Shown: positions 1-64,000 of the stretch, piece by piece
Position numbering within the stretch: position 1 is the first letter of the stretch
How the letters are laid out: the number at the start of each line of letters is the position of its first letter
Source of the DNA: Microbacterium oxydans
Lineage (GTDB): Bacteria > Actinomycetota > Actinomycetes > Actinomycetales > Microbacteriaceae
Reading direction: 5' to 3'
Length of the DNA stretch: 64,000 nt
Assembly (NCBI RefSeq): GCF_006540085.1
Contig: NZ_BJOG01000004.1
Coordinates: 434,001 to 498,000, forward strand
The notes under the pieces: generated by a model
What the model was told of the DNA's origin: nothing
Database searches by the model: none
What the model saw: the letters and a program-made list of their open reading frames with translations, nothing else
Program-made: the position numbers and the translations under genes

Positions 1-1
1 A

Positions 2-763
2 GGTCGGCTCACCCGCACCAACTCGGAGGCCCTCGACGGCGCGGTCGCCGTGAGCGTCCCGGACTCGCTGCAGCTCGCCCGCGGCGTCGCGATCACCACG
101 TCGTTCCACGTCGACGACCGCACCCACGTCGAGAACGTCCGCTACGGGCCGGGGTCGAACCTGATGGGTGCACTCGCTACCGTGATCGTCCCCGGCGGAC
201 GTCCGATAGGGGTGCGACTGCGCAGTCTGGTCGCCCAGATGCTCCGTTCCCCGGTGCGGCAGTTCCGTCTCGGGAGCCTCCGCCGCTGGAGCGAGCGGGG
301 TATCATCGCGCTGGTCATGCAGACAGCGGACAACTCGCTCACGCTCTCCCTGCGCCGCCGCTTCGGCCGCCTCATCATGACGAGCGCACAGGGACACGGG
401 GAGCCGAACCCGAGCTATCTGCCCCAGGCCCATGCGGCGGCGGCGGCGATCGCCGCGCGGGTCGAGGTGGACAGCGGGGTCCCAGCCGCTGCACGTGGAT
501 CCTGGCCTGAGGTGTTCGGCATCCCCCTCACCGCGCACTTCCTCGGCGGTGCCGTCATCTCGGCGTCACGTACGGACGGTGTCATCGACGGGTATCACCG
601 GGTCTGGGGGCACCCCGGCCTGCACGTCGTCGACGGCGCCGCCGTGCCCGCGAATCCCGGGGTGAATCCCTCGCTGACGATCACCGCACTGGCGGAGCGG
701 GCGCTGTCGTACTGGCCTCGTCGCGGCGAAGACGACGCGCGCCCGGTTCAGCCGGCGAGCTGA
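2..763 (+). CDS. GMC-family oxidoreductase, C-terminal part (5' end outside window)
   Basis: The reading frame is open from base 2, so the gene starts upstream of the window and only about 253 residues are visible. The C-terminus carries the GMC/cholesterol-oxidase-type block: a His-Phe-Leu-Gly-Gly segment, then DGAAVPANPGVNPSLTITAL, which aligns with the HPLGG and VNP...TITALAER region holding the active-site His and Asn of class I cholesterol oxidases. The family oxidises alcohols or sterols with bound FAD. The substrate cannot be told because the FAD-binding N-terminus is missing. Its stop overlaps the 3' end of the convergent membrane protein gene by 16 bases. Confidence 0.8.
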   Translation, partial: GRLTRTNSEALDGAVAVSVPDSLQLARGVAITTSFHVDDRTHVENVRYGPGSNLMGALATVIVPGGRPIGVRLRSLVAQMLRSPVRQFRLGSLRRWSERGIIALVMQTADNSLTLSLRRRFGRLIMTSAQGHGEPNPSYLPQAHAAAAAIAARVEVDSGVPAAARGSWPEVFGIPLTAHFLGGAVISASRTDGVIDGYHRVWGHPGLHVVDGAAVPANPGVNPSLTITALAERALSYWPRRGEDDARPVQPAS

Positions 764-1299
764 GCCTCGGCGACAGGGCTCTGTGGTGCAGGGTCTTCGG
801 ACAGCGCCCGTGACGCTGTCCAGTACCAGCCGTGGGCGACGCTGACGGCGCTCATCCCCAGCAGGGGAAGTGCGATGTAGGGCTCGGTGATGTTCGTCAA
901 CAAGGACCCGAATTCTCCGGTCATGTTCGCGGGCCAGGTCCCGACGACCGCGATGACGACGCCTCCGACCACGAGACCGAGTCCTGCAAAGGCGATGAGG
1001 TGTTGCCGCATGCCCGCCGTGGTCCGCAGAAGCCGGCCCAGCACGAAGGCGGCCCCGCTGCCGATGACGGTCGCCAGAGCGGAGGTGGCCACGACGAAGA
1101 GGAGCTGGAACCATGCCACCAGGATGAGGATCGAGAAGACGGTCTGCAGGGAGCGCGACATGATGGCGAGGACGACGGTCGTCACCAGGAGGAACAGAGC
1201 GTTGAAGGTGATCCAGGTCGCAACGGCGCCGCGCCAGAACTCGCGTCGGCTGAAGGCCATCGGCTGCTCGGTGGTGCGCGGAGACGGGCGAGAGCTCAT
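748..1299 (-). CDS. four-helix integral membrane protein, unknown function
   Basis: This 183-residue protein is not recognised. Four hydrophobic stretches are visible, at about residues 25-50, 53-75, 98-120 and 140-155. A short charged N-terminus (RREFW) precedes the first helix, and the tail is Pro/Ala-rich and soluble. No catalytic motif is seen. It stands alone on the minus strand, converging on the GMC gene with a 16-base overlap and separated from the upstream fadB gene by a strong hairpin, so it is probably its own transcription unit. Confidence 0.6.
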   Translation of the reverse strand: MSSRPSPRTTEQPMAFSRREFWRGAVATWITFNALFLLVTTVVLAIMSRSLQTVFSILILVAWFQLLFVVATSALATVIGSGAAFVLGRLLRTTAGMRQHLIAFAGLGLVVGGVVIAVVGTWPANMTGEFGSLLTNITEPYIALPLLGMSAVSVAHGWYWTASRALSEDPAPQSPVAEAQLAG

Positions 1300-1335
1300 C
1301 GATCCAGGGTAGGGCTTGCCGAGCGCCGGACGACG

Positions 1336-1376
1336 AAGCGCCTCACCGGATTCGCTGGGAATCCGGTGAGGCGCTT
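1336..1376 (-). terminator. intrinsic terminator after fadAB operon
   Basis: A perfect 18-base-pair inverted repeat (arms 1336-1353 and 1359-1376) closes on a five-base loop, 20 bases past the stop of the leftward fadB gene. No long T tract follows on the minus strand, so termination is inferred from stem strength and position. Confidence 0.7.
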
Positions 1377-1395
1377 CGGTTATGGCGTCCGGCGA

Positions 1396-3552
1396 TCAGC
1401 GGCTTTCGACGCCGCGGATCTGCGGGGTGTGGAAGGAGCCGCCGAAGGCCCGCTCGGATGCACCTTCGCGGTCGAGGTACGGTGAGGCGCCGCCGTCGAT
1501 GAAAGGCCAACCGGCGCCGAGGATCAGGCACAGATCGATGTCCTCGACCTCAGGGACGACGCCCTCGTCGAGCATGAGCTTGATCTCCTGCGCCAGACCG
1601 TCCTGCACGCGCTGGAGGATGGTCGCGGCCGTGGCCGGTGTCTTGCCCACCGCCGGCTTCAGGACCTTCTCCGCCTGCTTGCTCCAGCCGACGACGCGTC
1701 CGCCCTTGTCCTTCTCCACGACCGTGTCGAGCTCGGCGAGCGCGTGGAAGTTCTCGTTGGCGTAGAACCGGTCGGGGAACGCATGCACCATCGTGTCCTG
1801 CACGTGGGCGGCGACCTTCCAGCCGACCAGGTTGATCAGCTGGAACGGGCCCATCGGGAGGCCGAGGGGTCCGAAGGCCTTCTCGACCTCGGCGATCGGC
1901 GTGCCCTCGTAGACGGCACGTGCGGCTTCGCCCATGACCTTCGCGAGCAGCCGGTTCACGACGAAGCCCGGGGCGTCGGCGGTGAGCACCGCGTTCTTCC
2001 CCAGGTTCTTCGCGACCACGAAGGCCGTCGACAGCGCGGCGTCGGCGGTCACCGGGGTCTTCACGATCTCGATCAGCGGCATGACCGCGACCGGGTTGAA
2101 GAAGTGGAAGCCGACCAGACGCTCCGGGTGCGCGAGCTTCGACCCGATCTCCTCGACCGACAGGGAGGAGGTGTTGGTCGCGAGGATCGCGTCCTCGGCG
2201 ATGATCTTCTCGATCTCGCCGAACACCTGCTGCTTGACGCCGACCTCCTCGAACACCGCCTCGATGACGAAGTCGCAGTCCGCGTAGAGGCTCTTGTCGG
2301 TCGTGCCGGTGACCAGCGCACGCAGCTTGTTCGCGCTGTCGGAGTCGAGACGTCCCTTGGCCTCGAGCTTGCCGATCTCCTCGTGGATGTAGGCGACGCC
2401 CTTGTCGACACGTGCCTGATCCAGGTCGGTGATGAGCACAGGCACCTGGAGCTTGCGCACGAACAGCAGTGCGAACTGGCTGGCCATGAGACCGGCACCG
2501 ATGATGCCGACCTTGGTGACCTTCTTCGCGAGCTGCTTGTCGGGCGCACCGACCGGACGCTTCGCACGCTTCTGCACCAGGTCGAACGCGTACATCGACG
2601 CGGCGAACTGGTCCCCGGTCACGAGTTCCGCCAGCGCCTCGTCCTCGCGGGCGAAGCCCTCCGCCTTCGTGCCGCTCTTCGCCTTGTCGAGCAGCTCAAG
2701 GGCGGCGTACGGCGACTTCGGCACGGTGCCGATCTTCGACTCCAGCATGCCGCGCGCCATCTTGATCGCGATAGGCCACTTGGTGAGGCGCTCGAGCTTG
2801 CCGGGCTCGTTCTTGCGCTCGACCTTCGTGCCGCCGAGTACCGCATCCGCCCAGGAGAGCGAGTTCTCGAGGTAGTTCGCCGCGGGGAAGATCGCGTCGA
2901 AGATCCCGAGGTCGAACGCCTGCTGCGGCTTCAGCATGCGGTTCTGCTTGAGCGGGTTCGAGATGACCACCTCGAGCGCGTTCTCGATGCCGATGAGGTT
3001 CGGCAGCAGGTAGGCGCCACCCCAGCCGGGGATGATGCCGAGGAAGACCTCGGGAAGCGCCACTGCCGCCGCCGAGGCGTCGACCGTGCGGTATGTGGAG
3101 TTCAGAGCGATCTCCAGTCCGCCGCCGAGCGCGAGTCCGTTCACGAACGCGAAGGACGGCACGCCGAGGTCGCCGAGCTTGCCGAGCACCTTGTGGCCCA
3201 GCTGCGCGATGAGGCGTGCGTTGTCCCGGGACCCGACCTTGCTGATGTCCGAGAGATCGGCGCCGGCCGCCATGATGTACTGCTTGCCGGTGATGCCGAC
3301 CGCCTGGATCTCGCCGGCCGCTGCCCTGGCCTTGAGGCCGTCGAGGGTCTCACCCAGCTGTGTGAGCGTCGCGGGTCCGAGCGTGTTCGGGCGGGTGTGA
3401 TCGCGACCGTTGTCGAGCGTGATCAGTGCCAGCACCTTGCCGGAGGCGAGACGGATGTCGCGCACCGGTGACTGTGTGATGACCTCGCCCTCGGTGAGCG
3501 TCTGGATGGGGGAGAAGTCGATGTCGTCGTAGTCGGTCACGTTCGCGCTCAC
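1396..3552 (-). CDS. fadB: fatty acid oxidation multifunctional enzyme: enoyl-CoA hydratase / 3-hydroxyacyl-CoA dehydrogenase
   Basis: This 718-residue enzyme hydrates trans-2-enoyl-CoA and oxidises the 3-hydroxyacyl-CoA with NAD in cytoplasmic beta-oxidation. The N-terminal crotonase part (about 25-230) has an oxyanion-hole segment, with candidate catalytic Glu in LEIAL (147) and PEVFLG (168). The dehydrogenase part begins at about 346 with the dinucleotide fold GIIGAGLMASQ (349-359) and continues with GFHFFNP, the His-containing motif, and two C-terminal helical domains. The GTG at 3552 was chosen because it forms a GTGA overlap with the fadA stop; the frame extends further upstream without family similarity. 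The length fits the roughly 715-residue FadB/FadJ type. Confidence 0.93.
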   Translation of the reverse strand: MSANVTDYDDIDFSPIQTLTEGEVITQSPVRDIRLASGKVLALITLDNGRDHTRPNTLGPATLTQLGETLDGLKARAAAGEIQAVGITGKQYIMAAGADLSDISKVGSRDNARLIAQLGHKVLGKLGDLGVPSFAFVNGLALGGGLEIALNSTYRTVDASAAAVALPEVFLGIIPGWGGAYLLPNLIGIENALEVVISNPLKQNRMLKPQQAFDLGIFDAIFPAANYLENSLSWADAVLGGTKVERKNEPGKLERLTKWPIAIKMARGMLESKIGTVPKSPYAALELLDKAKSGTKAEGFAREDEALAELVTGDQFAASMYAFDLVQKRAKRPVGAPDKQLAKKVTKVGIIGAGLMASQFALLFVRKLQVPVLITDLDQARVDKGVAYIHEEIGKLEAKGRLDSDSANKLRALVTGTTDKSLYADCDFVIEAVFEEVGVKQQVFGEIEKIIAEDAILATNTSSLSVEEIGSKLAHPERLVGFHFFNPVAVMPLIEIVKTPVTADAALSTAFVVAKNLGKNAVLTADAPGFVVNRLLAKVMGEAARAVYEGTPIAEVEKAFGPLGLPMGPFQLINLVGWKVAAHVQDTMVHAFPDRFYANENFHALAELDTVVEKDKGGRVVGWSKQAEKVLKPAVGKTPATAATILQRVQDGLAQEIKLMLDEGVVPEVEDIDLCLILGAGWPFIDGGASPYLDREGASERAFGGSFHTPQIRGVESR

Positions 3553-4754
3553 TTCTTCTTCTTGCCGTCGTAGTGCGGGTTCTCCCAGATGACCGAACCG
3601 CCCTGGCCGAGACCCACGCACATGGCGGTGAGGCCGTAGCGGACATCGGGACGCTCGGCGAACTGCGCCGCGAGCTGGATCATGAGGCGCACACCGGACG
3701 CGGCGAGCGGGTGCCCGAGGGCGATGGCGCCGCCCCACTGGTTGACACGCGGATCGTCGTCGGCGATCCCGAAGTGGTCGAGCAGGGAGATCACCTGGAT
3801 GGCGAAGGCCTCGTTGAGCTCGAAGAGACCGATGTCGTCGATCGTGAGACCGGCTTTCTTGAGGGCTTTCTCGGTCGACGGGATCGGGCCGATGCCCATG
3901 ATCTCGGGCTGGACCCCGGCGAACGCGAACGAGACCATCCGCATCTTCGGCGCCAGTCCGAACTCCTTGACCGCACCACCACCGGCGAGCAGCGACATCG
4001 TCGCGCCGTCGGTGAGAGGGGAGGAGGTGCCTGCGGTGACGCGTCCGTGCGGGCGGAACGGCGTCTTCAGCGCGGCGAGGTCTTCCATGGTGGTCTGCGG
4101 GCGTCGACCTTCGTCCTCGGTGGCGAGGCCCCAGGCGCCGTCGGCACCCTTGATCGCGACGGACACGAGGTCGGGCTGGATCTTGCCCGCGTCGTATGCC
4201 GCCTGCACCTTGTGCTGGCTCAACATGCCGAAGCGGTCGGAGCGCTCTTTGGTGAGGTGCGGGAAGCGGTCGAAGATGCGCTCAGCCGTGACGCCCATGT
4301 TGAGCGCGCCGGGGTCGACCATCTTCTCTGCCACGAACCGCGGGTTCGGGTCGGCGTTCCCGCCGATCGGGTGGTGCCCCATGTGCTCGACGCCGCCGGC
4401 GAGGGCGAAGTCGTACATGCCGACACCGATCGATGCGCCCATCGTGGTGACGCTGGTCATCGCGCCGGCGCACATGCGCTCGACCGCGAGGCCGGGCACC
4501 GTCTGCGGAAGGCCCGCGAGGATCGCCACCGAGCGCCCGAGCGTCAGCCCCTGGTCGCCGGTCTGGCTCGTCGCCGCGATGGCGACGTCATCGATGCGGT
4601 CGGCCGGGACGGAGGCGTTGCGCTCCATCAAGCCGATGGTCGCCTTGACGGCGAGGTCATCCGCGCGGGTGTTCCAGTACATGCCCTTTTCGCCGGCGCG
4701 CCCGAAAGGGGTGCGTACTCCATCGACGAAGAAGACGTCCGAGATCTCGGCCAC
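3549..4754 (-). CDS. fadA: acetyl-CoA acyltransferase (3-ketoacyl-CoA thiolase)
   Basis: This 401-residue thiolase catalyses the last step of beta-oxidation, cleaving 3-ketoacyl-CoA with CoA. The nucleophilic Cys lies in ERMCAGAM (C95), the His in ALGHPLAASG, and the second Cys in TAMCVGLGQGG near the C-terminus, which is the full thiolase triad. The GTG start is preceded by a TTGGAGG ribosome site. It is the first gene of a two-gene leftward operon and its stop overlaps the fadB start (GTGA), so the two subunits are translationally coupled, as expected for a trifunctional complex. Confidence 0.94.
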   Translation of the reverse strand: MAEISDVFFVDGVRTPFGRAGEKGMYWNTRADDLAVKATIGLMERNASVPADRIDDVAIAATSQTGDQGLTLGRSVAILAGLPQTVPGLAVERMCAGAMTSVTTMGASIGVGMYDFALAGGVEHMGHHPIGGNADPNPRFVAEKMVDPGALNMGVTAERIFDRFPHLTKERSDRFGMLSQHKVQAAYDAGKIQPDLVSVAIKGADGAWGLATEDEGRRPQTTMEDLAALKTPFRPHGRVTAGTSSPLTDGATMSLLAGGGAVKEFGLAPKMRMVSFAFAGVQPEIMGIGPIPSTEKALKKAGLTIDDIGLFELNEAFAIQVISLLDHFGIADDDPRVNQWGGAIALGHPLAASGVRLMIQLAAQFAERPDVRYGLTAMCVGLGQGGSVIWENPHYDGKKKK

Positions 4755-4826
4755 TCTGCCTCCAAGTTAGTGCGTGGCCTCAGTCTATGAAGCCCGGGAA
4801 ACAGGGAGGAATCGGTTGGTTCGAAC

Positions 4827-6020
4827 CTACGAAGCGGGTGCGGAGGTGCTGTCGGGCGTTTGCGCCGCCTCTACAAAGGCGGCCGCGATCTTCTGTGCGG
4901 TCTGTTCAATCTGCCAGGGGCGGGCTCCGAGTGCTGCCAGCGCATCCCCGATCTCCTCCGCCGTCTCACCGGGGAGATCCCACGCCACGCGGCGGAGGTA
5001 TTCCGGGGTGAGGAGGTTCTCGGTCGGCATCCCCAACTCCTCGGCGATGGCTTCCACGACAGGGCGCGCGGCCTTGAGCCGCGCATCCGCTTCGGGGTTG
5101 CGATCGGCCCATGCGCGCGGGGGAGGAAGCGTATCGCTCGGGACCCGTTCGCGCGGGAGCTCTTCCGATGCCCGCCCATCGACGATCGCCTGCCACCACC
5201 TGTCGAGCTGCGTGCGGCTCGCGCGGCCCTGGAACTCCTTGATACCGGCGAGGGCCTGCTTCGACGGCGGGTTGGCCATCACTGCGGCGACGAGTGACCG
5301 GTCGGGAACGAGCCGGCCGGGGGAGACATCCTGGTCCTGTGCATACGCTTCGCGGGCCTGCCAGAGCGAACGTGCGACCGCGAGGTTACGAGCCCCGCGC
5401 ACCTGGTGCAGGCCACTGAGCCGGCGCCAGGGGTCTTCCCTCGGCGGCTTGGGCGCACGGGCCAGAGTGGCGGCGAACTCCTGGGCGGCGTACTCCGTCT
5501 TGTTCTGCTCCTCCAGTTCGAGCACGAGAACGTCGCGGACATCGATCAGATGCAGCACGTCGAGCGCGGCGTACTCGAGCCAGGAGTCGGGGAGCGGACG
5601 CGTCGACCAGTCGGCCGCCGAGTGCTCCTTCTTCAGCGTGATGCCCAGCGTGTCCTCGACGACGGCGCCGAGTCCGACCCGTTCGTGCCCGAGCAGACGG
5701 GACGCGAGTTCGGTGTCGAAGATCACCGGAGGCTCGAGGCGCAGCTCCCGCAGCGAGGGCAGGTCCTGGCTCGCGGCATGCAGAACCCACTCGACGTCGC
5801 CGATCGCCTCCTGGAGAGGAGCGAAATCGCCGATGGCCGGCGGGTCGAAGAGGAAGACCCCGGCTTCGCGCCGGAACACCTGCACCAGATAGGCGCGTTG
5901 CGAGTAACGGAAGCCGGACGCGCGTTCCACGTCGACGGCCACGGGGCCGGTGCCCGCAGCGAGTACGGCGCAAGCCGCGCGGAACTCCTCAGCATCCGAG
6001 ATCACGGAGTATTCAGTCAC
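4827..6020 (-). CDS. rnd: ribonuclease D family 3'-5' exonuclease with HRDC domain
   Basis: This 397-residue protein carries a DEDDy exonuclease core: VAVDVERASG (first Asp and Glu), HAASQDLPSL (second Asp) and YAALDVLHL (Tyr and last Asp). It trims tRNA and other RNA 3' ends. An HRDC-type helical domain follows at about residues 215-290, then a C-terminal helical region typical of actinobacterial RNase D. The GTG start overlaps the end of the upstream DUF3000 gene by eight bases, so the two are co-transcribed, an arrangement common in Actinobacteria. An Ala/Ser/Thr-rich tail ends the protein. Confidence 0.9.
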   Translation of the reverse strand: MTEYSVISDAEEFRAACAVLAAGTGPVAVDVERASGFRYSQRAYLVQVFRREAGVFLFDPPAIGDFAPLQEAIGDVEWVLHAASQDLPSLRELRLEPPVIFDTELASRLLGHERVGLGAVVEDTLGITLKKEHSAADWSTRPLPDSWLEYAALDVLHLIDVRDVLVLELEEQNKTEYAAQEFAATLARAPKPPREDPWRRLSGLHQVRGARNLAVARSLWQAREAYAQDQDVSPGRLVPDRSLVAAVMANPPSKQALAGIKEFQGRASRTQLDRWWQAIVDGRASEELPRERVPSDTLPPPRAWADRNPEADARLKAARPVVEAIAEELGMPTENLLTPEYLRRVAWDLPGETAEEIGDALAALGARPWQIEQTAQKIAAAFVEAAQTPDSTSAPAS

Positions 6021-6594
6021 GTACAGCCTTTCGCGCGCCGATCACGGCGATGCCCTCGGAGCCGGGCGGAAGTCCCGCCAGCATTCCGACCAGCTCGGCC
6101 CATGCTTCGACGTGCGGTCGGAACGGGCCCTCCGGAGTCCAGGACGCACGCAATTCTATCTGCGCTCCGTCGCCTTCGATGGCGAGCCCGCCGAATCCCT
6201 TCGACAGCGTCTTCGTCGACGTCCCCGATTCCGAGTGGTAGACCGCATCCCGCGAATCGAGCGCGTCGACCAGCCACGACCAGGTCACGTCGGCGAGCAG
6301 GGGATCGGTGCCGATCTCGGTCTCCAGTGGAGCCTGCGCGAAGATCACGATGCGCCACGAGCCGCCCCAAGCGCCCGGCTCGTCCGGATCGTGCAGCAGG
6401 ACGAAGCGGCCCGTGCCGTACACCGACTCGCCGTCGCTCTCCGGGCGCACGTCGGCGGCGAGGGCGATGGCGAAGGGTGCGAGACCCTGTGGCGTGGCGA
6501 TCTCGCGTACCGTGATGTCATCGCGGAACTCGGTCTCGCGCAGTTCGGCCACGGCGCTCTCGAAAGGCGTCCCGGCCTCGGGGTGTGCGGTCAC
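6013..6594 (-). CDS. DUF3000 domain protein
   Basis: This 193-residue protein matches the actinobacterial DUF3000 pattern. The N-terminus begins FESAVAELRETEFRDDI, a central GGSWRIVIFAQAP and a WSWLVDAL segment follow, and the protein ends in an ELRASWTP...VEAWAELVGMLAGLPP block. The molecular function is unknown for the family. It is the first gene of a unit with RNase D (eight-base overlap), and the pairing suggests an RNA-related role, though this is only inference. Translation starts at GTG; the divergent hydrolase starts 26 bases away, so the promoters share a short spacer. Confidence 0.82.
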   Translation of the reverse strand: MTAHPEAGTPFESAVAELRETEFRDDITVREIATPQGLAPFAIALAADVRPESDGESVYGTGRFVLLHDPDEPGAWGGSWRIVIFAQAPLETEIGTDPLLADVTWSWLVDALDSRDAVYHSESGTSTKTLSKGFGGLAIEGDGAQIELRASWTPEGPFRPHVEAWAELVGMLAGLPPGSEGIAVIGARKAVRD

Positions 6595-6619
6595 GGCAAC
6601 AGGCTAGAGTCAGGAAGCG

Positions 6620-7774
6620 ATGAAGAGTCTCAGGCACGCCGTTACGCTCCTTGTCCCCGCGCTGTTCGCCTTCGGGGCAGCGTTCGCTCTCGTCGTGTTC
6701 GCGGTCGCCCGACGGGTCGTCACCCCGATGCGCCGACCCACCGATACACAGATCCTCGCGGTCGACACCGGTGCGCAGACCATCGAACTGCAGCGCACTC
6801 CCGACACCGAGCTCCCCGGGCGCTACGGCCTGTTCACGACAGGGACGTACGGCTACGTCAAGCTCGGTGCGGTGCTCAGCGCAGACGCCACGACCGTTCG
6901 ACGCAAGCTGCTCACGCAGATCGAACCCGGTGCGCGCGTGGATCGTGCTGCGGCATTCAGCGGCTACTACTACTCCACTCCGAGCGAGCTGCACCTGCAG
7001 TGGGAGAACCTTCTGATCGGCTCTCCCGCCGGCCCGTGTCCGGCCTGGTACTTCCCCGGGTCGTCGTCGACCTGGGTGATCCAGGTGCACGGCCGAGGAG
7101 CGACACGGGCGGAGTGCCTGCGCGCCGTGCCGGTCATGCACGCGGCGGGCCTTCCGACCCTGGTGGTGTCCTACCGCAACGATGGTGAGGCTCCCCGAAC
7201 CAGGGCCGGTGCGTATGCGCTCGGGGCATCGGAGTGGCGTGACGTCGATGCCGCCATCGCGTACGCACTCCGACACGGAGCAGAGCGGGTCATCCTGATG
7301 GGCTGGTCGATGGGGGGAGCGGTCTCGCTGCAGGCCGCGGTGAGTTCGGGTCACAGAGACCGCATCGCGGGGATCATCCTCGAGTCCCCTGTCGTCGACT
7401 GGCGCACGGTGCTGCGGTTCCAGGCGAAGCTTGCCGGGGTGCGGCCGCCCTTGCCCGAGCTGGCCATGGGGGCGCTGCAGACGCCTCTCACCGCGCGCCT
7501 CAGCGGCGCAGACGAGCCGATCCACTTCGATCGCCTGGACATGGTCGCCCGAGCGGACGAACTGACCGCACCGATCCTGATCCTGCACAGCGACGACGAC
7601 GGCTTCGTGCCCGCGGATTCGTCCCATGCCCTTCAGAATGCGCGCCCCGACCTCGTGACCATGCCGAAGTTCACGGTCGCCCGTCACACGAAGCTGTGGA
7701 ACTACGACCAGACCGGATGGACCACGGCCATCACGGACTGGCTCGAAGCCACGGGTTTCAGCGCTTCTGCATGA
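6620..7774 (+). CDS. membrane-anchored alpha/beta hydrolase
   Basis: This 384-residue protein has one N-terminal hydrophobic segment (about 8-32), probably an uncleaved anchor that places the catalytic domain outside the membrane. The alpha/beta hydrolase core has the nucleophile elbow GWSMGGAVS, a candidate acid in ILHSDDDGFVP and a candidate His in VARHTKLWN, a complete Ser-Asp-His triad in the right order. It resembles prolyl-oligopeptidase-type esterases. The substrate is unknown. It converges on the SufE-like gene with a 17-base overlap. Confidence 0.8.
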   Translation: MKSLRHAVTLLVPALFAFGAAFALVVFAVARRVVTPMRRPTDTQILAVDTGAQTIELQRTPDTELPGRYGLFTTGTYGYVKLGAVLSADATTVRRKLLTQIEPGARVDRAAAFSGYYYSTPSELHLQWENLLIGSPAGPCPAWYFPGSSSTWVIQVHGRGATRAECLRAVPVMHAAGLPTLVVSYRNDGEAPRTRAGAYALGASEWRDVDAAIAYALRHGAERVILMGWSMGGAVSLQAAVSSGHRDRIAGIILESPVVDWRTVLRFQAKLAGVRPPLPELAMGALQTPLTARLSGADEPIHFDRLDMVARADELTAPILILHSDDDGFVPADSSHALQNARPDLVTMPKFTVARHTKLWNYDQTGWTTAITDWLEATGFSASA

Positions 7775-8198
7775 CCTGGTTCTTCGCCCGCATCAGCATC
7801 CCGGTCATGCCTCCGATCCGCAGCGGCGACACCGCTTTCGTGAGGCCGATCGACTGCGGGTAGTCGTTCGGGATGGCGAGAACCTCGTCGGCGGTGAGAC
7901 CGGTGAGCCCCTGCACCAGGATGCTGGCGAACCCGCGGGTGGTCGGCGCCTCCGGAGGTGCCGTCGCATGCATGGTGACGATGTCGTCCTGCACCTCGAC
8001 GTGGATGTACACAGGGGACTGGCACTCCGCGACCCGCTCGTACATCTCGGGATGCGCCGCGACCGCGTCCGAGACGTCCGGGAGCTCGTCCGAGAACTCG
8101 AGCAGCAGGAGGAGCCGATCCGACTCCGGGGTCTCCAGGAATCCCTCGCGGATCTCGGCAAGGGTGTCAGGAACGTCGCTCGTGCTCATCCCTGTCAT
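7758..8198 (-). CDS. sufE: SufE-family Fe-S assembly sulfur acceptor
   Basis: This 146-residue protein begins with the SufE-type N-terminus (LAEIREGFLETPESDRLLLL). The conserved sulfur-accepting Cys is in RVAECQSPVYIHV (C59), followed by a GFASILVQGLTGL helix. SufE takes persulfide sulfur from a cysteine desulfurase for iron-sulfur cluster assembly. Candidate starts are GTG 8204, ATG 8198 and ATG 8189; none has a strong ribosome site, and 8198 is a compromise. It lies directly downstream of the rhodanese-type sulfurtransferase gene, so the pair probably works on the same sulfur pool. Confidence 0.87.
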   Translation of the reverse strand: MTGMSTSDVPDTLAEIREGFLETPESDRLLLLLEFSDELPDVSDAVAAHPEMYERVAECQSPVYIHVEVQDDIVTMHATAPPEAPTTRGFASILVQGLTGLTADEVLAIPNDYPQSIGLTKAVSPLRIGGMTGMLMRAKNQVMQKR

Positions 8199-8208
8199 TG
8201 TCACACGC

Positions 8209-9102
8209 TCAGACGGTACCCGGCTCTGAGCCCGTGACGATCGGCACGCGCACTGCGCTTCCCCACTCCGTCCAGGAACCGTCGTAGTTGCGGACGTTCT
8301 CGAACCCGAGGAGGTGCTTGAGCACGAACCAGGTGTGGCTCGACCGCTCACCGATACGGCAGTAGGCGACGACGTCGTCGCCGTCATTCAGGCCGGCGCC
8401 GTCACGGTAGATCACGTCGAGCTCGGCCCGGGGGCGGAATCCGCCGTCTTCCGCGACCGCCTTCGCCCACGGAACGCTCTGCGCGGTGGGGATGTGTCCC
8501 GCCCGCAGCGTCCCCTCCTCGGGGTATGCGGGTGCCGTGGTGCGCTCACCGGAGTACTCCTCGGGGGAGCGCACATCGATCAGAGGGCTGCCGATGTGGG
8601 CCAGGACGTCTTCCTTGTACGCGCGGATCACGGAGTCGTCGCGCTCGACCACGGGGTACTCCGTAGCCGGCCGGGAGGTCGCCTCCCGGGTGAGTTCCCG
8701 TCCTTCGGCGATCCAGCGGTCACGTCCGCCGTCGAGCAGGCGTACGTCTTCGTGGCCGAACAGCGAGAACACCCAGAGGGCGTAGGCGGCCCACCAGTTG
8801 TTCTTGTCGCCGTAGATGACGACCGTGTCGTCGCGGGCGATGCCCTTGCGGCTGAGCAGTTCGGCGAAGCCCTCGCCGTCGACGTAGTCACGCACCACCG
8901 GGTCGTTGAGCTCGGTGTGCCAGTCGACCTTCACCGCTCCAGGGATGTGGCCGGTCTCGTAGAGCAGGACGTCTTCATCGGATTCGACCACCACGAGGCC
9001 GGGGGTTCCCAGCCGTTCCGCGAGCCACTGCGTGGTCACCAGGCGGCCGGGCTCGGCGTACTCGGCGAACTTGGGGGAGGAGGAATCGAACTCGATGGCC
9101 AT
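8209..9102 (-). CDS. sulfurtransferase (two rhodanese domains, thiosulfate type)
   Basis: This 297-residue protein has two rhodanese domains. The first is inactive-like ([16 protein letters not shown]). The second carries the active Cys in [14 protein letters not shown] (C248), the loop typical of actinobacterial CysA/SseA thiosulfate sulfurtransferases. It moves sulfane sulfur from thiosulfate or mercaptopyruvate to acceptors. The ATG at 9102 was chosen because the protein then begins just before the family N-terminus; the frame stays open upstream without similarity. It is the first gene of an operon with sufE and is divergent from zapE. Confidence 0.9.
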
Positions 9103-9247
9103 GGGGTCTCCGAAGCGTTGAGCGGACGAGGGTGCTGCTGCAGACGGCGTAGTGTTGTTCCGTCCCTTCGACGATAGATCCCCGCCGAGCACCCTGCGCC
9201 CGATTCGTAAGACTTCGACACAGGTGAGCACCTGATCCAGGACCGTG

Positions 9248-10285
9248 ATGACCGACCCGACCAGCCGCACGGGAATCGTGCACCTCACCGAGCGCCAGCC
9301 GACCGTCAGCGGACCCGAGATGCTGGCGAGCCTGGTGCCGCCGCCGCAGTTCGACAGTGCGACGTTCGACAGCTACCGCGCCGACCCCGCCTACCCTTCG
9401 CAGGAAGAGGCGAAGGAGACGCTGATGCGCTTCGCCGGACGAGGTGCTCCCGTGAAGCGCGGAGGTCTGTTCAGCCGGGCGAAGAAGGAGCCGGAGCTCA
9501 AGCCGGGCGTCTACCTCGACGGCGGATTCGGAGTGGGCAAGACACACCTGCTCGCCTCGATCTACCACGCGATGCCGGCCCGCCGGAAGTACTTCGGCTC
9601 GTTCATCGAGTACACGGCCCTCGTCGGCGCGCTCGGCTACAAGAACACCGTCGATCTGCTCAAGGGCGCCGATCTGCTCTGCATCGATGAGTTCGAGCTC
9701 GATGACCCGGGCGACACGATGGTCATGACGCGCCTGCTGGGCGAGCTCGTGCCGACCGGCACCAGACTCGCAGCCACCTCGAACACCCCTCCCAACGCAC
9801 TCGGTGAGGGACGCTTCGCCGCACAGGACTTCCTGCGCGAGATCCATGCCATGTCCGACAGCTTCCAGACACTGCGCATCGACGGCGTCGACTTCCGCCA
9901 GCGCGCCCTCGACGGTCATGCCGTCGTGCTCGACGACGACGCCTACGCTGCGGCCGTCGCTGCGGCCGCCGCAACGGGCACCGCGTCTGATGACCGGTTC
10001 GACGATCTGATCCGCCATCTGGCACAGGTGCATCCGTCGCGCTACATCCGACTCATCGACGGGCTCGGCGGCGTGGGTGTGCGCGACGTCCGTCAGCTGA
10101 CCGATCAGTCGGAGGCACTGCGTTTCGTCGCCTTCGTCGACCGTGTGTACGACGCGCAGATCCCGATCCTCGCCACTGGCCTCAGCCTCGATGCGGTGTT
10201 CTCCGACGAGATGCTCGCCGGTGGATACCGCAAGAAGTACCTGCGCGCCATCTCCCGACTCAACGCCCTCACGCATTCTGCGTAA
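9248..10285 (+). CDS. zapE: cell division protein ZapE / AFG1-like ATPase
   Basis: This 345-residue P-loop ATPase of the AFG1/ZapE family has Walker [11 protein letters not shown], Walker [10 protein letters not shown], and a sensor-like LAATSNTPP. The family is linked to Z-ring constriction in proteobacteria and to mitochondrial protein turnover in eukaryotes. ATG 9248 sits one codon after an in-frame GTG (9245); a CAGGA sequence upstream suits either. It is divergently transcribed from the sulfurtransferase gene, with a 145-base shared spacer. Confidence 0.88.
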
Positions 10286-10330
10286 GCCCGTAGGCGCGCG
10301 TAACGCGATGTTCACGGGCGGAGCCGCGCT

Positions 10331-10368
10331 GTAACAGCGGGGAAACAAACCTCACGCATTGACGAAAC
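10331..10368 (+). promoter_or_regulatory. GlnR-type nitrogen box upstream of amtB
   Basis: GTAAC (10331-10335), six bases, GAAAC (10342-10346), six bases, a degenerate element, six bases and GAAAC (10364-10368) keep an exact 22-base period. This is the arrangement of the actinomycete GlnR operator (gTnAC-n6-GaAAC repeats). A further GTAAC lies at 10300. The position, 50-90 bases before amtB, suits nitrogen-limitation activation; binding is inferred. Confidence 0.72.
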
Positions 10369-10419
10369 CGCAGGTCGTCACACTGAAGCTCTCAATTACT
10401 TCGGATGTGAGGTTTTCCT

Positions 10420-11658
10420 ATGGATGCTCCCGGCAACATCTCGTGGGCGATCACCGCGACAGCGCTGGTGCTGCTCATGACGCCCGGCGTCGCCTTCTTC
10501 TACGGCGGTCTCGTCAAGGCGAAGAGCGTCGTCAGCATGATGATGATGAGCTTCGGCTCCATCGGACTCGTCGCCGTGCTGTGGATTCTCTTCGGCTTCT
10601 CGATGAGCGCCGTCGACAGCCCGACCGCCTTCGCAGGCAACCCGTTCGCCGACTTCGGCCTCTCGAGCCTGGCCGCAGGCGAGGGCTCGAACGTCGCTCT
10701 CCTCGGCGTCGCCTACGGCGCCACGTTCGCCATCATCACCGTCGCCCTGATCTCCGGGGCGATCGCGGACCGCGCGAAGTTCGGCAGCTGGCTGATCTTC
10801 GCCGGTATCTTCGCGACGGTCGGGTACTTCCCCGTGGCCGCGTGGGTCTGGGGCGGCGGCTGGATCATGAACCTCGGCACCACGCTCTTCGGTGAGGACA
10901 GCGGCATCGGCGTGATCGACTACGCCGGTGGAACCGCGGTGCACATCAATGCGGGTGCTGCGGCCCTGGCCCTGGCTCTGGTCCTCGGCAAGCGCATCGG
11001 CTTCCAGAAGGGCATCCTGAAGCCCCACAACGTGCCGCTGACGCTTCTCGGCGCCGCTCTGCTGTGGTTCGGATGGTTCGGCTTCAACGCCGGCGCCGAG
11101 TGGCTCGCGGAGGACATGGGCGGTGTGGGACTCATCGGTCTGAACACTCTGGGTGCGACCGCCGCAGCCATCCTCGGCTGGATCCTGGTCGAGAAGATCA
11201 AGGACGGCAAGCCCACCTCGGTCGGTGCCGCCTCGGGCGCCGTCGCCGGTCTCGTCGCCATCACCCCGGCATGCGCCAACCTGACTCCGGGATGGGCTCT
11301 GCTGCTCGGCGCACTCGCCGGTGTCGTCTGCGCACTCGCCATCGAGCTGAAGTTCCGTCTGGGCTTCGACGACTCGCTCGACGTCGTGGGTATCCACCTC
11401 GTCGGCGGCCTCATCGGAACGCTCTACCTCGGGTTCTTCGCCACCGAGACCGGACTGTTCGTCGGTGGGGACGCGCGCCAGCTCGCGGTGCAGCTGATCG
11501 CCGCCCTCGGCGTGCTGATCTACTCGTTCGTCGTGGCCTTCATCATCGGCTTCGCCATCCAGAAGACGATCGGCTTCCGCGTCACGAACGAAGACGAGAT
11601 CGCCGGTGTCGACCAGGTCGTGCACGGCGAGGAGGGCTACGCACTCGCCGACGCGTGA
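10420..11658 (+). CDS. amtB: ammonium transporter
   Basis: This 412-residue Amt/MEP/Rh-family channel has about eleven transmembrane helices and carries ammonium across the cytoplasmic membrane. The TPGVAFFYGGLV signature is at the N-terminus. The twin pore histidines sit in AVHINAGAAALAL and DVVGIHLVGGLIG. There is no obvious cleaved signal peptide. No glnK/glnB follows; the next gene is a MazF-like protein. A GlnR-type box in the leader indicates nitrogen control. Confidence 0.95.
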   Translation: MDAPGNISWAITATALVLLMTPGVAFFYGGLVKAKSVVSMMMMSFGSIGLVAVLWILFGFSMSAVDSPTAFAGNPFADFGLSSLAAGEGSNVALLGVAYGATFAIITVALISGAIADRAKFGSWLIFAGIFATVGYFPVAAWVWGGGWIMNLGTTLFGEDSGIGVIDYAGGTAVHINAGAAALALALVLGKRIGFQKGILKPHNVPLTLLGAALLWFGWFGFNAGAEWLAEDMGGVGLIGLNTLGATAAAILGWILVEKIKDGKPTSVGAASGAVAGLVAITPACANLTPGWALLLGALAGVVCALAIELKFRLGFDDSLDVVGIHLVGGLIGTLYLGFFATETGLFVGGDARQLAVQLIAALGVLIYSFVVAFIIGFAIQKTIGFRVTNEDEIAGVDQVVHGEEGYALADA

Positions 11659-11678
11659 TCTGCGGTTAGGGTGACCGT

Positions 11679-12263
11679 GTGAGCAAGACCAACGGCATCC
11701 TGGCAACACTCGCGGAGATCCTGCTCAAGGCAGTGGGCTCCGGCCGGGCGTCTCGGACATCAGGTCCGAGGCGCCCGGACGCGCGTCTACGGACACCCCA
11801 CGAGCGTCCTGGGACCGCGACCACCGGACCAGATCGCGGAGCCACGCGCGGTACCCAGACCTTCCGCGTTGACCCGGAGCGGATCACGAACCTGCAGGTC
11901 GCGTACACGCCGCAGCGGGACGGCGCCCCGGACGCCGGAGAGATCGTCTGGACCTGGGTGCCCTACGAGGAGAACGACGGACGCGGGAAGGATCGTCCCG
12001 TTCTGGTGATCGGCCGGGAATCCGTCGATCGCGTGTACGCGGTCCGGATGACCAGCAAACCCCACGACGGCGAGCGGGACTACCTCTCGATCGGCACGGG
12101 TACGTGGGACTCTCAGGGTCGAGAGTCCTGGGTCGACGTCGAGCAGCTGTACAGCGTGCACGAGAGAGGACTGCGGCGGGAGGCCGCCGTCCTCGATCGA
12201 GGCCGTTACGACCGGGTCGTGGCTGCTCTCACGCGGCGTTACGGCTGGTCCGTCGCGGGCTGA
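11679..12263 (+). CDS. MazF/PemK-like protein, orphan
   Basis: This 194-residue protein has a C-terminal PemK/MazF-type barrel. EIVWTWVPYEE and GKDRPVLVIGRE match the family's conserved GdIvw and RPvlVi strands, and a WVDVEQLYSV strand comes later. MazF proteins are usually sequence-specific endoribonucleases. The first 60 residues are an Arg/Pro/Thr-rich, probably disordered extension that the family does not need. No antitoxin-sized gene with a DNA-binding N-terminus lies next to it: amtB is upstream and the DgcN-like gene converges with a 35-base overlap. It may therefore have a housekeeping role. The start is GTG. Confidence 0.72.
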   Translation: MSKTNGILATLAEILLKAVGSGRASRTSGPRRPDARLRTPHERPGTATTGPDRGATRGTQTFRVDPERITNLQVAYTPQRDGAPDAGEIVWTWVPYEENDGRGKDRPVLVIGRESVDRVYAVRMTSKPHDGERDYLSIGTGTWDSQGRESWVDVEQLYSVHERGLRREAAVLDRGRYDRVVAALTRRYGWSVAG

Positions 12264-13386
12264 GCGTCGGGAACGACTGCAGCACCATCTCGACGAGCTC
12301 GCTCAGCGGCCGGGTCAGCGGATCCGTGGCGGGGAGTCCGGTGTCGAGTTCGATCTCGTCGATGGCTGTGGCGAGCTGCTGTGCCGTGAGGTTCTCGTGG
12401 TTCACGGTGACGCCGATGACCTTCGTGTCTGCGAAAGCCTCGATCAGCGTGATCTCACTCGTGACCGTCGGCATCGCGACCATCGGGAAGTCGCCCAGGA
12501 CCGCACGACCCGGGGCATGCTGCACGATGACGCCTGCGGGTTGGCTTCCGCGGAGGATGTGAGCGGAGGTGATGTACGCGGGGTGGCTGAGCGCACCCTG
12601 ACCCTCCACGATGATCATGTCGGGGTCTTCGCCCTCGAACGCCGCGACCACCTGGTTCTCGACCTCCCCCGAGCAGAACTGCGGCACGAGGGCGTCGAGC
12701 GCGACGCCGTATCTCCCGCCCTGGATGATCGTGGTCTGACCGGTGCCGACCAATACGGCATGGATGCCCTGCTCGTTGAGCGCACGGACGAGGATCGTCG
12801 CTGTCGTGCGCTTGCCGATCGCTCCATCCGTACCGAGGATCGCGATACGCGGGCAGGTCACGTCGAAGATGCGTCCGGAGAACAGGTGGAGATCCTTCTT
12901 GTCCTTCGGGCGGCGGATGTCGGTGATCGTGACCTGGGCGAGCAGCGCGGCCGCGACGAACTCGGCATCGTCTGTGAGGAACTCGTGCAGGCCGTTGATG
13001 ATGTGCATCCCGCGGGCGATGCCGTCCAGGAGCACTGTCCGCTGGTCGGCGGAGAGCAGTCCGTCGGCGGGGGCGACGCCGCAGATCAGGTAGTCCGGGA
13101 CATGGCCGGCGTGCGCGATAGCCGTGGGGAGACCCTCGAGGATCGGGATGTCGTTCGCGCGCCCGTCCAGGAACATTCCGGCATCCGCGCCGGCGTGAGT
13201 GCTGTCGATGACGCTGAGGACCTCGTACTTCTCGGAGTGGCGGACCAGGCCGTTGGCGGTCTTGCCGTCCTGCTCGCCGAACTGGCCTTCGCAGTAGACG
13301 ATCGCCGTCGTCCCCGCGGGGAGGGCGATGGGCGCAGCCCACGCGTGCGCGGGGTCGATGAAGGACGGGATTGACGGGGTGGGCAT
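12229..13386 (-). CDS. DUF1611 P-loop protein, DgcN-like
   Basis: This 385-residue DUF1611 protein has an N-terminal Rossmann-like domain (FVYCEGQF-type start, HAGADAGMF) and a C-terminal P-loop domain with ILGTDGAIGKRTTATIL as Walker A and MIIVEGQGALSHPAY. The family includes DgcN, which acts with DgcA in D-glutamate catabolism in some bacteria; no DgcA-type epimerase gene is in this window, so the substrate is left open. ATG 13386 was chosen over longer in-frame extensions that lack similarity. It converges on the MazF-like gene with a 35-base overlap. Confidence 0.78.
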   Translation of the reverse strand: MPTPSIPSFIDPAHAWAAPIALPAGTTAIVYCEGQFGEQDGKTANGLVRHSEKYEVLSVIDSTHAGADAGMFLDGRANDIPILEGLPTAIAHAGHVPDYLICGVAPADGLLSADQRTVLLDGIARGMHIINGLHEFLTDDAEFVAAALLAQVTITDIRRPKDKKDLHLFSGRIFDVTCPRIAILGTDGAIGKRTTATILVRALNEQGIHAVLVGTGQTTIIQGGRYGVALDALVPQFCSGEVENQVVAAFEGEDPDMIIVEGQGALSHPAYITSAHILRGSQPAGVIVQHAPGRAVLGDFPMVAMPTVTSEITLIEAFADTKVIGVTVNHENLTAQQLATAIDEIELDTGLPATDPLTRPLSELVEMVLQSFPTLSPRRTSRNAA

Positions 13387-13468
13387 GACGCTCCTCGGGC
13401 TCACACAGAGGAGGCGACGGAGAACGAAATGACCGATGAGGCCCGTTGGTCGACGAGAAGTCTTCCCT

Positions 13469-13489
13469 GATGCCGACAAGATGCCGACA
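13469..13489. promoter_or_regulatory. tandem 10-base direct repeat in divergent promoter region
   Basis: GATGCCGACA occurs at 13469-13478 and 13480-13489, an 11-base (one helical turn) period, in the spacer between the divergent DUF1611 and SPW genes. This is the geometry of an activator or response-regulator site; the regulator is unknown. Confidence 0.4.
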
Positions 13490-13537
13490 TCTTCACCGTA
13501 GCAGTGCTGTCTGGGACCGGGCCGCGAGGAAGTGCAG

Positions 13538-13561
13538 GGCCGGTCCGGTGCCGGACCGGCC
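13538..13561. repeat. 24-base near-perfect palindrome
   Basis: Arms 13538-13548 and 13551-13561 are perfectly complementary around a two-base centre. It lies 107 bases before the SPW gene in an otherwise gene-free 281-base spacer. It could be an operator or a transcript hairpin; there is no T tract. Confidence 0.45.
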
Positions 13562-13667
13562 GGAACACCTCGATTTCCGATCGACGCATGAAGGAGGGCA
13601 ATCCGATCGGACGTGTGCTTCGAACCATCGGTGAGTCGCGAAAAGCGGCGCCACCCAAGGAGGAATC

Positions 13668-14054
13668 ATGCGTTTCATCCCCACCAAGGTCCACGGAGTC
13701 CTCGACTACATCGTCGGCATCGCGCTCATCGCCGCCCCCTGGCTGTTCGGCTTCGCGAGTGTCGGCGGAGCAGCGGTCATCATCCCGATCGTGCTCGGCG
13801 TCGGGCTGATCGTCTACAGCCTCTTCACGAAGTACGAGTGGGGCCCCTTCGGCTTCATCCCGATGCCCGTCCACCTCGTGTTCGACATCGTCGCCAGCCT
13901 CTTCCTGGCGCTCTCGCCGTGGATCTTCGGATTCGCCGGTGAGGCGCTCAACGTCTGGCTCCCGCACGTCGTCGTCGGAGTCGCCGTGATCGTCGTGGTG
14001 CTGTTCTCCCAGCCGCAGCCCGCGACCGCCCGGGGACGCGCCGCAACGGCCTGA
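13668..14054 (+). CDS. SPW repeat membrane protein
   Basis: This 128-residue integral membrane protein has four hydrophobic helices arranged as a duplicated pair. Each pair contains the family signature: APWLFGFAS at about 23-31 and SPWIFGFAG at about 84-92. SPW-repeat proteins are found in many bacteria and have no known biochemical role. The gene has a strong AAGGAGG ribosome site seven bases before the ATG. It is monocistronic and ends at a bidirectional hairpin shared with the convergent GIY-YIG gene. Confidence 0.85.
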   Translation: MRFIPTKVHGVLDYIVGIALIAAPWLFGFASVGGAAVIIPIVLGVGLIVYSLFTKYEWGPFGFIPMPVHLVFDIVASLFLALSPWIFGFAGEALNVWLPHVVVGVAVIVVVLFSQPQPATARGRAATA

Positions 14055-14073
14055 CCCCACCCCCGGACGCGGT

Positions 14074-14109
14074 GCCGGGCGACTGGACTTCCCGAAGCAG
14101 TCGCCCGGC
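14074..14109. terminator. bidirectional terminator hairpin
   Basis: Perfect 12-base arms (14074-14085 and 14098-14109) flank a loop that itself can pair CTTC with GAAG. It lies between the convergent SPW and GIY-YIG genes and can serve both. Confidence 0.65.
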
Positions 14110-14124
14110 ATCGTCATGTCGGGG

Positions 14125-14568
14125 CTAGTCGCGTGTGCTTTCGACGCCGCGGAGCGTCTCGCTCAACCAGCGGCCGCAGAGCCGCCAGGGATCGCCCTCC
14201 CGCTGGAGCGCGGCGACGTGGGTGCGGAGCTCATCCGTGAAGGTGAACCATTCGCCTCCTTCACGGATGCTGGCGAAGTCCCTGTGGCGTTGCTGCTCGA
14301 CAGCTCGCCCTCCGCGCTCGAAGGCGAGGAGCTCTTCATGCCGGATGTTCGCCAGTCGCTGCCGCGGACGGCGGCTCGTGCCGATCTTCACGCGGCGGTG
14401 GAAGCGGATGTAGTAGACGACATCGACCCGGGGGAGAGGCAGGTCGGTATCGGGGGCATCACCGTACCGCCAACCGCAGGAGCTGCAGCACAGGGCGCCG
14501 TCTCGGCGGACACCTCGCGCGTTCCCGCAGAGGGCGCACGGACCCGGCAGTGTGAGTTCGGACGACAC
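14125..14568 (-). CDS. GIY-YIG / T5orf172-type nuclease-like protein with N-terminal zinc ribbon
   Basis: This 147-residue protein has two parts. Residues 11-32 hold CALCGN and CCSSCGW, a four-Cys zinc ribbon. Residues 50-130 resemble the T5orf172/Mug113 branch of GIY-YIG domains: VVYYIRFHRRVKIGTS, RPRQRLANIRHEEL, and EQQRHRDFASIREGGEWF with the family Glu. Such domains cut DNA or are remnants of nucleases in mobile elements; here the gene is solitary. Whether it is catalytically active is unclear. Confidence 0.68.
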   Translation of the reverse strand: MSSELTLPGPCALCGNARGVRRDGALCCSSCGWRYGDAPDTDLPLPRVDVVYYIRFHRRVKIGTSRRPRQRLANIRHEELLAFERGGRAVEQQRHRDFASIREGGEWFTFTDELRTHVAALQREGDPWRLCGRWLSETLRGVESTRD

Positions 14569-14660
14569 CGTGGCAGGCTACGCGCCCCCTCGGACACCCG
14601 CGCTCTTCACCCTGGGGCGCGACGTGCGTAGGGTCGAGTCCATCGGCGGAGGGAACGAGG

Positions 14661-15758
14661 ATGATGGCGGCGGTGCGGATGATGAAGGCGTCGCTCGCGC
14701 TGTGGCTCGGCGCGATCGCACTCGTTGCGTGCGCGCCGCCGGCCGTCACGCCGACGACTCCCACGCCACCGGGTCCGACGCGCCCTGCGGAGTCCGGAGA
14801 CATGCTAGCGGGAGAGGTCACGACGATCGCGGAGGGTCTGGCGGCTCCCTGGTCCATCGCCTTCTCCGGAGACGTCGCGTTGATCAGTGAACGCGACACC
14901 GCCCGCATCGTCGAGGTCTCGGACGAGGGGGCGCTGCGTGAGGTCGGCGTGGTTCCCGGCGTCGAGCCGCGCGGCGAGGGCGGGCTCCTCGGCATCGCCG
15001 TACGGGATGCGTGGCTGTACGCGTACTCGACGGCCGCCGACGAGAACAGGGTGCAGCGTTTCGCCCTGTCGGGGCTGCCGGGGGCGATGGAGCTCGGCCG
15101 ATCGGAGACGATCCTCTCCGATCTCCCGGCCGCCGGGAACCACAACGGCGGACGGATCGCCTTCGGCCCCGACGGCATGCTCTACGTCACGGTCGGAGAC
15201 GCAGGAGATCGCGATGGCGCACAGGGCCTGGAGTCGCTGGCAGGGAAGATCCTCCGCATCACGCCCGACGGGGAGATCCCGGAGGACAATCCTGTTGCCG
15301 GATCAGCCGTCTACAGCTTCGGACACCGGAACCCGCAGGGACTCGCGTGGGATGAGGATGGAACCCTGTATGCGAGTGAGTTCGGTCAGGACACCTGGGA
15401 CGAACTGAACGTGATCGAGCCCGGTGGCAACTACGGGTGGCCGACGGTCGAGGGCATCGCCGATCGGGAGGAGTTCGTCGATCCGATCCAGCAGTGGCCG
15501 CCGGACATCGCGAGTCCGAGCGGCATCGCGATCGCGTCGGGATCGATCTTCATTGCGAACCTCCGAGGGGAGCGGCTCCGGGAAGCGCCGCTCTCCGCTC
15601 TCCGCATCGCCGAGGAGCACTTGGTCGGCGCGCTCGGGAGGCTGCGCGACGTCGCGGTCGCTCCCGACGGGGCGCTCTGGATCCTCACGAACAACACGGA
15701 CGGGCGTGGTGATCCGCGCGAAGGCGACGACCGCGTCGTCCGTGTCCAGATCGAGTAG
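14661..15758 (+). CDS. lipoprotein PQQ-type glucose/sorbosone dehydrogenase
   Basis: This 365-residue protein has a lipoprotein signal peptide with a lipobox at LVAC (Cys about residue 24), then a Pro/Thr linker. A six-bladed beta-propeller of the soluble glucose/sorbosone dehydrogenase family follows: GLAAPWSIAFS, GEGGLLGIAV, NHNGGRIAFGPDGMLYVTVG with the active-site His, SFGHRNPQGLAW and PGGNYGWP. It likely oxidises aldoses outside the membrane with PQQ, but no PQQ synthesis gene is present here. Several in-frame Met codons cluster at the start; 14661 is the first. Confidence 0.85.
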   Translation: MMAAVRMMKASLALWLGAIALVACAPPAVTPTTPTPPGPTRPAESGDMLAGEVTTIAEGLAAPWSIAFSGDVALISERDTARIVEVSDEGALREVGVVPGVEPRGEGGLLGIAVRDAWLYAYSTAADENRVQRFALSGLPGAMELGRSETILSDLPAAGNHNGGRIAFGPDGMLYVTVGDAGDRDGAQGLESLAGKILRITPDGEIPEDNPVAGSAVYSFGHRNPQGLAWDEDGTLYASEFGQDTWDELNVIEPGGNYGWPTVEGIADREEFVDPIQQWPPDIASPSGIAIASGSIFIANLRGERLREAPLSALRIAEEHLVGALGRLRDVAVAPDGALWILTNNTDGRGDPREGDDRVVRVQIE

Positions 15759-15778
15759 CGCGGCGGTTGGCGCCGACC

Positions 15779-16660
15779 TCACTCTTCGGGAATCTCGCGC
15801 CCGAACGCCTCGAGCGTGATGGCCTCAGGCTCAGGTCCACCGCGCACACCGGAGTCGAGATCGTCGATGCGACCGATCTCGTCGGTGCTGAGCACGAAGT
15901 CGAAGACGTCGAAGTTCTCGGCGATGCGAGCGGGCGTGACGGACTTCGGAATGGCCTGGACGCCGTTCTGGAGATGCCAGCGCAACATCACCTGAGCGGT
16001 CGTCTTGCCGTGCGCCTCGGCGATCGCACGGATCACGGGGTCGTTGAACGTGCTTCGGGACTCGTCCCCTCGGTAAGACGTGATGCCGCCGATCGGCGAC
16101 CATGCCTGGGTGAGGATGCCGTGCTCCGTGCCGAGCCGCTGCAGCGGCTTCTGCGAGAAGTACGGGTGCACCTCGATCTGGTTCACCGCCGGCACGATGG
16201 TGGTCTCCGCGAGCAGCCGTTCGAGATGGGGCACCATGAAGTTGCTCACGCCGATCGCTCGTGCCTTGCCCTCCGCGAGCAGGGCCTCGAGAGCCCTGTA
16301 GGCGCTGATGGTGCGATCGAACTCTCCGGGGAGGGCCTGGTGGAGGATGAAGAGGTCGATCACGTCGACCTGCAGCTTGCGGACGCTCTTCTCCCACGCG
16401 TGGAGCGTCTCCGAATACCCGTAGTCGGAGATCCAGACCTTCGTCTCGAGGAAGACCTCGTCGCGGCGGAGACCCGACGCCCGGAGCGCGTCGCCCACGC
16501 CGCGTTCGTTCCCATAGGCCGCCGCGGTGTCGATGAGTCGGTATCCGACCTCCAGAGCGGAAGCGACGGCGTCCGCCGTCTCGGCGGGGGGAGTCTGGAA
16601 GACGCCGAAACCCAGTGCGGGCATCGCGACCCCGTTGTTCAAGGTGAGGTGAGTGGTCAT
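15779..16660 (-). CDS. aldo/keto reductase
   Basis: This 293-residue NADPH-dependent reductase of the AKR superfamily (2,5-diketo-gluconate reductase-like) shows the catalytic tetrad: Asp and Tyr in RLIDTAAAYGNE, Lys in LETKVWI, and His in LFILHQALPG. A later AIGVSNF strand and a PKSVTPARIAENFDVFDF segment bind the cofactor. It acts in the cytoplasm on aldehydes or ketones; the physiological substrate is unknown. ATG 16660 was chosen over the adjacent GTG 16663. It converges on the sugar dehydrogenase gene. Confidence 0.9.
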   Translation of the reverse strand: MTTHLTLNNGVAMPALGFGVFQTPPAETADAVASALEVGYRLIDTAAAYGNERGVGDALRASGLRRDEVFLETKVWISDYGYSETLHAWEKSVRKLQVDVIDLFILHQALPGEFDRTISAYRALEALLAEGKARAIGVSNFMVPHLERLLAETTIVPAVNQIEVHPYFSQKPLQRLGTEHGILTQAWSPIGGITSYRGDESRSTFNDPVIRAIAEAHGKTTAQVMLRWHLQNGVQAIPKSVTPARIAENFDVFDFVLSTDEIGRIDDLDSGVRGGPEPEAITLEAFGREIPEE

Positions 16661-16714
16661 CACTCGACGTTATGCCCGGTCGTCAGAGCGTGGGAGGTAC
16701 GGTCAGTACCCGGC

Positions 16715-16755
16715 AGACCCCGCACAGACGGTTCGTCTATGCCTGCGCGGGGTCT
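16715..16755 (-). terminator. branched terminator-like hairpin after symporter operon
   Basis: Outer arms 16715-16723 and 16747-16755 (nine pairs) enclose an inner hairpin 16726-16730/16734-16738. It begins eight bases past the stop of the small subunit gene. There is no T tract, so termination is inferred. Confidence 0.5.
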
Positions 16756-16762
16756 TCGATCG

Positions 16763-16894
16763 TCAGATGATGTCGCGTCCTTCGCGTTTCGCTTCCTTGG
16801 CATCCTTCACGAATGCGCGGATCACGACGGCGAGCACGCCGACGACGATGATCGGCCACACCAGCACGTAGGCGGTCAACAGCAGGGTCTCCAT
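16763..16894 (-). CDS. 43-residue membrane protein, symporter small subunit
   Basis: This gene encodes one hydrophobic helix (about residues 4-27, LLTAYVLVWPIIVVGVLAVV) followed by a charged cytoplasmic tail (FVKDAKEAKREGRDI). Its ATG overlaps the stop of the sodium:solute symporter gene by one base (TGATG), so it is translated from the same message. Tiny companion subunits directly after symporter genes are known in several transporter families. Here the partnership is inferred from coupling and size. Confidence 0.75.
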   Translation of the reverse strand: METLLLTAYVLVWPIIVVGVLAVVIRAFVKDAKEAKREGRDII

Positions 16895-18585
16895 CAGGCG
16901 TCCTTTCCGGCGAGCGTGTTGTCGCCCTTCACATCGGCTGTCGGCGCGACCGCCACGGTGTCGAAGCGGCCGGTGCGTTCCTTGATCAGATCGAAGTCGA
17001 ATCTCCTCGTCCTGTTCATCATCGTGAGGCCGACGCAGACGAGCGTGCTCACCGCGTAGGCCACCAGCGAGCCCGACAGCACCGGATACTCGTGGAGGAA
17101 GCCGATCGCGAACGGAGCCGATATGACGGTGGCGAGCCCACCGACGATCAGTGCCACCCGCAGGCCGAAGAAGCCGAACGACATCAGAGCGAGGACCACC
17201 CCGATCCCGATGACCGACAGGATGTCACTCACGAGCCCCCAGCCGCCGGACAGGGAGATCCACTCGAATCGCACCGGCAGGAACGCGGCGAGGGCGGCGA
17301 TCACGGCGATGCTGAACGCGGAGTTCGTGACGCGATCCCAGTAGAAGCTCGCGATGACGGGGAACACGAGCGCTCCCCACATCGCGCCGACGAAGACCAG
17401 CAGGTCGAGGATGTTGAACTGCATCGACGCGAAGCAGAGCGCTGCGGCCGTCGCGCCGATCATCGTGAGTCGGCCGACGAGCAGCATCGTCTTCGGGTTC
17501 GCGTTCTTCTTCCCCGCGATGTTCTGGCCGTAGACGTCAGCCATCATGATCGACGAGAGCGCTGTCATATCGGCATCCGCGGTGGAGGACAGCGATCCGA
17601 TGATCATGACGAAGAACACGCAGATCAGGATCGGCGGCAGATAGGTCGACGCCATCTGCGGGATCAGGTTGTTCACGTCGCCGTCCATGGGCTGGACTCC
17701 CGCGTACAGGGCGAGCACGCCCAGCATGCCGATGCCGATGATCGATGCGCCATAACCGAAGGTCGCCGTGACGAAGGTCTTCTTGATCAAGTCTTCGCGA
17801 ACCGCGAAGAGCCGCTGTGCGATGGTCTGGTTCCCGATGGCGTAGGCGAGCACGGCAGCGATGTACGGCGCTCCCTGGTTGAAGAAGGCATCCGAGGAGA
17901 AGAAGTCTCGCTGCTGCGGAGTGAGGTTCGACGCGCCCGTGACGAACAATTCAGGTCCCCCCGCGGCGAAGAAGATCACCGGGACGATGATCGCGACCGC
18001 TCCCAGCATGGCGATGACCTGCGCGAAGTCGGTCAGCACGGAGGCCCGGAACCCCGACCACAGCGTGTAGGCCAGAACGCCGATCGCGATGGCGACGATG
18101 CCCTGCGTGAACGTGAACGGTGACAGCATCGCGACCAGTGCTCCGCCGGCGATCAGGTTCGACGTGAGGCTGATGAGGCTCCCGAGCACGTTGGAGCCGG
18201 CGAGCATGAGCTGGCTCGAGCGCCCGTGGCGGGCGAACATCACTTCGGCGATCGTGTGCGCGTGGGGCGCGACCTTGCGGATGCGTCGACCGAAGGGGTA
18301 GATGAGCAGGATCATCAGCGCGCCCCAGAGGCCGTAGTGGATGGGCCCGGAGATGCCGTAGGTGTATCCGGATGTCGCAGAGGCGTACATCGAGGATGCC
18401 CAGATCCAGGTGGCCGTCATCGACGCGGCCGAGATACCGAAGCCGATCTTGCCGCCGCCGGTCATGTATCCGTCGGCGTTCTCCTTTCTTCGGGAGATGC
18501 GGATGGACATGTAGAGGCTGCCGCCGAAGAACAGCAGCATGAGCAGGACCACGATCGGGCCTGACAGTGTGGTGAATTCTTCCAC
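16894..18585 (-). CDS. sodium:solute symporter, Dur3 (urea/polyamine)-like
   Basis: This 563-residue SSS-family protein has about thirteen to fifteen transmembrane helices. The segment ATWIWASSMYASATSGYTYG followed by GISGPIHYG resembles the Dur3 urea transporter signature, and the A-x-AD-M-ALSSI segment in the middle matches the family sodium site region. It probably imports urea or a related small amine using sodium. GTG 18585 was chosen because the protein then begins immediately before the first helix; the longer frame upstream lies in the leader. No urease gene is in the window. Confidence 0.78.
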   Translation of the reverse strand: MEEFTTLSGPIVVLLMLLFFGGSLYMSIRISRRKENADGYMTGGGKIGFGISAASMTATWIWASSMYASATSGYTYGISGPIHYGLWGALMILLIYPFGRRIRKVAPHAHTIAEVMFARHGRSSQLMLAGSNVLGSLISLTSNLIAGGALVAMLSPFTFTQGIVAIAIGVLAYTLWSGFRASVLTDFAQVIAMLGAVAIIVPVIFFAAGGPELFVTGASNLTPQQRDFFSSDAFFNQGAPYIAAVLAYAIGNQTIAQRLFAVREDLIKKTFVTATFGYGASIIGIGMLGVLALYAGVQPMDGDVNNLIPQMASTYLPPILICVFFVMIIGSLSSTADADMTALSSIMMADVYGQNIAGKKNANPKTMLLVGRLTMIGATAAALCFASMQFNILDLLVFVGAMWGALVFPVIASFYWDRVTNSAFSIAVIAALAAFLPVRFEWISLSGGWGLVSDILSVIGIGVVLALMSFGFFGLRVALIVGGLATVISAPFAIGFLHEYPVLSGSLVAYAVSTLVCVGLTMMNRTRRFDFDLIKERTGRFDTVAVAPTADVKGDNTLAGKDA

Positions 18586-18966
18586 CGGGTACTCGCTTTC
18601 TCGTCGTGATGCGGCGTTGCCGCGTGTCGATGGAGAACGAGTCCCGCTAGGTGGGGGAGTACTGCGTCGTCTGGTGTTGGGGATTGCGGGGGCTGCGGTA
18701 AGCGGTCGACATGGCGAGAACGAACCTGGACCACTGAGGCGCATCGCAGCACACAGACGAGTGGCCCGGGGTGCGGCTCCTTTCGGGACGGCCGTTTCCG
18801 GGCGCACCGAACAGCAGTGCATCCTCGAACGGGATTCGTGGATCGCGTCGGTGAGCCTCCGGGCATCTGACGCCTGAGATCACCGTGAACGCGTGACCAT
18901 CGCTCCGGGGGATGAGCGTCTTTCGACCATAGCAAGTTCTCAGGAAACTCGCGGGGCACGTGATGA
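18586..18966 (-). other. about 380-base untranslated leader of the Dur3-like symporter operon
   Basis: No convincing gene is seen between the tRNA-Val(CAC) terminator and the symporter start. The stretch can form local hairpins, for example 18770-18775 with 18803-18808 enclosing a GC-rich internal repeat. It could hold a regulatory RNA or only the promoter. No known riboswitch consensus was recognised by eye. Confidence 0.4.
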
Positions 18967-19000
18967 GAGAACAAGAAAGCCCCCGGGCAGACCGGGGGCT
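18967..19000 (-). terminator. terminator of tRNA-Val(CAC)
   Basis: Nine-base arms (18978-18986 and 18992-19000) with a five-base loop begin four bases past the encoded CCA. A T-rich tail follows on the minus strand (18967-18977), a classical intrinsic terminator. Confidence 0.88.
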
Positions 19001-19003
19001 GGA

Positions 19004-19079
19004 TGGTGGGCGATACCGGACTCGAACCGATGACCTCTTCCGTGTGAAGGAAGCGCGCTACCAACTGCGCCAATCGCCC
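19004..19079 (-). tRNA. tRNA-Val(CAC)
   Basis: The 73-base cloverleaf runs leftward from 19079 to 19007 and CCA is encoded at 19006-19004. The seven-base acceptor stem GGGCGAT/ATCGCCC is perfect. The anticodon arm is CTTCC-TTCACAC-GGAAG, giving CAC (reads GUG), and the T loop is TTCGAGT. Confidence 0.95.
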
Positions 19080-19102
19080 ATACCTCTGGGGTACGTCAAC
19101 CG

Positions 19103-19130
19103 ATACTACCGGACGCTACGGGGCGGTGAA
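19103..19130 (-). promoter_or_regulatory. promoter of tRNA-Val(CAC)
   Basis: On the minus strand TTCACC (19130-19125) and TAGTAT (19108-19103) are separated by 16 bases, 24 bases before the mature tRNA start. This fits a sigma-70-type vegetative promoter. Confidence 0.65.
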
Positions 19131-19168
19131 GACCACTCAGCGAGACACGCGCGAGATTCGCTGCCGGT

Positions 19169-19197
19169 TTGGCGGAGTGCGGATCTTCGGCTAATGT
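19169..19197 (+). promoter_or_regulatory. promoter of the rightward tRNA cluster
   Basis: TTGGCG (19169-19174), 17 bases and TAATGT (19192-19197) lie 33 bases before tRNA-Gly. Spacing and hexamers fit a vegetative promoter, which probably drives all three rightward tRNAs. Confidence 0.68.
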
Positions 19198-19230
19198 TTC
19201 ATGAGTGCCCGGGACAACCGGGAACGAAAT

Positions 19231-19303
19231 GCGGATGTAGCGCAGTTGGTAGCGCACAACCTTGCCAAGGTTGGGGTCGCGAGTTCGAGTCTCGTCATCC
19301 GCT
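19231..19303 (+). tRNA. tRNA-Gly(GCC)
   Basis: A 73-base cloverleaf with acceptor GCGGATG/CATCCGC and anticodon arm CAACC-TTGCCAA-GGTTG gives GCC. No CCA is encoded after the discriminator T. Confidence 0.95.
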
Positions 19304-19357
19304 CGAGTGCAGCAGGTCTTCTCAGGAAGGCGTGCAGCACGTGGGGTCAATCCACAC

Positions 19358-19428
19358 GGTGGCGTGGCCGAGCGGCTAGGCACCGGCCTGCAAAGCCGTT
19401 TACACGGGTTCGAATCCCGTCGCCACCT
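19358..19428 (+). tRNA. tRNA-Cys(GCA)
   Basis: A 71-base cloverleaf with acceptor GGTGGCG/CGCCACC and anticodon loop CTGCAAA gives GCA. CCA is not encoded. It lies 54 bases after tRNA-Gly and probably shares its promoter. Confidence 0.95.
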
Positions 19429-19455
19429 CACGGGAAAACTGAATAGCCCCAACGG

Positions 19456-19527
19456 GCGCGATTGGCGCAGCGGTAGCGCGCTTCCCTGACACGGAAGAGG
19501 TCACTGGTTCGATCCCAGTATCGCGCA
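19456..19527 (+). tRNA. tRNA-Val(GAC), integration target
   Basis: A 72-base cloverleaf with acceptor GCGCGAT/ATCGCGC and anticodon arm CTTCC-CTGACAC-GGAAG gives GAC. Its last 25 bases are the left copy of the 29-base att repeat, so the integrated element restores the tRNA 3' end and the gene stays intact. Confidence 0.95.
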
Positions 19528-19531
19528 CAGA
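19503..19531. other. left attachment site (29-base direct repeat)
   Basis: The T-arm and acceptor end of tRNA-Val(GAC) plus four bases are repeated exactly at 28864-28892. Identity ends after base 19531, where the two downstream sequences diverge. Confidence 0.92.
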
Positions 19532-19532
19532 T

Positions 19533-19559
19533 AAAAACCCCGGTTCAGCCGGGGTTTTT
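19533..19559 (+). terminator. element-borne terminator behind tRNA-Val(GAC)
   Basis: AAAAACCCCGG, a five-base loop and CCGGGGTTTTT form an 11-base-pair stem ending in T5. It starts two bases past the att core, so it belongs to the element and replaces the original terminator now found beyond the right att site. Confidence 0.9.
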
Positions 19560-19589
19560 GCATTCCCCGGTCTGGCGAGTGTCACCCGC

Positions 19590-19606
19590 GTGCAACCTAC
19601 GTGCAA
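19590..19606. other. putative integrase arm sites, left
   Basis: GTGCAA occurs at 19590-19595 and again at 19601-19606 (11-base period), 58 bases inside the left att core. The same hexamer pair occurs at the other end (28729-28744). Paired short repeats flanking the core are typical of tyrosine integrase arm-type sites; binding is inferred. Confidence 0.55.
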
Positions 19607-19618
19607 TCCAGCGGGCAT

Positions 19619-20494
19619 TCAGAACACTTCGACGTGCTCCACGTCGATCAGCGGAGCGTCCCGCGGCCCCGCGGTGTGAGGCTCGATCCAGACGACTTCG
19701 TGCGTCTTCGTGGACGGGTGCCATTGACGTCGGCTGTGACCGCGCACGGTCCATCGATGGTCGGGAGTGCGCCTCGCGGTCGCCGGGCCTCGGCTCTCAC
19801 CTTCGCCGGTCGGACGGTAGACCATGACGACATCCGGTCGGCCCCGCACGGTCGCGCCCGAACGCTCGTTAGGAGTAGTGCGGGCGGAGCGCGCCGCGCC
19901 GAGGTCACGGGTGCGGGCCGACGCCAGCCGATGGAGCAACCGGGGTGCGTCGCGGTCGAGAGCGCTGACCGGATGCACCCGCACGTTCGGGGCGGCGAGT
20001 GAGAGCGCGCGCCACGTCGGCACCGCGCATTCTCCGCCCGCCCACATCAGTAGTTGCTCGGTGTCGGCGAGGTACGCAACGCCGGAATCGCTCGGAGGGA
20101 GCGCGTCGGGTCGCGTGGGCTCATCGAACTCGCCGAGTGCGTCGGCGCGGAGGTAGAAGAATCGTCGCCCGGCGGTCGCGTCTTTCAGTAGGCGGAACAT
20201 GCGCGCTGACGGTGCGGCGCTCGCAAGGAGAGTCGTCGCGGCGTCGAGGTTCCTGGGCATGGCGCGCGGCGTCCATTCGAGTCGCGACAGGTCGCCGAGA
20301 GCCGACGAGTGGAGCGTGATTAGGAACGATTCGCCCTCGCGTGCCCAGCGCTGACGAATGCGCCGCGCCACGGGCACCTGAATGGTGGACGACGGAGACT
20401 TCACGAACTCGCCATCGGAGCGGAGGAACTTCAACAGCACTTTGCTGTCGATGCCGAGTTCGTGAGCCACTTCGTGCACGCGCGGTTTGCCCAT
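19619..20494 (-). CDS. IF2-N-domain protein of mobile element
   Basis: This 291-residue protein begins with a domain like the N-terminal module of initiation factor IF-2 ([20 protein letters not shown], then [10 protein letters not shown] and PVARRIR), residues 4-50. The rest is not recognised as a catalytic fold. The C-terminus has a basic, aromatic segment ([15 protein letters not shown] then VVWIEPH) of a kind seen in actinobacterial plasmid and phage proteins of unknown role. ATG 20494 was chosen; a GTG three codons upstream is possible. It is the last gene of the leftward cassette, ten bases after the WhiB-like gene. Confidence 0.68.
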
Positions 20495-20504
20495 GCCGCG
20501 CACT

Positions 20505-20753
20505 CTATCGGGCTCGGAGACGCACGCCGCCGAACGTGCCGACGAGGCCGGATACGCGTCCGTAGTCGCCGCATGCTTCGCGGACGGCGAGCGGGCAGGC
20601 CGCGCACGTGCTCGGGCGGACGGTCGCGGGGTCGAGGCCATCGCACGGGACACGCTCGCCGCGTTCGGTGGCGCGGAGGAGGGCGATGCCGAGCGTCCGG
20701 GCTTCGTCGTTCCCGCGGTACGTGGAGAGGCGCGGTTCGCTCGGGTCGCCCAC
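20505..20753 (-). CDS. WhiB-like protein
   Basis: This 82-residue protein has four Cys (37, 50, 53, 61) and a C-terminal [11 protein letters not shown] that corresponds to the G-[VI]-W-G-G turn of Wbl regulators. Wbl proteins bind a 4Fe-4S cluster and regulate transcription with the sigma factor. The last Cys pair is separated by seven residues (CPLAVREAC) rather than the usual five, so cluster ligation needs care. The GTG at 20753 lies four bases past the upstream stop. Wbl genes are frequent on actinophages and integrative elements. Confidence 0.7.
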
Positions 20754-20757
20754 GGGC

Positions 20758-21687
20758 TCAGTAGTCCGCCCGTGCGAGGAGCATCCGCAGGCCGTCGAGG
20801 TCGAGATGCGCCCACGGTTCCGTGTTCGGGTGCTCGTGGCCTGAGACGGCCCAGCCGTGCACGCCGTCGAGGTCGGGCTCGTGCGGCACGCGGCGGCGCA
20901 TCGCACGGTCGCCGTCGATGAGGTCGAGCACCGCGGAGGACATCGAGTCGCCGAACTCGCGGGCGCGTTCGCATGTCGGGCAGAGGTGCGCTTGCATCGG
21001 GCGTCCGACGCCGCCGAGGCTCACCGGGCTCAGATCGTGCGGCGTCCACGGCTTCGCGGTGCGCTTCGCCAGGACAGTGCCGAGCCCGCACCACGCACAG
21101 CCGCCGGTCGGGCAGGCAACGGGGCGAGGCGGCATGCGGTCGGCGAGGTGGTCACCGTACTCGTGGCGAATGTCCGCGAGGAGGTCCGGGCTCACATGGA
21201 GCCACGGCTCTACGGCGGCTGTCCCGCGGCGTGCGTCCTCCTCCCGAACGGGCGCGAACCGCCGGTGCCAGGATGCGGCGGCTCCGCGCGAGGAGAGCCG
21301 GTTGAGGAGCGAGAGGAGGCCGTCGGCGCTGTACGTCGCGGCGGGCGTCGCGCCGATGGCGGCGAGCGCTCGGAAGGCCGAGGCGATGCGGTGCTGTCCG
21401 ATACTCGGTGAGCCGATCATGCGGCGGATGCTGGGGTGCGTGTCCAGAGTGCGGGCGGCGTGTGCATCGAGGTCGGCGCACGCGGGGCACTGTCCGAACG
21501 TGACTTCGGACAGTCCTTCGATCAGCCGCCCGCGGGGGTCCATCCTCCCGGTGACGGTGAACGTCGTCCGGGGCGCGTCGGGGCCGCACGGGGTGCCGCA
21601 GTCCTTGCATGCGATGTGTTCGGCGTCGGGCAGGTGGCGGATGCCGAGGGGGAGGGGGCGGGTGTCGGGCTTGGTGGTCGTGGTCAT
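20758..21687 (-). CDS. multi-CxxC zinc-binding protein, unknown
   Basis: This 309-residue protein is not recognised. Three zinc-binding groups are visible: ACKDCGTPC near residue 27 with [11 protein letters not shown] near 67; CPTGGCAWC near 192; and [11 protein letters not shown] near 236. Between them is an alpha-helical part ([20 protein letters not shown] and [12 protein letters not shown]). Such architecture suits nucleic-acid binding. It lies 12 bases after the previous gene and ends four bases before the WhiB-like start, so it belongs to the cassette. Confidence 0.6.
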
Positions 21688-21699
21688 GGTGGGGCTCTC

Positions 21700-21960
21700 T
21701 CAGAATCGGCGGAGTTCGTCGGGGGTTAGGTCTTGCCAGCCGAGGGTGCGGGGCGCTTTGGGCTCGGGTGGCGTCTCGGCGGGTTTCGGTGCGGGGGGCG
21801 GCGTAGGTGCGGCGGCGCGGCGGCGGGCGGCGCGGGCTCGCTTCGCTTCGGCCTCACGCTCCGCGCGCTCTTGCTCGGCGCGGCGCTCCGCGGCGGCGGC
21901 GAGTTCGGCGCGGAGAAGCGCATGCGACCACGATTCGCCGCGGTACCGACGCTCAGGCAT
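21700..21960 (-). CDS. small coiled-coil protein, unknown
   Basis: This 86-residue protein has an Ala/Glu/Arg-rich helix (about 15-50, LLRAELAAAAERRAEQERAE and onward) that should form a coiled coil, then a Pro-rich linker and a short C-terminal GWQDLTPDELRRF. No domain is recognised. ATG 21960 gives an eight-base overlap with the upstream gene; the frame is open further back but that part reads as an out-of-frame shadow. Confidence 0.5.
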   Translation of the reverse strand: MPERRYRGESWSHALLRAELAAAAERRAEQERAEREAEAKRARAARRRAAAPTPPPAPKPAETPPEPKAPRTLGWQDLTPDELRRF

Positions 21961-22303
21961 GGCGGGGCCGTCGGTCGAGGCGGTCGCCGCACACGGCGTG
22001 CGCGCCGCGGAAGCAGTACGCGCCGGGGGCGGCGTGATGCTCGGGGCACGAGATGGCGAGGGCGGCGGGCATGACCGCGCTTCGGCTGAGTTCGCTCGCG
22101 AGCCTCGCGACGGCGGCGGCGTCCGGCGTGCGGTCGTGTCCGAGGTCGAGGGCCGCGAGGCTTCGGCTCTTGCCCTGGTATCGGCCTGACACGATTTCGC
22201 GGTACGCCGTTTCGGTCTGGTCGCGGCGGTCGTCGGAGATGTGGCCGGGGTGGCGGGCGAGGTGGATGCGCTCACGGTCGTTGTCAGCGGTGCGGTGGCT
22301 CAT
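21953..22303 (-). CDS. small zinc-finger protein, unknown
   Basis: This 116-residue protein starts with a polar helical region (NDRERIHLARHPGHISDD) and ends with CPEHHAAPGAYCFRGAHAVC, a Cys/His spacing like the small phage-type zinc fingers (CPxC/H...PGxxC...C/H). The function is unknown. Its ATG overlaps the stop of the upstream gene (TGATG). Confidence 0.55.
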   Translation of the reverse strand: MSHRTADNDRERIHLARHPGHISDDRRDQTETAYREIVSGRYQGKSRSLAALDLGHDRTPDAAAVARLASELSRSAVMPAALAISCPEHHAAPGAYCFRGAHAVCGDRLDRRPRHA

Positions 22304-22644
22304 GGTCGGCTCCAGTCGTAGGCGGTGTGGTTCTCGGGGATCGTGGCGAGGGCATCGGCATGTGCTTCGGCGGCAAGGAGTTCGGCGGCGGCGGTGAGGC
22401 CGGGCACGGCGCGCTCACGGGTCGCCTGGGCGCCGAGCGTCGGCGTTGTCGGTGGTTGGGTGTACACGTTCATGCCGGTGATCGGTCGGGCGGAACGGCG
22501 GGCCTCGGCGAGTGCCAGGCGTTCGCGAACGTCGGCGACGTGAGCCACGCGGGCGGCGGCACGGTCGGCGGCGACGCGCTCCGCGGTCACGACACGCGCC
22601 CGTGCCTCGCGCTCGGCGAGGGTCGGCGGTGTGCGACGGGTCAT
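22300..22644 (-). CDS. Ala/Arg-rich helical protein, unknown
   Basis: This 114-residue, mostly helical protein has residues 10-60 rich in Ala, Arg and Glu, likely a coiled coil. The C-terminal part carries LTAAAELLAAEAHADAL. There are no catalytic motifs. The ATG at 22644 overlaps the preceding stop (ATGA); ATG 22650 two codons upstream is an alternative. Confidence 0.5.
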   Translation of the reverse strand: MTRRTPPTLAEREARARVVTAERVAADRAAARVAHVADVRERLALAEARRSARPITGMNVYTQPPTTPTLGAQATRERAVPGLTAAAELLAAEAHADALATIPENHTAYDWSRP

Positions 22645-22898
22645 CGCCATGACAGTCCCCATGACGACACGGGCCGGTGAGCGCGCACGAGTTCTTCGAG
22701 CGCCGCCTGCGCGAGGGCGCGGCGTTCCTCGGGCGTGGCACCGGGTGGGTACGGCGATGGCGTGTCGATGCCCAGCCTCTCGCGCTTTGCTTTCAGGGCG
22801 GCGAGCGCGGTTAGGGCTTCTTCGACGCTCCCGTGAGGGCGCGTCGGGATGCCGAGGGCGGCGCGGATACGTTCGGGGTCCATGCTCGGGCGGATCAT
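22641..22898 (-). CDS. 85-residue helical protein, unknown
   Basis: The protein starts MDPERIRAALGIPTR after a short MIRPS leader and carries two amphipathic helices (VEEALTALAALKAKRERLGI and TPEERRALAQAALEELVRAH). No family is recognised. Its ATG overlaps the upstream stop (TGATG) and its stop overlaps the next start, so it is inside the coupled cassette. Confidence 0.55.
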   Translation of the reverse strand: MIRPSMDPERIRAALGIPTRPHGSVEEALTALAALKAKRERLGIDTPSPYPPGATPEERRALAQAALEELVRAHRPVSSWGLSWR

Positions 22899-23389
22899 CA
22901 GACGCCCAGCCGTTCGCGCTCGGGTGTGCTCAGCAGGCCGATGCCGCCCGCCCTAACCGCGGCAATTATCGCCGCCGCCGAACGGGGTGTGAGGCCGAGG
23001 CCGTCACGGAGCCGTTCTGCGGTGCGCTCTGCGGCAGTGTGCGCCGCGAGCAGGGACGCGCGCGGCTGTCCACGGTCTGTGAACGGCGACGCGGCGTCGA
23101 TTCGTTCGCGGATGAGTTGCGCCACGGCCTCGGCGGTTGCCCAGGATGTCAGCGCCACGGCGAACCGGTCTAGCGCGAGTTCGGGAGCGGCGTCGACGGC
23201 ACGCTGTGCGAGGTCGCGGGCGAGCGTGGCGACGGCACCAGATTGCACCGGCGGATCGCTCGGGGCTGACTCGGGTTCGGGCTTCGGGCGGGAGCGACGC
23301 GCCGCGGAGTCACACTCGCGGCATCCGTGCCGCCCGCGCTTCGTGACGTACACGGCATTGTCGGGGTGACCGCACGGCGTAGCGCTCAT
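22898..23389 (-). CDS. phage-type zinc-ribbon protein, unknown
   Basis: This 163-residue protein has an N-terminal zinc ribbon: TPCGHPDNAVYV followed by GRHGCRECDSAARR (residues 5-30), a pattern common in actinophage early proteins. The remainder is helical and contains GLTPRSAAAIIAAVRAGG, which could be a helix-turn-helix. ATG 23389 overlaps the stop of the 41-residue gene (ATGA). The frame is open well upstream, but that part is Arg/Pro-rich shadow sequence. Confidence 0.58.
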   Translation of the reverse strand: MSATPCGHPDNAVYVTKRGRHGCRECDSAARRSRPKPEPESAPSDPPVQSGAVATLARDLAQRAVDAAPELALDRFAVALTSWATAEAVAQLIRERIDAASPFTDRGQPRASLLAAHTAAERTAERLRDGLGLTPRSAAAIIAAVRAGGIGLLSTPERERLGV

Positions 23390-23511
23390 CGGGCACCGCC
23401 TCGCGCGGGCGTGTGTACGCGAGCGTGCACGCGCATAATGCGCGCAGGCGTGCGTGCGGGCACGGCGACGACGCCGAGAGGGCGCGGCACGGGGTGGGGC
23501 GTGTGGGTCAT
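23386..23511 (-). CDS. 41-residue basic peptide, translationally coupled
   Basis: This small frame has ATGA overlaps at both ends: its ATG overlaps the stop of the upstream 228-residue gene and its TGA overlaps the ATG of the downstream zinc-ribbon gene. The product begins MTHTPHPVPRPLGVV and continues with an Arg/Val/Ala-rich segment containing RIMRVHARVHTPAR. No family is recognised. The double overlap argues that it is translated, at least as a coupling peptide. Confidence 0.5.
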   Translation of the reverse strand: MTHTPHPVPRPLGVVAVPARTPARIMRVHARVHTPARGGAR

Positions 23512-24194
23512 GACATCTCCCAGTGGGTCGGGTCGGTCGGGTCGAGGGTGAATAGGGCGGGCGGCTGGGGTTCGGGTGCCGTCGGCGGGGGAGCGGGTGC
23601 GCGGCGGCGCTTCGGGATCGGGGAGAGCGCGAGGTGTGCGACGGCTCGGCGGGCTTCGGCGTGCTCGCGGTCATCGAGGGCGGCGCATCGGCTACAGGCG
23701 GGCCGATAGTCGTCAGGGTTCAGCGAGTACCACGCGGGAGCGGCGGAGCCGGAGACGCCGCGGATGCGGTCGCCGGGCGGGGCGATGCATGACCACACGC
23801 GAGCCCGACGGCCACAGCGCCAGCAGGCGCGTGCAGAGGCCGGCCCGCGCTGGCGGCGGATGCGGGCGTGCAGGGCGAGGTATCCGGGCTGAGCGAGGCT
23901 GTAGCGCGTCGCGAGGGTGACCACGCCGAGGAATGCCGCCGGATTAAGGCGCGGCGGGGCCGTCTGCGAGCGAACGGAGCCGGGGTGCGGTAGTTGGCCG
24001 TCTGAGGAGTTCAGGCCGTCAGAGAGCCGTACAGCGCTTCGAGGCTCGGCGGGCGCGAGGGCTCGCGACGCTCGCACTGTTGCACGGGCGTTGCATGAAT
24101 CGGCCTCGGCGAGCGCCACGCTGCCAACGGATGCGGAATCACGCGGCAAAATCGGCCCGCCGTCGCTGGTATCAAGCCAGTAGCGCGCGCTCAT
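23508..24194 (-). CDS. zinc-ribbon protein, unknown
   Basis: This 228-residue protein has a low-complexity N-terminal half. The C-terminal half contains ACWRCGRRARVWSC (about 120-133) and PACSRCAALDDREH (about 168-181), probably two zinc knuckles, and ends FTLDPTDPTHWEMS. The ATG overlaps the stop of the ART-phosphatase gene by one base (TAATG). The function is not recognised; close coupling to the fusion protein gene makes it a candidate partner. Confidence 0.55.
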   Translation of the reverse strand: MSARYWLDTSDGGPILPRDSASVGSVALAEADSCNARATVRASRALAPAEPRSAVRLSDGLNSSDGQLPHPGSVRSQTAPPRLNPAAFLGVVTLATRYSLAQPGYLALHARIRRQRGPASARACWRCGRRARVWSCIAPPGDRIRGVSGSAAPAWYSLNPDDYRPACSRCAALDDREHAEARRAVAHLALSPIPKRRRAPAPPPTAPEPQPPALFTLDPTDPTHWEMS

Positions 24195-25153
24195 TATGCC
24201 GCCTCGGAGGTGAGCGCGGCGCGGGCCTCGGCGCAGACTTCGCCGCACACGTCCACGATGAGCCGGTAGGCGTCCTCTTGCACGTCGTCGGAGCGCCGCC
24301 ACGGGTTCGGCACGGGGCGCGGCATCACGAGTGCATCCGTGCCCTTGAACACGAGACGCACGATGCCCGCCGCGAACGGGTCGAGCGGCACGACGCAATC
24401 GGCGTTGCGGTCGTCCATCGTCAGGCGGCGGGCGAAGTGCGCGGAGCCGTCGAGGCCGTGCCGCTCCGCCGTGGCGAGCGTGCCGGGGTCCATCGGGTCG
24501 CCGTGCATCGCTGAGACGCCCACGGAAGCCGCTTCGACGTTCAGGCCGTGCTCAGCCGCCATGTCGCGCAACACGAGTTCGGCCAGCGGCGAGCGGCAGA
24601 TGTTCCCGACGCACACGAACAGCACGCGCCAGGGACGCCCGACGACCGGCGGCGTGTGCAGGCGCTCCGCGCCCTCGGGCACATCCACGATGTACTCACC
24701 GCCGGGCGAGAACGGCCCAGCAGGGACGCGCCCGAGCATCCATCCCGGCTCGGCGTCGACCACGTAGAGGCGCGCCCGGTCCCGGTCGTACCGCGCGCCA
24801 AAGAATCGGGCGTCGTTCGGCGCGGTCGTCCAACTCAGCCCGCGGCTGTACTCGGGCACCGCGCCGCGGTAGAGCGTCAGCGTCTCGGTCGGGATCGCCT
24901 CGGGGGCACATGCGCCGCCGTAGAGGTATCCGACTTCGCGGAACAGCCGCACCCATTCGTCGCGGGGGAGTTCGCGCAGGGGCCAGCCGTCCGGCCCGGC
25001 GCCCTTCGCCCACGACACGCTGAGGATGGCGGCGAGCACGTCGAGCGAGATGCCAGTGCGGTGCCGGTCGGCGAACAGGCCGGGCAGGTCGGCGGGCGGG
25101 TGCGGGTTTCGCCCTTCCTCCCGCATGAGCATCATCCAGTCGTACGGATTCAT
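24194..25153 (-). CDS. ADP-ribosyltransferase-like / low-molecular-weight phosphatase-like fusion
   Basis: This 319-residue protein has two recognisable parts. Residues about 88-165 look like an ADP-ribosyltransferase fold of the R-S-E type: LTLYRGAVP (R96), GLSWTT (S107-T110), an ARFFGARY helix and GGEYIVDVP (E153). Residues 174-319 resemble a low-molecular-weight tyrosine phosphatase: VLFVCVGNICRSPLAE gives the C-x5-R loop (C181-R187), followed by the SVGVSAMHGDPMDP and ARRLTMDD segments. The general-acid loop, normally DP, reads VPNPW (N283), so catalysis may be weak or changed. The N-terminal 85 residues are unassigned. ATG 25153 overlaps the upstream stop (TGATG). Domain calls rest on motif reading only. 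Confidence 0.7.
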   Translation of the reverse strand: MNPYDWMMLMREEGRNPHPPADLPGLFADRHRTGISLDVLAAILSVSWAKGAGPDGWPLRELPRDEWVRLFREVGYLYGGACAPEAIPTETLTLYRGAVPEYSRGLSWTTAPNDARFFGARYDRDRARLYVVDAEPGWMLGRVPAGPFSPGGEYIVDVPEGAERLHTPPVVGRPWRVLFVCVGNICRSPLAELVLRDMAAEHGLNVEAASVGVSAMHGDPMDPGTLATAERHGLDGSAHFARRLTMDDRNADCVVPLDPFAAGIVRLVFKGTDALVMPRPVPNPWRRSDDVQEDAYRLIVDVCGEVCAEARAALTSEAA

Positions 25154-25530
25154 GCGGCCCTCCAGTCGATGCGATGACGAACAGCGGTTCGGACCTCTCC
25201 GCCCGCGCCGCGCGCGCGTACCCGGGTCGCCTGACGGGGCCGGGTAGTGATGGTGGATGCTGGGAGTTCGGCAGGGGTCATAGAGGCCAACCGCAGGGAG
25301 CGGAGCGACCGGAGGGCGGCAGTCCCGATGCGGGAGCCGAGCGGCAGGGAGCCGCCGACAATCTCGCCGGGTCGCGTCGTCGGGAATGGTGCGGCGGCTG
25401 GGTCGCGAGGTGCCTCGGAGAGGCGTCCGCCGAGCGGTAGCGAGGTGGTCGCCTCTAGGTGGCGCAGAAAGTGCGCCACCAGTCGGGAGTAAGGGACGCG
25501 GGTCGTTCTTGCCCTCTCGGCGCGGGTCAT
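25150..25530 (-). CDS. 126-residue protein, unknown, repeat-bearing gene
   Basis: The frame starts at an ATGA overlap with the upstream gene and ends in a TGATG overlap with the ART-phosphatase gene, which supports its reality. The product is Arg/Pro/Leu-rich without a recognised domain. The DNA underneath is rich in short inverted repeats and carries one of two near-identical hairpins (25458-25480), and another long frame is also open here. It may therefore be mostly a structured DNA or RNA region rather than a conserved protein. Confidence 0.4.
   Translation of the reverse strand: MTRAERARTTRVPYSRLVAHFLRHLEATTSLPLGGRLSEAPRDPAAAPFPTTRPGEIVGGSLPLGSRIGTAALRSLRSLRLASMTPAELPASTITTRPRQATRVRARGAGGEVRTAVRHRIDWRAA
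25458..25480. repeat. hairpin repeat copy 1
   Basis: Nine-base arms (25458-25466 and 25472-25480) enclose GAAAG. A near-identical copy with one base changed lies 103 bases to the right. It could be a transcript hairpin, replication or transfer site. Confidence 0.6.
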
Positions 25531-26021
25531 CGCATTGCCTCGCGTTCCCAGTCGGCGACAGGTGGCGCGGAAAGTGCGCCACCTAGCGTGTATCCCTCGG
25601 GCACGGTCACCTCGGGCTCGCACTCGGGCGTCTCGCACGGCCTCAGGACGGCGTACCGGAGGCCGCGGGGGAGCACGGGCGCGGGGATGCCCGTGAGCCT
25701 CAGGCAGTAGTACAGGACATGCCGCCTCGCGCCGCCCTGGGAGCGTGCTTCGAGCCGGTCGAGCACGCCGAGCGCGGCCCATGCTTTCAGCGCTCGCTCT
25801 GCCGTGTCGGTGGCCGGTGCGCCGCGTCGGGCTCCCTTCGTCACACGGAGCCGGGCGGCGTCGGCGAGGTCGAACGCATCCGCCCAGCAGAATCCGTCCG
25901 GGCCGATCCGGTCGAGCACGGCGCGGAGCACTCGGAGCGCTGACGTGTGGACGCTCACGCCGTCATCGTCTGCGAGGGCGAGGAGCAGGCCGTCTATCGC
26001 CTCTCGCGTGGGGATCGCCAC
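25527..26021 (-). CDS. winged-helix-like protein, unknown
   Basis: This 164-residue helical protein contains LLALADDDGVSVHTSALRVL and FDLADAARLRV, then RALKAWAALGVLDRLEARSQ and GGARRHVLYYCL, which together read like a winged helix (helices, a wing of basic residues, a strand). Such folds occur in replication initiators and in regulators of mobile elements. It has a GTG start, four bases after the previous stop. The C-terminus lies over the second hairpin repeat. Confidence 0.55.
   Translation of the reverse strand: MAIPTREAIDGLLLALADDDGVSVHTSALRVLRAVLDRIGPDGFCWADAFDLADAARLRVTKGARRGAPATDTAERALKAWAALGVLDRLEARSQGGARRHVLYYCLRLTGIPAPVLPRGLRYAVLRPCETPECEPEVTVPEGYTLGGALSAPPVADWEREAMR
25560..25584. 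repeat. hairpin repeat copy 2
   Basis: Nine-base arms (25560-25568 and 25576-25584) enclose a seven-base loop. The sequence differs from copy 1 at one base in the shared 23-base unit. Confidence 0.6.
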
Positions 26022-26024
26022 GGC

Positions 26025-26225
26025 TCAGCCCTCGGCCCATCGCTCGATAAGGTTCGCGGATGCCTCGCACTCGGCGACGTGCGAGTCGTACTCGGCTCCG
26101 GGCTCCCAGTAGTCGACGTTCTCCGTCGCGTCCGAGCAGTACGGGCATTCGACGGCCCGGCCCGCCGCAATATCGTCAGCGAGAGATGGCTCGCCATCCT
26201 CCGGGTAGATGAGACGCATCCTCAC
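26025..26225 (-). CDS. 66-residue zinc-ribbon-like protein, unknown
   Basis: This small acidic protein has VECPYCSDA and a later SHVAECEAS, a C-x2-C...H-x3-C arrangement that can hold zinc. The start is GTG (an ATG two codons later is possible). The junction around its stop and the next GTG repeats, base for base over 16 positions, the junction before its own start (26020-26035 and 26224-26239), so the coupling signal appears duplicated. Confidence 0.55.
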   Translation of the reverse strand: MRMRLIYPEDGEPSLADDIAAGRAVECPYCSDATENVDYWEPGAEYDSHVAECEASANLIERWAEG

Positions 26226-26228
26226 GGC

Positions 26229-26432
26229 TCAGCCCTCGCTCTCCGCGCCGTTGCGCACGGGGCGCGCCCAGCGGTCGAGGTCGGCGATGCGCACGCGCAG
26301 ATCGCCGCGGGAGCCGAGTTTCACGGCGGGTATGTCGCCGCGGTCGATGGCGCGCTTGATCGTCTTGCGGCTCACATCGAACCGGACCGCGGCAGAGGTC
26401 AGGGAGAGATAGACGGGACTCGGCTCAGGCAT
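26229..26432 (-). CDS. excisionase-type helix-turn-helix protein
   Basis: This 67-residue MerR/AlpA-type DNA-binding protein begins YLSLTSAAVRFDVSRKTIKRA, then IDRGDIPAVKLGSRG, and RVRIADLDRWARP forms the wing. Such proteins serve as recombination directionality factors (Xis) or small regulators on integrative elements. It is the first gene of the leftward cassette, about 120 bases downstream of a clear promoter, and may direct excision together with the integrase and perhaps bind the dyad at 26569-26587. Confidence 0.75.
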   Translation of the reverse strand: MPEPSPVYLSLTSAAVRFDVSRKTIKRAIDRGDIPAVKLGSRGDLRVRIADLDRWARPVRNGAESEG

Positions 26433-26553
26433 CGAAAGGGCTTCCGGTATCGAGAATCAGCCCGGCGCGGGTGCGCGTCGGGGTGCCTTTCGGTTGAGCG
26501 TCGGCCCAGTGGTTCCCCGCGTCTTACACCGCGGGGCCGGTCCGTCACAGCCA

Positions 26554-26582
26554 AACCTACGCCACACAAGGACAGATGTAAA
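26554..26582 (-). promoter_or_regulatory. main leftward promoter of the element
   Basis: On the minus strand TTTACA (26582-26577), exactly 17 bases and TAGGTT (26559-26554) lie upstream of the HTH gene. The region is visibly more AT-rich than its surroundings. It probably transcribes the whole cassette. Confidence 0.65.
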
Positions 26583-26587
26583 GTCCT
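26569..26587. promoter_or_regulatory. dyad over the -35 (operator candidate)
   Basis: AGGAC (26569-26573) and GTCCT (26583-26587) are perfect inverted halves nine bases apart and cover the -35 hexamer of the leftward promoter, the position of a repressor operator. Confidence 0.5.
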
Positions 26588-26711
26588 GATCAGAGGGATA
26601 AACACTTGGGGTTAAGCCTATTGTCTAGTGACGCGCGGTTGGGTCAGGGCCGGTCGAGAGTGCGGGCGCTCCGCTAGTGTCTGCTCATAAGCACCGTTCT
26701 GAGGAGGATTC

Positions 26712-27380
26712 ATGGGGCTGTTCGACAAGATGAAAGACGCCACATCGCAGGCGGTCGGCCAGGCTCAGGCGGGGCTTGAGAAGGCGAAACAGGATTACAC
26801 GGCGTCGAGGAACGACGCGCCGACGGTGACGGCGGGCGAGCCCCAGCCGATCATCGAGTTGGTGAGCCACATCGACGGCAAGAACGCGAAGGTGCGTCTC
26901 TGGCCTGACCGCCTTGAGTGGGAGCGCCCGCGCGGCGTGTCCGGCGGCAAGATCACGGCGGGCGTGATGACCGGCGGTCTTTCGCTCCTCGCTACCGGCG
27001 TCAAGGGCGGCAAGGACGAGCACGACATGGTGTTGCTCAAGTACGTGACCAACGTCACGAGCCGCAAGGACGGCCTGATGTACTACGCCGTCGATGTGCA
27101 GACCGCATCGGGCGGGGCGATCAATAGCGTTTCGTTCCGCGTGAGCAAGGATGAGGCGGCGAACTTCCGGGCTTTGATCCTGAACGCGATGCAGGAACTT
27201 GAGGCGAAGGCAAGCGCGCCCGTCGTCGTCCAGCAGGCCGCGCCGCAGTCGCCAGCGCCGACCGCCGCCGCGCCGGACCTCGGCGCTCAACTTCAGCAGC
27301 TCGCATCCTTGCGCGACGCCGGAATTCTCACGGAAGACGAGTTCGCGGCCAAGAAGGCCGAGATTCTGTCGCGTCTCTGA
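26712..27380 (+). CDS. SHOCT-domain protein with PH-like domain
   Basis: This 222-residue protein has an N-terminal amphipathic helix (KMKDATSQAVGQAQAGLEKA). Residues 45-165 form a PH-like/DUF4429-type beta domain (RLWPDRLEWERP, MVLLKYVTNVTSRKDGL). After an Ala/Pro linker comes a C-terminal SHOCT helix pair (LASLRDAGILTEDEFAAKKA, about 188-220). SHOCT modules mediate oligomerisation or membrane-linked regulation. The ribosome site GAGGAGG is strong. It is the only rightward gene in the element, separately promoted, so it may be a cargo function such as resistance to other phages; that is inference. Confidence 0.75.
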   Translation: MGLFDKMKDATSQAVGQAQAGLEKAKQDYTASRNDAPTVTAGEPQPIIELVSHIDGKNAKVRLWPDRLEWERPRGVSGGKITAGVMTGGLSLLATGVKGGKDEHDMVLLKYVTNVTSRKDGLMYYAVDVQTASGGAINSVSFRVSKDEAANFRALILNAMQELEAKASAPVVVQQAAPQSPAPTAAAPDLGAQLQQLASLRDAGILTEDEFAAKKAEILSRL

Positions 27381-27390
27381 CGCACACGAC

Positions 27391-27422
27391 AGCCCCGGCG
27401 AGGGCGAACCGTGACCGGGGCT
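27391..27422. terminator. terminator between SHOCT gene and integrase
   Basis: Eight-base arms (27391-27398 and 27415-27422) lie between two convergent genes, 11 bases after one stop and 13 before the other, so they can serve both strands. Confidence 0.6.
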
Positions 27423-27434
27423 GAGCGGGAGACG

Positions 27435-28622
27435 CTACGCCGTCCGGGCCGAGGCGTCGAGAGCTTCGACTAGAGCCGCCTCGCGGCCTGTGCCGTGCGT
27501 GTACCGGAGTGCAATGCCCTCCGATGCTTGCCCGAGCCGGTCGGCCACCTCACGCGACGTAGCGCCCGCGGCGCTGTAGTGGCTCGCGGCGTAGTGGCGG
27601 AGCCCGTGCAACGGCAGATCGGGACGCCCCGCCGCCTCTCGGGCGTTCTTCCAGTGCCGGGCGAACGTCGATTGCCGCAGGTGCGCAACGCCGTCAGCCG
27701 CAGACCACAGCAGGGCGTCGGGGTTCAGCGGCACGCGCTCGGCCATGTGCGACAGCAGGGGCCGGTAGGCGACGGCGGGGAGCGGGACGACGCGCACGCC
27801 CGCGCCCGTCTTGGGCGCGCCGACGATGGCACCGCCGCCGGTCGTGTGCGTCACGCCTCGGGAGACGCGGAGAGCGACGCTGACGACCGCGCCCGCCTCG
27901 CGCGTCACGACGACATCGCCGCGCCGGAGTTCCCGCATCTCGCCGGAGCGCAGGCCGGACCACGCCGCGACGATGACGAACGACCGCAGGCGCTCGGGCA
28001 TCGCGTCGATGATCGCGGCCAGTTGCTCGGGAGTCGGCGGCTTGACCGGCTTTCCGGTCGTCGCGGATGCCGCGCCGCGGATCGGCTCGGGGGCCTCGGC
28101 TAGCAGGCCGCGCGACACGGCGGAGCGGAGCACGGATGACAGTAGGGCGTAGGCGCGGGCCGTCTGCGTGACTTTGCCCGTCGCGAGCGCGGCGGCGTGC
28201 CAGTCCTCAACGGCGGCGCGGTCGATGGCCGACACCGGCGTGTCAGCCAGGGGAGCGAGTGGGCCATCGAGCAGACGACGGTACTCGGCTCGCGTCGTCT
28301 CGCGGATCGGCTTTCCGCTCGCGCTGTAGCGCTTGCTCAGCCAGTCGGTTGCGAACGCGGAGAACGGCAGGGTGCGGCGTTCGGCGTCACGTTCGGCGGC
28401 GGCACGTTCGGCGGCGGCGGCTTGACGGGCGGCGGCGGCGTCCTCCTTGCTCAGCCAGGTACCCGCGGCTATCTCGGCCTGAGTGCGCGAGAGATAGGCG
28501 CGGGCGGCACCCTTCGTCTCAAACGTCGTGGGGCCGGTGTGCCGCACGCCGTCAACGATGAACGATGCTTGCCAGCGCTTCGACGGCAGGCGGCGGAGAG
28601 CGCCCCACGCCTCACGGCTCAT
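27435..28622 (-). CDS. int: tyrosine-type site-specific integrase
   Basis: This 395-residue phage-type integrase has an arm-binding N-terminus (about 1-55), a charged Ala-rich linker, a core-binding SAM-like domain (85-175) and a catalytic domain (195-385). Catalytic residues are R225 (SGLRSGEMREL), K271 (GAPKTGAGV), H339 and R342 (LHGLRHYAAS) and Y374 (ALRYTHG). The usual LGH motif reads LGQAS, so the second catalytic His is Gln365. It catalyses integration into tRNA-Val(GAC). Its ATG overlaps the stop of a short upstream frame (ATGA), which may be only a leader peptide. Confidence 0.92.
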   Translation of the reverse strand: MSREAWGALRRLPSKRWQASFIVDGVRHTGPTTFETKGAARAYLSRTQAEIAAGTWLSKEDAAAARQAAAAERAAAERDAERRTLPFSAFATDWLSKRYSASGKPIRETTRAEYRRLLDGPLAPLADTPVSAIDRAAVEDWHAAALATGKVTQTARAYALLSSVLRSAVSRGLLAEAPEPIRGAASATTGKPVKPPTPEQLAAIIDAMPERLRSFVIVAAWSGLRSGEMRELRRGDVVVTREAGAVVSVALRVSRGVTHTTGGGAIVGAPKTGAGVRVVPLPAVAYRPLLSHMAERVPLNPDALLWSAADGVAHLRQSTFARHWKNAREAAGRPDLPLHGLRHYAASHYSAAGATSREVADRLGQASEGIALRYTHGTGREAALVEALDASARTA

Positions 28623-28728
28623 CGGTCGGCCTTTCGGGCGTCGGTAATGTCGTGCATGGGTCGATCCTTCCTATCGGCCTCTGACGGCCTCGCGGTGGCA
28701 TCCGCGGGGCCGTCGCTCTGTTCCCGCC

Positions 28729-28744
28729 GTGCAATAACGTGCAA
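28729..28744. other. putative integrase arm sites, right
   Basis: GTGCAA at 28729-28734 and 28739-28744 (10-base period) lies between the integrase start and the right att core, matching the pair at the left end. Confidence 0.55.
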
Positions 28745-28863
28745 CAGCGGTAGTCCCCGTTTGGGTTCGTTAGGGACAGTGTAGCGTGCCAGTAACGCCC
28801 AGAATGGGCGGATTAACGCGGGTTCGGTCCCCTCTATTACGCGCGCGCGCACGAGTGCGCGCT

Positions 28864-28892
28864 ACTGGTTCGATCCCAGTATCGCGCACAGA
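28864..28892. other. right attachment site (29-base direct repeat)
   Basis: This is an exact copy of 19503-19531, without the rest of the tRNA. It marks the right boundary; chromosomal sequence resumes with the displaced tRNA terminator. Confidence 0.92.
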
Positions 28893-28895
28893 CAG

Positions 28896-28922
28896 AAACC
28901 CCCGGTTCTCCGGGGGTTTTTT
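28896..28922 (+). terminator. original tRNA-Val terminator, displaced
   Basis: AAACCCCCGG, a TTCT loop and CCGGGGGTTT followed by TTT stand four bases past the right att core. This is the same relative position as the element-borne hairpin at the left end, so it is most simply the pre-integration terminator. Confidence 0.85.
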
Positions 28923-29038
28923 CGTGTTCCACGTCGCTCCGCACGGCGGAGCGCAGGGATGTCGGACCGGTGAACGGATGTCGGGCCCGAACCAGGCTTC
29001 AGGCTCTGCATCCATTCATCGACCCGACATCCGCCGGT

Positions 29039-30265
29039 TCATGCGAGAAGCGTCTCCCCGATGTACCCGCCCTCCATACATCCGGGCGGGATGGCGAACA
29101 CCGCGGACCCGATCGGAACCGTCCATTCGTTGAGCAGGTCGAGCTCGTCCAGTCGACGCTGCATGGGGATGAACTGCCGCTCGATGTCGGCCTGGAACGA
29201 GACGAAGATCAGCCCGGACTCGGAGACCTCGGAGCCGACCGGACGTTCGTCGTAGTTGTACGCGCGGCGGAAGATCCTCTCGCTGCCATCGCCGCGCGCG
29301 CGCCGGATGTGCGCGAACTGCGGGATCACGGGGAATCCGATCGATGTCTTGGCCTCGAAATCCGGTTCGTCGAACTCCTCCGTCCCGGTCAGTGGCGCCC
29401 CGTTGGCGAGGGTCCTCCCCACGGAGGCATCCCGACCGCCGCGGTCCAGCCGGTCCCACTTGTCGAGGTCCATCCGGATGCGGCGGAGCACCATGCCCGT
29501 CCCGCCCGCCAGCCACCCGTCCGCGCTCCACACGACCCCGTCGAAGTCCGCCGTTCCCGGTTCGGGGTTGGTGGTGCCGTCGACCTGCCCGAAGAGGTTG
29601 CGCATCGTCGTCCCTGGGCGCTCTGTACCGTAGGCGCGACGGAAGCCCTGCTGGGTCCATCGGATGCTCGCGAAGCCACGGGCATCCTTCACCAGCATCC
29701 TCGTCGCGTGGGCGACCGTCAGCGGGTCGTCACCGGCGATCTGGATCAGAAGGTCGCCGTCCGAGAACTCCGGCCGCAGCTGATCCACACCGAACGCCGG
29801 CAGAGGCGCGAGCCACGTCGGGCTCGTTCTGCCTGCGCGGGCGACCAGGCCGGGGCCGAAGCCGAAGGTGATGGTCAGCCGTGCCGGGGCGAGGGCCAGC
29901 TCCGGCTCGGAATCGGCGAGGGCGGGGACCCCCTGTGTGAGCCGGGCCGCATCGTCCGTCAGGATCCGCATCAGGCGGACGAGCCCTTCGCGGTCCACGT
30001 CATCATGGAGGTCGAGGCCCACGAAAACACCGTGAGCTTGCGCTGCGGTGTCGACACCGGCCTGGTGCGTGCCGAAGAAGGGCACCGTCTGGTCGCCGTT
30101 CATCGGAGCGGCGACCGGCTTCGCGTCGTCCTTCTGATCGTTCAGGGCGAGATCCACTCCGACCGCCGCGACCGCGCCGACGCCGGCGACAGCTCCTCCG
30201 AGGAGGAACTGTCGCCGGGTCGACCCGGTGCGACGGGAGCGGGCGCCCTCAGCGGGCGCCGACAT
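29039..30265 (-). CDS. Tat-exported DyP-type heme peroxidase (DtpA/EfeB-like)
   Basis: This 408-residue protein has a twin-arginine signal (RRQFLLGGAVAGVGAVAAVG), so it acts outside the membrane. DyP motifs are the GXXDG-type GQVDGT with catalytic Asp, the heme-ligand His in QFAHIRRA, and the RRAYNYDE segment. The family includes EfeB deferrochelatases and the copper-linked DtpA of Streptomyces; the neighbourhood here (CopC and PCuAC upstream, no EfeU/EfeO) favours a DtpA-like copper role. ATG 30265 overlaps the upstream stop (TGATG); GTG 30268 is an alternative. Confidence 0.88.
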   Translation of the reverse strand: MSAPAEGARSRRTGSTRRQFLLGGAVAGVGAVAAVGVDLALNDQKDDAKPVAAPMNGDQTVPFFGTHQAGVDTAAQAHGVFVGLDLHDDVDREGLVRLMRILTDDAARLTQGVPALADSEPELALAPARLTITFGFGPGLVARAGRTSPTWLAPLPAFGVDQLRPEFSDGDLLIQIAGDDPLTVAHATRMLVKDARGFASIRWTQQGFRRAYGTERPGTTMRNLFGQVDGTTNPEPGTADFDGVVWSADGWLAGGTGMVLRRIRMDLDKWDRLDRGGRDASVGRTLANGAPLTGTEEFDEPDFEAKTSIGFPVIPQFAHIRRARGDGSERIFRRAYNYDERPVGSEVSESGLIFVSFQADIERQFIPMQRRLDELDLLNEWTVPIGSAVFAIPPGCMEGGYIGETLLA

Positions 30266-30798
30266 CACTGCCCCGAGCCGTCTTGCATGTCGCCGCCCTC
30301 GTAGTTCTCGTTCGCACCGGAGTAATCCTTGACGGGTGCGGTGAACTCGAATGTCGAGTCGTCGGAGAAGGTCAGGGTGAAGGTGACGTCACTGCCTGCG
30401 GTGAGGGGACCCGTCAGATCCATCATCATGATGTGGTTGGCGCCGGGCTCCAGAGGGAGGCTCCCGCCGGCGGGAATGATGAAGCCGCCGTCCTTCTCGC
30501 GCATCACCATCTCTCCGGCCTCGTTCTCGACAGTCTCGTGCAGCTCGAGCATGTTCGACGCCTCGGACGCGACGGAGACGACGGTCACATCGTCGTCTCC
30601 GCTGTTGACGAGTGTGCCGAATCCTGCCGACATGCCCTCGTCGGCCGACTTGACCCAGGCATCCTCGATAGTCACGGTCTCGCCGGCCGGGCGCGGCGCC
30701 GATTCGGTCGGAGTGCTCTCCGGAGTGCACCCCGTGAGTGCGAGGAGGGAGACAGCGATCACAGCTGCCAGACGGGGAAGGTTCTTCGTGGTGTTCAT
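30265..30798 (-). CDS. PCu(A)C-type copper chaperone lipoprotein
   Basis: This 177-residue lipoprotein has lipobox LTGC. The domain carries the PCuAC copper signature: LELHETVENEAGEMVM (His and Met) and NHIMMMDL (His-x-Met). It delivers Cu(I) to extracytoplasmic targets such as cytochrome oxidase. The tail is acidic with GANENYEGGDM. ATG 30798 is used; an in-frame GTG at 30813 forms a GTGA overlap with the upstream stop and is equally plausible. It is the middle gene of a leftward copper operon. Confidence 0.88.
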   Translation of the reverse strand: MNTTKNLPRLAAVIAVSLLALTGCTPESTPTESAPRPAGETVTIEDAWVKSADEGMSAGFGTLVNSGDDDVTVVSVASEASNMLELHETVENEAGEMVMREKDGGFIIPAGGSLPLEPGANHIMMMDLTGPLTAGSDVTFTLTFSDDSTFEFTAPVKDYSGANENYEGGDMQDGSGQ

Positions 30799-30809
30799 GA
30801 TGGTGTCTT

Positions 30810-31427
30810 TCACAGGTCATCTGCCGCGGAACCGCCGGCTTCCGGCGGTGCGGCTGCCGTCCGAGGACGGCGAAGGAATCGAATGGCGACGAAGACGAGG
30901 ACGGCGATCGTCGCCCCGCCTGCGCCGATGAGCAGCACCCTGGGGATGCCGCCGGAATCTGCTGCGGTCTGATCCGACTGTCCTGCGGATGCCGGAGGGT
31001 TCTCTGTCGAGCCGCCGGCCGTCGGGGCCCGCATCGGCTCGGCATCGCCGACGATGAAGGGGATGACGCCCGCGATCGGGTGGCCGTCCTCCGACACGAC
31101 CTGCCAGCGCACCTGATAGCCCGCGACAGGCATCTCGGGAGCGAGCGGGGCCGTGACGGTGCGCCCGGCGACCGTGACGTCGCCGGCGACCCAGTCCTTT
31201 CCCGAGGCGTCGACGACCAGGACGACGGCCCCGGTCAGCGACTCGTCGAGGATCAGGAGCTCGCCGGAGAACGTCATCGTGATGCTTCCGGGGGCGGATG
31301 CCAACCGCTCATCGGCGGCCGGAGTGCTGGATACCAGCTGGTCGTGGGCAGACGCGGGTGTGGCGATCGCGAGGGTCGCGACCGTCGCCAACGCCAGCCC
31401 GGCCGCAATCCTGCGGACAGGGGACAT
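30810..31427 (-). CDS. CopC-domain copper resistance protein
   Basis: This 205-residue protein has a cleaved signal peptide ending ASA, which would leave His at the mature N-terminus (HDQLVSSTPA), the copper ligand of CopC. The beta-barrel domain follows with HPIAGVIPF holding a second candidate His. A Ser/Pro linker and one C-terminal membrane helix (about 163-183) anchor it, as in YobA/YcnJ-type CopC proteins. It heads the copC-pcuAC-DyP operon. Confidence 0.88.
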   Translation of the reverse strand: MSPVRRIAAGLALATVATLAIATPASAHDQLVSSTPAADERLASAPGSITMTFSGELLILDESLTGAVVLVVDASGKDWVAGDVTVAGRTVTAPLAPEMPVAGYQVRWQVVSEDGHPIAGVIPFIVGDAEPMRAPTAGGSTENPPASAGQSDQTAADSGGIPRVLLIGAGGATIAVLVFVAIRFLRRPRTAAAPPEAGGSAADDL

Positions 31428-31543
31428 GGGAATGGCCTCTCATCAGACGTCGCGTGCGCGACGTTCATGCATGCGTTCAGAACCCGCGCGCATCGAGCGC
31501 GCGGCGGTGACGCACCACGGGGCCGGTGGGCCCAGGGCGCGGA

Positions 31544-32149
31544 TCAGATCGCAGCGGCGAGAGGGGGTGCACGACCTCTGAGAGTCGCGAGAAGGATGAG
31601 GCTGGTGGCCTCATCGACGTCGAACCGCCCGGGAAACGCATCGACGACGTCGATACCGGGGAGCACGAGGACGTGATCGACACGCCGACGCACCCACCGG
31701 ATGAGCTGAGCGGCGAGATCCCGCACGGCGATGAGCAGGCGCTCACCGCGGTACAGCGCCGCGATCGTAAGCACGGCGGCGAGAGCGTGTCCGACCCACA
31801 TGGACGCGTCAGCGCTCACCTCCGCCGGAATGCCCGTCGTCGGGGGAATCACCAGAGGGCCGCCGTGCACGTGTGGTGTCGAGACGCCGGACGGCGTGAC
31901 CGTGCCGAGTATGAAGAGCGTGTGGAAGAGGAACTGGCTCATCGCCACGGACAGCCCGAGGCGGATCAGCGAGAGCGACCGCCCGGCGAGGAGCACGCAG
32001 ATCATGAATGAGAACACCCACGGCACGAGGATGCCGAGCGGCCCCGGCATCTGCCCTCCGCCGGTGACGTGACCGGCGAGGGCGACGAAGATCGCCAGGG
32101 AGGAAGCAGCGAAGCCGCGGATGACGGCTGGCTTCCTGGACTCGGTCAC
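31544..32149 (-). CDS. five-helix membrane protein near copper operon, unknown
   Basis: This 201-residue membrane protein has hydrophobic segments at about 12-33, 38-60, 66-88 and 118-140. A loop contains STPHVHGGP with two His that might bind metal. No family is recognised. GTG 32149 was chosen since the preceding frame is Arg/Cys-rich shadow. It is 117 bases upstream of copC on the same strand and may be co-transcribed, which makes a copper-related role possible but unproven. Confidence 0.55.
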   Translation of the reverse strand: MTESRKPAVIRGFAASSLAIFVALAGHVTGGGQMPGPLGILVPWVFSFMICVLLAGRSLSLIRLGLSVAMSQFLFHTLFILGTVTPSGVSTPHVHGGPLVIPPTTGIPAEVSADASMWVGHALAAVLTIAALYRGERLLIAVRDLAAQLIRWVRRRVDHVLVLPGIDVVDAFPGRFDVDEATSLILLATLRGRAPPLAAAI

Positions 32150-32216
32150 GGCACCAGTCTGGCATGGACGGCGCGGACACCTCATCGCATGCCGCAGCGC
32201 CGCGTCCGCTCTCAGC

Positions 32217-33569
32217 TCATTCGCGCGGTGACTTCGGCGCTCTCTTCACGACGTCGTATGCGGAGAGCGCAGCCTTCCGCGTCTCGCCGAGGTCGACGAT
32301 CGGCTCTGTGGGAGCGTCGGCTGCCCAACGGGAGATGTAGAGGTTCTGGGGGTCGAACTTCTTCGCCTGGAGCTCGGGGTTGAACACGCGGAAGTACGGC
32401 GCCGCATCGGCGCCCGAGCCCGCGACCCACTGCCAGTTGAACGGGTTGTTCGCCTCGTCGGCGTCGACCAGCGTGTCCCAGAACCACTCCTCTCCGCGGC
32501 GCCAGTCGATGAGCAGGTTCTTCACCAGGAAAGAGGCGACGACCATCCGCACCCGGTTGTGCATGTAGCCGGTGTGCCAGAGTTCGCGCATCCCGGCATC
32601 CACGAGCGGTACACCTGTCTCGCCGTGCTGCCAGGCGTCCAGGTGCGCGGGGTCCAGCGGCGGCCAGGGGAAGGCGTCGAACTCCGGACGGAGGTTCTCG
32701 GTGGCGAGATCGGGGGAGTGGTACAGCGTGTGCCAGGCGAACTCGCGCCACCCCAGCTCGGAGAGGAACCCGCCCGCCCCCTCGACGCCGACAGCCTCTT
32801 GCCATACCGCGAAGGGACTGATCTCCCCCCAGCGGAGGTGCGGAGACAGCAGCGACGTGGCTCCGGCGGCAGGTTCGTCCCGCGCCCGGTCGTAGTCCCG
32901 GAGGTCCTCGTCGAGGAACCGACGCAGACGTCGTCGCGCCGCGGGCTCGCCGGGTTCCCAGGCCTCGCGAAGTCCGCCTGCCCAGTCGGGCCGGGTGGGC
33001 AGCAGACCCCAGTCGCCGAGGTCATCGGATGCGGGTGCATCGCCCACGCCCGGAATCGAGCGGGGCTCCGGAAAGGGAGCGCGGGGGGCGGGAAGAGAGA
33101 GGCACGCGCGCCAGAACGGCGTGTAGACGGAGTAGTGCGTTCCGCTGCCCGTCGTCACAGTCCACGGCTCGTGCAGCAGGGAGCCCGCGAACGAGACGGT
33201 CTCGATCCCATCCGCCCGCAGGGCGGTCTTCAGAGACGAATCGATCTCGCGCTCGGCGCCGCCGTACCGTCGGTTCCAGAACACGGCTCCCGCGTCGATC
33301 TCCGAAACCAGCTCGCGCACGACACGCTCGGCGGCGCCGCGGCGCAGCACGAGATCACCGCCACGCTCGCGCAGGCGCTCCCCGAGCGACGCGAGCGAAT
33401 GATGGAGCCACCAGCGGGCCGCACCGCCGAGAGGTCGGACACCGGGGGATTCCTCGTCGAGCACGTAGAGCGCGAGCACCGGTTCCCCTCGATCGATGGC
33501 AGCCCGAAGCGCCGGGTTGTCTGCGAGCCGGAGATCATCTCGGAACCATACGAGCGAGGGGGACGTCAT
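32217..33569 (-). CDS. phr: deoxyribodipyrimidine photolyase
   Basis: This 450-residue class I photolyase repairs cyclobutane pyrimidine dimers using blue light and FADH. The N-terminal antenna domain starts SLVWFRDDLRLADNPAL. The C-terminal FAD domain has GWREFAWHTLYH, GVPLVDAGMRELWHTGYMHN and NPFNWQWVAGSGADAAPYF, the photolyase signatures. ATG 33569 is placed directly before the antenna domain; the longer open frame upstream belongs to the neighbouring DoxX-like gene's antisense phase. Confidence 0.93.
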   Translation of the reverse strand: MTSPSLVWFRDDLRLADNPALRAAIDRGEPVLALYVLDEESPGVRPLGGAARWWLHHSLASLGERLRERGGDLVLRRGAAERVVRELVSEIDAGAVFWNRRYGGAEREIDSSLKTALRADGIETVSFAGSLLHEPWTVTTGSGTHYSVYTPFWRACLSLPAPRAPFPEPRSIPGVGDAPASDDLGDWGLLPTRPDWAGGLREAWEPGEPAARRRLRRFLDEDLRDYDRARDEPAAGATSLLSPHLRWGEISPFAVWQEAVGVEGAGGFLSELGWREFAWHTLYHSPDLATENLRPEFDAFPWPPLDPAHLDAWQHGETGVPLVDAGMRELWHTGYMHNRVRMVVASFLVKNLLIDWRRGEEWFWDTLVDADEANNPFNWQWVAGSGADAAPYFRVFNPELQAKKFDPQNLYISRWAADAPTEPIVDLGETRKAALSAYDVVKRAPKSPRE

Positions 33570-33601
33570 GATGTCATTCTCGTGGAGTGCGCGATCTCGG
33601 G

Positions 33602-34021
33602 TCACGCGCGACGCCGGTGGCTGCGTCGGCCGCGTGGGGTCGAGTCGCCTGTGGACCACAGCGCCCACAGGACCAGGAGCGGCTGCAGGAAGAGCCTGCC
33701 GAGACGTCGTGCATCCGTGTCGAGTCCCGGCGTCGAGCGCTTGGTCCGCCACTGGTGGACGTTGCCCGGCATCACTGCGACGAAGAACGCGGCGGTCGCC
33801 CAGCCGATGCGGCGGCGTTCCTTCGGGAGGACGAGCAGTCCTGCGGCGAGCGCGATCTCGGCGGCGCCCGAGGCGATCACGATCGTGTCCTTGTCGAGTC
33901 GAGTCAGGCGGGTGGCCCAATCGGGCACGACCACACGGAATCCGCGGGTGCTGAGGAAGTGGCCGACCCCGATCGCGCCGAGCGCGACCGCCAGGATCCA
34001 TCGTGCGACTGCTCTGTCCAT
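33602..34021 (-). CDS. DoxX-like membrane protein
   Basis: This 139-residue protein has four hydrophobic helices; the GAIGVGHFLSTRGFRVVVPDW segment has the DoxX family His and VP-W turn. A basic RGRRSHRRR tail ends it. The role is unknown; some DoxX proteins act in redox homeostasis. It lies 32 bases upstream of the photolyase gene and may share its transcript. Confidence 0.72.
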   Translation of the reverse strand: MDRAVARWILAVALGAIGVGHFLSTRGFRVVVPDWATRLTRLDKDTIVIASGAAEIALAAGLLVLPKERRRIGWATAAFFVAVMPGNVHQWRTKRSTPGLDTDARRLGRLFLQPLLVLWALWSTGDSTPRGRRSHRRRA

Positions 34022-34079
34022 CCGTTCACGTTACGTGATGCTCCCCGGTGCGCGGATGACGTCCGCTGTGAGTTCCGCC

Positions 34080-35030
34080 TCACTCCACGAGGGACGGCCT
34101 CTCGCTCTCCCAGGAGCGGAACGCATCGACGATCTGCGGAGTGTGGGTGTGATGGAGGTAGTGCTCGCCGTCGAGCGGCACGACGGTGCCATCCGCGACG
34201 GTTGCGGCCTGCTCCTCGTGCACCTGCAGCCACGTGGGCACGGTCGGATTGTCGGAGACGACGAACAGCAGCAGGGGAAGGTCTTCGGGGAACGTCGTTC
34301 CGAGTGCGTCTCGGAAGTTCACGGGGAGCAGTGACATCGCGTTCAGGTAGGTCGGACTCAGCGTGTTCCGATCGGTGAGCAGGGCGATCTGCGCGCGTGC
34401 TTCTTCGGAGTAGACGGCCTCGTCGTACCCCGTGCCGCGAATCGAGGCGATGAGACGAGCGAGTCCGAGGTTCTTCGCAGCGCCGAACAGCCCGACCGGC
34501 AGCTCCGTGTCGGAGCCCGGCTGGCCGGGGACGCTGCTGTCGATCCCCACGAACGCCCGCACCTCGTCGGGATAGCGATTCGCGAACTGGATGCCGTAGA
34601 GGCCCGCGATGGAATGCCCCATCAGCACGTACTCGTCGACCCCGAGCTGCTGCAGGGCGGAGTGGGTCTCGCTCACGATGTTCTCGGTGGTGCGCGGCTG
34701 ATCCGTACCGTCGCTCAGCCCATAGCCGAAGGGCTCCACCACGATCACGCGATGGTCCTGCGCGAGCTCGGCGACGAGCGGCTCGAAGTCGAGGACGGGC
34801 GATGCGGTGCCGAAGCCGGGAAGGAGCACCACGTCCTCCGCGCCCTCGCCGACGATCAGCACGTTCATCTCCCGACCGTCCACAGCGACCTTCTGCCCGT
34901 AGGGTTCGATGCGATCCTGTTCGATCGCGGTCGCGACCACGTTTCCCACGGTGGTCGTCGCAAGGCCCAGCGCGACCACCCCGATGACGGAGGCGACCGC
35001 GATGAGCGTTCTCTTGACGTGCTTGTTCAT
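34080..35030 (-). CDS. membrane-anchored alpha/beta hydrolase
   Basis: This 316-residue protein has one N-terminal helix (about 7-30) as signal anchor. The hydrolase core has LLPGFGTAS, the nucleophile elbow MGHSIAG, and a late LDGEHYLHHTH segment with the catalytic His. It resembles haloperoxidase/proline iminopeptidase-type enzymes; the substrate is unknown. The start has a GAGGTCTGC ribosome site. It is divergent from the two-component system across a 165-base region with a 16-base palindrome. Confidence 0.82.
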   Translation of the reverse strand: MNKHVKRTLIAVASVIGVVALGLATTTVGNVVATAIEQDRIEPYGQKVAVDGREMNVLIVGEGAEDVVLLPGFGTASPVLDFEPLVAELAQDHRVIVVEPFGYGLSDGTDQPRTTENIVSETHSALQQLGVDEYVLMGHSIAGLYGIQFANRYPDEVRAFVGIDSSVPGQPGSDTELPVGLFGAAKNLGLARLIASIRGTGYDEAVYSEEARAQIALLTDRNTLSPTYLNAMSLLPVNFRDALGTTFPEDLPLLLFVVSDNPTVPTWLQVHEEQAATVADGTVVPLDGEHYLHHTHTPQIVDAFRSWESERPSLVE

Positions 35031-35122
35031 GCAGACCTCTCCGAGCGCACTCCGTGTGCAGCCTCCCTTCCAGCTTTCCGATGCGCGTGCGCTACCGCAT
35101 CGTCGTGCCGTGGGCATTCGTG

Positions 35123-35138
35123 TACCGCGATCGCGGTA
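35123..35138. promoter_or_regulatory. 16-base perfect palindrome between hydrolase and sensor kinase genes
   Basis: TACCGCGATCGCGGTA is fully symmetric and lies 58 bases upstream of the kinase start and 93 bases upstream of the hydrolase start. A LuxR-type response regulator encoded next door is the natural candidate to bind it. Confidence 0.55.
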
Positions 35139-35195
35139 TCCCGTCTCATCCCGCCGGGGGATCCCCGGCGCGACGGTGCGCGGAATACTGGTGTG

Positions 35196-36353
35196 ATGTC
35201 GGCAGCTCGTCCTCCACGAATCGCGTCGCTGTTCGGCGACGTGCTCGCCGTGCTCGTCGTGACGCTGTTCGCCGTGTCGCCGTTCCCCGACGACGGCTTC
35301 CGCGCGGACGGATGGCTGATGGTGGTCGCGCTCCTGCCGGCGGCCGCGATGCTGCTCCGTCGCCGTTTCCCGCTCTTCACGCTCGGCGTCAGCCTGGCAT
35401 GCGCCGTGTTCCTGGCGTTCGCCGGAGTGGTGTCACCGAGTGCGCTCATCGCTGTGGCGATCAGTGCATTCGCCACCGTGGATCGGCGCGGGCGTCTCGT
35501 GGGGGTCACCGCCGTCGGCGCGGCGACGGTGATCGTGTTCTTCGTCAGTGCGATTCCGCTCGGCGGCGATCTCTGGGACGCCCGCGCGCTGCAGTTCGTG
35601 TTCATCGTCGCTCTCGCCGGCGCGCTGGGAGACGCCACCCGGTCTCGCAGGGAATTCGTCATCGCGATGACCGAACGCACGGAACGTGCGGAGCAGGGAC
35701 GCGAGGAGGAAGCGCGACGTCGGGTCGCCGAGGAGCGGGTGCGCATCGCTCGCGACCTGCATGACGTGGTGGCGCACCAGATCTCGGTCATCAGTCTGAA
35801 CGCCGGCGTCGCCTCATCCGCGTTGGACCTCCGGCCGGAGCGGGCGCGGGAGGCGCTGAGCACGATCCGTCGTTCCTCGCGCACGGTTCTCGCCGACATC
35901 GGGGGACTGATGGCACTTCTTCGGTCCGACGATCCTGAGGACGTCCGTGATCTGCGCCCGCAGCGGGGACTCGCCGACCTCGACGCTCTGGTCGCGCAGT
36001 TCCGCGAGGCCGGGCTCCGTGTCGAGCTGCAGGACGCCCCGGATCGACCGCAGCTGTCGCCGGCAAGCGACCACGTCGCGTTCCTCGTGATCCTCGAAGG
36101 TCTGACGAACGCCCACAAGCACGGGGCAGGTGACGCGGCGCTCGTCCGGATCCGCACTGAGCAGGACTCGCTCCGACTCACCATCGTCAATCCCGCGGTA
36201 GATGAGGCGAGGGCTCCTGCCGCGTCAGGGGGTCACGGGCTACGAGGGCTTCGCGAGCGCGTCGTCGCCGTTCGCGGCGACGTGCAGACCGGCAGGGTCG
36301 GCGAGGAGTTCCGACTGGATGTGCGGATTCCGCTGGAAGGAGGTCAGCGATGA
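35196..36353 (+). CDS. sensor histidine kinase (NarL-type partner)
   Basis: This 385-residue kinase has about five membrane helices in the first 140 residues and no large extracellular domain. A coiled coil (TERTERAEQGREEEARRRVA) leads to the HisKA_3 box RIARDLHDVVAHQISVI with the phosphorylated His, and the HATPase domain holds LEGLTNAHKHG and GGHGLRGLRERV. The stimulus is unknown. Its stop overlaps the response regulator start by four bases (ATGA). Confidence 0.9.
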   Translation: MSAARPPRIASLFGDVLAVLVVTLFAVSPFPDDGFRADGWLMVVALLPAAAMLLRRRFPLFTLGVSLACAVFLAFAGVVSPSALIAVAISAFATVDRRGRLVGVTAVGAATVIVFFVSAIPLGGDLWDARALQFVFIVALAGALGDATRSRREFVIAMTERTERAEQGREEEARRRVAEERVRIARDLHDVVAHQISVISLNAGVASSALDLRPERAREALSTIRRSSRTVLADIGGLMALLRSDDPEDVRDLRPQRGLADLDALVAQFREAGLRVELQDAPDRPQLSPASDHVAFLVILEGLTNAHKHGAGDAALVRIRTEQDSLRLTIVNPAVDEARAPAASGGHGLRGLRERVVAVRGDVQTGRVGEEFRLDVRIPLEGGQR

Positions 36354-37015
36354 TCCGTGTGCTCGTGGTCGATGACCAGCCGCTGGTTCGCCAGGCCGTT
36401 CGCGACATCCTGATCGACGGCGGCGTCGAGGTGATCGGCGAAGCGGCGAACGGGCGAGACGCCGTCGCGCAGGTGCGCCGGTCCAGCCCCGATGTCGTCG
36501 TGATGGACATCAGGATGCCTGAGCTCGATGGGATCGCGGCCACCGCCCAGATCACGGGTTCGTCCCCGTCCTCGGCGACCCGCGTGCTCATCCTGACGAC
36601 TTTCGAGGAGGACGACTATGTCGTGGCAGCCCTTCGAGCCGGCGCCAGCGGCTTCGTGGGCAAGGGAGCGGAGCCGGAGGAGATCGTCGACGCCGTGCGG
36701 GTCGTGCACCGGGGGGACGCGCTCCTCTCCTCGGCGGCGACTCGTTCACTGATCGGGCGTTCGGTGCTGCCGCAGCTCCCGCGTGCTGAAGCATGGCACG
36801 ATGAGCCGTTGCGACAGCTCACCGACCGCGAGCGTGAGGTGCTGCTCCTCGTGGCGCGGGGCGATTCGAACCAGGACATCGCCGAAGCACTCGTGATCTC
36901 ACCCCACACCGCGAAGACCCATGTGAATCGCATCATGTCCAAGCTGCAGGCGCGCGATCGGGCCCAACTGGTGATCCGTGCCTACGAGTCGGGAGTCGTG
37001 ATCCCCGGGGCGTGA
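36350..37015 (+). CDS. NarL/LuxR-family response regulator
   Basis: This 221-residue regulator has a receiver domain with the phospho-acceptor Asp in VVVMDIRMPELDG, Thr in LILTTFEED and Lys in GFVGKGAEP. A LuxR-type HTH starts LTDREREVLLLVARGDSN (about 154-215). It is coupled to the kinase by ATGA. It probably controls the divergent hydrolase and its own operon through the palindrome upstream. Confidence 0.92.
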   Translation: MIRVLVVDDQPLVRQAVRDILIDGGVEVIGEAANGRDAVAQVRRSSPDVVVMDIRMPELDGIAATAQITGSSPSSATRVLILTTFEEDDYVVAALRAGASGFVGKGAEPEEIVDAVRVVHRGDALLSSAATRSLIGRSVLPQLPRAEAWHDEPLRQLTDREREVLLLVARGDSNQDIAEALVISPHTAKTHVNRIMSKLQARDRAQLVIRAYESGVVIPGA

Positions 37016-37116
37016 ACGGCCTCCCGTGAGACGACGGGGCCGGACATGCTCGTGGCGGTCAGGACGACGGGATCATGCGAGTAACCTGGGTATCGACCCA
37101 GATGGAGAGAGTTTCT

Positions 37117-39108
37117 GTGCCTGAAAACGCCCGGCCGAATGACGGCTTCGCCCTGTTCACTGACCGAAACGTCGTCGCGATGCGCGTCAACGGCGAGCTC
37201 AAGGACCTCGCCACGACCGTGACCGAGACCGACGAGGTCGAGGCGGTCACGATCGACAGCACGGACGGATTGAACATCCTCCGTCACTCGGCTGCCCACG
37301 TGCTGGCGCAGGCGGTGCAGCGCATCAACCCGCAGGCGAACCTCGGGATCGGCCCGCCCATCACCGACGGCTTCTACTACGACTTCGGCGTGGAGACCCC
37401 GTTCACGCCGGAGGACATCAAGGCCATCACCAAGGAGATGCAGCGCATCGTCCGCGAGGGCCAGCGGTTCGTCCGCCGTGTGGTGACCGACGAGGAGGCC
37501 CGCGCCGAGCTCGCGAACGAGCCGTTCAAGCTCGAGCTCATCGGGCTCAAGGGCCCGGGCAAGGAGGTCGCCGAAGGCGCCTCTGTCGAGGTCGGCGAGG
37601 GCGAGCTGACGATCTACGACAACACCACCCGTGACGGCGAGGTCGTCTGGAAGGACCTCTGCCGCGGACCGCACCTGCCCAATACGCGCATGATCGGCAA
37701 CGGATGGGACCTCACCCGCATCGCTGCCGCGTACTGGCGCGGCAGCGAGAAGAACCCGCAGCTGCAGCGCATCTACGGCACGGCCTGGCCGACGAAGGAC
37801 GAGCTCCGCGCGTATCAGCACCGTCTCGAGGAAGCAGCCAAGCGCGATCACCGCCGCCTCGGCAAGGAACTCGATCTGTTCTCGTTCCCCGAGGAGATCG
37901 GGTCGGGCCTGTCCGTGTGGCACCCGCGCGGCGGCGTGATCCGCGGTGAGATGGAGCAGCACGCGCGCAAGCGCCACATCGAGGGCGGCTACACCTACGT
38001 GTACACCCCGCACATCTCGAAGGAAGACCTCTTCCTCACCTCGAACCACCTCGTTACGTACAAGGAGGGCATGTTCCCGCCGATCGTGATGGACGAGGAG
38101 CGCGACGATGAGGGCAACATCACCAAGCAGGGCCAGGACTACTACCTGAAGCCCATGAACTGCCCGATGCACATCCTCATCTACAAGGAGCGCGCCCGGA
38201 GCTACCGCGACCTCCCGCTGCGCTTCGCGGAGAACGGCACGGTCTACCGCAACGAGCTCTCCGGCGCACTGCACGGTCTCACGCGCGTGCGAGGCTTCAC
38301 CCAGGACGACTCGCACCTGTTCGTCACGCCCGACCAGCTCGAGGCCGAGGTCGCCAAGGTCCTCGACTTCATCCTCTCGATGCTCCGCGATTTCGGTCTG
38401 ACCGACTTCGAACTCGAGCTGTCGATGAAGGACGACGAGAAGTCCAAGTGGATCGGCTCGGACGAGTTCTGGGAGTCGTCGACCGACGCGCTGCGCCGTG
38501 TCGCGGTGGCCTCAGGGCTCAAGCTCACAGAGGTCCCCGGTGAGGCCGCGTTCTACGGCCCGAAGATCGACCTCAAGACGCGTGATGCGATCGGTCGCAC
38601 CTGGCAGCTCTCGACTGTGCAGGTCGACCCGAACCTGCCGGAGCGCTTCGACCTCGAGTTCATGGACAAGGACGGGCAGAAGAAGCGCCCGATCATGATC
38701 CACCGCGCGCTGTTCGGCTCGATCGAGCGGTTCTTCGCGATCCTGCTCGAGCACTACGCGGGTGACTTCCCGGTGTGGCTGTCTCCCGTGCAGGTCGTGG
38801 GCATCCCGGTGGCGGACGACTTCGCCGACTACTTGGGCGACGTGATCGACACACTGCGCTCTCAGGGCGTGCGTGCCGAGCTCGACACGTCCGACGATCG
38901 CATGCAGAAGAAGATCCGGACGCACACGACCGGCAAGGTGCCGCTGCTGCTGATCGCGGGGGAGAAGGACCGCGACGCTGGCACCGTCTCTTTCCGCTAC
39001 CGCGACGGGGCGCAGGAGAACGGTGTACCGATCGCGGACGCCGTAGCGCGCATCCGCACGGCCATCGACTCCCACGCCCTCGTGCAGACAGCAGGGGACC
39101 TGGCGTGA
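37117..39108 (+). CDS. thrS: threonine--tRNA ligase
   Basis: This 663-residue class II synthetase joins threonine to tRNA-Thr. A short TGS-like N-terminus (about 8-60) is followed by the editing domain with [11 protein letters not shown], the catalytic core with the zinc Cys in KPMNCPMH, and an anticodon domain from about 555. GTG 37117 was chosen because GGAGAGAG lies six bases upstream and the protein then matches the actinobacterial N-terminus; ATG 37102 is also in frame. The following HIT gene overlaps by GTGA. Confidence 0.95.
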
Positions 39109-39659
39109 CCGACGGGGAGCAGCCGCTGGAGGATGCCGGACGCCTCGCCGGGGTGCCGGACGAGTTCCAGCGGTTGTGGACCCCGCACCGGATGGCGTAC
39201 ATCCAGGCGGGACCGGAGCCCCTGCGCGAAGAGTGCCCGTTCTGCGAGGCGCCGAAGTTCCCGGATGCCGAGCGGCTGGTCGTCGCACGCGGCGAGACGG
39301 CGTACGTGTTGCTGAACCTCTTCCCGTACAACTCCGGCCATCTGCTGGTCTGCCCCTACCGTCACATCGCCACCTACGACCAGGCGACGCCGGAGGAGGT
39401 CGCCGAGATCGGCGCGCTCACCCAGACGGCGATGCGCGTGCTGCGCGAGGTCTCGCGCTGCGACGGCTTCAACCTGGGCATGAATCAGGGCGCCGTGGCG
39501 GGGGCCGGCGTCGACGCCCACCTGCACCAGCACGTGGTGCCACGGTGGACGTCGGACGCGAACTTCTTCCCGATCATCGCGAAGACCAAGGCGCTCCCGC
39601 AGCTGCTGGGCGAGGTGCGCGAAGCCGTGGCTGACGCCTGGCCTCGCCCGAACGCGTGA
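39105..39659 (+). CDS. HIT-family nucleotide hydrolase/transferase
   Basis: This 184-residue protein has the HIT triad [11 protein letters not shown], a zinc-like CPFCEAPK segment at about 42-49 and [17 protein letters not shown], typical of actinobacterial AP4A phosphorylase-like HIT proteins that act on dinucleoside polyphosphates. The GTG start overlaps the thrS stop by four bases, so it is translationally coupled to thrS, a neighbourhood common in Actinobacteria. Confidence 0.88.
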
Positions 39660-40207
39660 CTCGCGGTGTGCTGAACCCGATGGCTCTCCGGCATCGCTTC
39701 GCCGCAGCAGCGATCGTCCTCGGCGTCGCCTCATCCATGGCCGCCTGTGCACCGCAGCCCGATCCCCAGCGGACGGCGACACCGACGGCGGCACCGACGA
39801 GCGTAGAGGACGAGGGGCGCGCCTTCTACCTCGCCCAGGGGTTCGCGGAGAACGAGGGACGCCTCTCTCCGAAGACCCCGGCACAGCAGGCGCTGGTCGA
39901 CGACGTGATCGAGAGCGGAGTCTGGGCAGGCATACCCGATGAGGACGTCGCCTGGATGAGCCTCGAGCTCACGATCGACGTCTGCCTCGTCGCGATCGAG
40001 TCCGAGCACCGGGTCGATGCGGGCAAGGTCGGTGACCACATCGATTCCTCCGAGATCATCGGCTCCTGGTCGAATGCGTTCGAAGAGAGCGACCCCGGTC
40101 TGCCTTTCATGCTCGGAGGCCTGGCGATCTCAGGCATGAAGTATCTCTGCCCCGATGACCACCCCGGTTGGCTCGCCGCGTATCGCGAGCTGCCCATCCC
40201 CACCTGA
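39656..40207 (+). CDS. lipoprotein, unknown
   Basis: This 183-residue protein has a signal peptide ending in a lipobox (SSMAAC, Cys near 31), then a Pro/Thr linker. The mature part is mostly helical, with LSPKTPAQQALVDDVIESG and ELTIDVCLVAIESEHRVD. No family is recognised. GTG 39656 gives a GTGA overlap with the HIT gene; ATG 39680 eight codons later would also leave a good signal peptide. Confidence 0.65.
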   Translation: MTRGVLNPMALRHRFAAAAIVLGVASSMAACAPQPDPQRTATPTAAPTSVEDEGRAFYLAQGFAENEGRLSPKTPAQQALVDDVIESGVWAGIPDEDVAWMSLELTIDVCLVAIESEHRVDAGKVGDHIDSSEIIGSWSNAFEESDPGLPFMLGGLAISGMKYLCPDDHPGWLAAYRELPIPT

Positions 40208-40222
40208 TGACGGACGCCCGGC

Positions 40223-41074
40223 TCAGCGCACCTGGCGCGCCGTGAACTGCAGCCGCGGGTTCGCGTAGAACTCCTGGGCCTCGACGAGCTGCAGCTCGCG
40301 CTCTCCGGACTCGAGCGTCGCCTTGAGCAGGTCGTACACGCTGGACGCCGTGCGCTCGAGCGCGACCTTGGCGCTGCCGGTCTCGACGTAGTGCGCAGTG
40401 AAGAGCGCGGCGGTCACGTCCCCGGAACCATTCGCCTTCATGGGCAGGTGCGGGGTCTGCACGAGCCAGGCACCCTTCTCATCGGCGGCGAGCATCTCGA
40501 TCGTCCCCTCTTCGCGATCGGGGCGCTCGACACTGGTGACGAGCACGGTGCGCGGACCCATCGCGTGCGCGAGATCGACCGACGCGAGAGTGGACTCCAG
40601 CGTGTCAGGCTCGGTGTCGGTGAGGAAGCCGAGCTCGAACTGGTTCGGGGTGATGATGTCGGCGACGGGAACCACGCGCTCACGCAGCAGCACCGGGATC
40701 GCGGGGGCGACGAAACATCCCGACTTCGCGTTGCCCATGACCGGGTCGCAGGCGTACACCGCGCTCGGGTTCGACGCCTTCACTCGTGCGACGGCGTCGA
40801 TGATCACGTCTCCGATGCCCTCTCCGCCCTGGTAGCCGCTGAGAACGGCGTCGATCTGGCCGAAGACACCGCGTTCCTCGATGCCGGTGATGACCTCGCG
40901 GACGTCACCCGGGGCGATCAGGGGACCGCGCCAGGCGCCGTAGCCGGTGTGGTTGGAGAAGTTCACGGTGTAGACGGGCAGTACCTCGACACCGATGCGC
41001 TGCAGCGGGAACACGGCGGCCGAGTTCCCCACATGCCCGTAGGCCACGGCTGACTGGATGGAGAGGATCTTCAT
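40223..41074 (-). CDS. pdxY: pyridoxal kinase
   Basis: This 283-residue ribokinase-fold enzyme phosphorylates pyridoxal with ATP in the B6 salvage pathway. It begins MKILSIQSAVAYGHVGNSAA, the PdxY N-terminus, and has TPNQFELGFLT and the anion-hole GSGDVTAALF with the catalytic Asp. The gene lies 46 bases downstream of pdxR on the same strand, and with pdxST it makes a B6 locus. Confidence 0.92.
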   Translation of the reverse strand: MKILSIQSAVAYGHVGNSAAVFPLQRIGVEVLPVYTVNFSNHTGYGAWRGPLIAPGDVREVITGIEERGVFGQIDAVLSGYQGGEGIGDVIIDAVARVKASNPSAVYACDPVMGNAKSGCFVAPAIPVLLRERVVPVADIITPNQFELGFLTDTEPDTLESTLASVDLAHAMGPRTVLVTSVERPDREEGTIEMLAADEKGAWLVQTPHLPMKANGSGDVTAALFTAHYVETGSAKVALERTASSVYDLLKATLESGERELQLVEAQEFYANPRLQFTARQVR

Positions 41075-41120
41075 TCTCCGACTCTTTCGTTCAGGGCGGG
41101 CCGGTGCCCGCGAGGTGTGG

Positions 41121-42428
41121 TCATCGCCCGGCGGCGACGAGGTCTGCGACCAGCGACTCTGCTTCATCGTCGGACAGGTCATGCACGGTGAGACGCAGAT
41201 GATGAGAGGGCTCCGCCTTCTCATCGAGCGCGAAGTCGTCGCCGGTGCGGGCGAGCCATCCGCGGCGCATGAGGCGGTCGGCGATGGTCCGAGCCGGCTG
41301 GGAGAACTCGACCCACAGGCTCATGCCGTCGGACACCGTGGCCTCGATACCGCTCGCTCGGAGTCGTTCGGCGAAGGCGGCGTTGCGCTGCGCGTAGTGC
41401 TCCGCAGCCGCTGCCACCTCCGACATCGCCGTCTCGTCGGTCAGCTGTGTAAGGGCGAGACGCTGCAGCAGGTGGCTCACCCATGTCGTTCCGGGGCTCA
41501 GCCGCATCGCGAGGCGCTCGGCGGTCTCCGCGTCCGTCGCTGCGATCGCGAGGCACATGTCCGGACCAAGGAACTTCGAGACAGAGCGTACGAGGGCGAA
41601 CCGGCGATGCTCGGGGCCGATGAGCGACTCGTAGGGTCGCTGCGAGAGCATCGAGAAGTGGTCGTCCTCGATGATCAGCACATACGGGTGGTCGGCGAGC
41701 ACGGCACGGAGTTCGGCGGCCCGGGAAGCGGTGAGGCTCGCGCCGGTCGGATTCTGCGCCCGCGGCGTGCAGATGATGGCACGGACGCCCGCCTCCAGCG
41801 CGGTTCGCAGACCGTCGACGGTCATGCCCTCGGCGTCGACGGGGACGGGAACCGCGCGATAGCCGCCCAGCCGCACCGTGTGGATGCTCGCGAGGAAACA
41901 GGGATCCTCCAGGGCGACGGCGTCATCGCGCATCAGCGCCTGGGCGAGCAGCCGCTCGACGGCGTCGACCGCTCCACTGGTCACGGTGATACGGAAGTCG
42001 ACGCCGTCGAGGTCGCGCGAGATCCAGCGCGTCGACCACTCCTCGAGTCCACGATCGATCACGGGCTCGCCGTAGAGCACAGGGCGGGAGGCGATGGTCA
42101 TCAGGGCCGGTGCAGGATCGGGGATCAGGCGGGGGTCGGGGTTCCCTGTGCCGATGTCGCGGAGGACGGTGTCGGGGGCATAGCCTTCCTGCGCCACTGC
42201 CTCCAAGCCGGCGACGATGGTCCCTGCTCGTCCGCGAGACAGCACGAGCCCCGCCTGAGCGAGCTGTCGATACGCGGCGACGGCGGTGTTCCGGTTGACA
42301 CCGAGCGTGGCGGCGAGCTCCCGCACCGGGGGGAGGACGCTGCCGGGGCGGAGGATTCCGCGGTCGCGCAGGGAGCGCACGCTGTCGGCGATGTCCGCTG
42401 CGGTGGTGCCTGTGATCTGGTCGCTCAT
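41121..42428 (-). CDS. pdxR: MocR-type PLP-dependent regulator
   Basis: This 435-residue protein has an N-terminal GntR winged helix (IADSVRSLRDRGILRPGSVL, PPVRELAATLGVNRNTAVAA) fused to a class I aminotransferase-like domain with AQNPTGASL and the candidate PLP-lysine in VRSVSKFLGPDMCL. MocR/PdxR proteins sense PLP and activate pdxST. It is divergent from pdxS, and an 18-base palindrome lies between them. GAGGAGGA precedes the ATG. Confidence 0.92.
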   Translation of the reverse strand: MSDQITGTTAADIADSVRSLRDRGILRPGSVLPPVRELAATLGVNRNTAVAAYRQLAQAGLVLSRGRAGTIVAGLEAVAQEGYAPDTVLRDIGTGNPDPRLIPDPAPALMTIASRPVLYGEPVIDRGLEEWSTRWISRDLDGVDFRITVTSGAVDAVERLLAQALMRDDAVALEDPCFLASIHTVRLGGYRAVPVPVDAEGMTVDGLRTALEAGVRAIICTPRAQNPTGASLTASRAAELRAVLADHPYVLIIEDDHFSMLSQRPYESLIGPEHRRFALVRSVSKFLGPDMCLAIAATDAETAERLAMRLSPGTTWVSHLLQRLALTQLTDETAMSEVAAAAEHYAQRNAAFAERLRASGIEATVSDGMSLWVEFSQPARTIADRLMRRGWLARTGDDFALDEKAEPSHHLRLTVHDLSDDEAESLVADLVAAGR

Positions 42429-42454
42429 GGTCCTCCTCAGCGATTCTAGGTCGA

Positions 42455-42487
42455 ATCGGACAGTGCTATGTTTGATCTAGATCAAAC
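42455..42487 (+). promoter_or_regulatory. pdxS promoter and PdxR operator palindrome
   Basis: GTTTGATCTAGATCAAAC (42470-42487) is an 18-base perfect palindrome between divergent pdxR and pdxS. A TATGTT at 42468-42473 overlaps its left edge, with TTCTAG 17 bases upstream as a weak -35. A dyad over the -10 suits PdxR control; the direction of control is inferred. Confidence 0.62.
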
Positions 42488-42517
42488 CCGACTTCGGTGC
42501 ATCCGACAGGAGTTCCC

Positions 42518-43411
42518 ATGGCAGACCAGACAACCACCGGATCGCCGCGCGTCAAGCGCGGTCTCGCCGAGATGCTGAAGGGCGGCGTCATCATGGACGT
42601 CGTCACGGCTGATCAGGCGAAGATCGCCGAAGACGCCGGAGCCGTCGCCGTCATGGCGCTCGAGCGCGTCCCGGCCGACATCCGCGCGCAGGGTGGTGTC
42701 TCCCGCATGAGCGACCCCGACATGATCGACAGCATCATCGATGCGGTGTCCATCCCCGTGATGGCCAAGGCGCGCATCGGTCACTTCGTCGAGGCGCAGG
42801 TGCTGCAGGAACTCGGCGTGGACTACATCGACGAGTCGGAGGTCCTCTCGCCTGCCGATTACGTGAACCACATCGACAAGTACGGCTTCACGGTCCCGTT
42901 CGTCTGCGGCGCGACCAATCTCGGTGAGGCGCTCCGCCGCATCAACGAGGGCGCAGCCATGATCCGGTCCAAGGGTGAGGCGGGAACCGGCGACGTCTCC
43001 GAGGCGATGAAGCACATCCGCAAGATCCGCGGCGAGATCGCGGCTCTCACGTCCCTGCCCAAGGACGAGCTGTTCGTGGCGGCCAAGGAACTGCAGGCAC
43101 CGTACGAGCTGGTCGCCGAGATCGCCGAGACCGGCAAGCTTCCCGTCGTGCTGTTCGTGGCCGGTGGTGTCGCGACGCCTGCGGACGCAGCCATGATGAT
43201 GCAGCTCGGCGCCGACGGCGTGTTCGTCGGATCGGGGATCTTCAAGTCGGGCAACCCTGCGGAGCGGGCGAAGGCGATCGTCAAGGCGACGACCTTCTTC
43301 GATGACCCGAAGGTCATCGCCGAGGTCTCGCGTGGATTGGGTGAGGCCATGGTGGGCATCAACGTCAGCGACCTTCCCGCGCCGCACCGTCTCGCCGAGC
43401 GTGGCTGGTAA
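42518..43411 (+). CDS. pdxS: pyridoxal 5'-phosphate synthase lyase subunit
   Basis: This 297-residue (beta/alpha)8 enzyme makes PLP from ribose 5-phosphate, glyceraldehyde 3-phosphate and ammonia. The conserved [20 protein letters not shown] holds the catalytic Asp and Lys; [20 protein letters not shown] and [16 protein letters not shown] are diagnostic. ATG 42518 has CAGGAG upstream. It is co-transcribed with pdxT (11-base overlap). Confidence 0.97.
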
Positions 43412-44012
43412 CACCAGGGTCGGTGTGCTCGCGCTGCAGGGCGACGTGCGCGAGCACGCCGCCCTGCTCTCGAGTCTCGGTGCCGACGTGGCGTTGGTGC
43501 GACGCCCCGACGACCTCGCATCGGTCGACGGGCTCGTCATCCCGGGCGGCGAGTCTAGCGTGATCGACAAGCTGTCGCGCGTCTTCGGGATGCAGCAGCC
43601 CATCCGCGAGGCCATCGCGGCAGGCATGCCGGTCCTCGGCACGTGCGCGGGACTGATCATGCTCGCCGACGAGATCGTCGACGCCATCGAGGGACAGGAG
43701 TCGTTCGGAGGGCTGGATGTGGTCGTGCGCCGGAACGCCTTCGGCCGTCAGGTCGAATCCTTCGAAGCGCGACTCGACGTTCCCGCACTCGGCGCGGATC
43801 CGGTGTCCGCCGCGTTCATCCGCGGACCGGTTGTCGAGTCGGTCGGTCCGAGGGCCGACGTGCTGGCATCCCTGCCCGATGGACGCGTGGTCGCCGTGGA
43901 GCAGGGCGACCTGCTCGGTCTGAGCTTCCACCCGGAGATCACGGGAGAGACGAGGTTCCACGAGCGCTTTCTCGCTCGCGCAGACGCACGTCGCCGCGCT
44001 GCGGCGCGGTAG
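43401..44012 (+). CDS. pdxT: pyridoxal 5'-phosphate synthase glutaminase subunit
   Basis: This 203-residue class I glutaminase supplies ammonia to PdxS. The motifs are [13 protein letters not shown] at the start, IPGGESSVI, the nucleophile in [10 protein letters not shown] (C82), and [10 protein letters not shown] with His177 and Glu179. GTG 43401 lies within pdxS, giving an 11-base overlap and translational coupling. Confidence 0.95.
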
Positions 44013-44021
44013 GTCGTCGGC

Positions 44022-44945
44022 TCAGATCAGGCCCGAGAGCCACCGCAGAGCCGGCATCGCCTGCGCGCGCTGGAACTCCCGCAGGCCGGGGAGCTGCGGG
44101 ATATCGGGTTGCGCCTGCTGGAACCAGAGGAACGATGCGAAGGCGGAGATCACGGCGAGCAGCTCAGCTTGAGGTGGTGCGCCGTGCTCTTCGAACACAG
44201 CCCACGCCTCCTCGCAGGCGGGGCCTCCGGATGCCTCGATGCTGGGGAGCAGACAGGGGAGGTCGATCCACGCGGCGCCCCTGCGCGCGTGCGGCCAGTC
44301 CAGCAGGTGTGCCCGTCCTGCGCTGATCAGGATGTTGTCTGCGCGCACATCGTCGTGCACGATGACGTCGCCGTGTACCGCGCAGCGGAAGCTCTCCTCG
44401 AGGCGCAGCAACGCCGGCATCCGCGCGGGGAGGCCATGGGGGAGCGCCTCGCGCATCCCCCGATCCGCAGCGATCTCCGTCCACCTGGTGAAACCGGGGA
44501 TCATGACAGCCTCTGCTCGAGGCATATCCGAAGGCGCAGGGGTGGTCGACAGCACGCGCAGGGCCTTGGCTACGGCGTGCAGGTCCGCCGTCGTCCACGG
44601 CTGGCCCGGGTGGCGGCCGTCGATCGCCTCGATCACGAGCGCCGTACCCGTCGGGTCGTCGATGGCTCCGAGGAGTCGTGGGGCGATGGCGGTCGGCAGA
44701 TGCGAGAGCGTGCGCATCTCCTCGCGGAGGAAGTGCAGCGAGTCCGCGTGCCAATCCGCACCGCAGGCCTTGACGAATGCGCGCCCCGTCGTGGTCGTGA
44801 CGACGCCCGCGTAGGAGGCGCTGAAGCCGCCATGGGCTGGCGCCTCCTGCACGAGATCACCCCCGATCGCGGAGATGATCCGAGATCGAAGTGGCATCGG
44901 GAGCGTATGCCAGTCGGGCCGGAGCCGATCTGCTCCCGTCGTCAT
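44022..44945 (-). CDS. aminoglycoside-phosphotransferase-fold kinase
   Basis: This 307-residue APH/choline-kinase-fold protein has the catalytic loop HDDVRADNIL and the metal-binding Asp in AHLLDWPHA. The ATP lobe is less conserved, and there is no signal peptide. The fold covers small-molecule kinases and antibiotic phosphotransferases; nothing nearby indicates a resistance locus, so the substrate is open. Its ATG overlaps the esterase stop (ATGA), and the genes form a leftward pair. Confidence 0.78.
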   Translation of the reverse strand: MTTGADRLRPDWHTLPMPLRSRIISAIGGDLVQEAPAHGGFSASYAGVVTTTTGRAFVKACGADWHADSLHFLREEMRTLSHLPTAIAPRLLGAIDDPTGTALVIEAIDGRHPGQPWTTADLHAVAKALRVLSTTPAPSDMPRAEAVMIPGFTRWTEIAADRGMREALPHGLPARMPALLRLEESFRCAVHGDVIVHDDVRADNILISAGRAHLLDWPHARRGAAWIDLPCLLPSIEASGGPACEEAWAVFEEHGAPPQAELLAVISAFASFLWFQQAQPDIPQLPGLREFQRAQAMPALRWLSGLI

Positions 44946-45664
44946 CGTGCTGTCTTCTCGACGCCGGGTCCGTCGCGTTCGACTCCGCGCCGATGGGAGA
45001 GCATCCACTCATAGAGTTCGGGGTTCTCGTACGTCTCGGTCCATGAGTCGTGACCGACGCCCGCGTACCGGGTGAAACGCACGTCAGCGTCGAGGGCCTG
45101 CAGCTCGTCGACGATCTGCTCTGTCGCGGCGATCGGCACGACGTCGTCCGCGTCGCCGTGGAACGCCCAGGAGGGGATCGCGCGGATCGGAGCGGCGCTC
45201 TGCATCCACAGGCCACCGCAGATCGGTGCGATGGCCGCGAATCGATCGGGGTAGCGCACCGCGAGCGACCAGGTGCCGAAACCGCCCATGCTGAGTCCTG
45301 TCACCGAAACGCGCTCCTCGTCGACCCTGTGTGTGGAGCTCACCTCATCGATCAGTGCGGCCAGCGTCGAGAGCTCGGCGACCCATTGACTCGCCGCGGC
45401 GCACTGGGGTGTGACGAGGATGAAGGGGAACTCCTGCCCGTCGTCCGCCAGTCTGGGCGGACCGTGGACGGCGGCGAGATCGAGGTCGGAACCCCGTTCG
45501 CCTGCACCGTGCAGGAAGAGCACGAGCGGCCAGAGCCGGTGCGGATCATCGTCGTAGCCATCAGGGAGGTGGAGCAGGTACCGCAGGGTGTCGGCGGGCG
45601 CCGGTGCGCCGTCAGGAACCCCTGCCGAGCGGAGGGCGGGAGAGATGTGTCGTGATCTGCGCAT
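44942..45664 (-). CDS. prolyl-oligopeptidase-type esterase
   Basis: This 240-residue hydrolase has [13 protein letters not shown], the nucleophile elbow [10 protein letters not shown], the acid in [10 protein letters not shown] and His in GVGHDSW, a complete triad like LpqC/PHB-depolymerase esterases. There is no clear signal peptide. ATG 45664 was chosen; a GTG six codons upstream is possible. It is the first gene of the pair with the kinase-like protein and divergent from yebC. Confidence 0.82.
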
Positions 45665-45750
45665 GCTCCCATCCTGCGCCACCCGAGGCGTTCGTTAGAA
45701 TGGACGATGCGCTGAGCGCGAGCTCATGCGGATACGACGAGCGGAGACTT

Positions 45751-46512
45751 ATGTCCGGGCATTCCAAGTGGGCGACCACGAAGCACAAGAAGGCCATCAT
45801 CGACTCCAGGCGCGCGAAGTCCTGGGCCAAGCTCATCAAGAACATCGAGGTCGCCGCCAAGCTCGGCGGACCGGACCTGGCGGGCAACCCCACCCTCTTC
45901 GACGCGGTGCAGAAGGCCAAGAAGACCTCGGTCCCCAAGGACAACATCGACCGCGCGGTGAAGCGCGGTGCCGGTATCGGCGGCGAGGCCGTCGAGTACC
46001 TCTCGATCATGTACGAGGGATACGGCCCCAACGGCGTCGCGCTCATGATCGAGTGTCTGACCGACAACAAGAACCGGGCGGCCGCTGAGGTTCGCACGGC
46101 TCTCAGCCGCAACGGCGGCACGCTCGCAGACCCCGGCAGCGTGGCCTACAACTTCAGCCGCAAGGGCGTCATCGTCGTCGGCTCCGAGGGCACCACCGAG
46201 GATGACGTGATGATGGCGGCGCTCGAGGCCGGCGCGGAGGAGATCGAACCGCACGCCGAGGGCTTCGAGGTGATCACGGAGGCGACCGACCTGGTGGCTG
46301 TGCGCAGCGCGCTCCAGGAGGCCGGCATCGACTACGAGTCCGCCGACGTCGAGTTCGTCCCGAACCTCAAGGTCGAGATCGACGCCGACACCGCGCGCAA
46401 GATCTTCCGCCTGATCGATGCCCTGGAAGACAGTGAAGACGTGCAGAACGTGTTCACAAACTTCGATCTGAGTCCCGAGGTCCAGGCGGAGCTGGAGAAC
46501 GACGACGCCTAG
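45751..46512 (+). CDS. yebC: YebC/PmpR-family regulator
   Basis: This 253-residue protein starts [20 protein letters not shown], the universal YebC N-terminus, followed by [15 protein letters not shown] and [13 protein letters not shown]. The family binds DNA and affects translation of proline-rich motifs; both roles are reported in different bacteria. The position upstream of ruvC is the usual bacterial order. Confidence 0.95.
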
Positions 46513-46557
46513 GCGCGCCGGGCGACCGGTGTCGGATCGGCGGCCTAGCCTGGGGGA

Positions 46558-47142
46558 GTGACCTCCTCTCTGCGCGTGCTCGGCATCGACCCCGGTCTCA
46601 CCCGCTGCGGTGTGGGGGTCGTGGATGTCGACGGATCGCGCCGCGGAAAGCTCGTGCACGTCGGGGTGATCCGTTCCTCGCCGGAAGCGGAGATCGGGGA
46701 GCGTCTCTCGATCGTGGCCGCCGGGATCCGCGCCGTGATCGCCGAGCATCGACCTGATGCCGTCGCCGTCGAGCGGGTCTTCGCGCAGCAGAACACGCAC
46801 TCGGTGATGGGCACCGCACAGGCCAGTGGCGTCGCGTTGCTGATCGCCTCCGAGTCGGGGCTCCCCGCCGCCACGCACACACCCAGTGAGGTCAAGGCCG
46901 CCGTCACCGGATATGGTGCTGCCGACAAACGGCAGGTGCAGACGATGATCGCCCGCATCCTGCGCCTCGACGCACTGCCGCAACCGGCCGATGCCGCCGA
47001 CGCACTGGCCATCGCCCTCTGCCACGCCTGGCGACGCGGGGGAGCAGCGGCGACCGCCCCCGGGGCTCTGACTCCCGCTCAGCGTGCCTGGGCCGAGGCC
47101 GAGAAGCGTGTCGGTCGAACATACCTACGAGCGACGCCGTAG
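46558..47142 (+). CDS. ruvC: crossover junction endodeoxyribonuclease RuvC
   Basis: This 194-residue Holliday junction resolvase has acidic catalytic residues in VLGIDPGLTRCG, AVERVFAQQNTHSVMGTAQ and the late DAADALAIALCH. The start is GTG with a G-rich ribosome site. It is the first gene of ruvCAB. Confidence 0.95.
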   Translation: MTSSLRVLGIDPGLTRCGVGVVDVDGSRRGKLVHVGVIRSSPEAEIGERLSIVAAGIRAVIAEHRPDAVAVERVFAQQNTHSVMGTAQASGVALLIASESGLPAATHTPSEVKAAVTGYGAADKRQVQTMIARILRLDALPQPADAADALAIALCHAWRRGGAAATAPGALTPAQRAWAEAEKRVGRTYLRATP

Positions 47143-47151
47143 GCTGAGGGG

Positions 47152-47772
47152 ATGATCTCCTCTCTGCACGGCGTCGTCCTGCATGCGGCATCCGATCAGG
47201 TCGTCATCGATGTGGGCGGGGTCGGATTCGCGGTCGCGGTGCCCGCCGATGTCGCCCACACCGCGACGGTGGGAGAGAAGCTGCTGCTGCACACCAGCCT
47301 CATCGTCCGTGAGGACTCGCTGTCGCTGTTCGGCTTCGCCGACCGCGGTGAGCTCGAGATCTTCGGATTGCTGATCAGCGTGACCGGCGTCGGTCCGAAG
47401 TCGGCACTCGGCGTGCTCTCGCACCTCACGAGCGATCAGATCGCCGAGGCCGTCACCGCGGAGGATGACGCCCCCTTCCGACGCGTTTCCGGCATCGGCC
47501 CCAAGACGGCGAAGCTCATCGTGCTGCAGCTCGCCGGCAAGGTGCAGGCGTTCGCGGCTCCGGCGAAGCCCGCCGCGGGCGGCGGCGCCGATGTCGTCAC
47601 GCAGGTGGCCGCGGCACTCGTGGGGCTCGGCTGGTCGGAGAAGGTCGCCGCAGACGCTGCCGCCCAGACGGCAGCGGATGCCACAGAGGCGGAGAGCGCG
47701 TCCGTCGCCTCTCTGCTTCGTCGTACGCTCGCCCTGCTCGGCCCGGCGCAGGGAGGCCAGGCGCGTGTCTGA
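47152..47772 (+). CDS. ruvA: Holliday junction helicase subunit RuvA
   Basis: This 206-residue protein has an N-terminal OB fold ([11 protein letters not shown]), two helix-hairpin-helix motifs ([13 protein letters not shown] and [13 protein letters not shown]) and a C-terminal helix bundle that binds RuvB. The gene lies ten bases after ruvC and overlaps ruvB by eight bases. Confidence 0.95.
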
Positions 47773-48790
47773 TCCCCTCGACGCCAGCGAGCCCTCCGAC
47801 GAGACCGAACTCGCCATCGAAGGCGCCCTGCGGCCGACGAGCCTCGGAGAGTTCGTGGGCCAGCAGAAGGTGCGCGGTCAGCTGCAGCTGCTCCTCGAGG
47901 CCGCCCGCATCCAGAGTCGTCCCGCCGATCACATCCTCTTGGCGGGACCTCCCGGCCTGGGGAAGACGACGCTCGCGATGATCGTCGCACACGAGAGCGA
48001 ACGTCCGCTCCGGCTGTCCAGCGGCCCGGCGATCCAGCACGCCGGTGATCTCGCGGCCCTGCTCTCGAGCCTGGTCCCCGGTGAAGTGCTCTTCATCGAC
48101 GAGATCCACCGCATGGCGCGCTCCGCCGAGGAGATGCTCTATCTCGCGATGGAGGACTACCGCATCGACATCATGGTGGGAAAGGGCGCGGGAGCGACGA
48201 GCATCCCGCTCGAGCTCTCGCCGTTCACCCTGGTCGGCGCGACGACTCGCTCCGGGCTGCTGCCCAACCCGCTCCGCGACCGCTTCGGGTTCACCGGTCA
48301 CCTCGAGTTCTACGAGGTGGGCGAGCTGGAGCAGGTGATCGCACGATCCGCGGCCGTGCTCGGCGTCGACCTCCCGACCGACTCGCTCGCCGAGATCGCC
48401 CGACGGTCCCGCGGCACCCCGCGCATCGCGAACCGCCTCCTTCGCCGGGTGCGCGATTATGCGCTGGTGCACACGGGGGGAGTTGCGACCATCCGCGAGG
48501 TCCGTGCGGCCCTGGATCTGTACGACGTCGATTCGATCGGTCTCGATCGCCTGGACCGTGCCGTGCTCGAAGCGCTCGTCCGACGGTTCCGCGGTGGCCC
48601 GGTCGGCCTCAGCACGCTCGCTGTCGCCGTCGGTGAGGAAGCCGAGACCGTGGAGAGCGTGGTCGAGCCGTACCTCGTGCGCATCGGGTTCCTCGGGCGC
48701 ACGCCCCGCGGCCGTGTGGCGATGCCGGAGGCGTACGCGCACCTGGGTGTCGCGCATCCGGACGGGATGCTTAAGTTGGATGACCTATAA
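47765..48790 (+). CDS. ruvB: Holliday junction helicase RuvB
   Basis: This 341-residue AAA+ ATPase has [12 protein letters not shown], Walker [14 protein letters not shown], Walker [11 protein letters not shown], sensor-1 [11 protein letters not shown], an arginine-finger region [17 protein letters not shown] and a winged helix at the C-terminus. The GTG start overlaps the ruvA stop. A TATAAT hexamer covers its TAA stop (48786-48791) and may serve the next operon. Confidence 0.95.
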
Positions 48791-48862
48791 TCACTGAAGA
48801 CTTCCCGGATACCTTCGCGCGCCCAAAGGCTGGAGCGTGCACCTGAGAAAGGCGCTTCCCCC

Positions 48863-49282
48863 ATGCCCATGGAATTCCTGCTCTTCGGCCTCCTCGCCGT
48901 TCTCCTCGTCTTCATGATCTTCAACACGCGCAAGCGCACGAAGCAGATGAAGGCCGAGCAGGAGGAGAAGGCCACCAAGACCGTCCCGGGCGCCAAGGTG
49001 CTCCTGCAGGGCGGCATCTACGGGACGATCGTCGCGTACGACCCCGACGACCTCGACACCCCCGCGCTCGTCGAGATCGCTCCCGGCACCATCATCGACG
49101 TGCACAGCCAGGCCATCCTGCGCGTGGTCGAGCCCAAGGATGTCGTCGTCGACGCACCGTCGGACGACATCGTCGAGGAGCGTGTCGTCGAGGAGCGTGT
49201 CGTCGAGGAGCCGGTCGCCCCGGCTGTCGAGACCCCCGAGGAGACCCGCGCTCGCCTCGAGCGCGACGCCGACGACAAGTAA
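48863..49282 (+). CDS. yajC: preprotein translocase subunit YajC
   Basis: This 139-residue protein has one N-terminal helix (FLLFGLLAVLLVFMIF) and the RKRTKQMKAEQEE stretch typical of YajC, then a GAKVLLQGGIYGTIVAYD domain. The acidic tail carries three copies of VVEE(R/P), encoded by 15-base tandem repeats at 49171-49215. It joins SecD and SecF in the holotranslocon. Confidence 0.93.
   Translation: MPMEFLLFGLLAVLLVFMIFNTRKRTKQMKAEQEEKATKTVPGAKVLLQGGIYGTIVAYDPDDLDTPALVEIAPGTIIDVHSQAILRVVEPKDVVVDAPSDDIVEERVVEERVVEEPVAPAVETPEETRARLERDADDK
49171..49215 (+). repeat. three tandem 15-base repeats inside yajC
   Basis: The 15-base unit occurs twice exactly and once with small changes, in frame, giving five-residue repeats. 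Copy number may vary by slippage. Confidence 0.7.
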
Positions 49283-49337
49283 CGCCGAGGCCGACGCGGC
49301 CCCTCGGATCTCCGTCCTTCCAGAAAGCTGAACACAC

Positions 49338-51086
49338 GTGGCTTCATCCTCTCCCGTCCGTCACGCCTGGCGGGTCCTTCTCGGCCTGCTCCTCGTGACG
49401 GGCGTGCTCTTCGGCATCAACGCACTGGGCGTGTACGTCTTTAAGGACAGCAACGGGGAGGCCGCGAGCTCGTGGACACCTGAGCTCGCCCTCGATCTGC
49501 AGGGCGGCACACAGATCGTGCTGAGTGCGGAGACCGAGGACGGAGCGGCTCCGTCGTCCGAGCAGCTCGACCAGGCCGCGGCGATCATCCGGCAGCGTGT
49601 CGATGCGTCCGGCGTCGCCGAGGCCGACATCACGACCGAGGGCGGACAGAACATCGTCGTCCAGATCCCCGGTGAGGCCGACGCGCAGACGCGGGAGCGG
49701 ATCCAGTCCAGTGCTCAGCTGGAGTTCCGTCCCGTGCTCTACACGACGGCGGCGACCAACGAGTTCGTGGGCGAGGACGGCAACTCGACGCCGTACCCCA
49801 GCCCGGATCCGGGTCTGAACTCGACGCCGACGGCCGAGCCGACCGACGCGAGCGACCTCTCCTGGGTCACCGACAAGCTGGCCGCGGAGTTCCAGGCATA
49901 CGACTGCGCGAACCCGGAGAACGACGCCTCCAAGGCGCCGAAGGACCAGCCGCTCATCGCCTGCTCGGCGGACGGGAGCGCCAAGTACATCCTTGGACCG
50001 GCAGAGCTCGACGGCACGGCCATCACCGACGCCTCGGCCGGTCGCGACCCGAAGTCGGGTGCCTGGCTGGTGCAGCTCACGATGAACGGCGACGGGGCCG
50101 ATGCGTTCGGCAAGGTCAGCACCCGCCTGAACCAGAACCGCATCGACGGGCTCACGCCGCGGGATCAGTTCGCCTTCGTGCTGGACGGCAACGTGATCAG
50201 CGCTCCGCGGATGAACGGGCAGATCCTCGATGGTCGCCCCAGCATCTCCGGAAGCTTCACGCAGGAGTCCGCGACCACTCTCGCCGATCAGCTCAAGTTC
50301 GGTGCCCTTCCGCTGAGCTTCACGGTGCAGAGCTCCGACACGATCTCGGCGACGCTGGGTACGCAGCAGCTGCAGATCGGTCTCATCGCGGGCCTCATCG
50401 GGCTCGCGCTGGTGGCGATCTACTCGCTGATCGTCTATCGAGCGCTCGGGTCGGTGATCATCGCGTCGATCGCGGTGATGGCGGTGCTCACCTACATCAT
50501 CATCTGCATCCTGGCGTGGCGAATCGGGTTCCGCCTCTCGCTCGCCGGTGTCGCCGGTCTCATCGTGTCCATCGGCTTCACCGCCGACTCGTTCATCGTG
50601 TACTTCGAACGAATACGAGACGAGCTCCGTGACGGGAAGTCGATCACCGCGGCGGTCGAGGACGGCTGGGGTCGTGCGAAGCGCACGATCTACATCTCCA
50701 AGTCGATCAACATCCTCGCGGCGGTCGTCCTCTACATCCTGGCCGATGCCACGGTGAAGGGCTTCGCCTTCACGCTCGGACTCACGACGCTCATCGACGT
50801 GTTCATCTTCGTGATCTTCACGCACCCGGTGATGCAACTTCTCGCGCGCACCCGCTTCTTCGGCGGCGGCCACAAGCTGTCCGGACTCGATCCCGAAGCT
50901 CTCGGGGCCGTGTACCGCAGCCGCTCGCAGTACCGAGAGGTCACCACGGCGTCGGTCGGGCGGGGCGCGAAGAACGCGCGGTCCCGCGGCGAGGCCGACC
51001 GCAGACAGACGATCGCCGAACGCAAGCGCGCCGAGGCCCTCACGGGCGAGAGATCCACCAAAGCCGGAAGTGAGGGAGACGCCTGA
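49338..51086 (+). CDS. secD: protein translocase subunit SecD
   Basis: This 582-residue protein has a first helix (about 9-30), a large periplasmic-type domain with LALDLQGGTQIVL and RQRVDASGVAEADI, then a five-helix block from about 345 carrying GLIVSIGFTADSFIVYFE. It uses the proton gradient to pull proteins through SecYEG. The C-terminal 50 residues are charged. The GTG start is 55 bases after yajC; its stop overlaps the secF start (TGATG). Confidence 0.96.
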   Translation: MASSSPVRHAWRVLLGLLLVTGVLFGINALGVYVFKDSNGEAASSWTPELALDLQGGTQIVLSAETEDGAAPSSEQLDQAAAIIRQRVDASGVAEADITTEGGQNIVVQIPGEADAQTRERIQSSAQLEFRPVLYTTAATNEFVGEDGNSTPYPSPDPGLNSTPTAEPTDASDLSWVTDKLAAEFQAYDCANPENDASKAPKDQPLIACSADGSAKYILGPAELDGTAITDASAGRDPKSGAWLVQLTMNGDGADAFGKVSTRLNQNRIDGLTPRDQFAFVLDGNVISAPRMNGQILDGRPSISGSFTQESATTLADQLKFGALPLSFTVQSSDTISATLGTQQLQIGLIAGLIGLALVAIYSLIVYRALGSVIIASIAVMAVLTYIIICILAWRIGFRLSLAGVAGLIVSIGFTADSFIVYFERIRDELRDGKSITAAVEDGWGRAKRTIYISKSINILAAVVLYILADATVKGFAFTLGLTTLIDVFIFVIFTHPVMQLLARTRFFGGGHKLSGLDPEALGAVYRSRSQYREVTTASVGRGAKNARSRGEADRRQTIAERKRAEALTGERSTKAGSEGDA

Positions 51087-52075
51087 TGCCTTCCATGAAT
51101 GAGTTCGGCAACAACCTCTACTCCGGGAAGACCTCCTTCCCGTTCGTCGGCAAGCGCCGTCTGTGGTTCATCATCGCGATCATCCTGGTCGTCGGCTCGG
51201 CGTTGGTGCCGCTCATCCGTCCTATCCAGTTCTCGATCGAGTTCACGGGTGGATCGCAGTTCACCGTGCAGGCGCCGGACAGCCTCGATCAGGAGACGGC
51301 GACCACAGCCGTGCAATCGGTCGTCCCCGGCGCTGCGACCAAGGTCGTCGTCGTCAGCGGCAAGGACGTCCGCGTCCAGACCGACCAGATGAGCGCTGCC
51401 GAGACCCAGCAGGTCGGCGAGGCACTGGCGAAGGCATACGGCGTCGATCCGTCCGACGTCACTTCCTCCTTCATCGGACCCGCGTGGGGTGAGAACGTCA
51501 CCAAGCAGTCGCTGTGGGGTCTCGCGATCTTCCTCGCCCTGACCTTCCTGATCCTGGCGATCTACTTCCGCACCTGGAAGATGTCGGCTGCGGCCATCAT
51601 CGGTCTCCTCGACGTGCTCGTGATCACGGTGGGCATCTACGCGCTGGCCGGCTTCGAGATCTCGCCGGCGGCCGTGATCGGCTTCCTCACGATCCTCGCG
51701 TACTCGCTGTACGACACCACGGTCGTGTTCGACAAGATCCGCGAGAACACGACCGAAGACGGGGAGAAGTCCGCCCGCTTGTTCGGCGAGTCGGTCAACC
51801 TCGCGGTGAACCAGACGCTCGTGCGCTCCATCAACACGTCCGTCGTCGCTGCTCTGCCGGTCGGCGCGGTGCTCTTCATCGGCGCGTTCTGGCTGGGCGC
51901 GGAGTCGCTCACCGACATCTCGCTCTCGATCTTCGTCGGCATTCTCGTGGCCACCTACTCGACGCTCTTCGTGGCTGCTCCGCTCTACTCGCTGTTCCGC
52001 GAGAACGAGCCGCAGCTGAAGGCACGGGATGCCCGCATCCGAGAGGCTCGCAGCAGGGCGGCCGTCGAGGTCTGA
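51086..52075 (+). CDS. secF: protein translocase subunit SecF
   Basis: This 329-residue partner of SecD has a first helix FIIAIILVVGSALVPL, a FSIEFTGGSQF domain, and the helix block with GLLDVLVITVGIY and SLYDTTVVFDKIREN, the SecF signature. There are six membrane helices. It is coupled to secD by a one-base overlap. Confidence 0.96.
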   Translation: MPSMNEFGNNLYSGKTSFPFVGKRRLWFIIAIILVVGSALVPLIRPIQFSIEFTGGSQFTVQAPDSLDQETATTAVQSVVPGAATKVVVVSGKDVRVQTDQMSAAETQQVGEALAKAYGVDPSDVTSSFIGPAWGENVTKQSLWGLAIFLALTFLILAIYFRTWKMSAAAIIGLLDVLVITVGIYALAGFEISPAAVIGFLTILAYSLYDTTVVFDKIRENTTEDGEKSARLFGESVNLAVNQTLVRSINTSVVAALPVGAVLFIGAFWLGAESLTDISLSIFVGILVATYSTLFVAAPLYSLFRENEPQLKARDARIREARSRAAVEV

Positions 52076-52140
52076 TCGGTTCCTCAGCGGGGCCGGTGCC
52101 GCACAGCACGCGTAGGATTGATCGATCAGGAGGTGAGTAG

Positions 52141-54393
52141 ATGGCGGAACCGCAGACGTCATCGCAGGGCTCGAGTCTGCGACGGCTGGTTCCCCGCATC
52201 TTCTCCCGCGCGTCGAGGATCAATGACCTCGACAATCTGATCCGCACAGTCCGGGCGAACCACCCCAAGGGCGACTTCTCGGTGATCGAGAGGGCCTACG
52301 CGGTCGCCAAGGAGAAGCACGAGGGGCAGAAGCGCCAGAGCGGTGAGCCGTACATCACCCACCCGCTCGCGGTCGCCCAGATCCTCGCCGAACTCGGTCT
52401 CGGGCCGCGGGCGATCGCCGCAGCGCTGCTGCACGACACCGTCGAGGACACCGGGTACGCGCTGACCGATCTCACCGCCGAGTTCGGCGACGAGGTCGCG
52501 ATGCTCGTCGACGGCGTCACCAAGCTCGACAAGGTGAAGTACGGCGAGAGCGCGCAGGCCGAGACTGTCCGCAAGATGATCGTCGCGATGTCCAAGGACA
52601 TCCGAGTGCTGCTGATCAAGCTCGCCGACCGCCTCCACAACGCGCGCACCTGGGGTTTCGTTCCGCCGGAGAAGGCGGCGAAGAAGGCCAAGGAGACCCT
52701 GGAGATCTACGCTCCGTTGGCGAATCGCCTCGGAATCCAGGCGATCAAGTCGGAGCTTGAGGATCTCTCCTTCGCGGTGCTGCACCCGAAGATCTACAAC
52801 GAGATCCACAGCCTCATCGCGCAGCGCACCCCGCAGCGCGAGAAGTACCTGAACCAGGTCGTCGAGGAGATCGACGAAGACCTGCGGGATCTCCGCATCC
52901 GTGGCAAGGTCGTCGGGCGCCCCAAGCAGCTCTACTCGGTGTACCAGAAGATGGTCATCCGCGGCCGTGAGTTCGACGACATCTACGACCTGATCGGCAT
53001 CCGGGTGCTGGTGTCCTCCGTGCGCGACTGCTACGCGGTGCTCGGCGCCATCCACGCACGTTGGACTCCGCTGCCGGGTCGTTTCAAGGACTACATCGCC
53101 ACTCCCAAGTTCAACCTCTACCAGTCACTGCACACCACGGTGATCGGCCCCGCCGGCCGCACGGTCGAGATCCAGATCCGCACCCATGAGATGCACCAGC
53201 AGGCCGAGTACGGCGTCGCTGCGCACTGGATGTACAAGGAGCGGATGAACGGCGGCGGCAAGACCGAGGTCCGCGCGTCCGACACCGACATGGCCTGGCT
53301 CGCGCACATCTCCGATTGGCAGGCCGAGACCGCCGACCCTGGAGAGTTCCTGGAATCCCTCCGGTTCGAGATCGGCGCGAAGGAGGTCTACGTCTTCACG
53401 CCGAAGGGCCGGGTGATCGGGCTGCCCTCCGGCGCGACCCCGGTGGACTTCGCCTACGCCGTGCACACCGAGATCGGCCACCGCACGATGGGCGCCAAGG
53501 TCAACGGTCGCCTGGTGCCTCTGGAGTCCGAGCTTAAGAGCGGTGACGTCGTCGAGGTGTTCACCTCGAAGAACCCCGACGCGGGACCCAGCCAGGACTG
53601 GCTCGGGTTCGTTGCGAGCACGCGCGCCCGCAACAAGATCCGCGGGTGGTTCACGAAGGAGCGCCGCGAGGAGGCGATCGAGCAGGGCAAGGAGGCCATC
53701 GCGAGGGCGATGCGTCGACAGAACCTGCCGCTGCAGCGACTCATGAGCCATGACTCCTTCACGGAAGTGGCACGGGGCATGCACTACGAGGACGTCTCCG
53801 CGCTCTATGCGGCGGTCGGCGAGGGGCACGTCTCGACCCAATCCGTGCTGGAGAAGGTCACCGCACTCGTCGCGGCGAACGACCCCGCGACGGGGGCCAT
53901 CGACCTTCCCGGCAGCGTGCAGACGCGTGAGCCGCGGTCGGGTGACTCCGGCGTGCTGGTGCGCGGCGCCAACGACATCCTCGTCAAGCTCGCGAAATGC
54001 TGCACCCCGGTTCCGGGCGACCAGATCGTCGGGTTCGTGACCCGTGGCAGCGGCGTCTCGGTCCACCGTGCGGACTGCGTGAACGTGAAGGCGCTGGGTG
54101 CTGAACAGGACCGATTCGTCGAGGTCTCCTGGGCTCCTACCACCAAGAGCGTCTTCAGGGTGCAGATCCAGGTCGAGGCGCTCGACCGTTCGGGGCTTCT
54201 CTCCGATGTCACCCGCGTGTTGAGCGAGCACCATGTCAACATCCTGTCGGCGACGGTCACCACGACGGACGAGCGACTCGCTCTGAGCCGATTCGTCTTC
54301 GAGATGGGTGATGCCGTGCACCTCGATCGCGTGCTCAACGCGGTACGCAGGATCGACGCCGTGTACGACGTCTATCGCGTCACCTCTTCCTGA
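52141..54393 (+). CDS. rel: bifunctional (p)ppGpp synthetase/hydrolase
   Basis: This 750-residue RelA/SpoT homologue has an HD hydrolase domain with [11 protein letters not shown] and [10 protein letters not shown], so hydrolysis should be active. The synthetase domain has [17 protein letters not shown] and [17 protein letters not shown], a TGS domain begins [16 protein letters not shown], and a C-terminal ACT domain ends the protein. It makes and removes the stringent-response alarmone. It has the ribosome site AGGAGGTG. Its 3' end overlaps the convergent gene by 14 bases. Confidence 0.95.
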
Positions 54394-54931
54394 CCGCGAG
54401 CCTGTCCAGCACGGCCCGTCCCGCGCGGCTTCCAGGAACGCGCGACATGCGGCGCAGCATGGCGGACGCCTCCTCCGGCACGTCGGGCGACACGAGCGCG
54501 AGTCTGTCCATCCAGGTCAGCACGCGCGGATCGCGGTGCACGGTCGTGGCGAGATCGAGCATGGTCCGCACCGGCGTTGTGACGAGGATTCCGCCGATCG
54601 ACTCCAGTTCGGAAGAGGCGACGACGGTGTCGTGGAAGACGAGTCGTGAGTTCGTCGTCGCACGGATCCGTCGTTCGACGCACCGTCGCACATGATGCAC
54701 GCCCGGTGGACCATCGCCGGCGCCATGGATCCACGCAGCCGTCGGCCCTGACGCCGCGGTTCCTGCGCGCACCAGCGATGCGACAGCGCTCGCCCTGACA
54801 TCCGATCCCTCGATCAGGTCCGCCGGGACATAGGCGTCCCCGACCTCGACCACATGCCCGTCGATCCGTGCCGCGCTGAGCTCCGCCTCACTCAGCCGAA
54901 CGCCGGGCAGGTACAGAAGGGCGGGGTGCAT
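54380..54931 (-). CDS. AbiEi-antitoxin-like protein, orphan
   Basis: This 183-residue protein has [20 protein letters not shown] and DAYVPADLI, then [11 protein letters not shown] and [15 protein letters not shown], an arrangement like the AbiEi-type (type IV antitoxin) transcriptional regulators of Actinobacteria. No AbiEii-type nucleotidyltransferase gene lies beside it, so it is an orphan or a lone regulator. ATG 54931 is preceded by an in-frame GTG. Its 3' end overlaps rel. Confidence 0.55.
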
Positions 54932-54995
54932 CACGTCAGTCTGACGCAGTGCACCCCGCCTCGTCCGTCGTCGTGCGGGACCTGTGGAGAACGGG

Positions 54996-56348
54996 TCAGC
55001 TTCCGAGTGCGCTCAGCCAGGCTCGGCGTGCTTCCAGAGCATCCGCTGCGGCCTTGGCAGCCTTCGTGTCGCCGGCCTTCTCCGCCGCGGCGACCTCGGC
55101 CTCGAGCTTCTCGATGGCTTCCAGCAGTTGAGAGCTCATGTCGTTCGCGCGCGCCTTGGTCTCGGGGTTGTTCTTCTTCCAGTCCACATCTTCCCGGGCC
55201 TTGAGACCCTGTTCGATGGCGCGGAGCTTGTCGTCGAGCGCCCGCTCCTTGTCCCGGGGGAAGATGCGTCCGATCTCGTCCCACTGCCGCTGGATGCGGG
55301 TCAGGAGCGCGCGAGCTCGCTTGATGTTGGGCTCGTCTGCGACACCCTTCGCCTCTTCGAGGAGTGCTTCGCGTGCCTCTATCTTCGGAGCGGAATCCGC
55401 TTCTTCAGCGGCAGCCTGCTCGGCACGGGCGGCATAGAGGGCGTCGCCCGCGGCCTTGAAGCGCGCCCACAGCGCGTCATCGGCCTTTCGTCCGGCGCGG
55501 CCGGACGCCTTCCACTCGTCGAGGAGGTTGCGGTAGGCGGGGATGCCGTCGGTACCGCGGGGGGCGAGGGCTTCCGCACGCTCCACGAGACGGGTCTTCG
55601 CGTCGCGGGCGACCTTGTGAGCGTCGTCGAGCTCGGAGTAGAAGGCGCGGCGCTGCTTGTCCACGACGGCCCGCGCGTCCCGGAAACGCTTCCAGAGCTG
55701 CTGGGAGATTCCCTTCGACAGGCGCGGCCCGTTCTGCTGCTGCGCCTGCCAGGCGTCGAACAGCTCTCCGAGCTCAGCCGTGACCTGCTTCCACTGCACC
55801 TTGCTGAGGTCACGTGCGGCGATCGCCTCGGCGCGCTCGACGAGTTCGGTTCGCTCGGCGATCGCCTTGTCGACGAGTTCCTTGGCCTGCTTCGCCTCCT
55901 GTTCCGTCGCCTCCGAGAGAGACGAGGTCAGAGCGTTGAGTCGATCGCGAAGACCGGCAAGGTCACCGACCGCGGCGGCATCGGTGGCTTCGTCGATCAG
56001 GTGCTTCGCCTGCTTGGCGAGGTCGCTCGCGGATGCGCCGCCGGCCTGATGGCGCTGTTCGAGTGCATGCACCTTGAAGGCGATGTCGTCGAACTTGCGG
56101 ACGAAGTAGGCGAGGGCCTCATCGGGCGTACCGTCCGGGTACTGTCCGACGACGCGCCACGCGTCGCCTTCCTTGACCTCGACGGTTCCGTCCTCGGTGA
56201 CGCGCCCCCATTCCGCCGACGTCGACGATGCGGCGGGCACCGGTGCGGCAGGCGTGACGGCGGCCGGCGTCGGTGCCTTGCGGGGCATCGGCACGGAGGG
56301 GGGTCCGGGGATGGGGGGAGTCGGCTTCGTGGGCTCGTTGGCAGACAC
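54996..56348 (-). CDS. DUF349 repeat protein
   Basis: This 450-residue, mostly helical protein has several DUF349 repeats (for example LWKRFRDARAVVDKQRRAFY and ALWARFKAAGDALYAAR) after a Pro-rich N-terminus and a short beta segment EWGRVTEDGTVEVKEGDAWR. DUF349 proteins are long coiled rods; in some bacteria they bind ribosome-associated or stress factors, and the role here is unknown. The GTG start has AAGGAGA upstream. Confidence 0.85.
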   Translation of the reverse strand: MSANEPTKPTPPIPGPPSVPMPRKAPTPAAVTPAAPVPAASSTSAEWGRVTEDGTVEVKEGDAWRVVGQYPDGTPDEALAYFVRKFDDIAFKVHALEQRHQAGGASASDLAKQAKHLIDEATDAAAVGDLAGLRDRLNALTSSLSEATEQEAKQAKELVDKAIAERTELVERAEAIAARDLSKVQWKQVTAELGELFDAWQAQQQNGPRLSKGISQQLWKRFRDARAVVDKQRRAFYSELDDAHKVARDAKTRLVERAEALAPRGTDGIPAYRNLLDEWKASGRAGRKADDALWARFKAAGDALYAARAEQAAAEEADSAPKIEAREALLEEAKGVADEPNIKRARALLTRIQRQWDEIGRIFPRDKERALDDKLRAIEQGLKAREDVDWKKNNPETKARANDMSSQLLEAIEKLEAEVAAAEKAGDTKAAKAAADALEARRAWLSALGS

Positions 56349-56562
56349 GTGATTCTCCTTGCGCGGTCGGGCCGCGGGAGGCGGAAAGGACGAGGCTCAG
56401 CCTAGTACGCCGAAGCGCCGCGGGTGAGGCCAGGGCGTCACGCGGGATCGTTACCGTTCTGTGATGAGATCTTTCGACGGAGGACACACAGCTCGTCATC
56501 TCCGGGAAACACGACCCTCTTAGGGTCGCCAGGACGACAGTCATCCGGTCGACAGGAGCAGT

Positions 56563-58449
56563 ATGAAGGACACCACATCCCCACCGGGCGAGATCGTCGT
56601 CGTCGGAGCGGGGATGGCGGCGCATCGATTCGTCGAGCGGCTGCTCCGCGACCCGGGAACGGCCGCGCGGGTCACCGTCATCGGAGACGAGGGGTACGGT
56701 CCGTACGACAGGTCCGAGGTGGCGGGGCTCCTCTCCGGCGACGATCCCGCAGAGCTCCAACTGGACCGCTCCGTCTTCCGTGACGACCGCGTCCGGCTGG
56801 TGCGTGATGACCGCGTGCTGCGCATCGATCGCACGGCCCGCACCGTGCGAACGCGCTCCCGGCGCACATACTCCTACGACACGCTGGTGCTCGCCACCGG
56901 TTCGTTCGCTTCGCAGGTTGCCGTATCGGGAGCTCGGCTTCCCGGGTGCTTCGTGCTGCACTCGATCGAGGACGCGGAAGCGATCCGGACCTTCGTCGAG
57001 GCGCGATCCGGCGTCCTGGGGCGCCCGCTGCGCGGCGTCGTGATCGGGGGAGGCCGACGCGGGCTAGAAGCGGCGGTCGCTCTGGACGCGGCGGGGGTCG
57101 CAACCACGATCGTGCAGTATGCGGATCGCCTGCTGCCCGACCGGTTGGATGAGGTGGGTGCCGGCGTGCTGCAGTCCGCTCTCGCAGATCGAGGCATCGC
57201 GGTGCGCACGCGTACGAGGACGACGCGGCTCGACGCGGACGACTCGGGTGCGGTCACCGCTCTCGAGTTCCAGGACGGGACCTTCCAACGGGCGGATGTC
57301 GTGCTGTTCACTGTCGGCGTGCGTCCGCGTGACGAACTCGCCCGCAACGCGGGGCTCGGTGTGCACGCGCAGGGCGGGGTCATCATCGACGATCGGTGCG
57401 TCACTTCGGATCCACACATCCTCGCGATCGGCGAAGCGGCCCGCTTCGACGACCGTGCCGTCGATTCCGCCGCGGGCGCGCACTCCACGGCGGAGGTCGC
57501 AGCGGAGCGGGCGTGCGGGGGAGCGACGCGGTTCACGGGGCACGAAGCCTGTCTCCACCGCACCATCGCCGGGGTCGACATCGTGAGCTTCGGCGAGCCG
57601 TGGGCGGCTTCTCCGGGTGCGGTCGACGTCGTCACGCTCTCCCGTCGCGGCGGTGCCTACCGCAAGCTGGTCCTCAGCGACGATGCGCAGACTCTCCTCG
57701 GGGGCATCCTCATGGGCGATACGAGCGGGCATGTCGCCTTTCGGCGGGCTGTCGGCGAACGGTTACGGGGCGAGGTCGCCGAGGAACTGGGGCGTACGGC
57801 TCCGGACGAGGGTGGGACGATCCCGGCTTGCGTCCACATCGGGATGTCGTCGCGCGAACTCCGGGAAGTGATCCGCACAGAAGGATTGACCACATTCACC
57901 GAGTTCGGGGTGCGTCTTGGAAGGGAGCCCGACTGTGCGCGCTGCAGTCTGGCTGTGGCTCGTGCGCTCTTGGAGCTGGCTGACGAGCGGTTGCCGCAGA
58001 AAGGGGAAGACGCCTCCAGCGAGCGGGCACGTCGTGTGGTCGGGTCGGCGTCTGCAGGCAGTCGCGTGAGCCTCTCCGCAGCGGGGGGAGGGGAGTTCGG
58101 CCCGCAGCAGCTCGTCGACATCGGCTGCATCGCGCTGGACCTCGGCCTGTCGCTGCAGGTCGTCGACTCGCGGATCGAGCTGCGGGGAGTCCGTCGGGGA
58201 CAGCGTTCGGCGTTGCGGGAACGGCTGGCCGCGGTCGGGATCCTGTGCGAAGAGTCCCCGCTGCGCACGGGCTCGGGCGATGCCCAGGAGCAGTCGCTCC
58301 CCAGCGGTGAGTCTGTGTCACCGCATCCGAGGCCGTCAAGCGATGCTGCACGGAACGCTGTCAGAGCGATGGACGCAGGCTGGGCCGATCGAGGTCACTC
58401 GATGGGTCGGCACCGCGCCTCGCCGCTGCGCGCGGAGAACCCCGCATGA
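56563..58449 (+). CDS. NirB-like FAD/NAD oxidoreductase lacking the siroheme domain
   Basis: This 628-residue protein has FAD and NAD Rossmann domains (IVVVGAGMAAHRFVE; GVVIGGGRRGLEAAVAL) and a BFD-like 2Fe-2S region with only three of four Cys (C423, C458, C461; the first CxC has lost one). Residues about 507-565 look like one nitrite/sulfite reductase ferredoxin-like half domain (EFGPQQLVDIGCIALDLGLS), and a disordered tail follows. Assimilatory NirB is about 830 residues with a 4Fe-4S-siroheme catalytic domain; none is present. The product may pass electrons or be a redox sensor. Its stop overlaps the HemD-like regulator (ATGA). Confidence 0.8.
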   Translation: MKDTTSPPGEIVVVGAGMAAHRFVERLLRDPGTAARVTVIGDEGYGPYDRSEVAGLLSGDDPAELQLDRSVFRDDRVRLVRDDRVLRIDRTARTVRTRSRRTYSYDTLVLATGSFASQVAVSGARLPGCFVLHSIEDAEAIRTFVEARSGVLGRPLRGVVIGGGRRGLEAAVALDAAGVATTIVQYADRLLPDRLDEVGAGVLQSALADRGIAVRTRTRTTRLDADDSGAVTALEFQDGTFQRADVVLFTVGVRPRDELARNAGLGVHAQGGVIIDDRCVTSDPHILAIGEAARFDDRAVDSAAGAHSTAEVAAERACGGATRFTGHEACLHRTIAGVDIVSFGEPWAASPGAVDVVTLSRRGGAYRKLVLSDDAQTLLGGILMGDTSGHVAFRRAVGERLRGEVAEELGRTAPDEGGTIPACVHIGMSSRELREVIRTEGLTTFTEFGVRLGREPDCARCSLAVARALLELADERLPQKGEDASSERARRVVGSASAGSRVSLSAAGGGEFGPQQLVDIGCIALDLGLSLQVVDSRIELRGVRRGQRSALRERLAAVGILCEESPLRTGSGDAQEQSLPSGESVSPHPRPSSDAARNAVRAMDAGWADRGHSMGRHRASPLRAENPA

Positions 58450-59210
58450 CGACCGGGCGTTCGGGGGCACGCCCGGTGCTCGCAGGATGCAGGATCATCG
58501 TGTCGGACGAGGCGCGATCCGCCGGAGGTCCCTCCGCCGGGAGGGGCGGGTCGAACGATGACGGCTGGCGTCGCGTCCTGGAAAGAGCGGGGGCGGAACT
58601 GCTGCGTGTCGTCACGCCTCGAGTGACGACACCGGCTCCGGTCGCCCTGTGTCGCGCCGTCCACCGCGCAGGTGCCGGCGGCGCTGACGCTGTGCTGTTC
58701 ACGGCGTCGACGGCGGCGTGGGTCGACGCGGCGGAGAGTTCCGGCGCCCTCGACGCCAACCGGCGGCGGACGGAGGCGGAAAGGCTGCTCCTCATCGCCG
58801 TCGAGGAACGGGAGGCCACCCGACTGCGGGCGATCGGGCTGCGTGCTCGACACGTCGAGCCGTCGACGCAGGCCGGGCTGGCGGAGAGCGTCCTCGCGCA
58901 CTATCGGAGCGGGGCAGGATCCGCTCTCACGGTGGCTGGACGCCTCGAGGTTCGCAGCGGAGGCGTCATTCTCGACGACGGCTTCGTCCCCCTGTCGGGT
59001 GGAGCGGTGGCACTGATCGAAGCGCTGTTCCTCGCCCGCGGCCGCGTGCTCTCGCGCACAGAGCTCGGTCAGGTGCTTCCCGGCGGCCATCGCAGCGATC
59101 GAGCGGTCGAAGTCGCCGTCGGGCGATTGCGCGACTCCCTGGGGCGTGGCGATCTCATCCAGACGGTCGTCAAGCGGGGCTATCGCCTGGCGGTGGACGA
59201 GCCCCGATGA
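58446..59210 (+). CDS. HemD-like winged-helix regulator (NnaR-like)
   Basis: This 254-residue protein resembles a shortened uroporphyrinogen-III synthase in the first 155 residues (GADAVLFTASTAAWVDAA is the recognisable strand-turn). The C-terminal winged helix of the OmpR type (LSGGAVALIEALFLARGRVL, TVVKRGYRLAV) is clear. In mycobacteria and Streptomyces such HemD-HTH fusions (NnaR) control nitrate/nitrite genes beside nirB. Here it is translationally coupled to a NirB-like protein without catalytic domain. The shortened enzyme half suggests a regulatory role only. Confidence 0.75.
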   Translation: MTTGRSGARPVLAGCRIIVSDEARSAGGPSAGRGGSNDDGWRRVLERAGAELLRVVTPRVTTPAPVALCRAVHRAGAGGADAVLFTASTAAWVDAAESSGALDANRRRTEAERLLLIAVEEREATRLRAIGLRARHVEPSTQAGLAESVLAHYRSGAGSALTVAGRLEVRSGGVILDDGFVPLSGGAVALIEALFLARGRVLSRTELGQVLPGGHRSDRAVEVAVGRLRDSLGRGDLIQTVVKRGYRLAVDEPR

Positions 59211-59238
59211 GGGCGCTCGTCAGGAGAGCGTGTGCAGG

Positions 59239-59547
59239 CTACTCGGTGGGCGCCGGTTCCTCGCTGGGAACGGGCTCCTCGGTGGGAGCCGGTGTCTCGC
59301 TGGGGGCCGGTGTCCCGGTCGGAGCGACCGTGGGTGTGGGCGTGGGTTCGGGGGCAGTGACCTGCGCGTGCACGACCTGGCTCGCGATCGCCGCCGACAC
59401 GATCACGACGCCGACGATGATTCCGATCGCGTTGTCTCGGGTGCGGCGCCGGATCAGTCCTTCATGCACGGCGTTGCGGGCCGCATGGATGCGGGCGCGT
59501 TCCGCTTGCGTGCGCTGCTGTGCATTCTTGGACCCGCGTGCTGCCAT
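59239..59547 (-). CDS. single-helix membrane protein with Pro/Thr tail, unknown
   Basis: This 102-residue protein has a basic N-terminus, one helix (AIGIIVGVVIVSAAIASQVV, about 40-60) and an extracytoplasmic tail of Pro-Thr-Glu repeats. No family is recognised. The repeat in the tail is visible as short tandem units in the DNA. Confidence 0.6.
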   Translation of the reverse strand: MAARGSKNAQQRTQAERARIHAARNAVHEGLIRRRTRDNAIGIIVGVVIVSAAIASQVVHAQVTAPEPTPTPTVAPTGTPAPSETPAPTEEPVPSEEPAPTE

Positions 59548-59731
59548 CTGTCCTGTTTCCCCTCACTGTGTCGCTGTGCGACCTCGCCTCAGAGCCTAGC
59601 GTCGTCGGCCCGTCGCACCGATGCGCTGCGTTCGGCCGTTCGGCACGGTTCAACGGCGAACGCTCGTCATTCCGTGATGGACCGACTACTTTTAGGCTAT
59701 TGATCGCCTCAGTACGAAAAGGAGCACGCTC

Positions 59732-60592
59732 ATGCGGTGGACCCGAAACCTGGTCGCGGCCCTCGTCGTCAGCGCGACTGCCGTGCTCGGCGTCGTGCCG
59801 CCGGTGAGCGCGGCGGAGATCCCACCACCGAACGCGGATGTCGCACGGATCCTCGCGGACACGAACGCCGCGCGGGCCGCCAACGGACTGGCGCCGTTGG
59901 TGCTGGACGGGGATGTGACGACGGTCGCGCAGAACTGGTCGGCGACCCAGTCCCGCGAAGGCCGGATGTACCACAACCCGCAGTACTCGAGCCAGATTCC
60001 CGGGGGTTGGAGCAGGGCAGCCGAGAACGTCGCATCCGGCTATTCGTCGGCGACCGTCGTCGCCGCATGGATGAACTCGCCGGGGCACCGTGCGAACATC
60101 CTCGGCGACTACACGACGATCGGCATCGGTCTCGTCAACGGCTACGCCACGCAGGTGTTCGCCAAGTATCCGGTATCGACGCCCACTCCGACGGTCTCGC
60201 GGCAGGATGCCTCCGTGCGCAGCCACGTCGCTCAGCGGGGATGGATCGCCGGAGGCGGCACCACGGGGCAGGGGCTGGGTCTCGAAGCCGTCGCGGTGCG
60301 GCAGCAGACCGGCAAGGTCATCTGCCTTCAGGCCCATGTGCAGAACATCGGGTGGATGACACCCGTCTGCACGCAGGGTGCCGGTACCGAGGTGACGGCG
60401 GGGACGACCGGTCGAGGGCTTCGAATGGAGGCTCTCCGGGTGTGGAGTCCGGGCAACACGGTGTCCGGACGAGGACACGTGTCGAGCATCGGGTGGCAAC
60501 CGCGCGTGGTCTCCTCGGCGCCGGGCAACCAGATCTCCCTCGGCACGACCGGGCAGGCGAGGCAGCTCGAGTTCGTCGACCTCTTCCAGTGA
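59732..60592 (+). CDS. secreted CAP-domain protein with ChW repeats
   Basis: This 286-residue protein has a cleaved signal peptide (ALVVSATAVLGVVPPVSA). The CAP/SCP domain has ILADTNAARAANGLAPL, YHNPQYSSQIPGG and MNSPGHRANILGDYTTIGIG with the conserved His. Residues 165-286 hold three ChW (clostridial hydrophobic, conserved W) repeats, seen as GW...GTTG(Q/R)G(L)xxEAxxV. ChW repeats are thought to bind cell-surface material. The role is unknown; CAP proteins are secreted in many bacteria. Confidence 0.85.
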   Translation: MRWTRNLVAALVVSATAVLGVVPPVSAAEIPPPNADVARILADTNAARAANGLAPLVLDGDVTTVAQNWSATQSREGRMYHNPQYSSQIPGGWSRAAENVASGYSSATVVAAWMNSPGHRANILGDYTTIGIGLVNGYATQVFAKYPVSTPTPTVSRQDASVRSHVAQRGWIAGGGTTGQGLGLEAVAVRQQTGKVICLQAHVQNIGWMTPVCTQGAGTEVTAGTTGRGLRMEALRVWSPGNTVSGRGHVSSIGWQPRVVSSAPGNQISLGTTGQARQLEFVDLFQ

Positions 60593-60642
60593 CGGCGACT
60601 TCCTGAGACGGCGATGTCGCTCGCCCCGAGTAGCCTTGGCGG

Positions 60643-62019
60643 GTGACCCCTTCCGCGCCGCTGCTCTCCGGGCAGACGCCCCTCGCCGTGCGCATGCGCC
60701 CGACCTCCCTCGCCGAGGTCGCCGGGCAGCGTCACCTGCTCCGGGCCGGTTCGCCGATCGTCGCCCTCGCTGATCCGAAGGCGGCAGCGCCGGGAGCCGT
60801 ATCGATCATCCTGTGGGGGCCGCCGGGCACCGGCAAGACCACGCTGGCACAGGCCATCGCGCGTTCGTCGGGGCGACGCTTCGTCGAGTTGTCCGCCATC
60901 ACCGCCGGCGTCAAGGACGTGCGCGAAGTCATGCAGGAGGCGGTGAACCAACGCGATCTCTACGGTCAGACCACCATCCTCTTCCTCGACGAGATCCACC
61001 GCTTCACGAAGGCGCAGCAGGACGCTCTGCTCCCCGGGGTCGAGAACGGGTGGGTGATCCTCATCGCCGCGACCACGGAGAATCCGTCCTTCTCGGTGAT
61101 CTCACCATTGCTCTCGCGCTCTCTGCTGCTGACCCTGCAGCCACTGACCGACGAGGACATCGGCGTGCTCGTCGACCGTGCGGTGACCGATGCCAGGGGA
61201 CTCAACGGAGCCGTCACGCTCAGCGACGAAGCTCGATCCGCCCTCCTGAGACTCGCATCGGGGGATGCTCGGCGCGCCCTCACGGGGTTGGAGGCCGGTG
61301 CGGGCGTGGCCCTGTCGCACGCCACGACAGCAGGAGAGCCCGGTGACGGCGCTGGTGGCGAGGAGGACGAGAGTGCGGGGCCGCCCGAGGTCTCTGCCGA
61401 TGACATCGCCCAGGCGGTCGACAAGGCGCTGCTGCGGTACGACCGTCAGGGTGATGAGCACTACGACGTCATCAGTGCGTTCATCAAGTCGATCAGGGGA
61501 TCCGACCCCGATGCGGCGCTGCACTACTTGGCCCGCATGATCGAGGCGGGGGAGGATCCGCGGTTCATCGCCAGGCGCCTCGTCATCTCCGCGTCGGAGG
61601 ACGTGGGCCTCGCCGACCCGCAGGCAATGGTCATCGCCGTCGCCGCTGCCGATGCCGTGGCATTCATCGGTATGCCGGAGGGGCGCATCCCGCTCGCGGA
61701 GGCGACCGTGTACCTGGCGACCACCGCCAAGTCGAACGCCGCCTATGTGGGCATCGACGCCGCGATCGCCGACATCCGTGCGGGAGGTTTCGGCAGGGTG
61801 CCGCTTCATCTGCGCGACGCTCACTATCCGGGCGCGAAGCGACTCGGGCACGGCCGCGGGTACGTCTACTCCCATGACAGCGAGTTCGGGATCGTGCCCC
61901 AGCAGTACCTGCCGGATGAGCTGGACGGCCGACGCTATTACCAGCCGAAGAACCTCGGTGCGGAGCGTGACATCGGCTCCCGGCTCGAGCGCATCCGTCG
62001 CATCCTCGGCGATCGCTGA
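60643..62019 (+). CDS. rarA: replication-associated recombination protein RarA
   Basis: This 458-residue AAA+ ATPase (MgsA/RarA) has Walker [17 protein letters not shown], Walker [11 protein letters not shown], sensor-1 [11 protein letters not shown] and the C-terminal tetramerisation part with [12 protein letters not shown]. It acts at stalled replication forks. The start is GTG. A disordered acidic insertion lies at about 228-250. Confidence 0.94.
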
Positions 62020-62200
62020 CCCGCAGATCCGGTCGAGAGACACGATCTGTTAGACTTGAGCGGCTCGAAACCGAGTTTTCGGGCATCTCCTCGTTCACAC
62101 CACACCTTGCTGGCGCCCCGGCGTGCGCTCCAAGGCAGAACGCGGACGATACGTCCGCGAGTCGCGAAAGCCGCGACCGCGTCATCGGAAGGAACGCTTC

Positions 62201-62830
62201 GTGACCACGAAGTCCCAGGACCGCCGCAAGGTGCGTCTCAGCCGCGCCCTCGGCGTCGCACTCACCCCGAAGGCCGCCCGCTACCTCGAGAAGCGCCCGT
62301 ACGCTCCGGGTGAGCACGGCCGCACCAAGCGCAAGGCAGACAGCGACTACGCCGTCCGTCTGCGCGAGAAGCAGCGTCTGCGTGAGCAGTACGGCATCCG
62401 CGAGAAGCAGATGCGCAACACGTTCAACGAGGCTCGTCGTCAGGACGGCCTGACCGGTGAGAACCTGGTCGAGCTTCTCGAGATGCGTCTCGACGCTCTC
62501 GTCGTGCGTTCGGGCTTCGCCCGCACCACCGCGCAGGCTCGCCAGCTCGTCGTGCACCGTCACATCCTGGTCGACGGCCAGCTCGTCGACCGCCCGTCGT
62601 TCCGCGTGAAGCCGGGTCAGCTTATCCACGTCAAGCCCAAGAGCGAGGGCACCGAGCCCTTCCAGGTGGCAGCAGCCGGCGGTCACGCCGAGGTCCTGCC
62701 CCCCGTTCCCGGCTACCTCGAGGTCGAGCTCGACAAGCTCCAGGCACGTCTGGTCCGTCGCCCGAAGCGCGCTGAGGTCCCCGTGACCTGCGAAGTGCAG
62801 CTCGTCGTCGAGTACTACGCGGCTCGCTGA
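62201..62830 (+). CDS. rpsD: 30S ribosomal protein S4
   Basis: This 209-residue RNA-binding protein starts small-subunit assembly. RRKVRLSRALGVALTPKAA and the S4 domain (LLEMRLDALVVRSGFARTTA) are diagnostic. It lacks the zinc Cys motif, as in other Actinobacteria. GTG 62201 has GGAAGGAA upstream. The roughly 100-base leader could carry an autoregulatory site, but none was recognised. A strong terminator follows. Confidence 0.97.
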   Translation: MTTKSQDRRKVRLSRALGVALTPKAARYLEKRPYAPGEHGRTKRKADSDYAVRLREKQRLREQYGIREKQMRNTFNEARRQDGLTGENLVELLEMRLDALVVRSGFARTTAQARQLVVHRHILVDGQLVDRPSFRVKPGQLIHVKPKSEGTEPFQVAAAGGHAEVLPPVPGYLEVELDKLQARLVRRPKRAEVPVTCEVQLVVEYYAAR

Positions 62831-62842
62831 TACACCGCATAC

Positions 62843-62884
62843 ACGAGAGGCGTCGGGGAAACCCGACGCCTCTCGTCGTTTTTG
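62843..62884 (+). terminator. intrinsic terminator after rpsD
   Basis: Perfect 15-base arms (62843-62857 and 62862-62876) close on a GAAA loop, followed by CG and TTTTT. It is the strongest classical terminator in the window. Confidence 0.95.
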
Positions 62885-62934
62885 CATACGATGGGATCAC
62901 CGCGCCTTCGCGGCTCAGAGGCAAGGATGGCGTC

Positions 62935-63123
62935 ATGAAGAAGTTGCAGTGGTTCCTGATCGGAGTGATCGGCGGCTTCGTCGCGGCCCATTTCATGAAC
63001 AAGGACCCGCGGGGTCGTGACATCCTCGCCGAGGTCGATGCCCGCATCAACGGCTTCACCTCCCTGATCGGCGACGCCTACCGCGCCGAAGACGCTCGGC
63101 TTGCAGAGCCCGAACAGAACTGA
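62935..63123 (+). CDS. 62-residue membrane-associated protein, unknown
   Basis: This small protein has one helix (LQWFLIGVIGGFVAAHFM) at the N-terminus and a charged tail beginning NKDPRGRDILAEVDARINGF. It lies between the rpsD terminator and alaS, a position where small conserved actinobacterial proteins often occur. The function is unknown. Confidence 0.72.
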   Translation: MKKLQWFLIGVIGGFVAAHFMNKDPRGRDILAEVDARINGFTSLIGDAYRAEDARLAEPEQN

Positions 63124-63198
63124 CACCTCCTGCGCGCCTCGCGCAGCATCGCTCAACGCGACCATCCCTCCACGCGACCTAGGACACCTGGCACCCCT

Positions 63199-64000
63199 AT
63201 GAAAACTGCGGAAATCGCGCAGCGTTACCTCGACTTCTTCGAGGAGAACGACCACCTCATCGTCCCCTCCGCCTCTCTGGTCAGCGACGATCCTTCCCTG
63301 CTGTTCACGGTCGCCGGAATGGTGCCGATGATCCCGTACCTCACCGGGGTCGTGCCCGCTCCGCACCCGCGCATCGCGGACGTGCAGAAGTGCATCCGCA
63401 CCAACGACATCGAAGAGGTGGGCCGCACCGCCCGTCACGGCACGTTCTTCCAGATGCTGGGCAACTGGTCCTTCGGCGACTACTTCAAGGAAGGCGCGAT
63501 CCGTTACGCCTGGGAGCTGCTGACCAGCGCGGAGTCCGACGGCGGTCTCGGCTTCGACGAGAAGGACCTCTGGGTCACGGTCTACGAGACCGACGACGAG
63601 GCCGAAGCGATCTGGCGCGACATCATCGGGCTCAAGCCCGAGCGCATCCAGCGTCTCGGCCGCGCGGACAACTACTGGAACACCGGTCAGCCGGGCCCGG
63701 GTGGCCCCGACTCGGAGATCTTCTTCGATCGTGGCCCCGCTTACGGCAAGGACGGCGGCCCCGCCGTCGACGACTCGCGGTTCCTGGAGATCTGGAACCT
63801 CGTGTTCATGCAGGACTTCATCGAGAACATCCGCGGCAAGACCGAGTTCGACATCGTCGGTGAGCTCCCGATGAAGAACATCGACACCGGGATGGGCCTC
63901 GAGCGCGTCGCCTTCCTCAAGCAGGGCGTCGACAACATGTACGAGTCCGACCAGGTGCGGCCCGTGCTCGATCGTGCCGTCGAACTCTCCGGACGGCCCT
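63199..64000 (+). CDS. alaS: alanine--tRNA ligase, N-terminal part (runs off window)
   Basis: The first 267 residues of AlaRS are visible: [33 protein letters not shown], the catalytic [18 protein letters not shown] and the [19 protein letters not shown] loop, then [11 protein letters not shown]-type motif 3 ([14 protein letters not shown]). It charges tRNA-Ala; full AlaRS has about 880 residues, so the 3' two thirds lie outside. Confidence 0.95.

What the first reader, a model, noticed from the sequence alone, without database searches (positions are those of the whole stretch)
24194..25153. ADP-ribosyltransferase-like domain fused to a low-molecular-weight phosphatase-like domain
One protein holds an R-S-E type ART pattern (R96, S107, E153) followed by a C-x5-R phosphatase loop (C181-R187) whose general-acid Asp is replaced by Asn (N283). 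I know of no described ART-LMW-PTP fusion. The placement in a mobile element, coupled to unknown small proteins, suggests host takeover, competitor defence, or self-immunity by a paired modifying and removing activity.
Basis: partly seen in the sequence, partly recalled or inferred. Interest (0 to 1): 0.82.

Follow-up and report, generated by a model that had tools for sequence, protein, structure and literature searches.

The report
ADP-ribosyltransferase fused to tyrosine-phosphatase-like domain
A small mobile genetic element in a bacterium carries one protein that joins an NAD-using ADP-ribosyltransferase-like domain to a phosphatase-like module, a pairing seen again in two other mobile elements that hints at a multi-step way of marking or breaking cell molecules.

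Summary
The 319-aa gene (24194-25153, minus strand) has an N-terminal domain predicted to have the ADP-ribosyltransferase (ART) fold, with R96 and E153 invariant in 20 of 20 aligned sequences, and a C-terminal LMW-PTP domain (Pfam E 1e-18) with an intact C-x5-R loop and Asn at the general-acid position. It lies in a 9.4-kb integrative element at tRNA-Val, one of a phage-satellite-like family whose marker gene occurs in 16 of 365 genomes of the genus. The same fusion occurs in a second genome (48% identity), again with Asn. In a third genome a PTP that groups with these two in the tree, also Asn, is a separate gene overlapping (ATGA) an ART-Nudix fusion gene. So ART and this PTP branch are linked three times, once with a pyrophosphatase-type domain. 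Best explanation: an NAD-dependent effector whose ADP-ribose product is handled by the phosphatase-like module, by dephosphorylation or by docking. The 'modify and remove' idea is not supported: PTP chemistry does not cleave the ADP-ribose glycosidic bond. The fusion is accessory (2 of 19 related places). My paper searches found no ART-LMW-PTP. Activity, target and biological role are untested.

The parts
24194..25153 (-). ART-LMW-PTP fusion gene, 319 aa
   Evidence: ORF and translation; Pfam; second fusion in G142
24668..25153 (-). ART-like domain, residues about 1-162
   Evidence: 20-sequence alignment; models; fold comparison; DNA similarity to the PTP-less relative in G670 ends at 24667
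24245..24625 (-). LMW-PTP domain, residues 177-303
   Evidence: PF01451 E 1.2e-18; genome match C4:458245-458625
24866..24868 (-). codon of R96 (ART first motif)
   Evidence: invariant in 20 of 20
24833..24835 (-). codon of S107 (ART second motif)
   Evidence: Ser in 17, Ala in 3 of 20
24695..24697 (-). codon of E153 (ART third motif)
   Evidence: invariant in 20 of 20; Gln in the G726 relative, which is not in that set
24593..24613 (-). P-loop C181-R187 of the LMW-PTP domain
   Evidence: sequence
24305..24307 (-). codon of N283 in place of the general-acid Asp
19503..19531 (+). att repeat, 29 bp, overlapping the 3' end of tRNA-Val(gac)
   Evidence: exact repeat; tRNA
28864..28892 (+). att repeat, 29 bp, other end of the element
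19456..19528 (+). tRNA-Val(gac), integration site
27435..28622 (-). tyrosine integrase
   Evidence: PF00589 E 6e-13
26229..26432 (-). excisionase-like HTH_17 protein
   Evidence: PF12728 E 2e-10
25527..26021 (-). element gene of unknown function, upstream neighbour
   Evidence: homologue in the G754 element, E 1e-87
23508..24200 (-). Cys-containing element gene, downstream neighbour
   Evidence: phrog_4160 E 1e-11; homologues near the marker gene in G670, G754, G159
22898..23389 (-). element gene of unknown function (terminase-small-subunit-like by eye only)
   Evidence: homologues in G142 and G670; no Pfam or PHROG match
22300..22662 (-). small element gene
   Evidence: homologues in G670, G754, G159
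20758..21687 (-). 309-aa Cys-containing marker protein of the element family
   Evidence: 16 of 365 genomes, 19 places
19619..20560 (-). protein with an IF2_N-like domain
   Evidence: PF04760 E 2.8e-6

Best explanation
It is an NAD+-dependent effector carried as cargo by a phage-satellite-like integrative element. Proposed mechanism: the ART domain takes ADP-ribose from NAD+ and puts it on a target, or releases it, and the LMW-PTP-like domain acts on the phosphate-bearing product. In the G096 version a Nudix domain fused to the ART would first split the ADP-ribose pyrophosphate, and the neighbouring PTP would act on the phosphoribosyl group left behind; in the two fusions that middle step would come from elsewhere or be skipped. 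Shown: ART-like fold prediction with conserved R and E, intact PTP P-loop, the ART-PTP link in three mobile elements, Nudix in one of them. Inferred: catalysis by either domain, the order of steps, the target, and use against phage or host. Because Asn replaces the general acid, slow or binding-only action of the PTP module is a real alternative.
For: ART fold. R and E invariant in 20 of 20. LMW-PTP. Second fusion in G142. In G096 an ART-Nudix gene (NUDIX E 6.1e-16; 34.9 bits with the ART profile) overlaps by ATGA a PTP gene (LMWPc E 1.4e-29). That PTP and the two fused PTPs form one split of the tree (SH-aLRT 94.6, bootstrap 99; the two fused ones 97.2 and 100): tree. The ART half of the G096 gene, searched in 207 genomes of the genus, finds only itself and the ART-PTP fusion of G142 (E 2.2e-4). 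Asn at the acid position in these three only, of 80 aligned PTPs. Window against G670 ART: 72% identity, dN/dS 0.33. Mobile-element setting. Others have proposed that phosphatases and Nudix domains process ADP-ribose products (PMC9503650: abstract, outline, passages and section 3.3.1 seen).
Against: No activity was measured. The general acid is Asn, which should weaken phosphatase action, most of all on sugar phosphates. No strict Nudix box is found in the window or in the 20-kb G142 stretch. The closest ART relative (G670, 72%) has no PTP. The G096 ART half does not find the window's own ART at E <= 0.001. In the PTP tree three other rows lie slightly closer by branch length to the fused PTPs than the G096 one does, and the branches are long. 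VIA Z is only 5-6, and Foldseek finds nothing at E <= 0.001 in PDB. Between the two fusions dN/dS is high (ART 0.85, PTP 0.56). The G726 relative has Gln for E153.
Confidence: 0.4

Rival explanations
1. Reader/trap model: the PTP domain is a pseudo-phosphatase. With Asn for the general acid it binds phosphorylated protein or nucleotide without turning it over well, and so guides or switches the ART domain.
For: C-x5-R loop intact while the acid is Asn in all three ART-linked PTPs; acid-site mutants of PTPs are known substrate traps (recalled, not from a call).
Against: Asn in a three-member branch may reflect a special substrate; no binding data; a separate PTP gene (G096) does not obviously tether an ART.
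Confidence: 0.27
2. RNA-directed model: the ART acts on RNA ends or tRNA, as its nearest solved folds do (Tpt1/KptA), and the Nudix and PTP modules clean up phosphates; the element carries an RNA repair or RNA attack enzyme.
For: The first 15 VIA rows are Tpt1/KptA chains (also first). Stand-alone relatives in the two mycobacteriophages looked at (LeBron, Archie; 2 of 71 records) lie at the edge of a tRNA gene array.
Against: No Tpt1 Pfam match at E <= 1; R-S-E type residues; Z of 5-6 means fold likeness only.
Confidence: 0.15
3. Two independent effectors on one chain: the ART modifies one host or phage target and the PTP dephosphorylates another, joined only for co-expression.
For: Clean domain boundary and ART-only versions; the PTP half is better conserved than the ART half between the two fusions (56% against 40%).
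Against: The same PTP branch is linked to related ARTs three times, once with Nudix.
Confidence: 0.13
4. Degenerate or non-enzymatic cargo kept for binding only.
For: Asn at 283; Gly at 151 where 18 of 20 aligned sequences have Glu; Gln for E153 in G726.
Against: R96, E153, C181 and R187 intact; dN/dS 0.33 between the window and G670 ARTs.
Confidence: 0.05

Closest known systems
ADP-ribosyltransferase superfamily, R-S-E type (T4 Alt/Mod and bacterial ART toxins, recalled examples)
   Same: Predicted ART fold; R in the first strand, Ser (Ala in 3 of 20) in the second motif, Glu in a later strand
   Different: No Pfam or NCBIfam ART model matches; fused to LMW-PTP; the first Glu of the E-x-E seen in 18 of 20 is Gly in the window and Ala in G142
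Tpt1/KptA tRNA 2'-phosphotransferase
   Same: Nearest solved folds: Z 6.1, rmsd 2.4 A over 78 residues, 27% identity with the full-length model; Z up to 5.3 with the domain model
   Different: No Tpt1 profile match at E <= 1; catalytic motif differs (its tetrad is recalled, not tested)
phrog_4776 family, e.g. Mycobacterium phage LeBron gp117
   Same: Same ART-like domain: 18 of 20 aligned members match phrog_4776 at E <= 0.1. LeBron was found by tblastn with the viral relative L113, not with the window domain
   Different: Stand-alone; annotated 'hypothetical protein'; unknown function
LMW-PTP (PF01451)
   Same: Profile match over nearly the whole model, P-loop intact
   Different: General-acid Asp is Asn; fused to or beside an ART
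ARG/Nudix/rhodanese-phosphatase systems and the KptA-Nudix fusion of Bodo saltans virus (PMC9503650, passages seen)
   Same: An NAD/ADP-ribose enzyme coupled to Nudix and a Cys-based phosphatase
   Different: There the coupled enzyme is a glycohydrolase (ARG) with a rhodanese-type phosphatase, or KptA with Nudix; the abbreviation LMW does not occur in the main text (other spellings not searched)
Phage satellites (recalled class)
   Same: Small integrative element at a tRNA gene with integrase and excisionase; the sister element in G754 carries a terminase large subunit and the G096 region a major head protein
   Different: Helper dependence unknown; no capsid or terminase recognised among the window element proteins scanned

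Membership tests
ART superfamily | ART fold | tested here: met
   Predicted model only: pLDDT 76, pTM 0.73. VIA rows headed by ART-superfamily chains, Z up to 5.3 and 6.1; Foldseek best E 0.012 with TM-scores near 0.3-0.4 and unrelated haem-binding chains further down. Moderate scores
ART superfamily | Catalytic Arg and Glu conserved | tested here: met
   R96 and E153 in 20 of 20; against it, Gln for E153 in G726
ART superfamily | Second-motif Ser | tested here: inconclusive
   Ser in the window; Ser in 17, Ala in 3 of 20
ART superfamily | NAD+-dependent transfer or hydrolysis | not testable with these tools
   needs an assay
Tpt1/KptA | Pfam Tpt1 profile match | tested here: not met
   Only LMWPc listed at E <= 1
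Tpt1/KptA | R-H-R-R catalytic tetrad | not tested
   tetrad recalled; no residue-level structural alignment was available
LMW-PTP (PF01451) | Profile match above cut-off | tested here: met
   68.1 bits against 23.2
LMW-PTP (PF01451) | C-x5-R-S phosphate loop | tested here: met
   C181 to R187, S188
LMW-PTP (PF01451) | General-acid Asp in the DP[YW]-like motif | tested here: not met
   Asn in the window and G142; Asp in 74 of 80 rows. A relative by descent; full catalysis is doubtful
Phage satellite | Small integrative element with integrase, excisionase and att repeats | tested here: met
   9.4 kb between 29-bp repeats; integrase and HTH_17 protein
Phage satellite | No complete set of virion genes | tested here: inconclusive
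   No virion family among the window element proteins scanned (10 by Pfam; 7 plus 1 by PHROGs); not every small ORF was scanned
Phage satellite | Mobilised by a helper phage | not testable with these tools
   needs infection experiments

The most novel reading that the evidence does not exclude
The three modules form a sequential machine: ART attaches ADP-ribose to a target, Nudix trims it to phosphoribose, LMW-PTP strips the phosphate, leaving a bare ribosyl mark that macrodomains and ADP-ribosylhydrolases might not recognise: an irreversible modification used by phage satellites.
Probability: 0.1. Interest if true: 0.87.

Novelty: new variant of a known kind. Interest (0 to 1): 0.6.

Why it matters
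LMW-PTPs are studied as tyrosine or arginine phosphatases and arsenate reductases (recalled). A branch of them tied to ART and Nudix domains in mobile elements would point to a role in ADP-ribose chemistry, in a compact system of one or two genes that can be tested directly. It also suggests an ART fold for phrog_4776, a family of unknown function with relatives in actinobacterial phages and plasmids.

Tried and rejected
'Modify and remove' pairing: rejected on chemistry; no macrodomain or glycohydrolase among the 10 element proteins scanned with Pfam. Chance motif: rejected by the second fusion and the predicted fold. Assembly artefact joining two genes: rejected, since the same join exists in G142 and the DNA similarity to the PTP-less G670 gene ends at the ART boundary.

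Searches with nothing, or nothing for the ART half. Full-length protein: 13 phage records, 64 plasmid records and 49 genome-contig loci, the listed ones matching from residue 144 or later, that is the PTP side (30 of 64 plasmid records listed). Window ART domain in phages: none. IMG/VR: none for the fusion, the window ART domain (44) or two stand-alone relatives; 5, 6 and 3 loci with narrower relatives' alignments. ART-Nudix in phages, its ART half in plasmids: none. PDB by sequence: only beta-propeller chains at E >= 0.009 (13), none with the profile. NCBIfam and PADLOC: single-member hits at E >= 0.016. Foldseek with the full-length model: nothing usable, since much of the PTP half was modelled at pLDDT under 50 for want of aligned relatives. 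Viral structures: one hit at E <= 0.001, an uncharacterised Gordonia phage protein; a protein named ADP-ribosyltransferase appears at E 0.52 (106). A G142 counterpart of window 21700-22038 was not found.

Limits. One search scored only 5 candidates per genome and its match list is cut, so fusions could be missed. Genome samples overlap. In one search, 81 rows were aligned; one (L003) is the window protein again, misaligned, and is dropped: of 80, Asp 74, Asn 3, Gly 1 (a short ORF), Glu 1, gap 1. The tree used 77 rows; the support printed was shifted by rooting and was recounted. The PTP set is a sample. One genus hit with in-frame stops (L015) was left out of alignment A1, and 3 of 8 plasmid hits were not used. 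Paper searches for the fusion: (1, 1, 0, 0 papers; neither listed paper was opened). Only PMC9503650 was opened, in part. Most subscription journals are not held.

Full report
The gene. Window 24194-25153, minus strand, encodes 319 aa. Pfam finds LMWPc at residues 177-303 (E 1.2e-18) and nothing else at E <= 1. The window is contig C4 434001-498000 of a 3.89-Mb genome with six PF01451 matches, this one included.

The N-terminal domain. The first 170 residues match 11 of 198 genomes of the genus, 6 of 398 of the family and, with a profile, 6 of 248 of the order, the window's own genome included each time, and 8 plasmid records of Curtobacterium, Streptomyces, Kitasatospora and Gordonia. Twenty sequences align (5 of the 8 plasmid hits used; one genus hit with in-frame stops left out). 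W67, F71, R96, W108, A115 and E153 are invariant. Glu at position 151 is present in 18 of 20; the two exceptions are the window (Gly) and G142 (Ala). G670, not in that set, also has Gly. Eighteen of 20 match phrog_4776, unknown function (E <= 0.1). A viral relative finds 71 phage records, 69 of Mycobacterium and 2 of Gordonia; the 40 listed are annotated 'hypothetical protein'.

Fold. AlphaFold on the domain with seven relatives gives mean pLDDT 76 and pTM 0.73. R96, S107 and E153 fall in strands in the order expected of an R-S-E ART. Foldseek against PDB: best E 0.012, a tRNA 2'-phosphotransferase; none at E <= 0.001; unrelated chains appear from rank 12. VIA: the first 15 rows are Tpt1/KptA, Z 4.6-5.3, then other chains that I recognise as ART superfamily. 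The full-length model gives Z 6.1, 2.4 A over 78 residues, again Tpt1/KptA (at least one row of that list is unrelated). These Z values are middling, but the lists agree with the conserved residues. I take the ART fold as likely (about 0.9) and catalysis as plausible.

The same fusion elsewhere. In a search of 366 genomes of the genus, among the listed matches only G000 and G142 cover both halves. The G142 protein (345 aa, GTG start) is 48% identical; P-loop, R, S, E and the Asn-Pro-Trp motif are shared. The ART half is 40% and the PTP half 56% identical. Two more genomes have close ART domains without PTP: G670 (72%) and G726 (45%, with Gln for E153). No fused PTP was seen in the frames of the family, order and class hits that I translated or whose open frame was too short.

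Asn for Asp. PTP-like ORFs from 81 loci gave 80 usable rows: Asp 74, Asn 3. The three are the window, G142 and a gene in G096. In a 77-row tree the three form a split with SH-aLRT 94.6 and bootstrap 99, and the two fused ones 97.2 and 100. Branches are long, and by branch length three other rows are slightly nearer to the fused pair than the G096 one; in a quicker FastTree run the G096 one was nearest.

The G096 locus. The Asn-type PTP starts at L163 8621 and overlaps by ATGA the stop of a 298-aa gene at 7728-8624. That gene has a NUDIX domain (PF00293, E 6.1e-16) with a complete Nudix box, preceded by an ART-like half that scores 34.9 bits with the 20-sequence profile. That half, searched in 207 genomes of the genus, finds only itself and G142's ART-PTP (E 2.2e-4), not the window's. 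Nearby are a major head protein (phrog_3990, E 4.2e-100), Prim-Pol, an AAA ATPase and a resolvase, so this too looks like a phage-like mobile element. ART and this PTP branch are therefore linked in three elements, once with Nudix.

The element. A 29-bp exact repeat (19503-19531, 28864-28892) frames 9.4 kb at tRNA-Val(gac), with integrase and excisionase-like genes. Its 309-aa marker occurs in 16 of 365 genomes, 19 places. In the stretches fetched around all 19 (10-20 kb each, some cut by contig ends) the ART profile finds an ART in 5 (window, G670, G142, one of three places in G726, G159); the PTP is fused in 2, and no separate PTP ORF was hit. In G754 related integrase, excisionase and neighbour genes occur at the same tRNA, but the DNA similarity breaks between window 24002 and 25388, where the fusion gene sits; that element carries a terminase large subunit (phrog_9, E 1.3e-28). 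The gene sits between different neighbours in the window, G670 and G142 elements. So it is movable cargo of a satellite-like family. Helper dependence is untested.

How it may work. That phosphatases and Nudix domains process ADP-ribose released in ARG systems has been proposed, and a KptA-Nudix fusion occurs in a giant virus (PMC9503650; abstract, outline, passages from two term searches and section 3.3.1 seen). The G096 gene pair fits that logic with an ART as first enzyme. The Asn argues for caution: it should slow hydrolysis, so docking or trapping is the main rival. The Tpt1-like fold, and the tRNA arrays beside two phage relatives (2 of 71 records looked at), keep an RNA target open.

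Verdict. It is a new domain architecture of known parts as far as my searches go, supported by three linked occurrences, with function unproven.

Noticed in passing
L163 7728-9091 (G096): ART-Nudix fusion gene overlapping an Asn-type LMW-PTP gene, near a phage major head protein, Prim-Pol and resolvase genes.
   Followed up: yes
window 20758-21687; 19 places in 16 of 365 genomes: 309-aa marker protein, without a Pfam match, of a satellite-like element family. A second place lies in the window's own genome (G000:C2:61951-62832).
   Followed up: partly
L150 9925-12011 (G754): Sister element at the same tRNA-Val with a terminase large subunit and an HTH protein weakly like a terminase small subunit, but no ART gene.
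   Followed up: partly
L169 2722-3459 and L170 2722-3438 (phages LeBron, Archie): Stand-alone ART-like relatives lie at the edge of phage tRNA gene arrays, within 500 bases of tRNA-Lys(ttt).
   Followed up: partly
L109 8063-8581 (G726): ART relative with Gln in place of the catalytic Glu.
   Followed up: no
window 19619-20560: Element protein with an IF2_N-like domain (PF04760 E 2.8e-6).
   Followed up: no
L108 9470-11035 (G670): A serine recombinase lies beside the related G670 element, where the window element has a tyrosine integrase.
   Followed up: no
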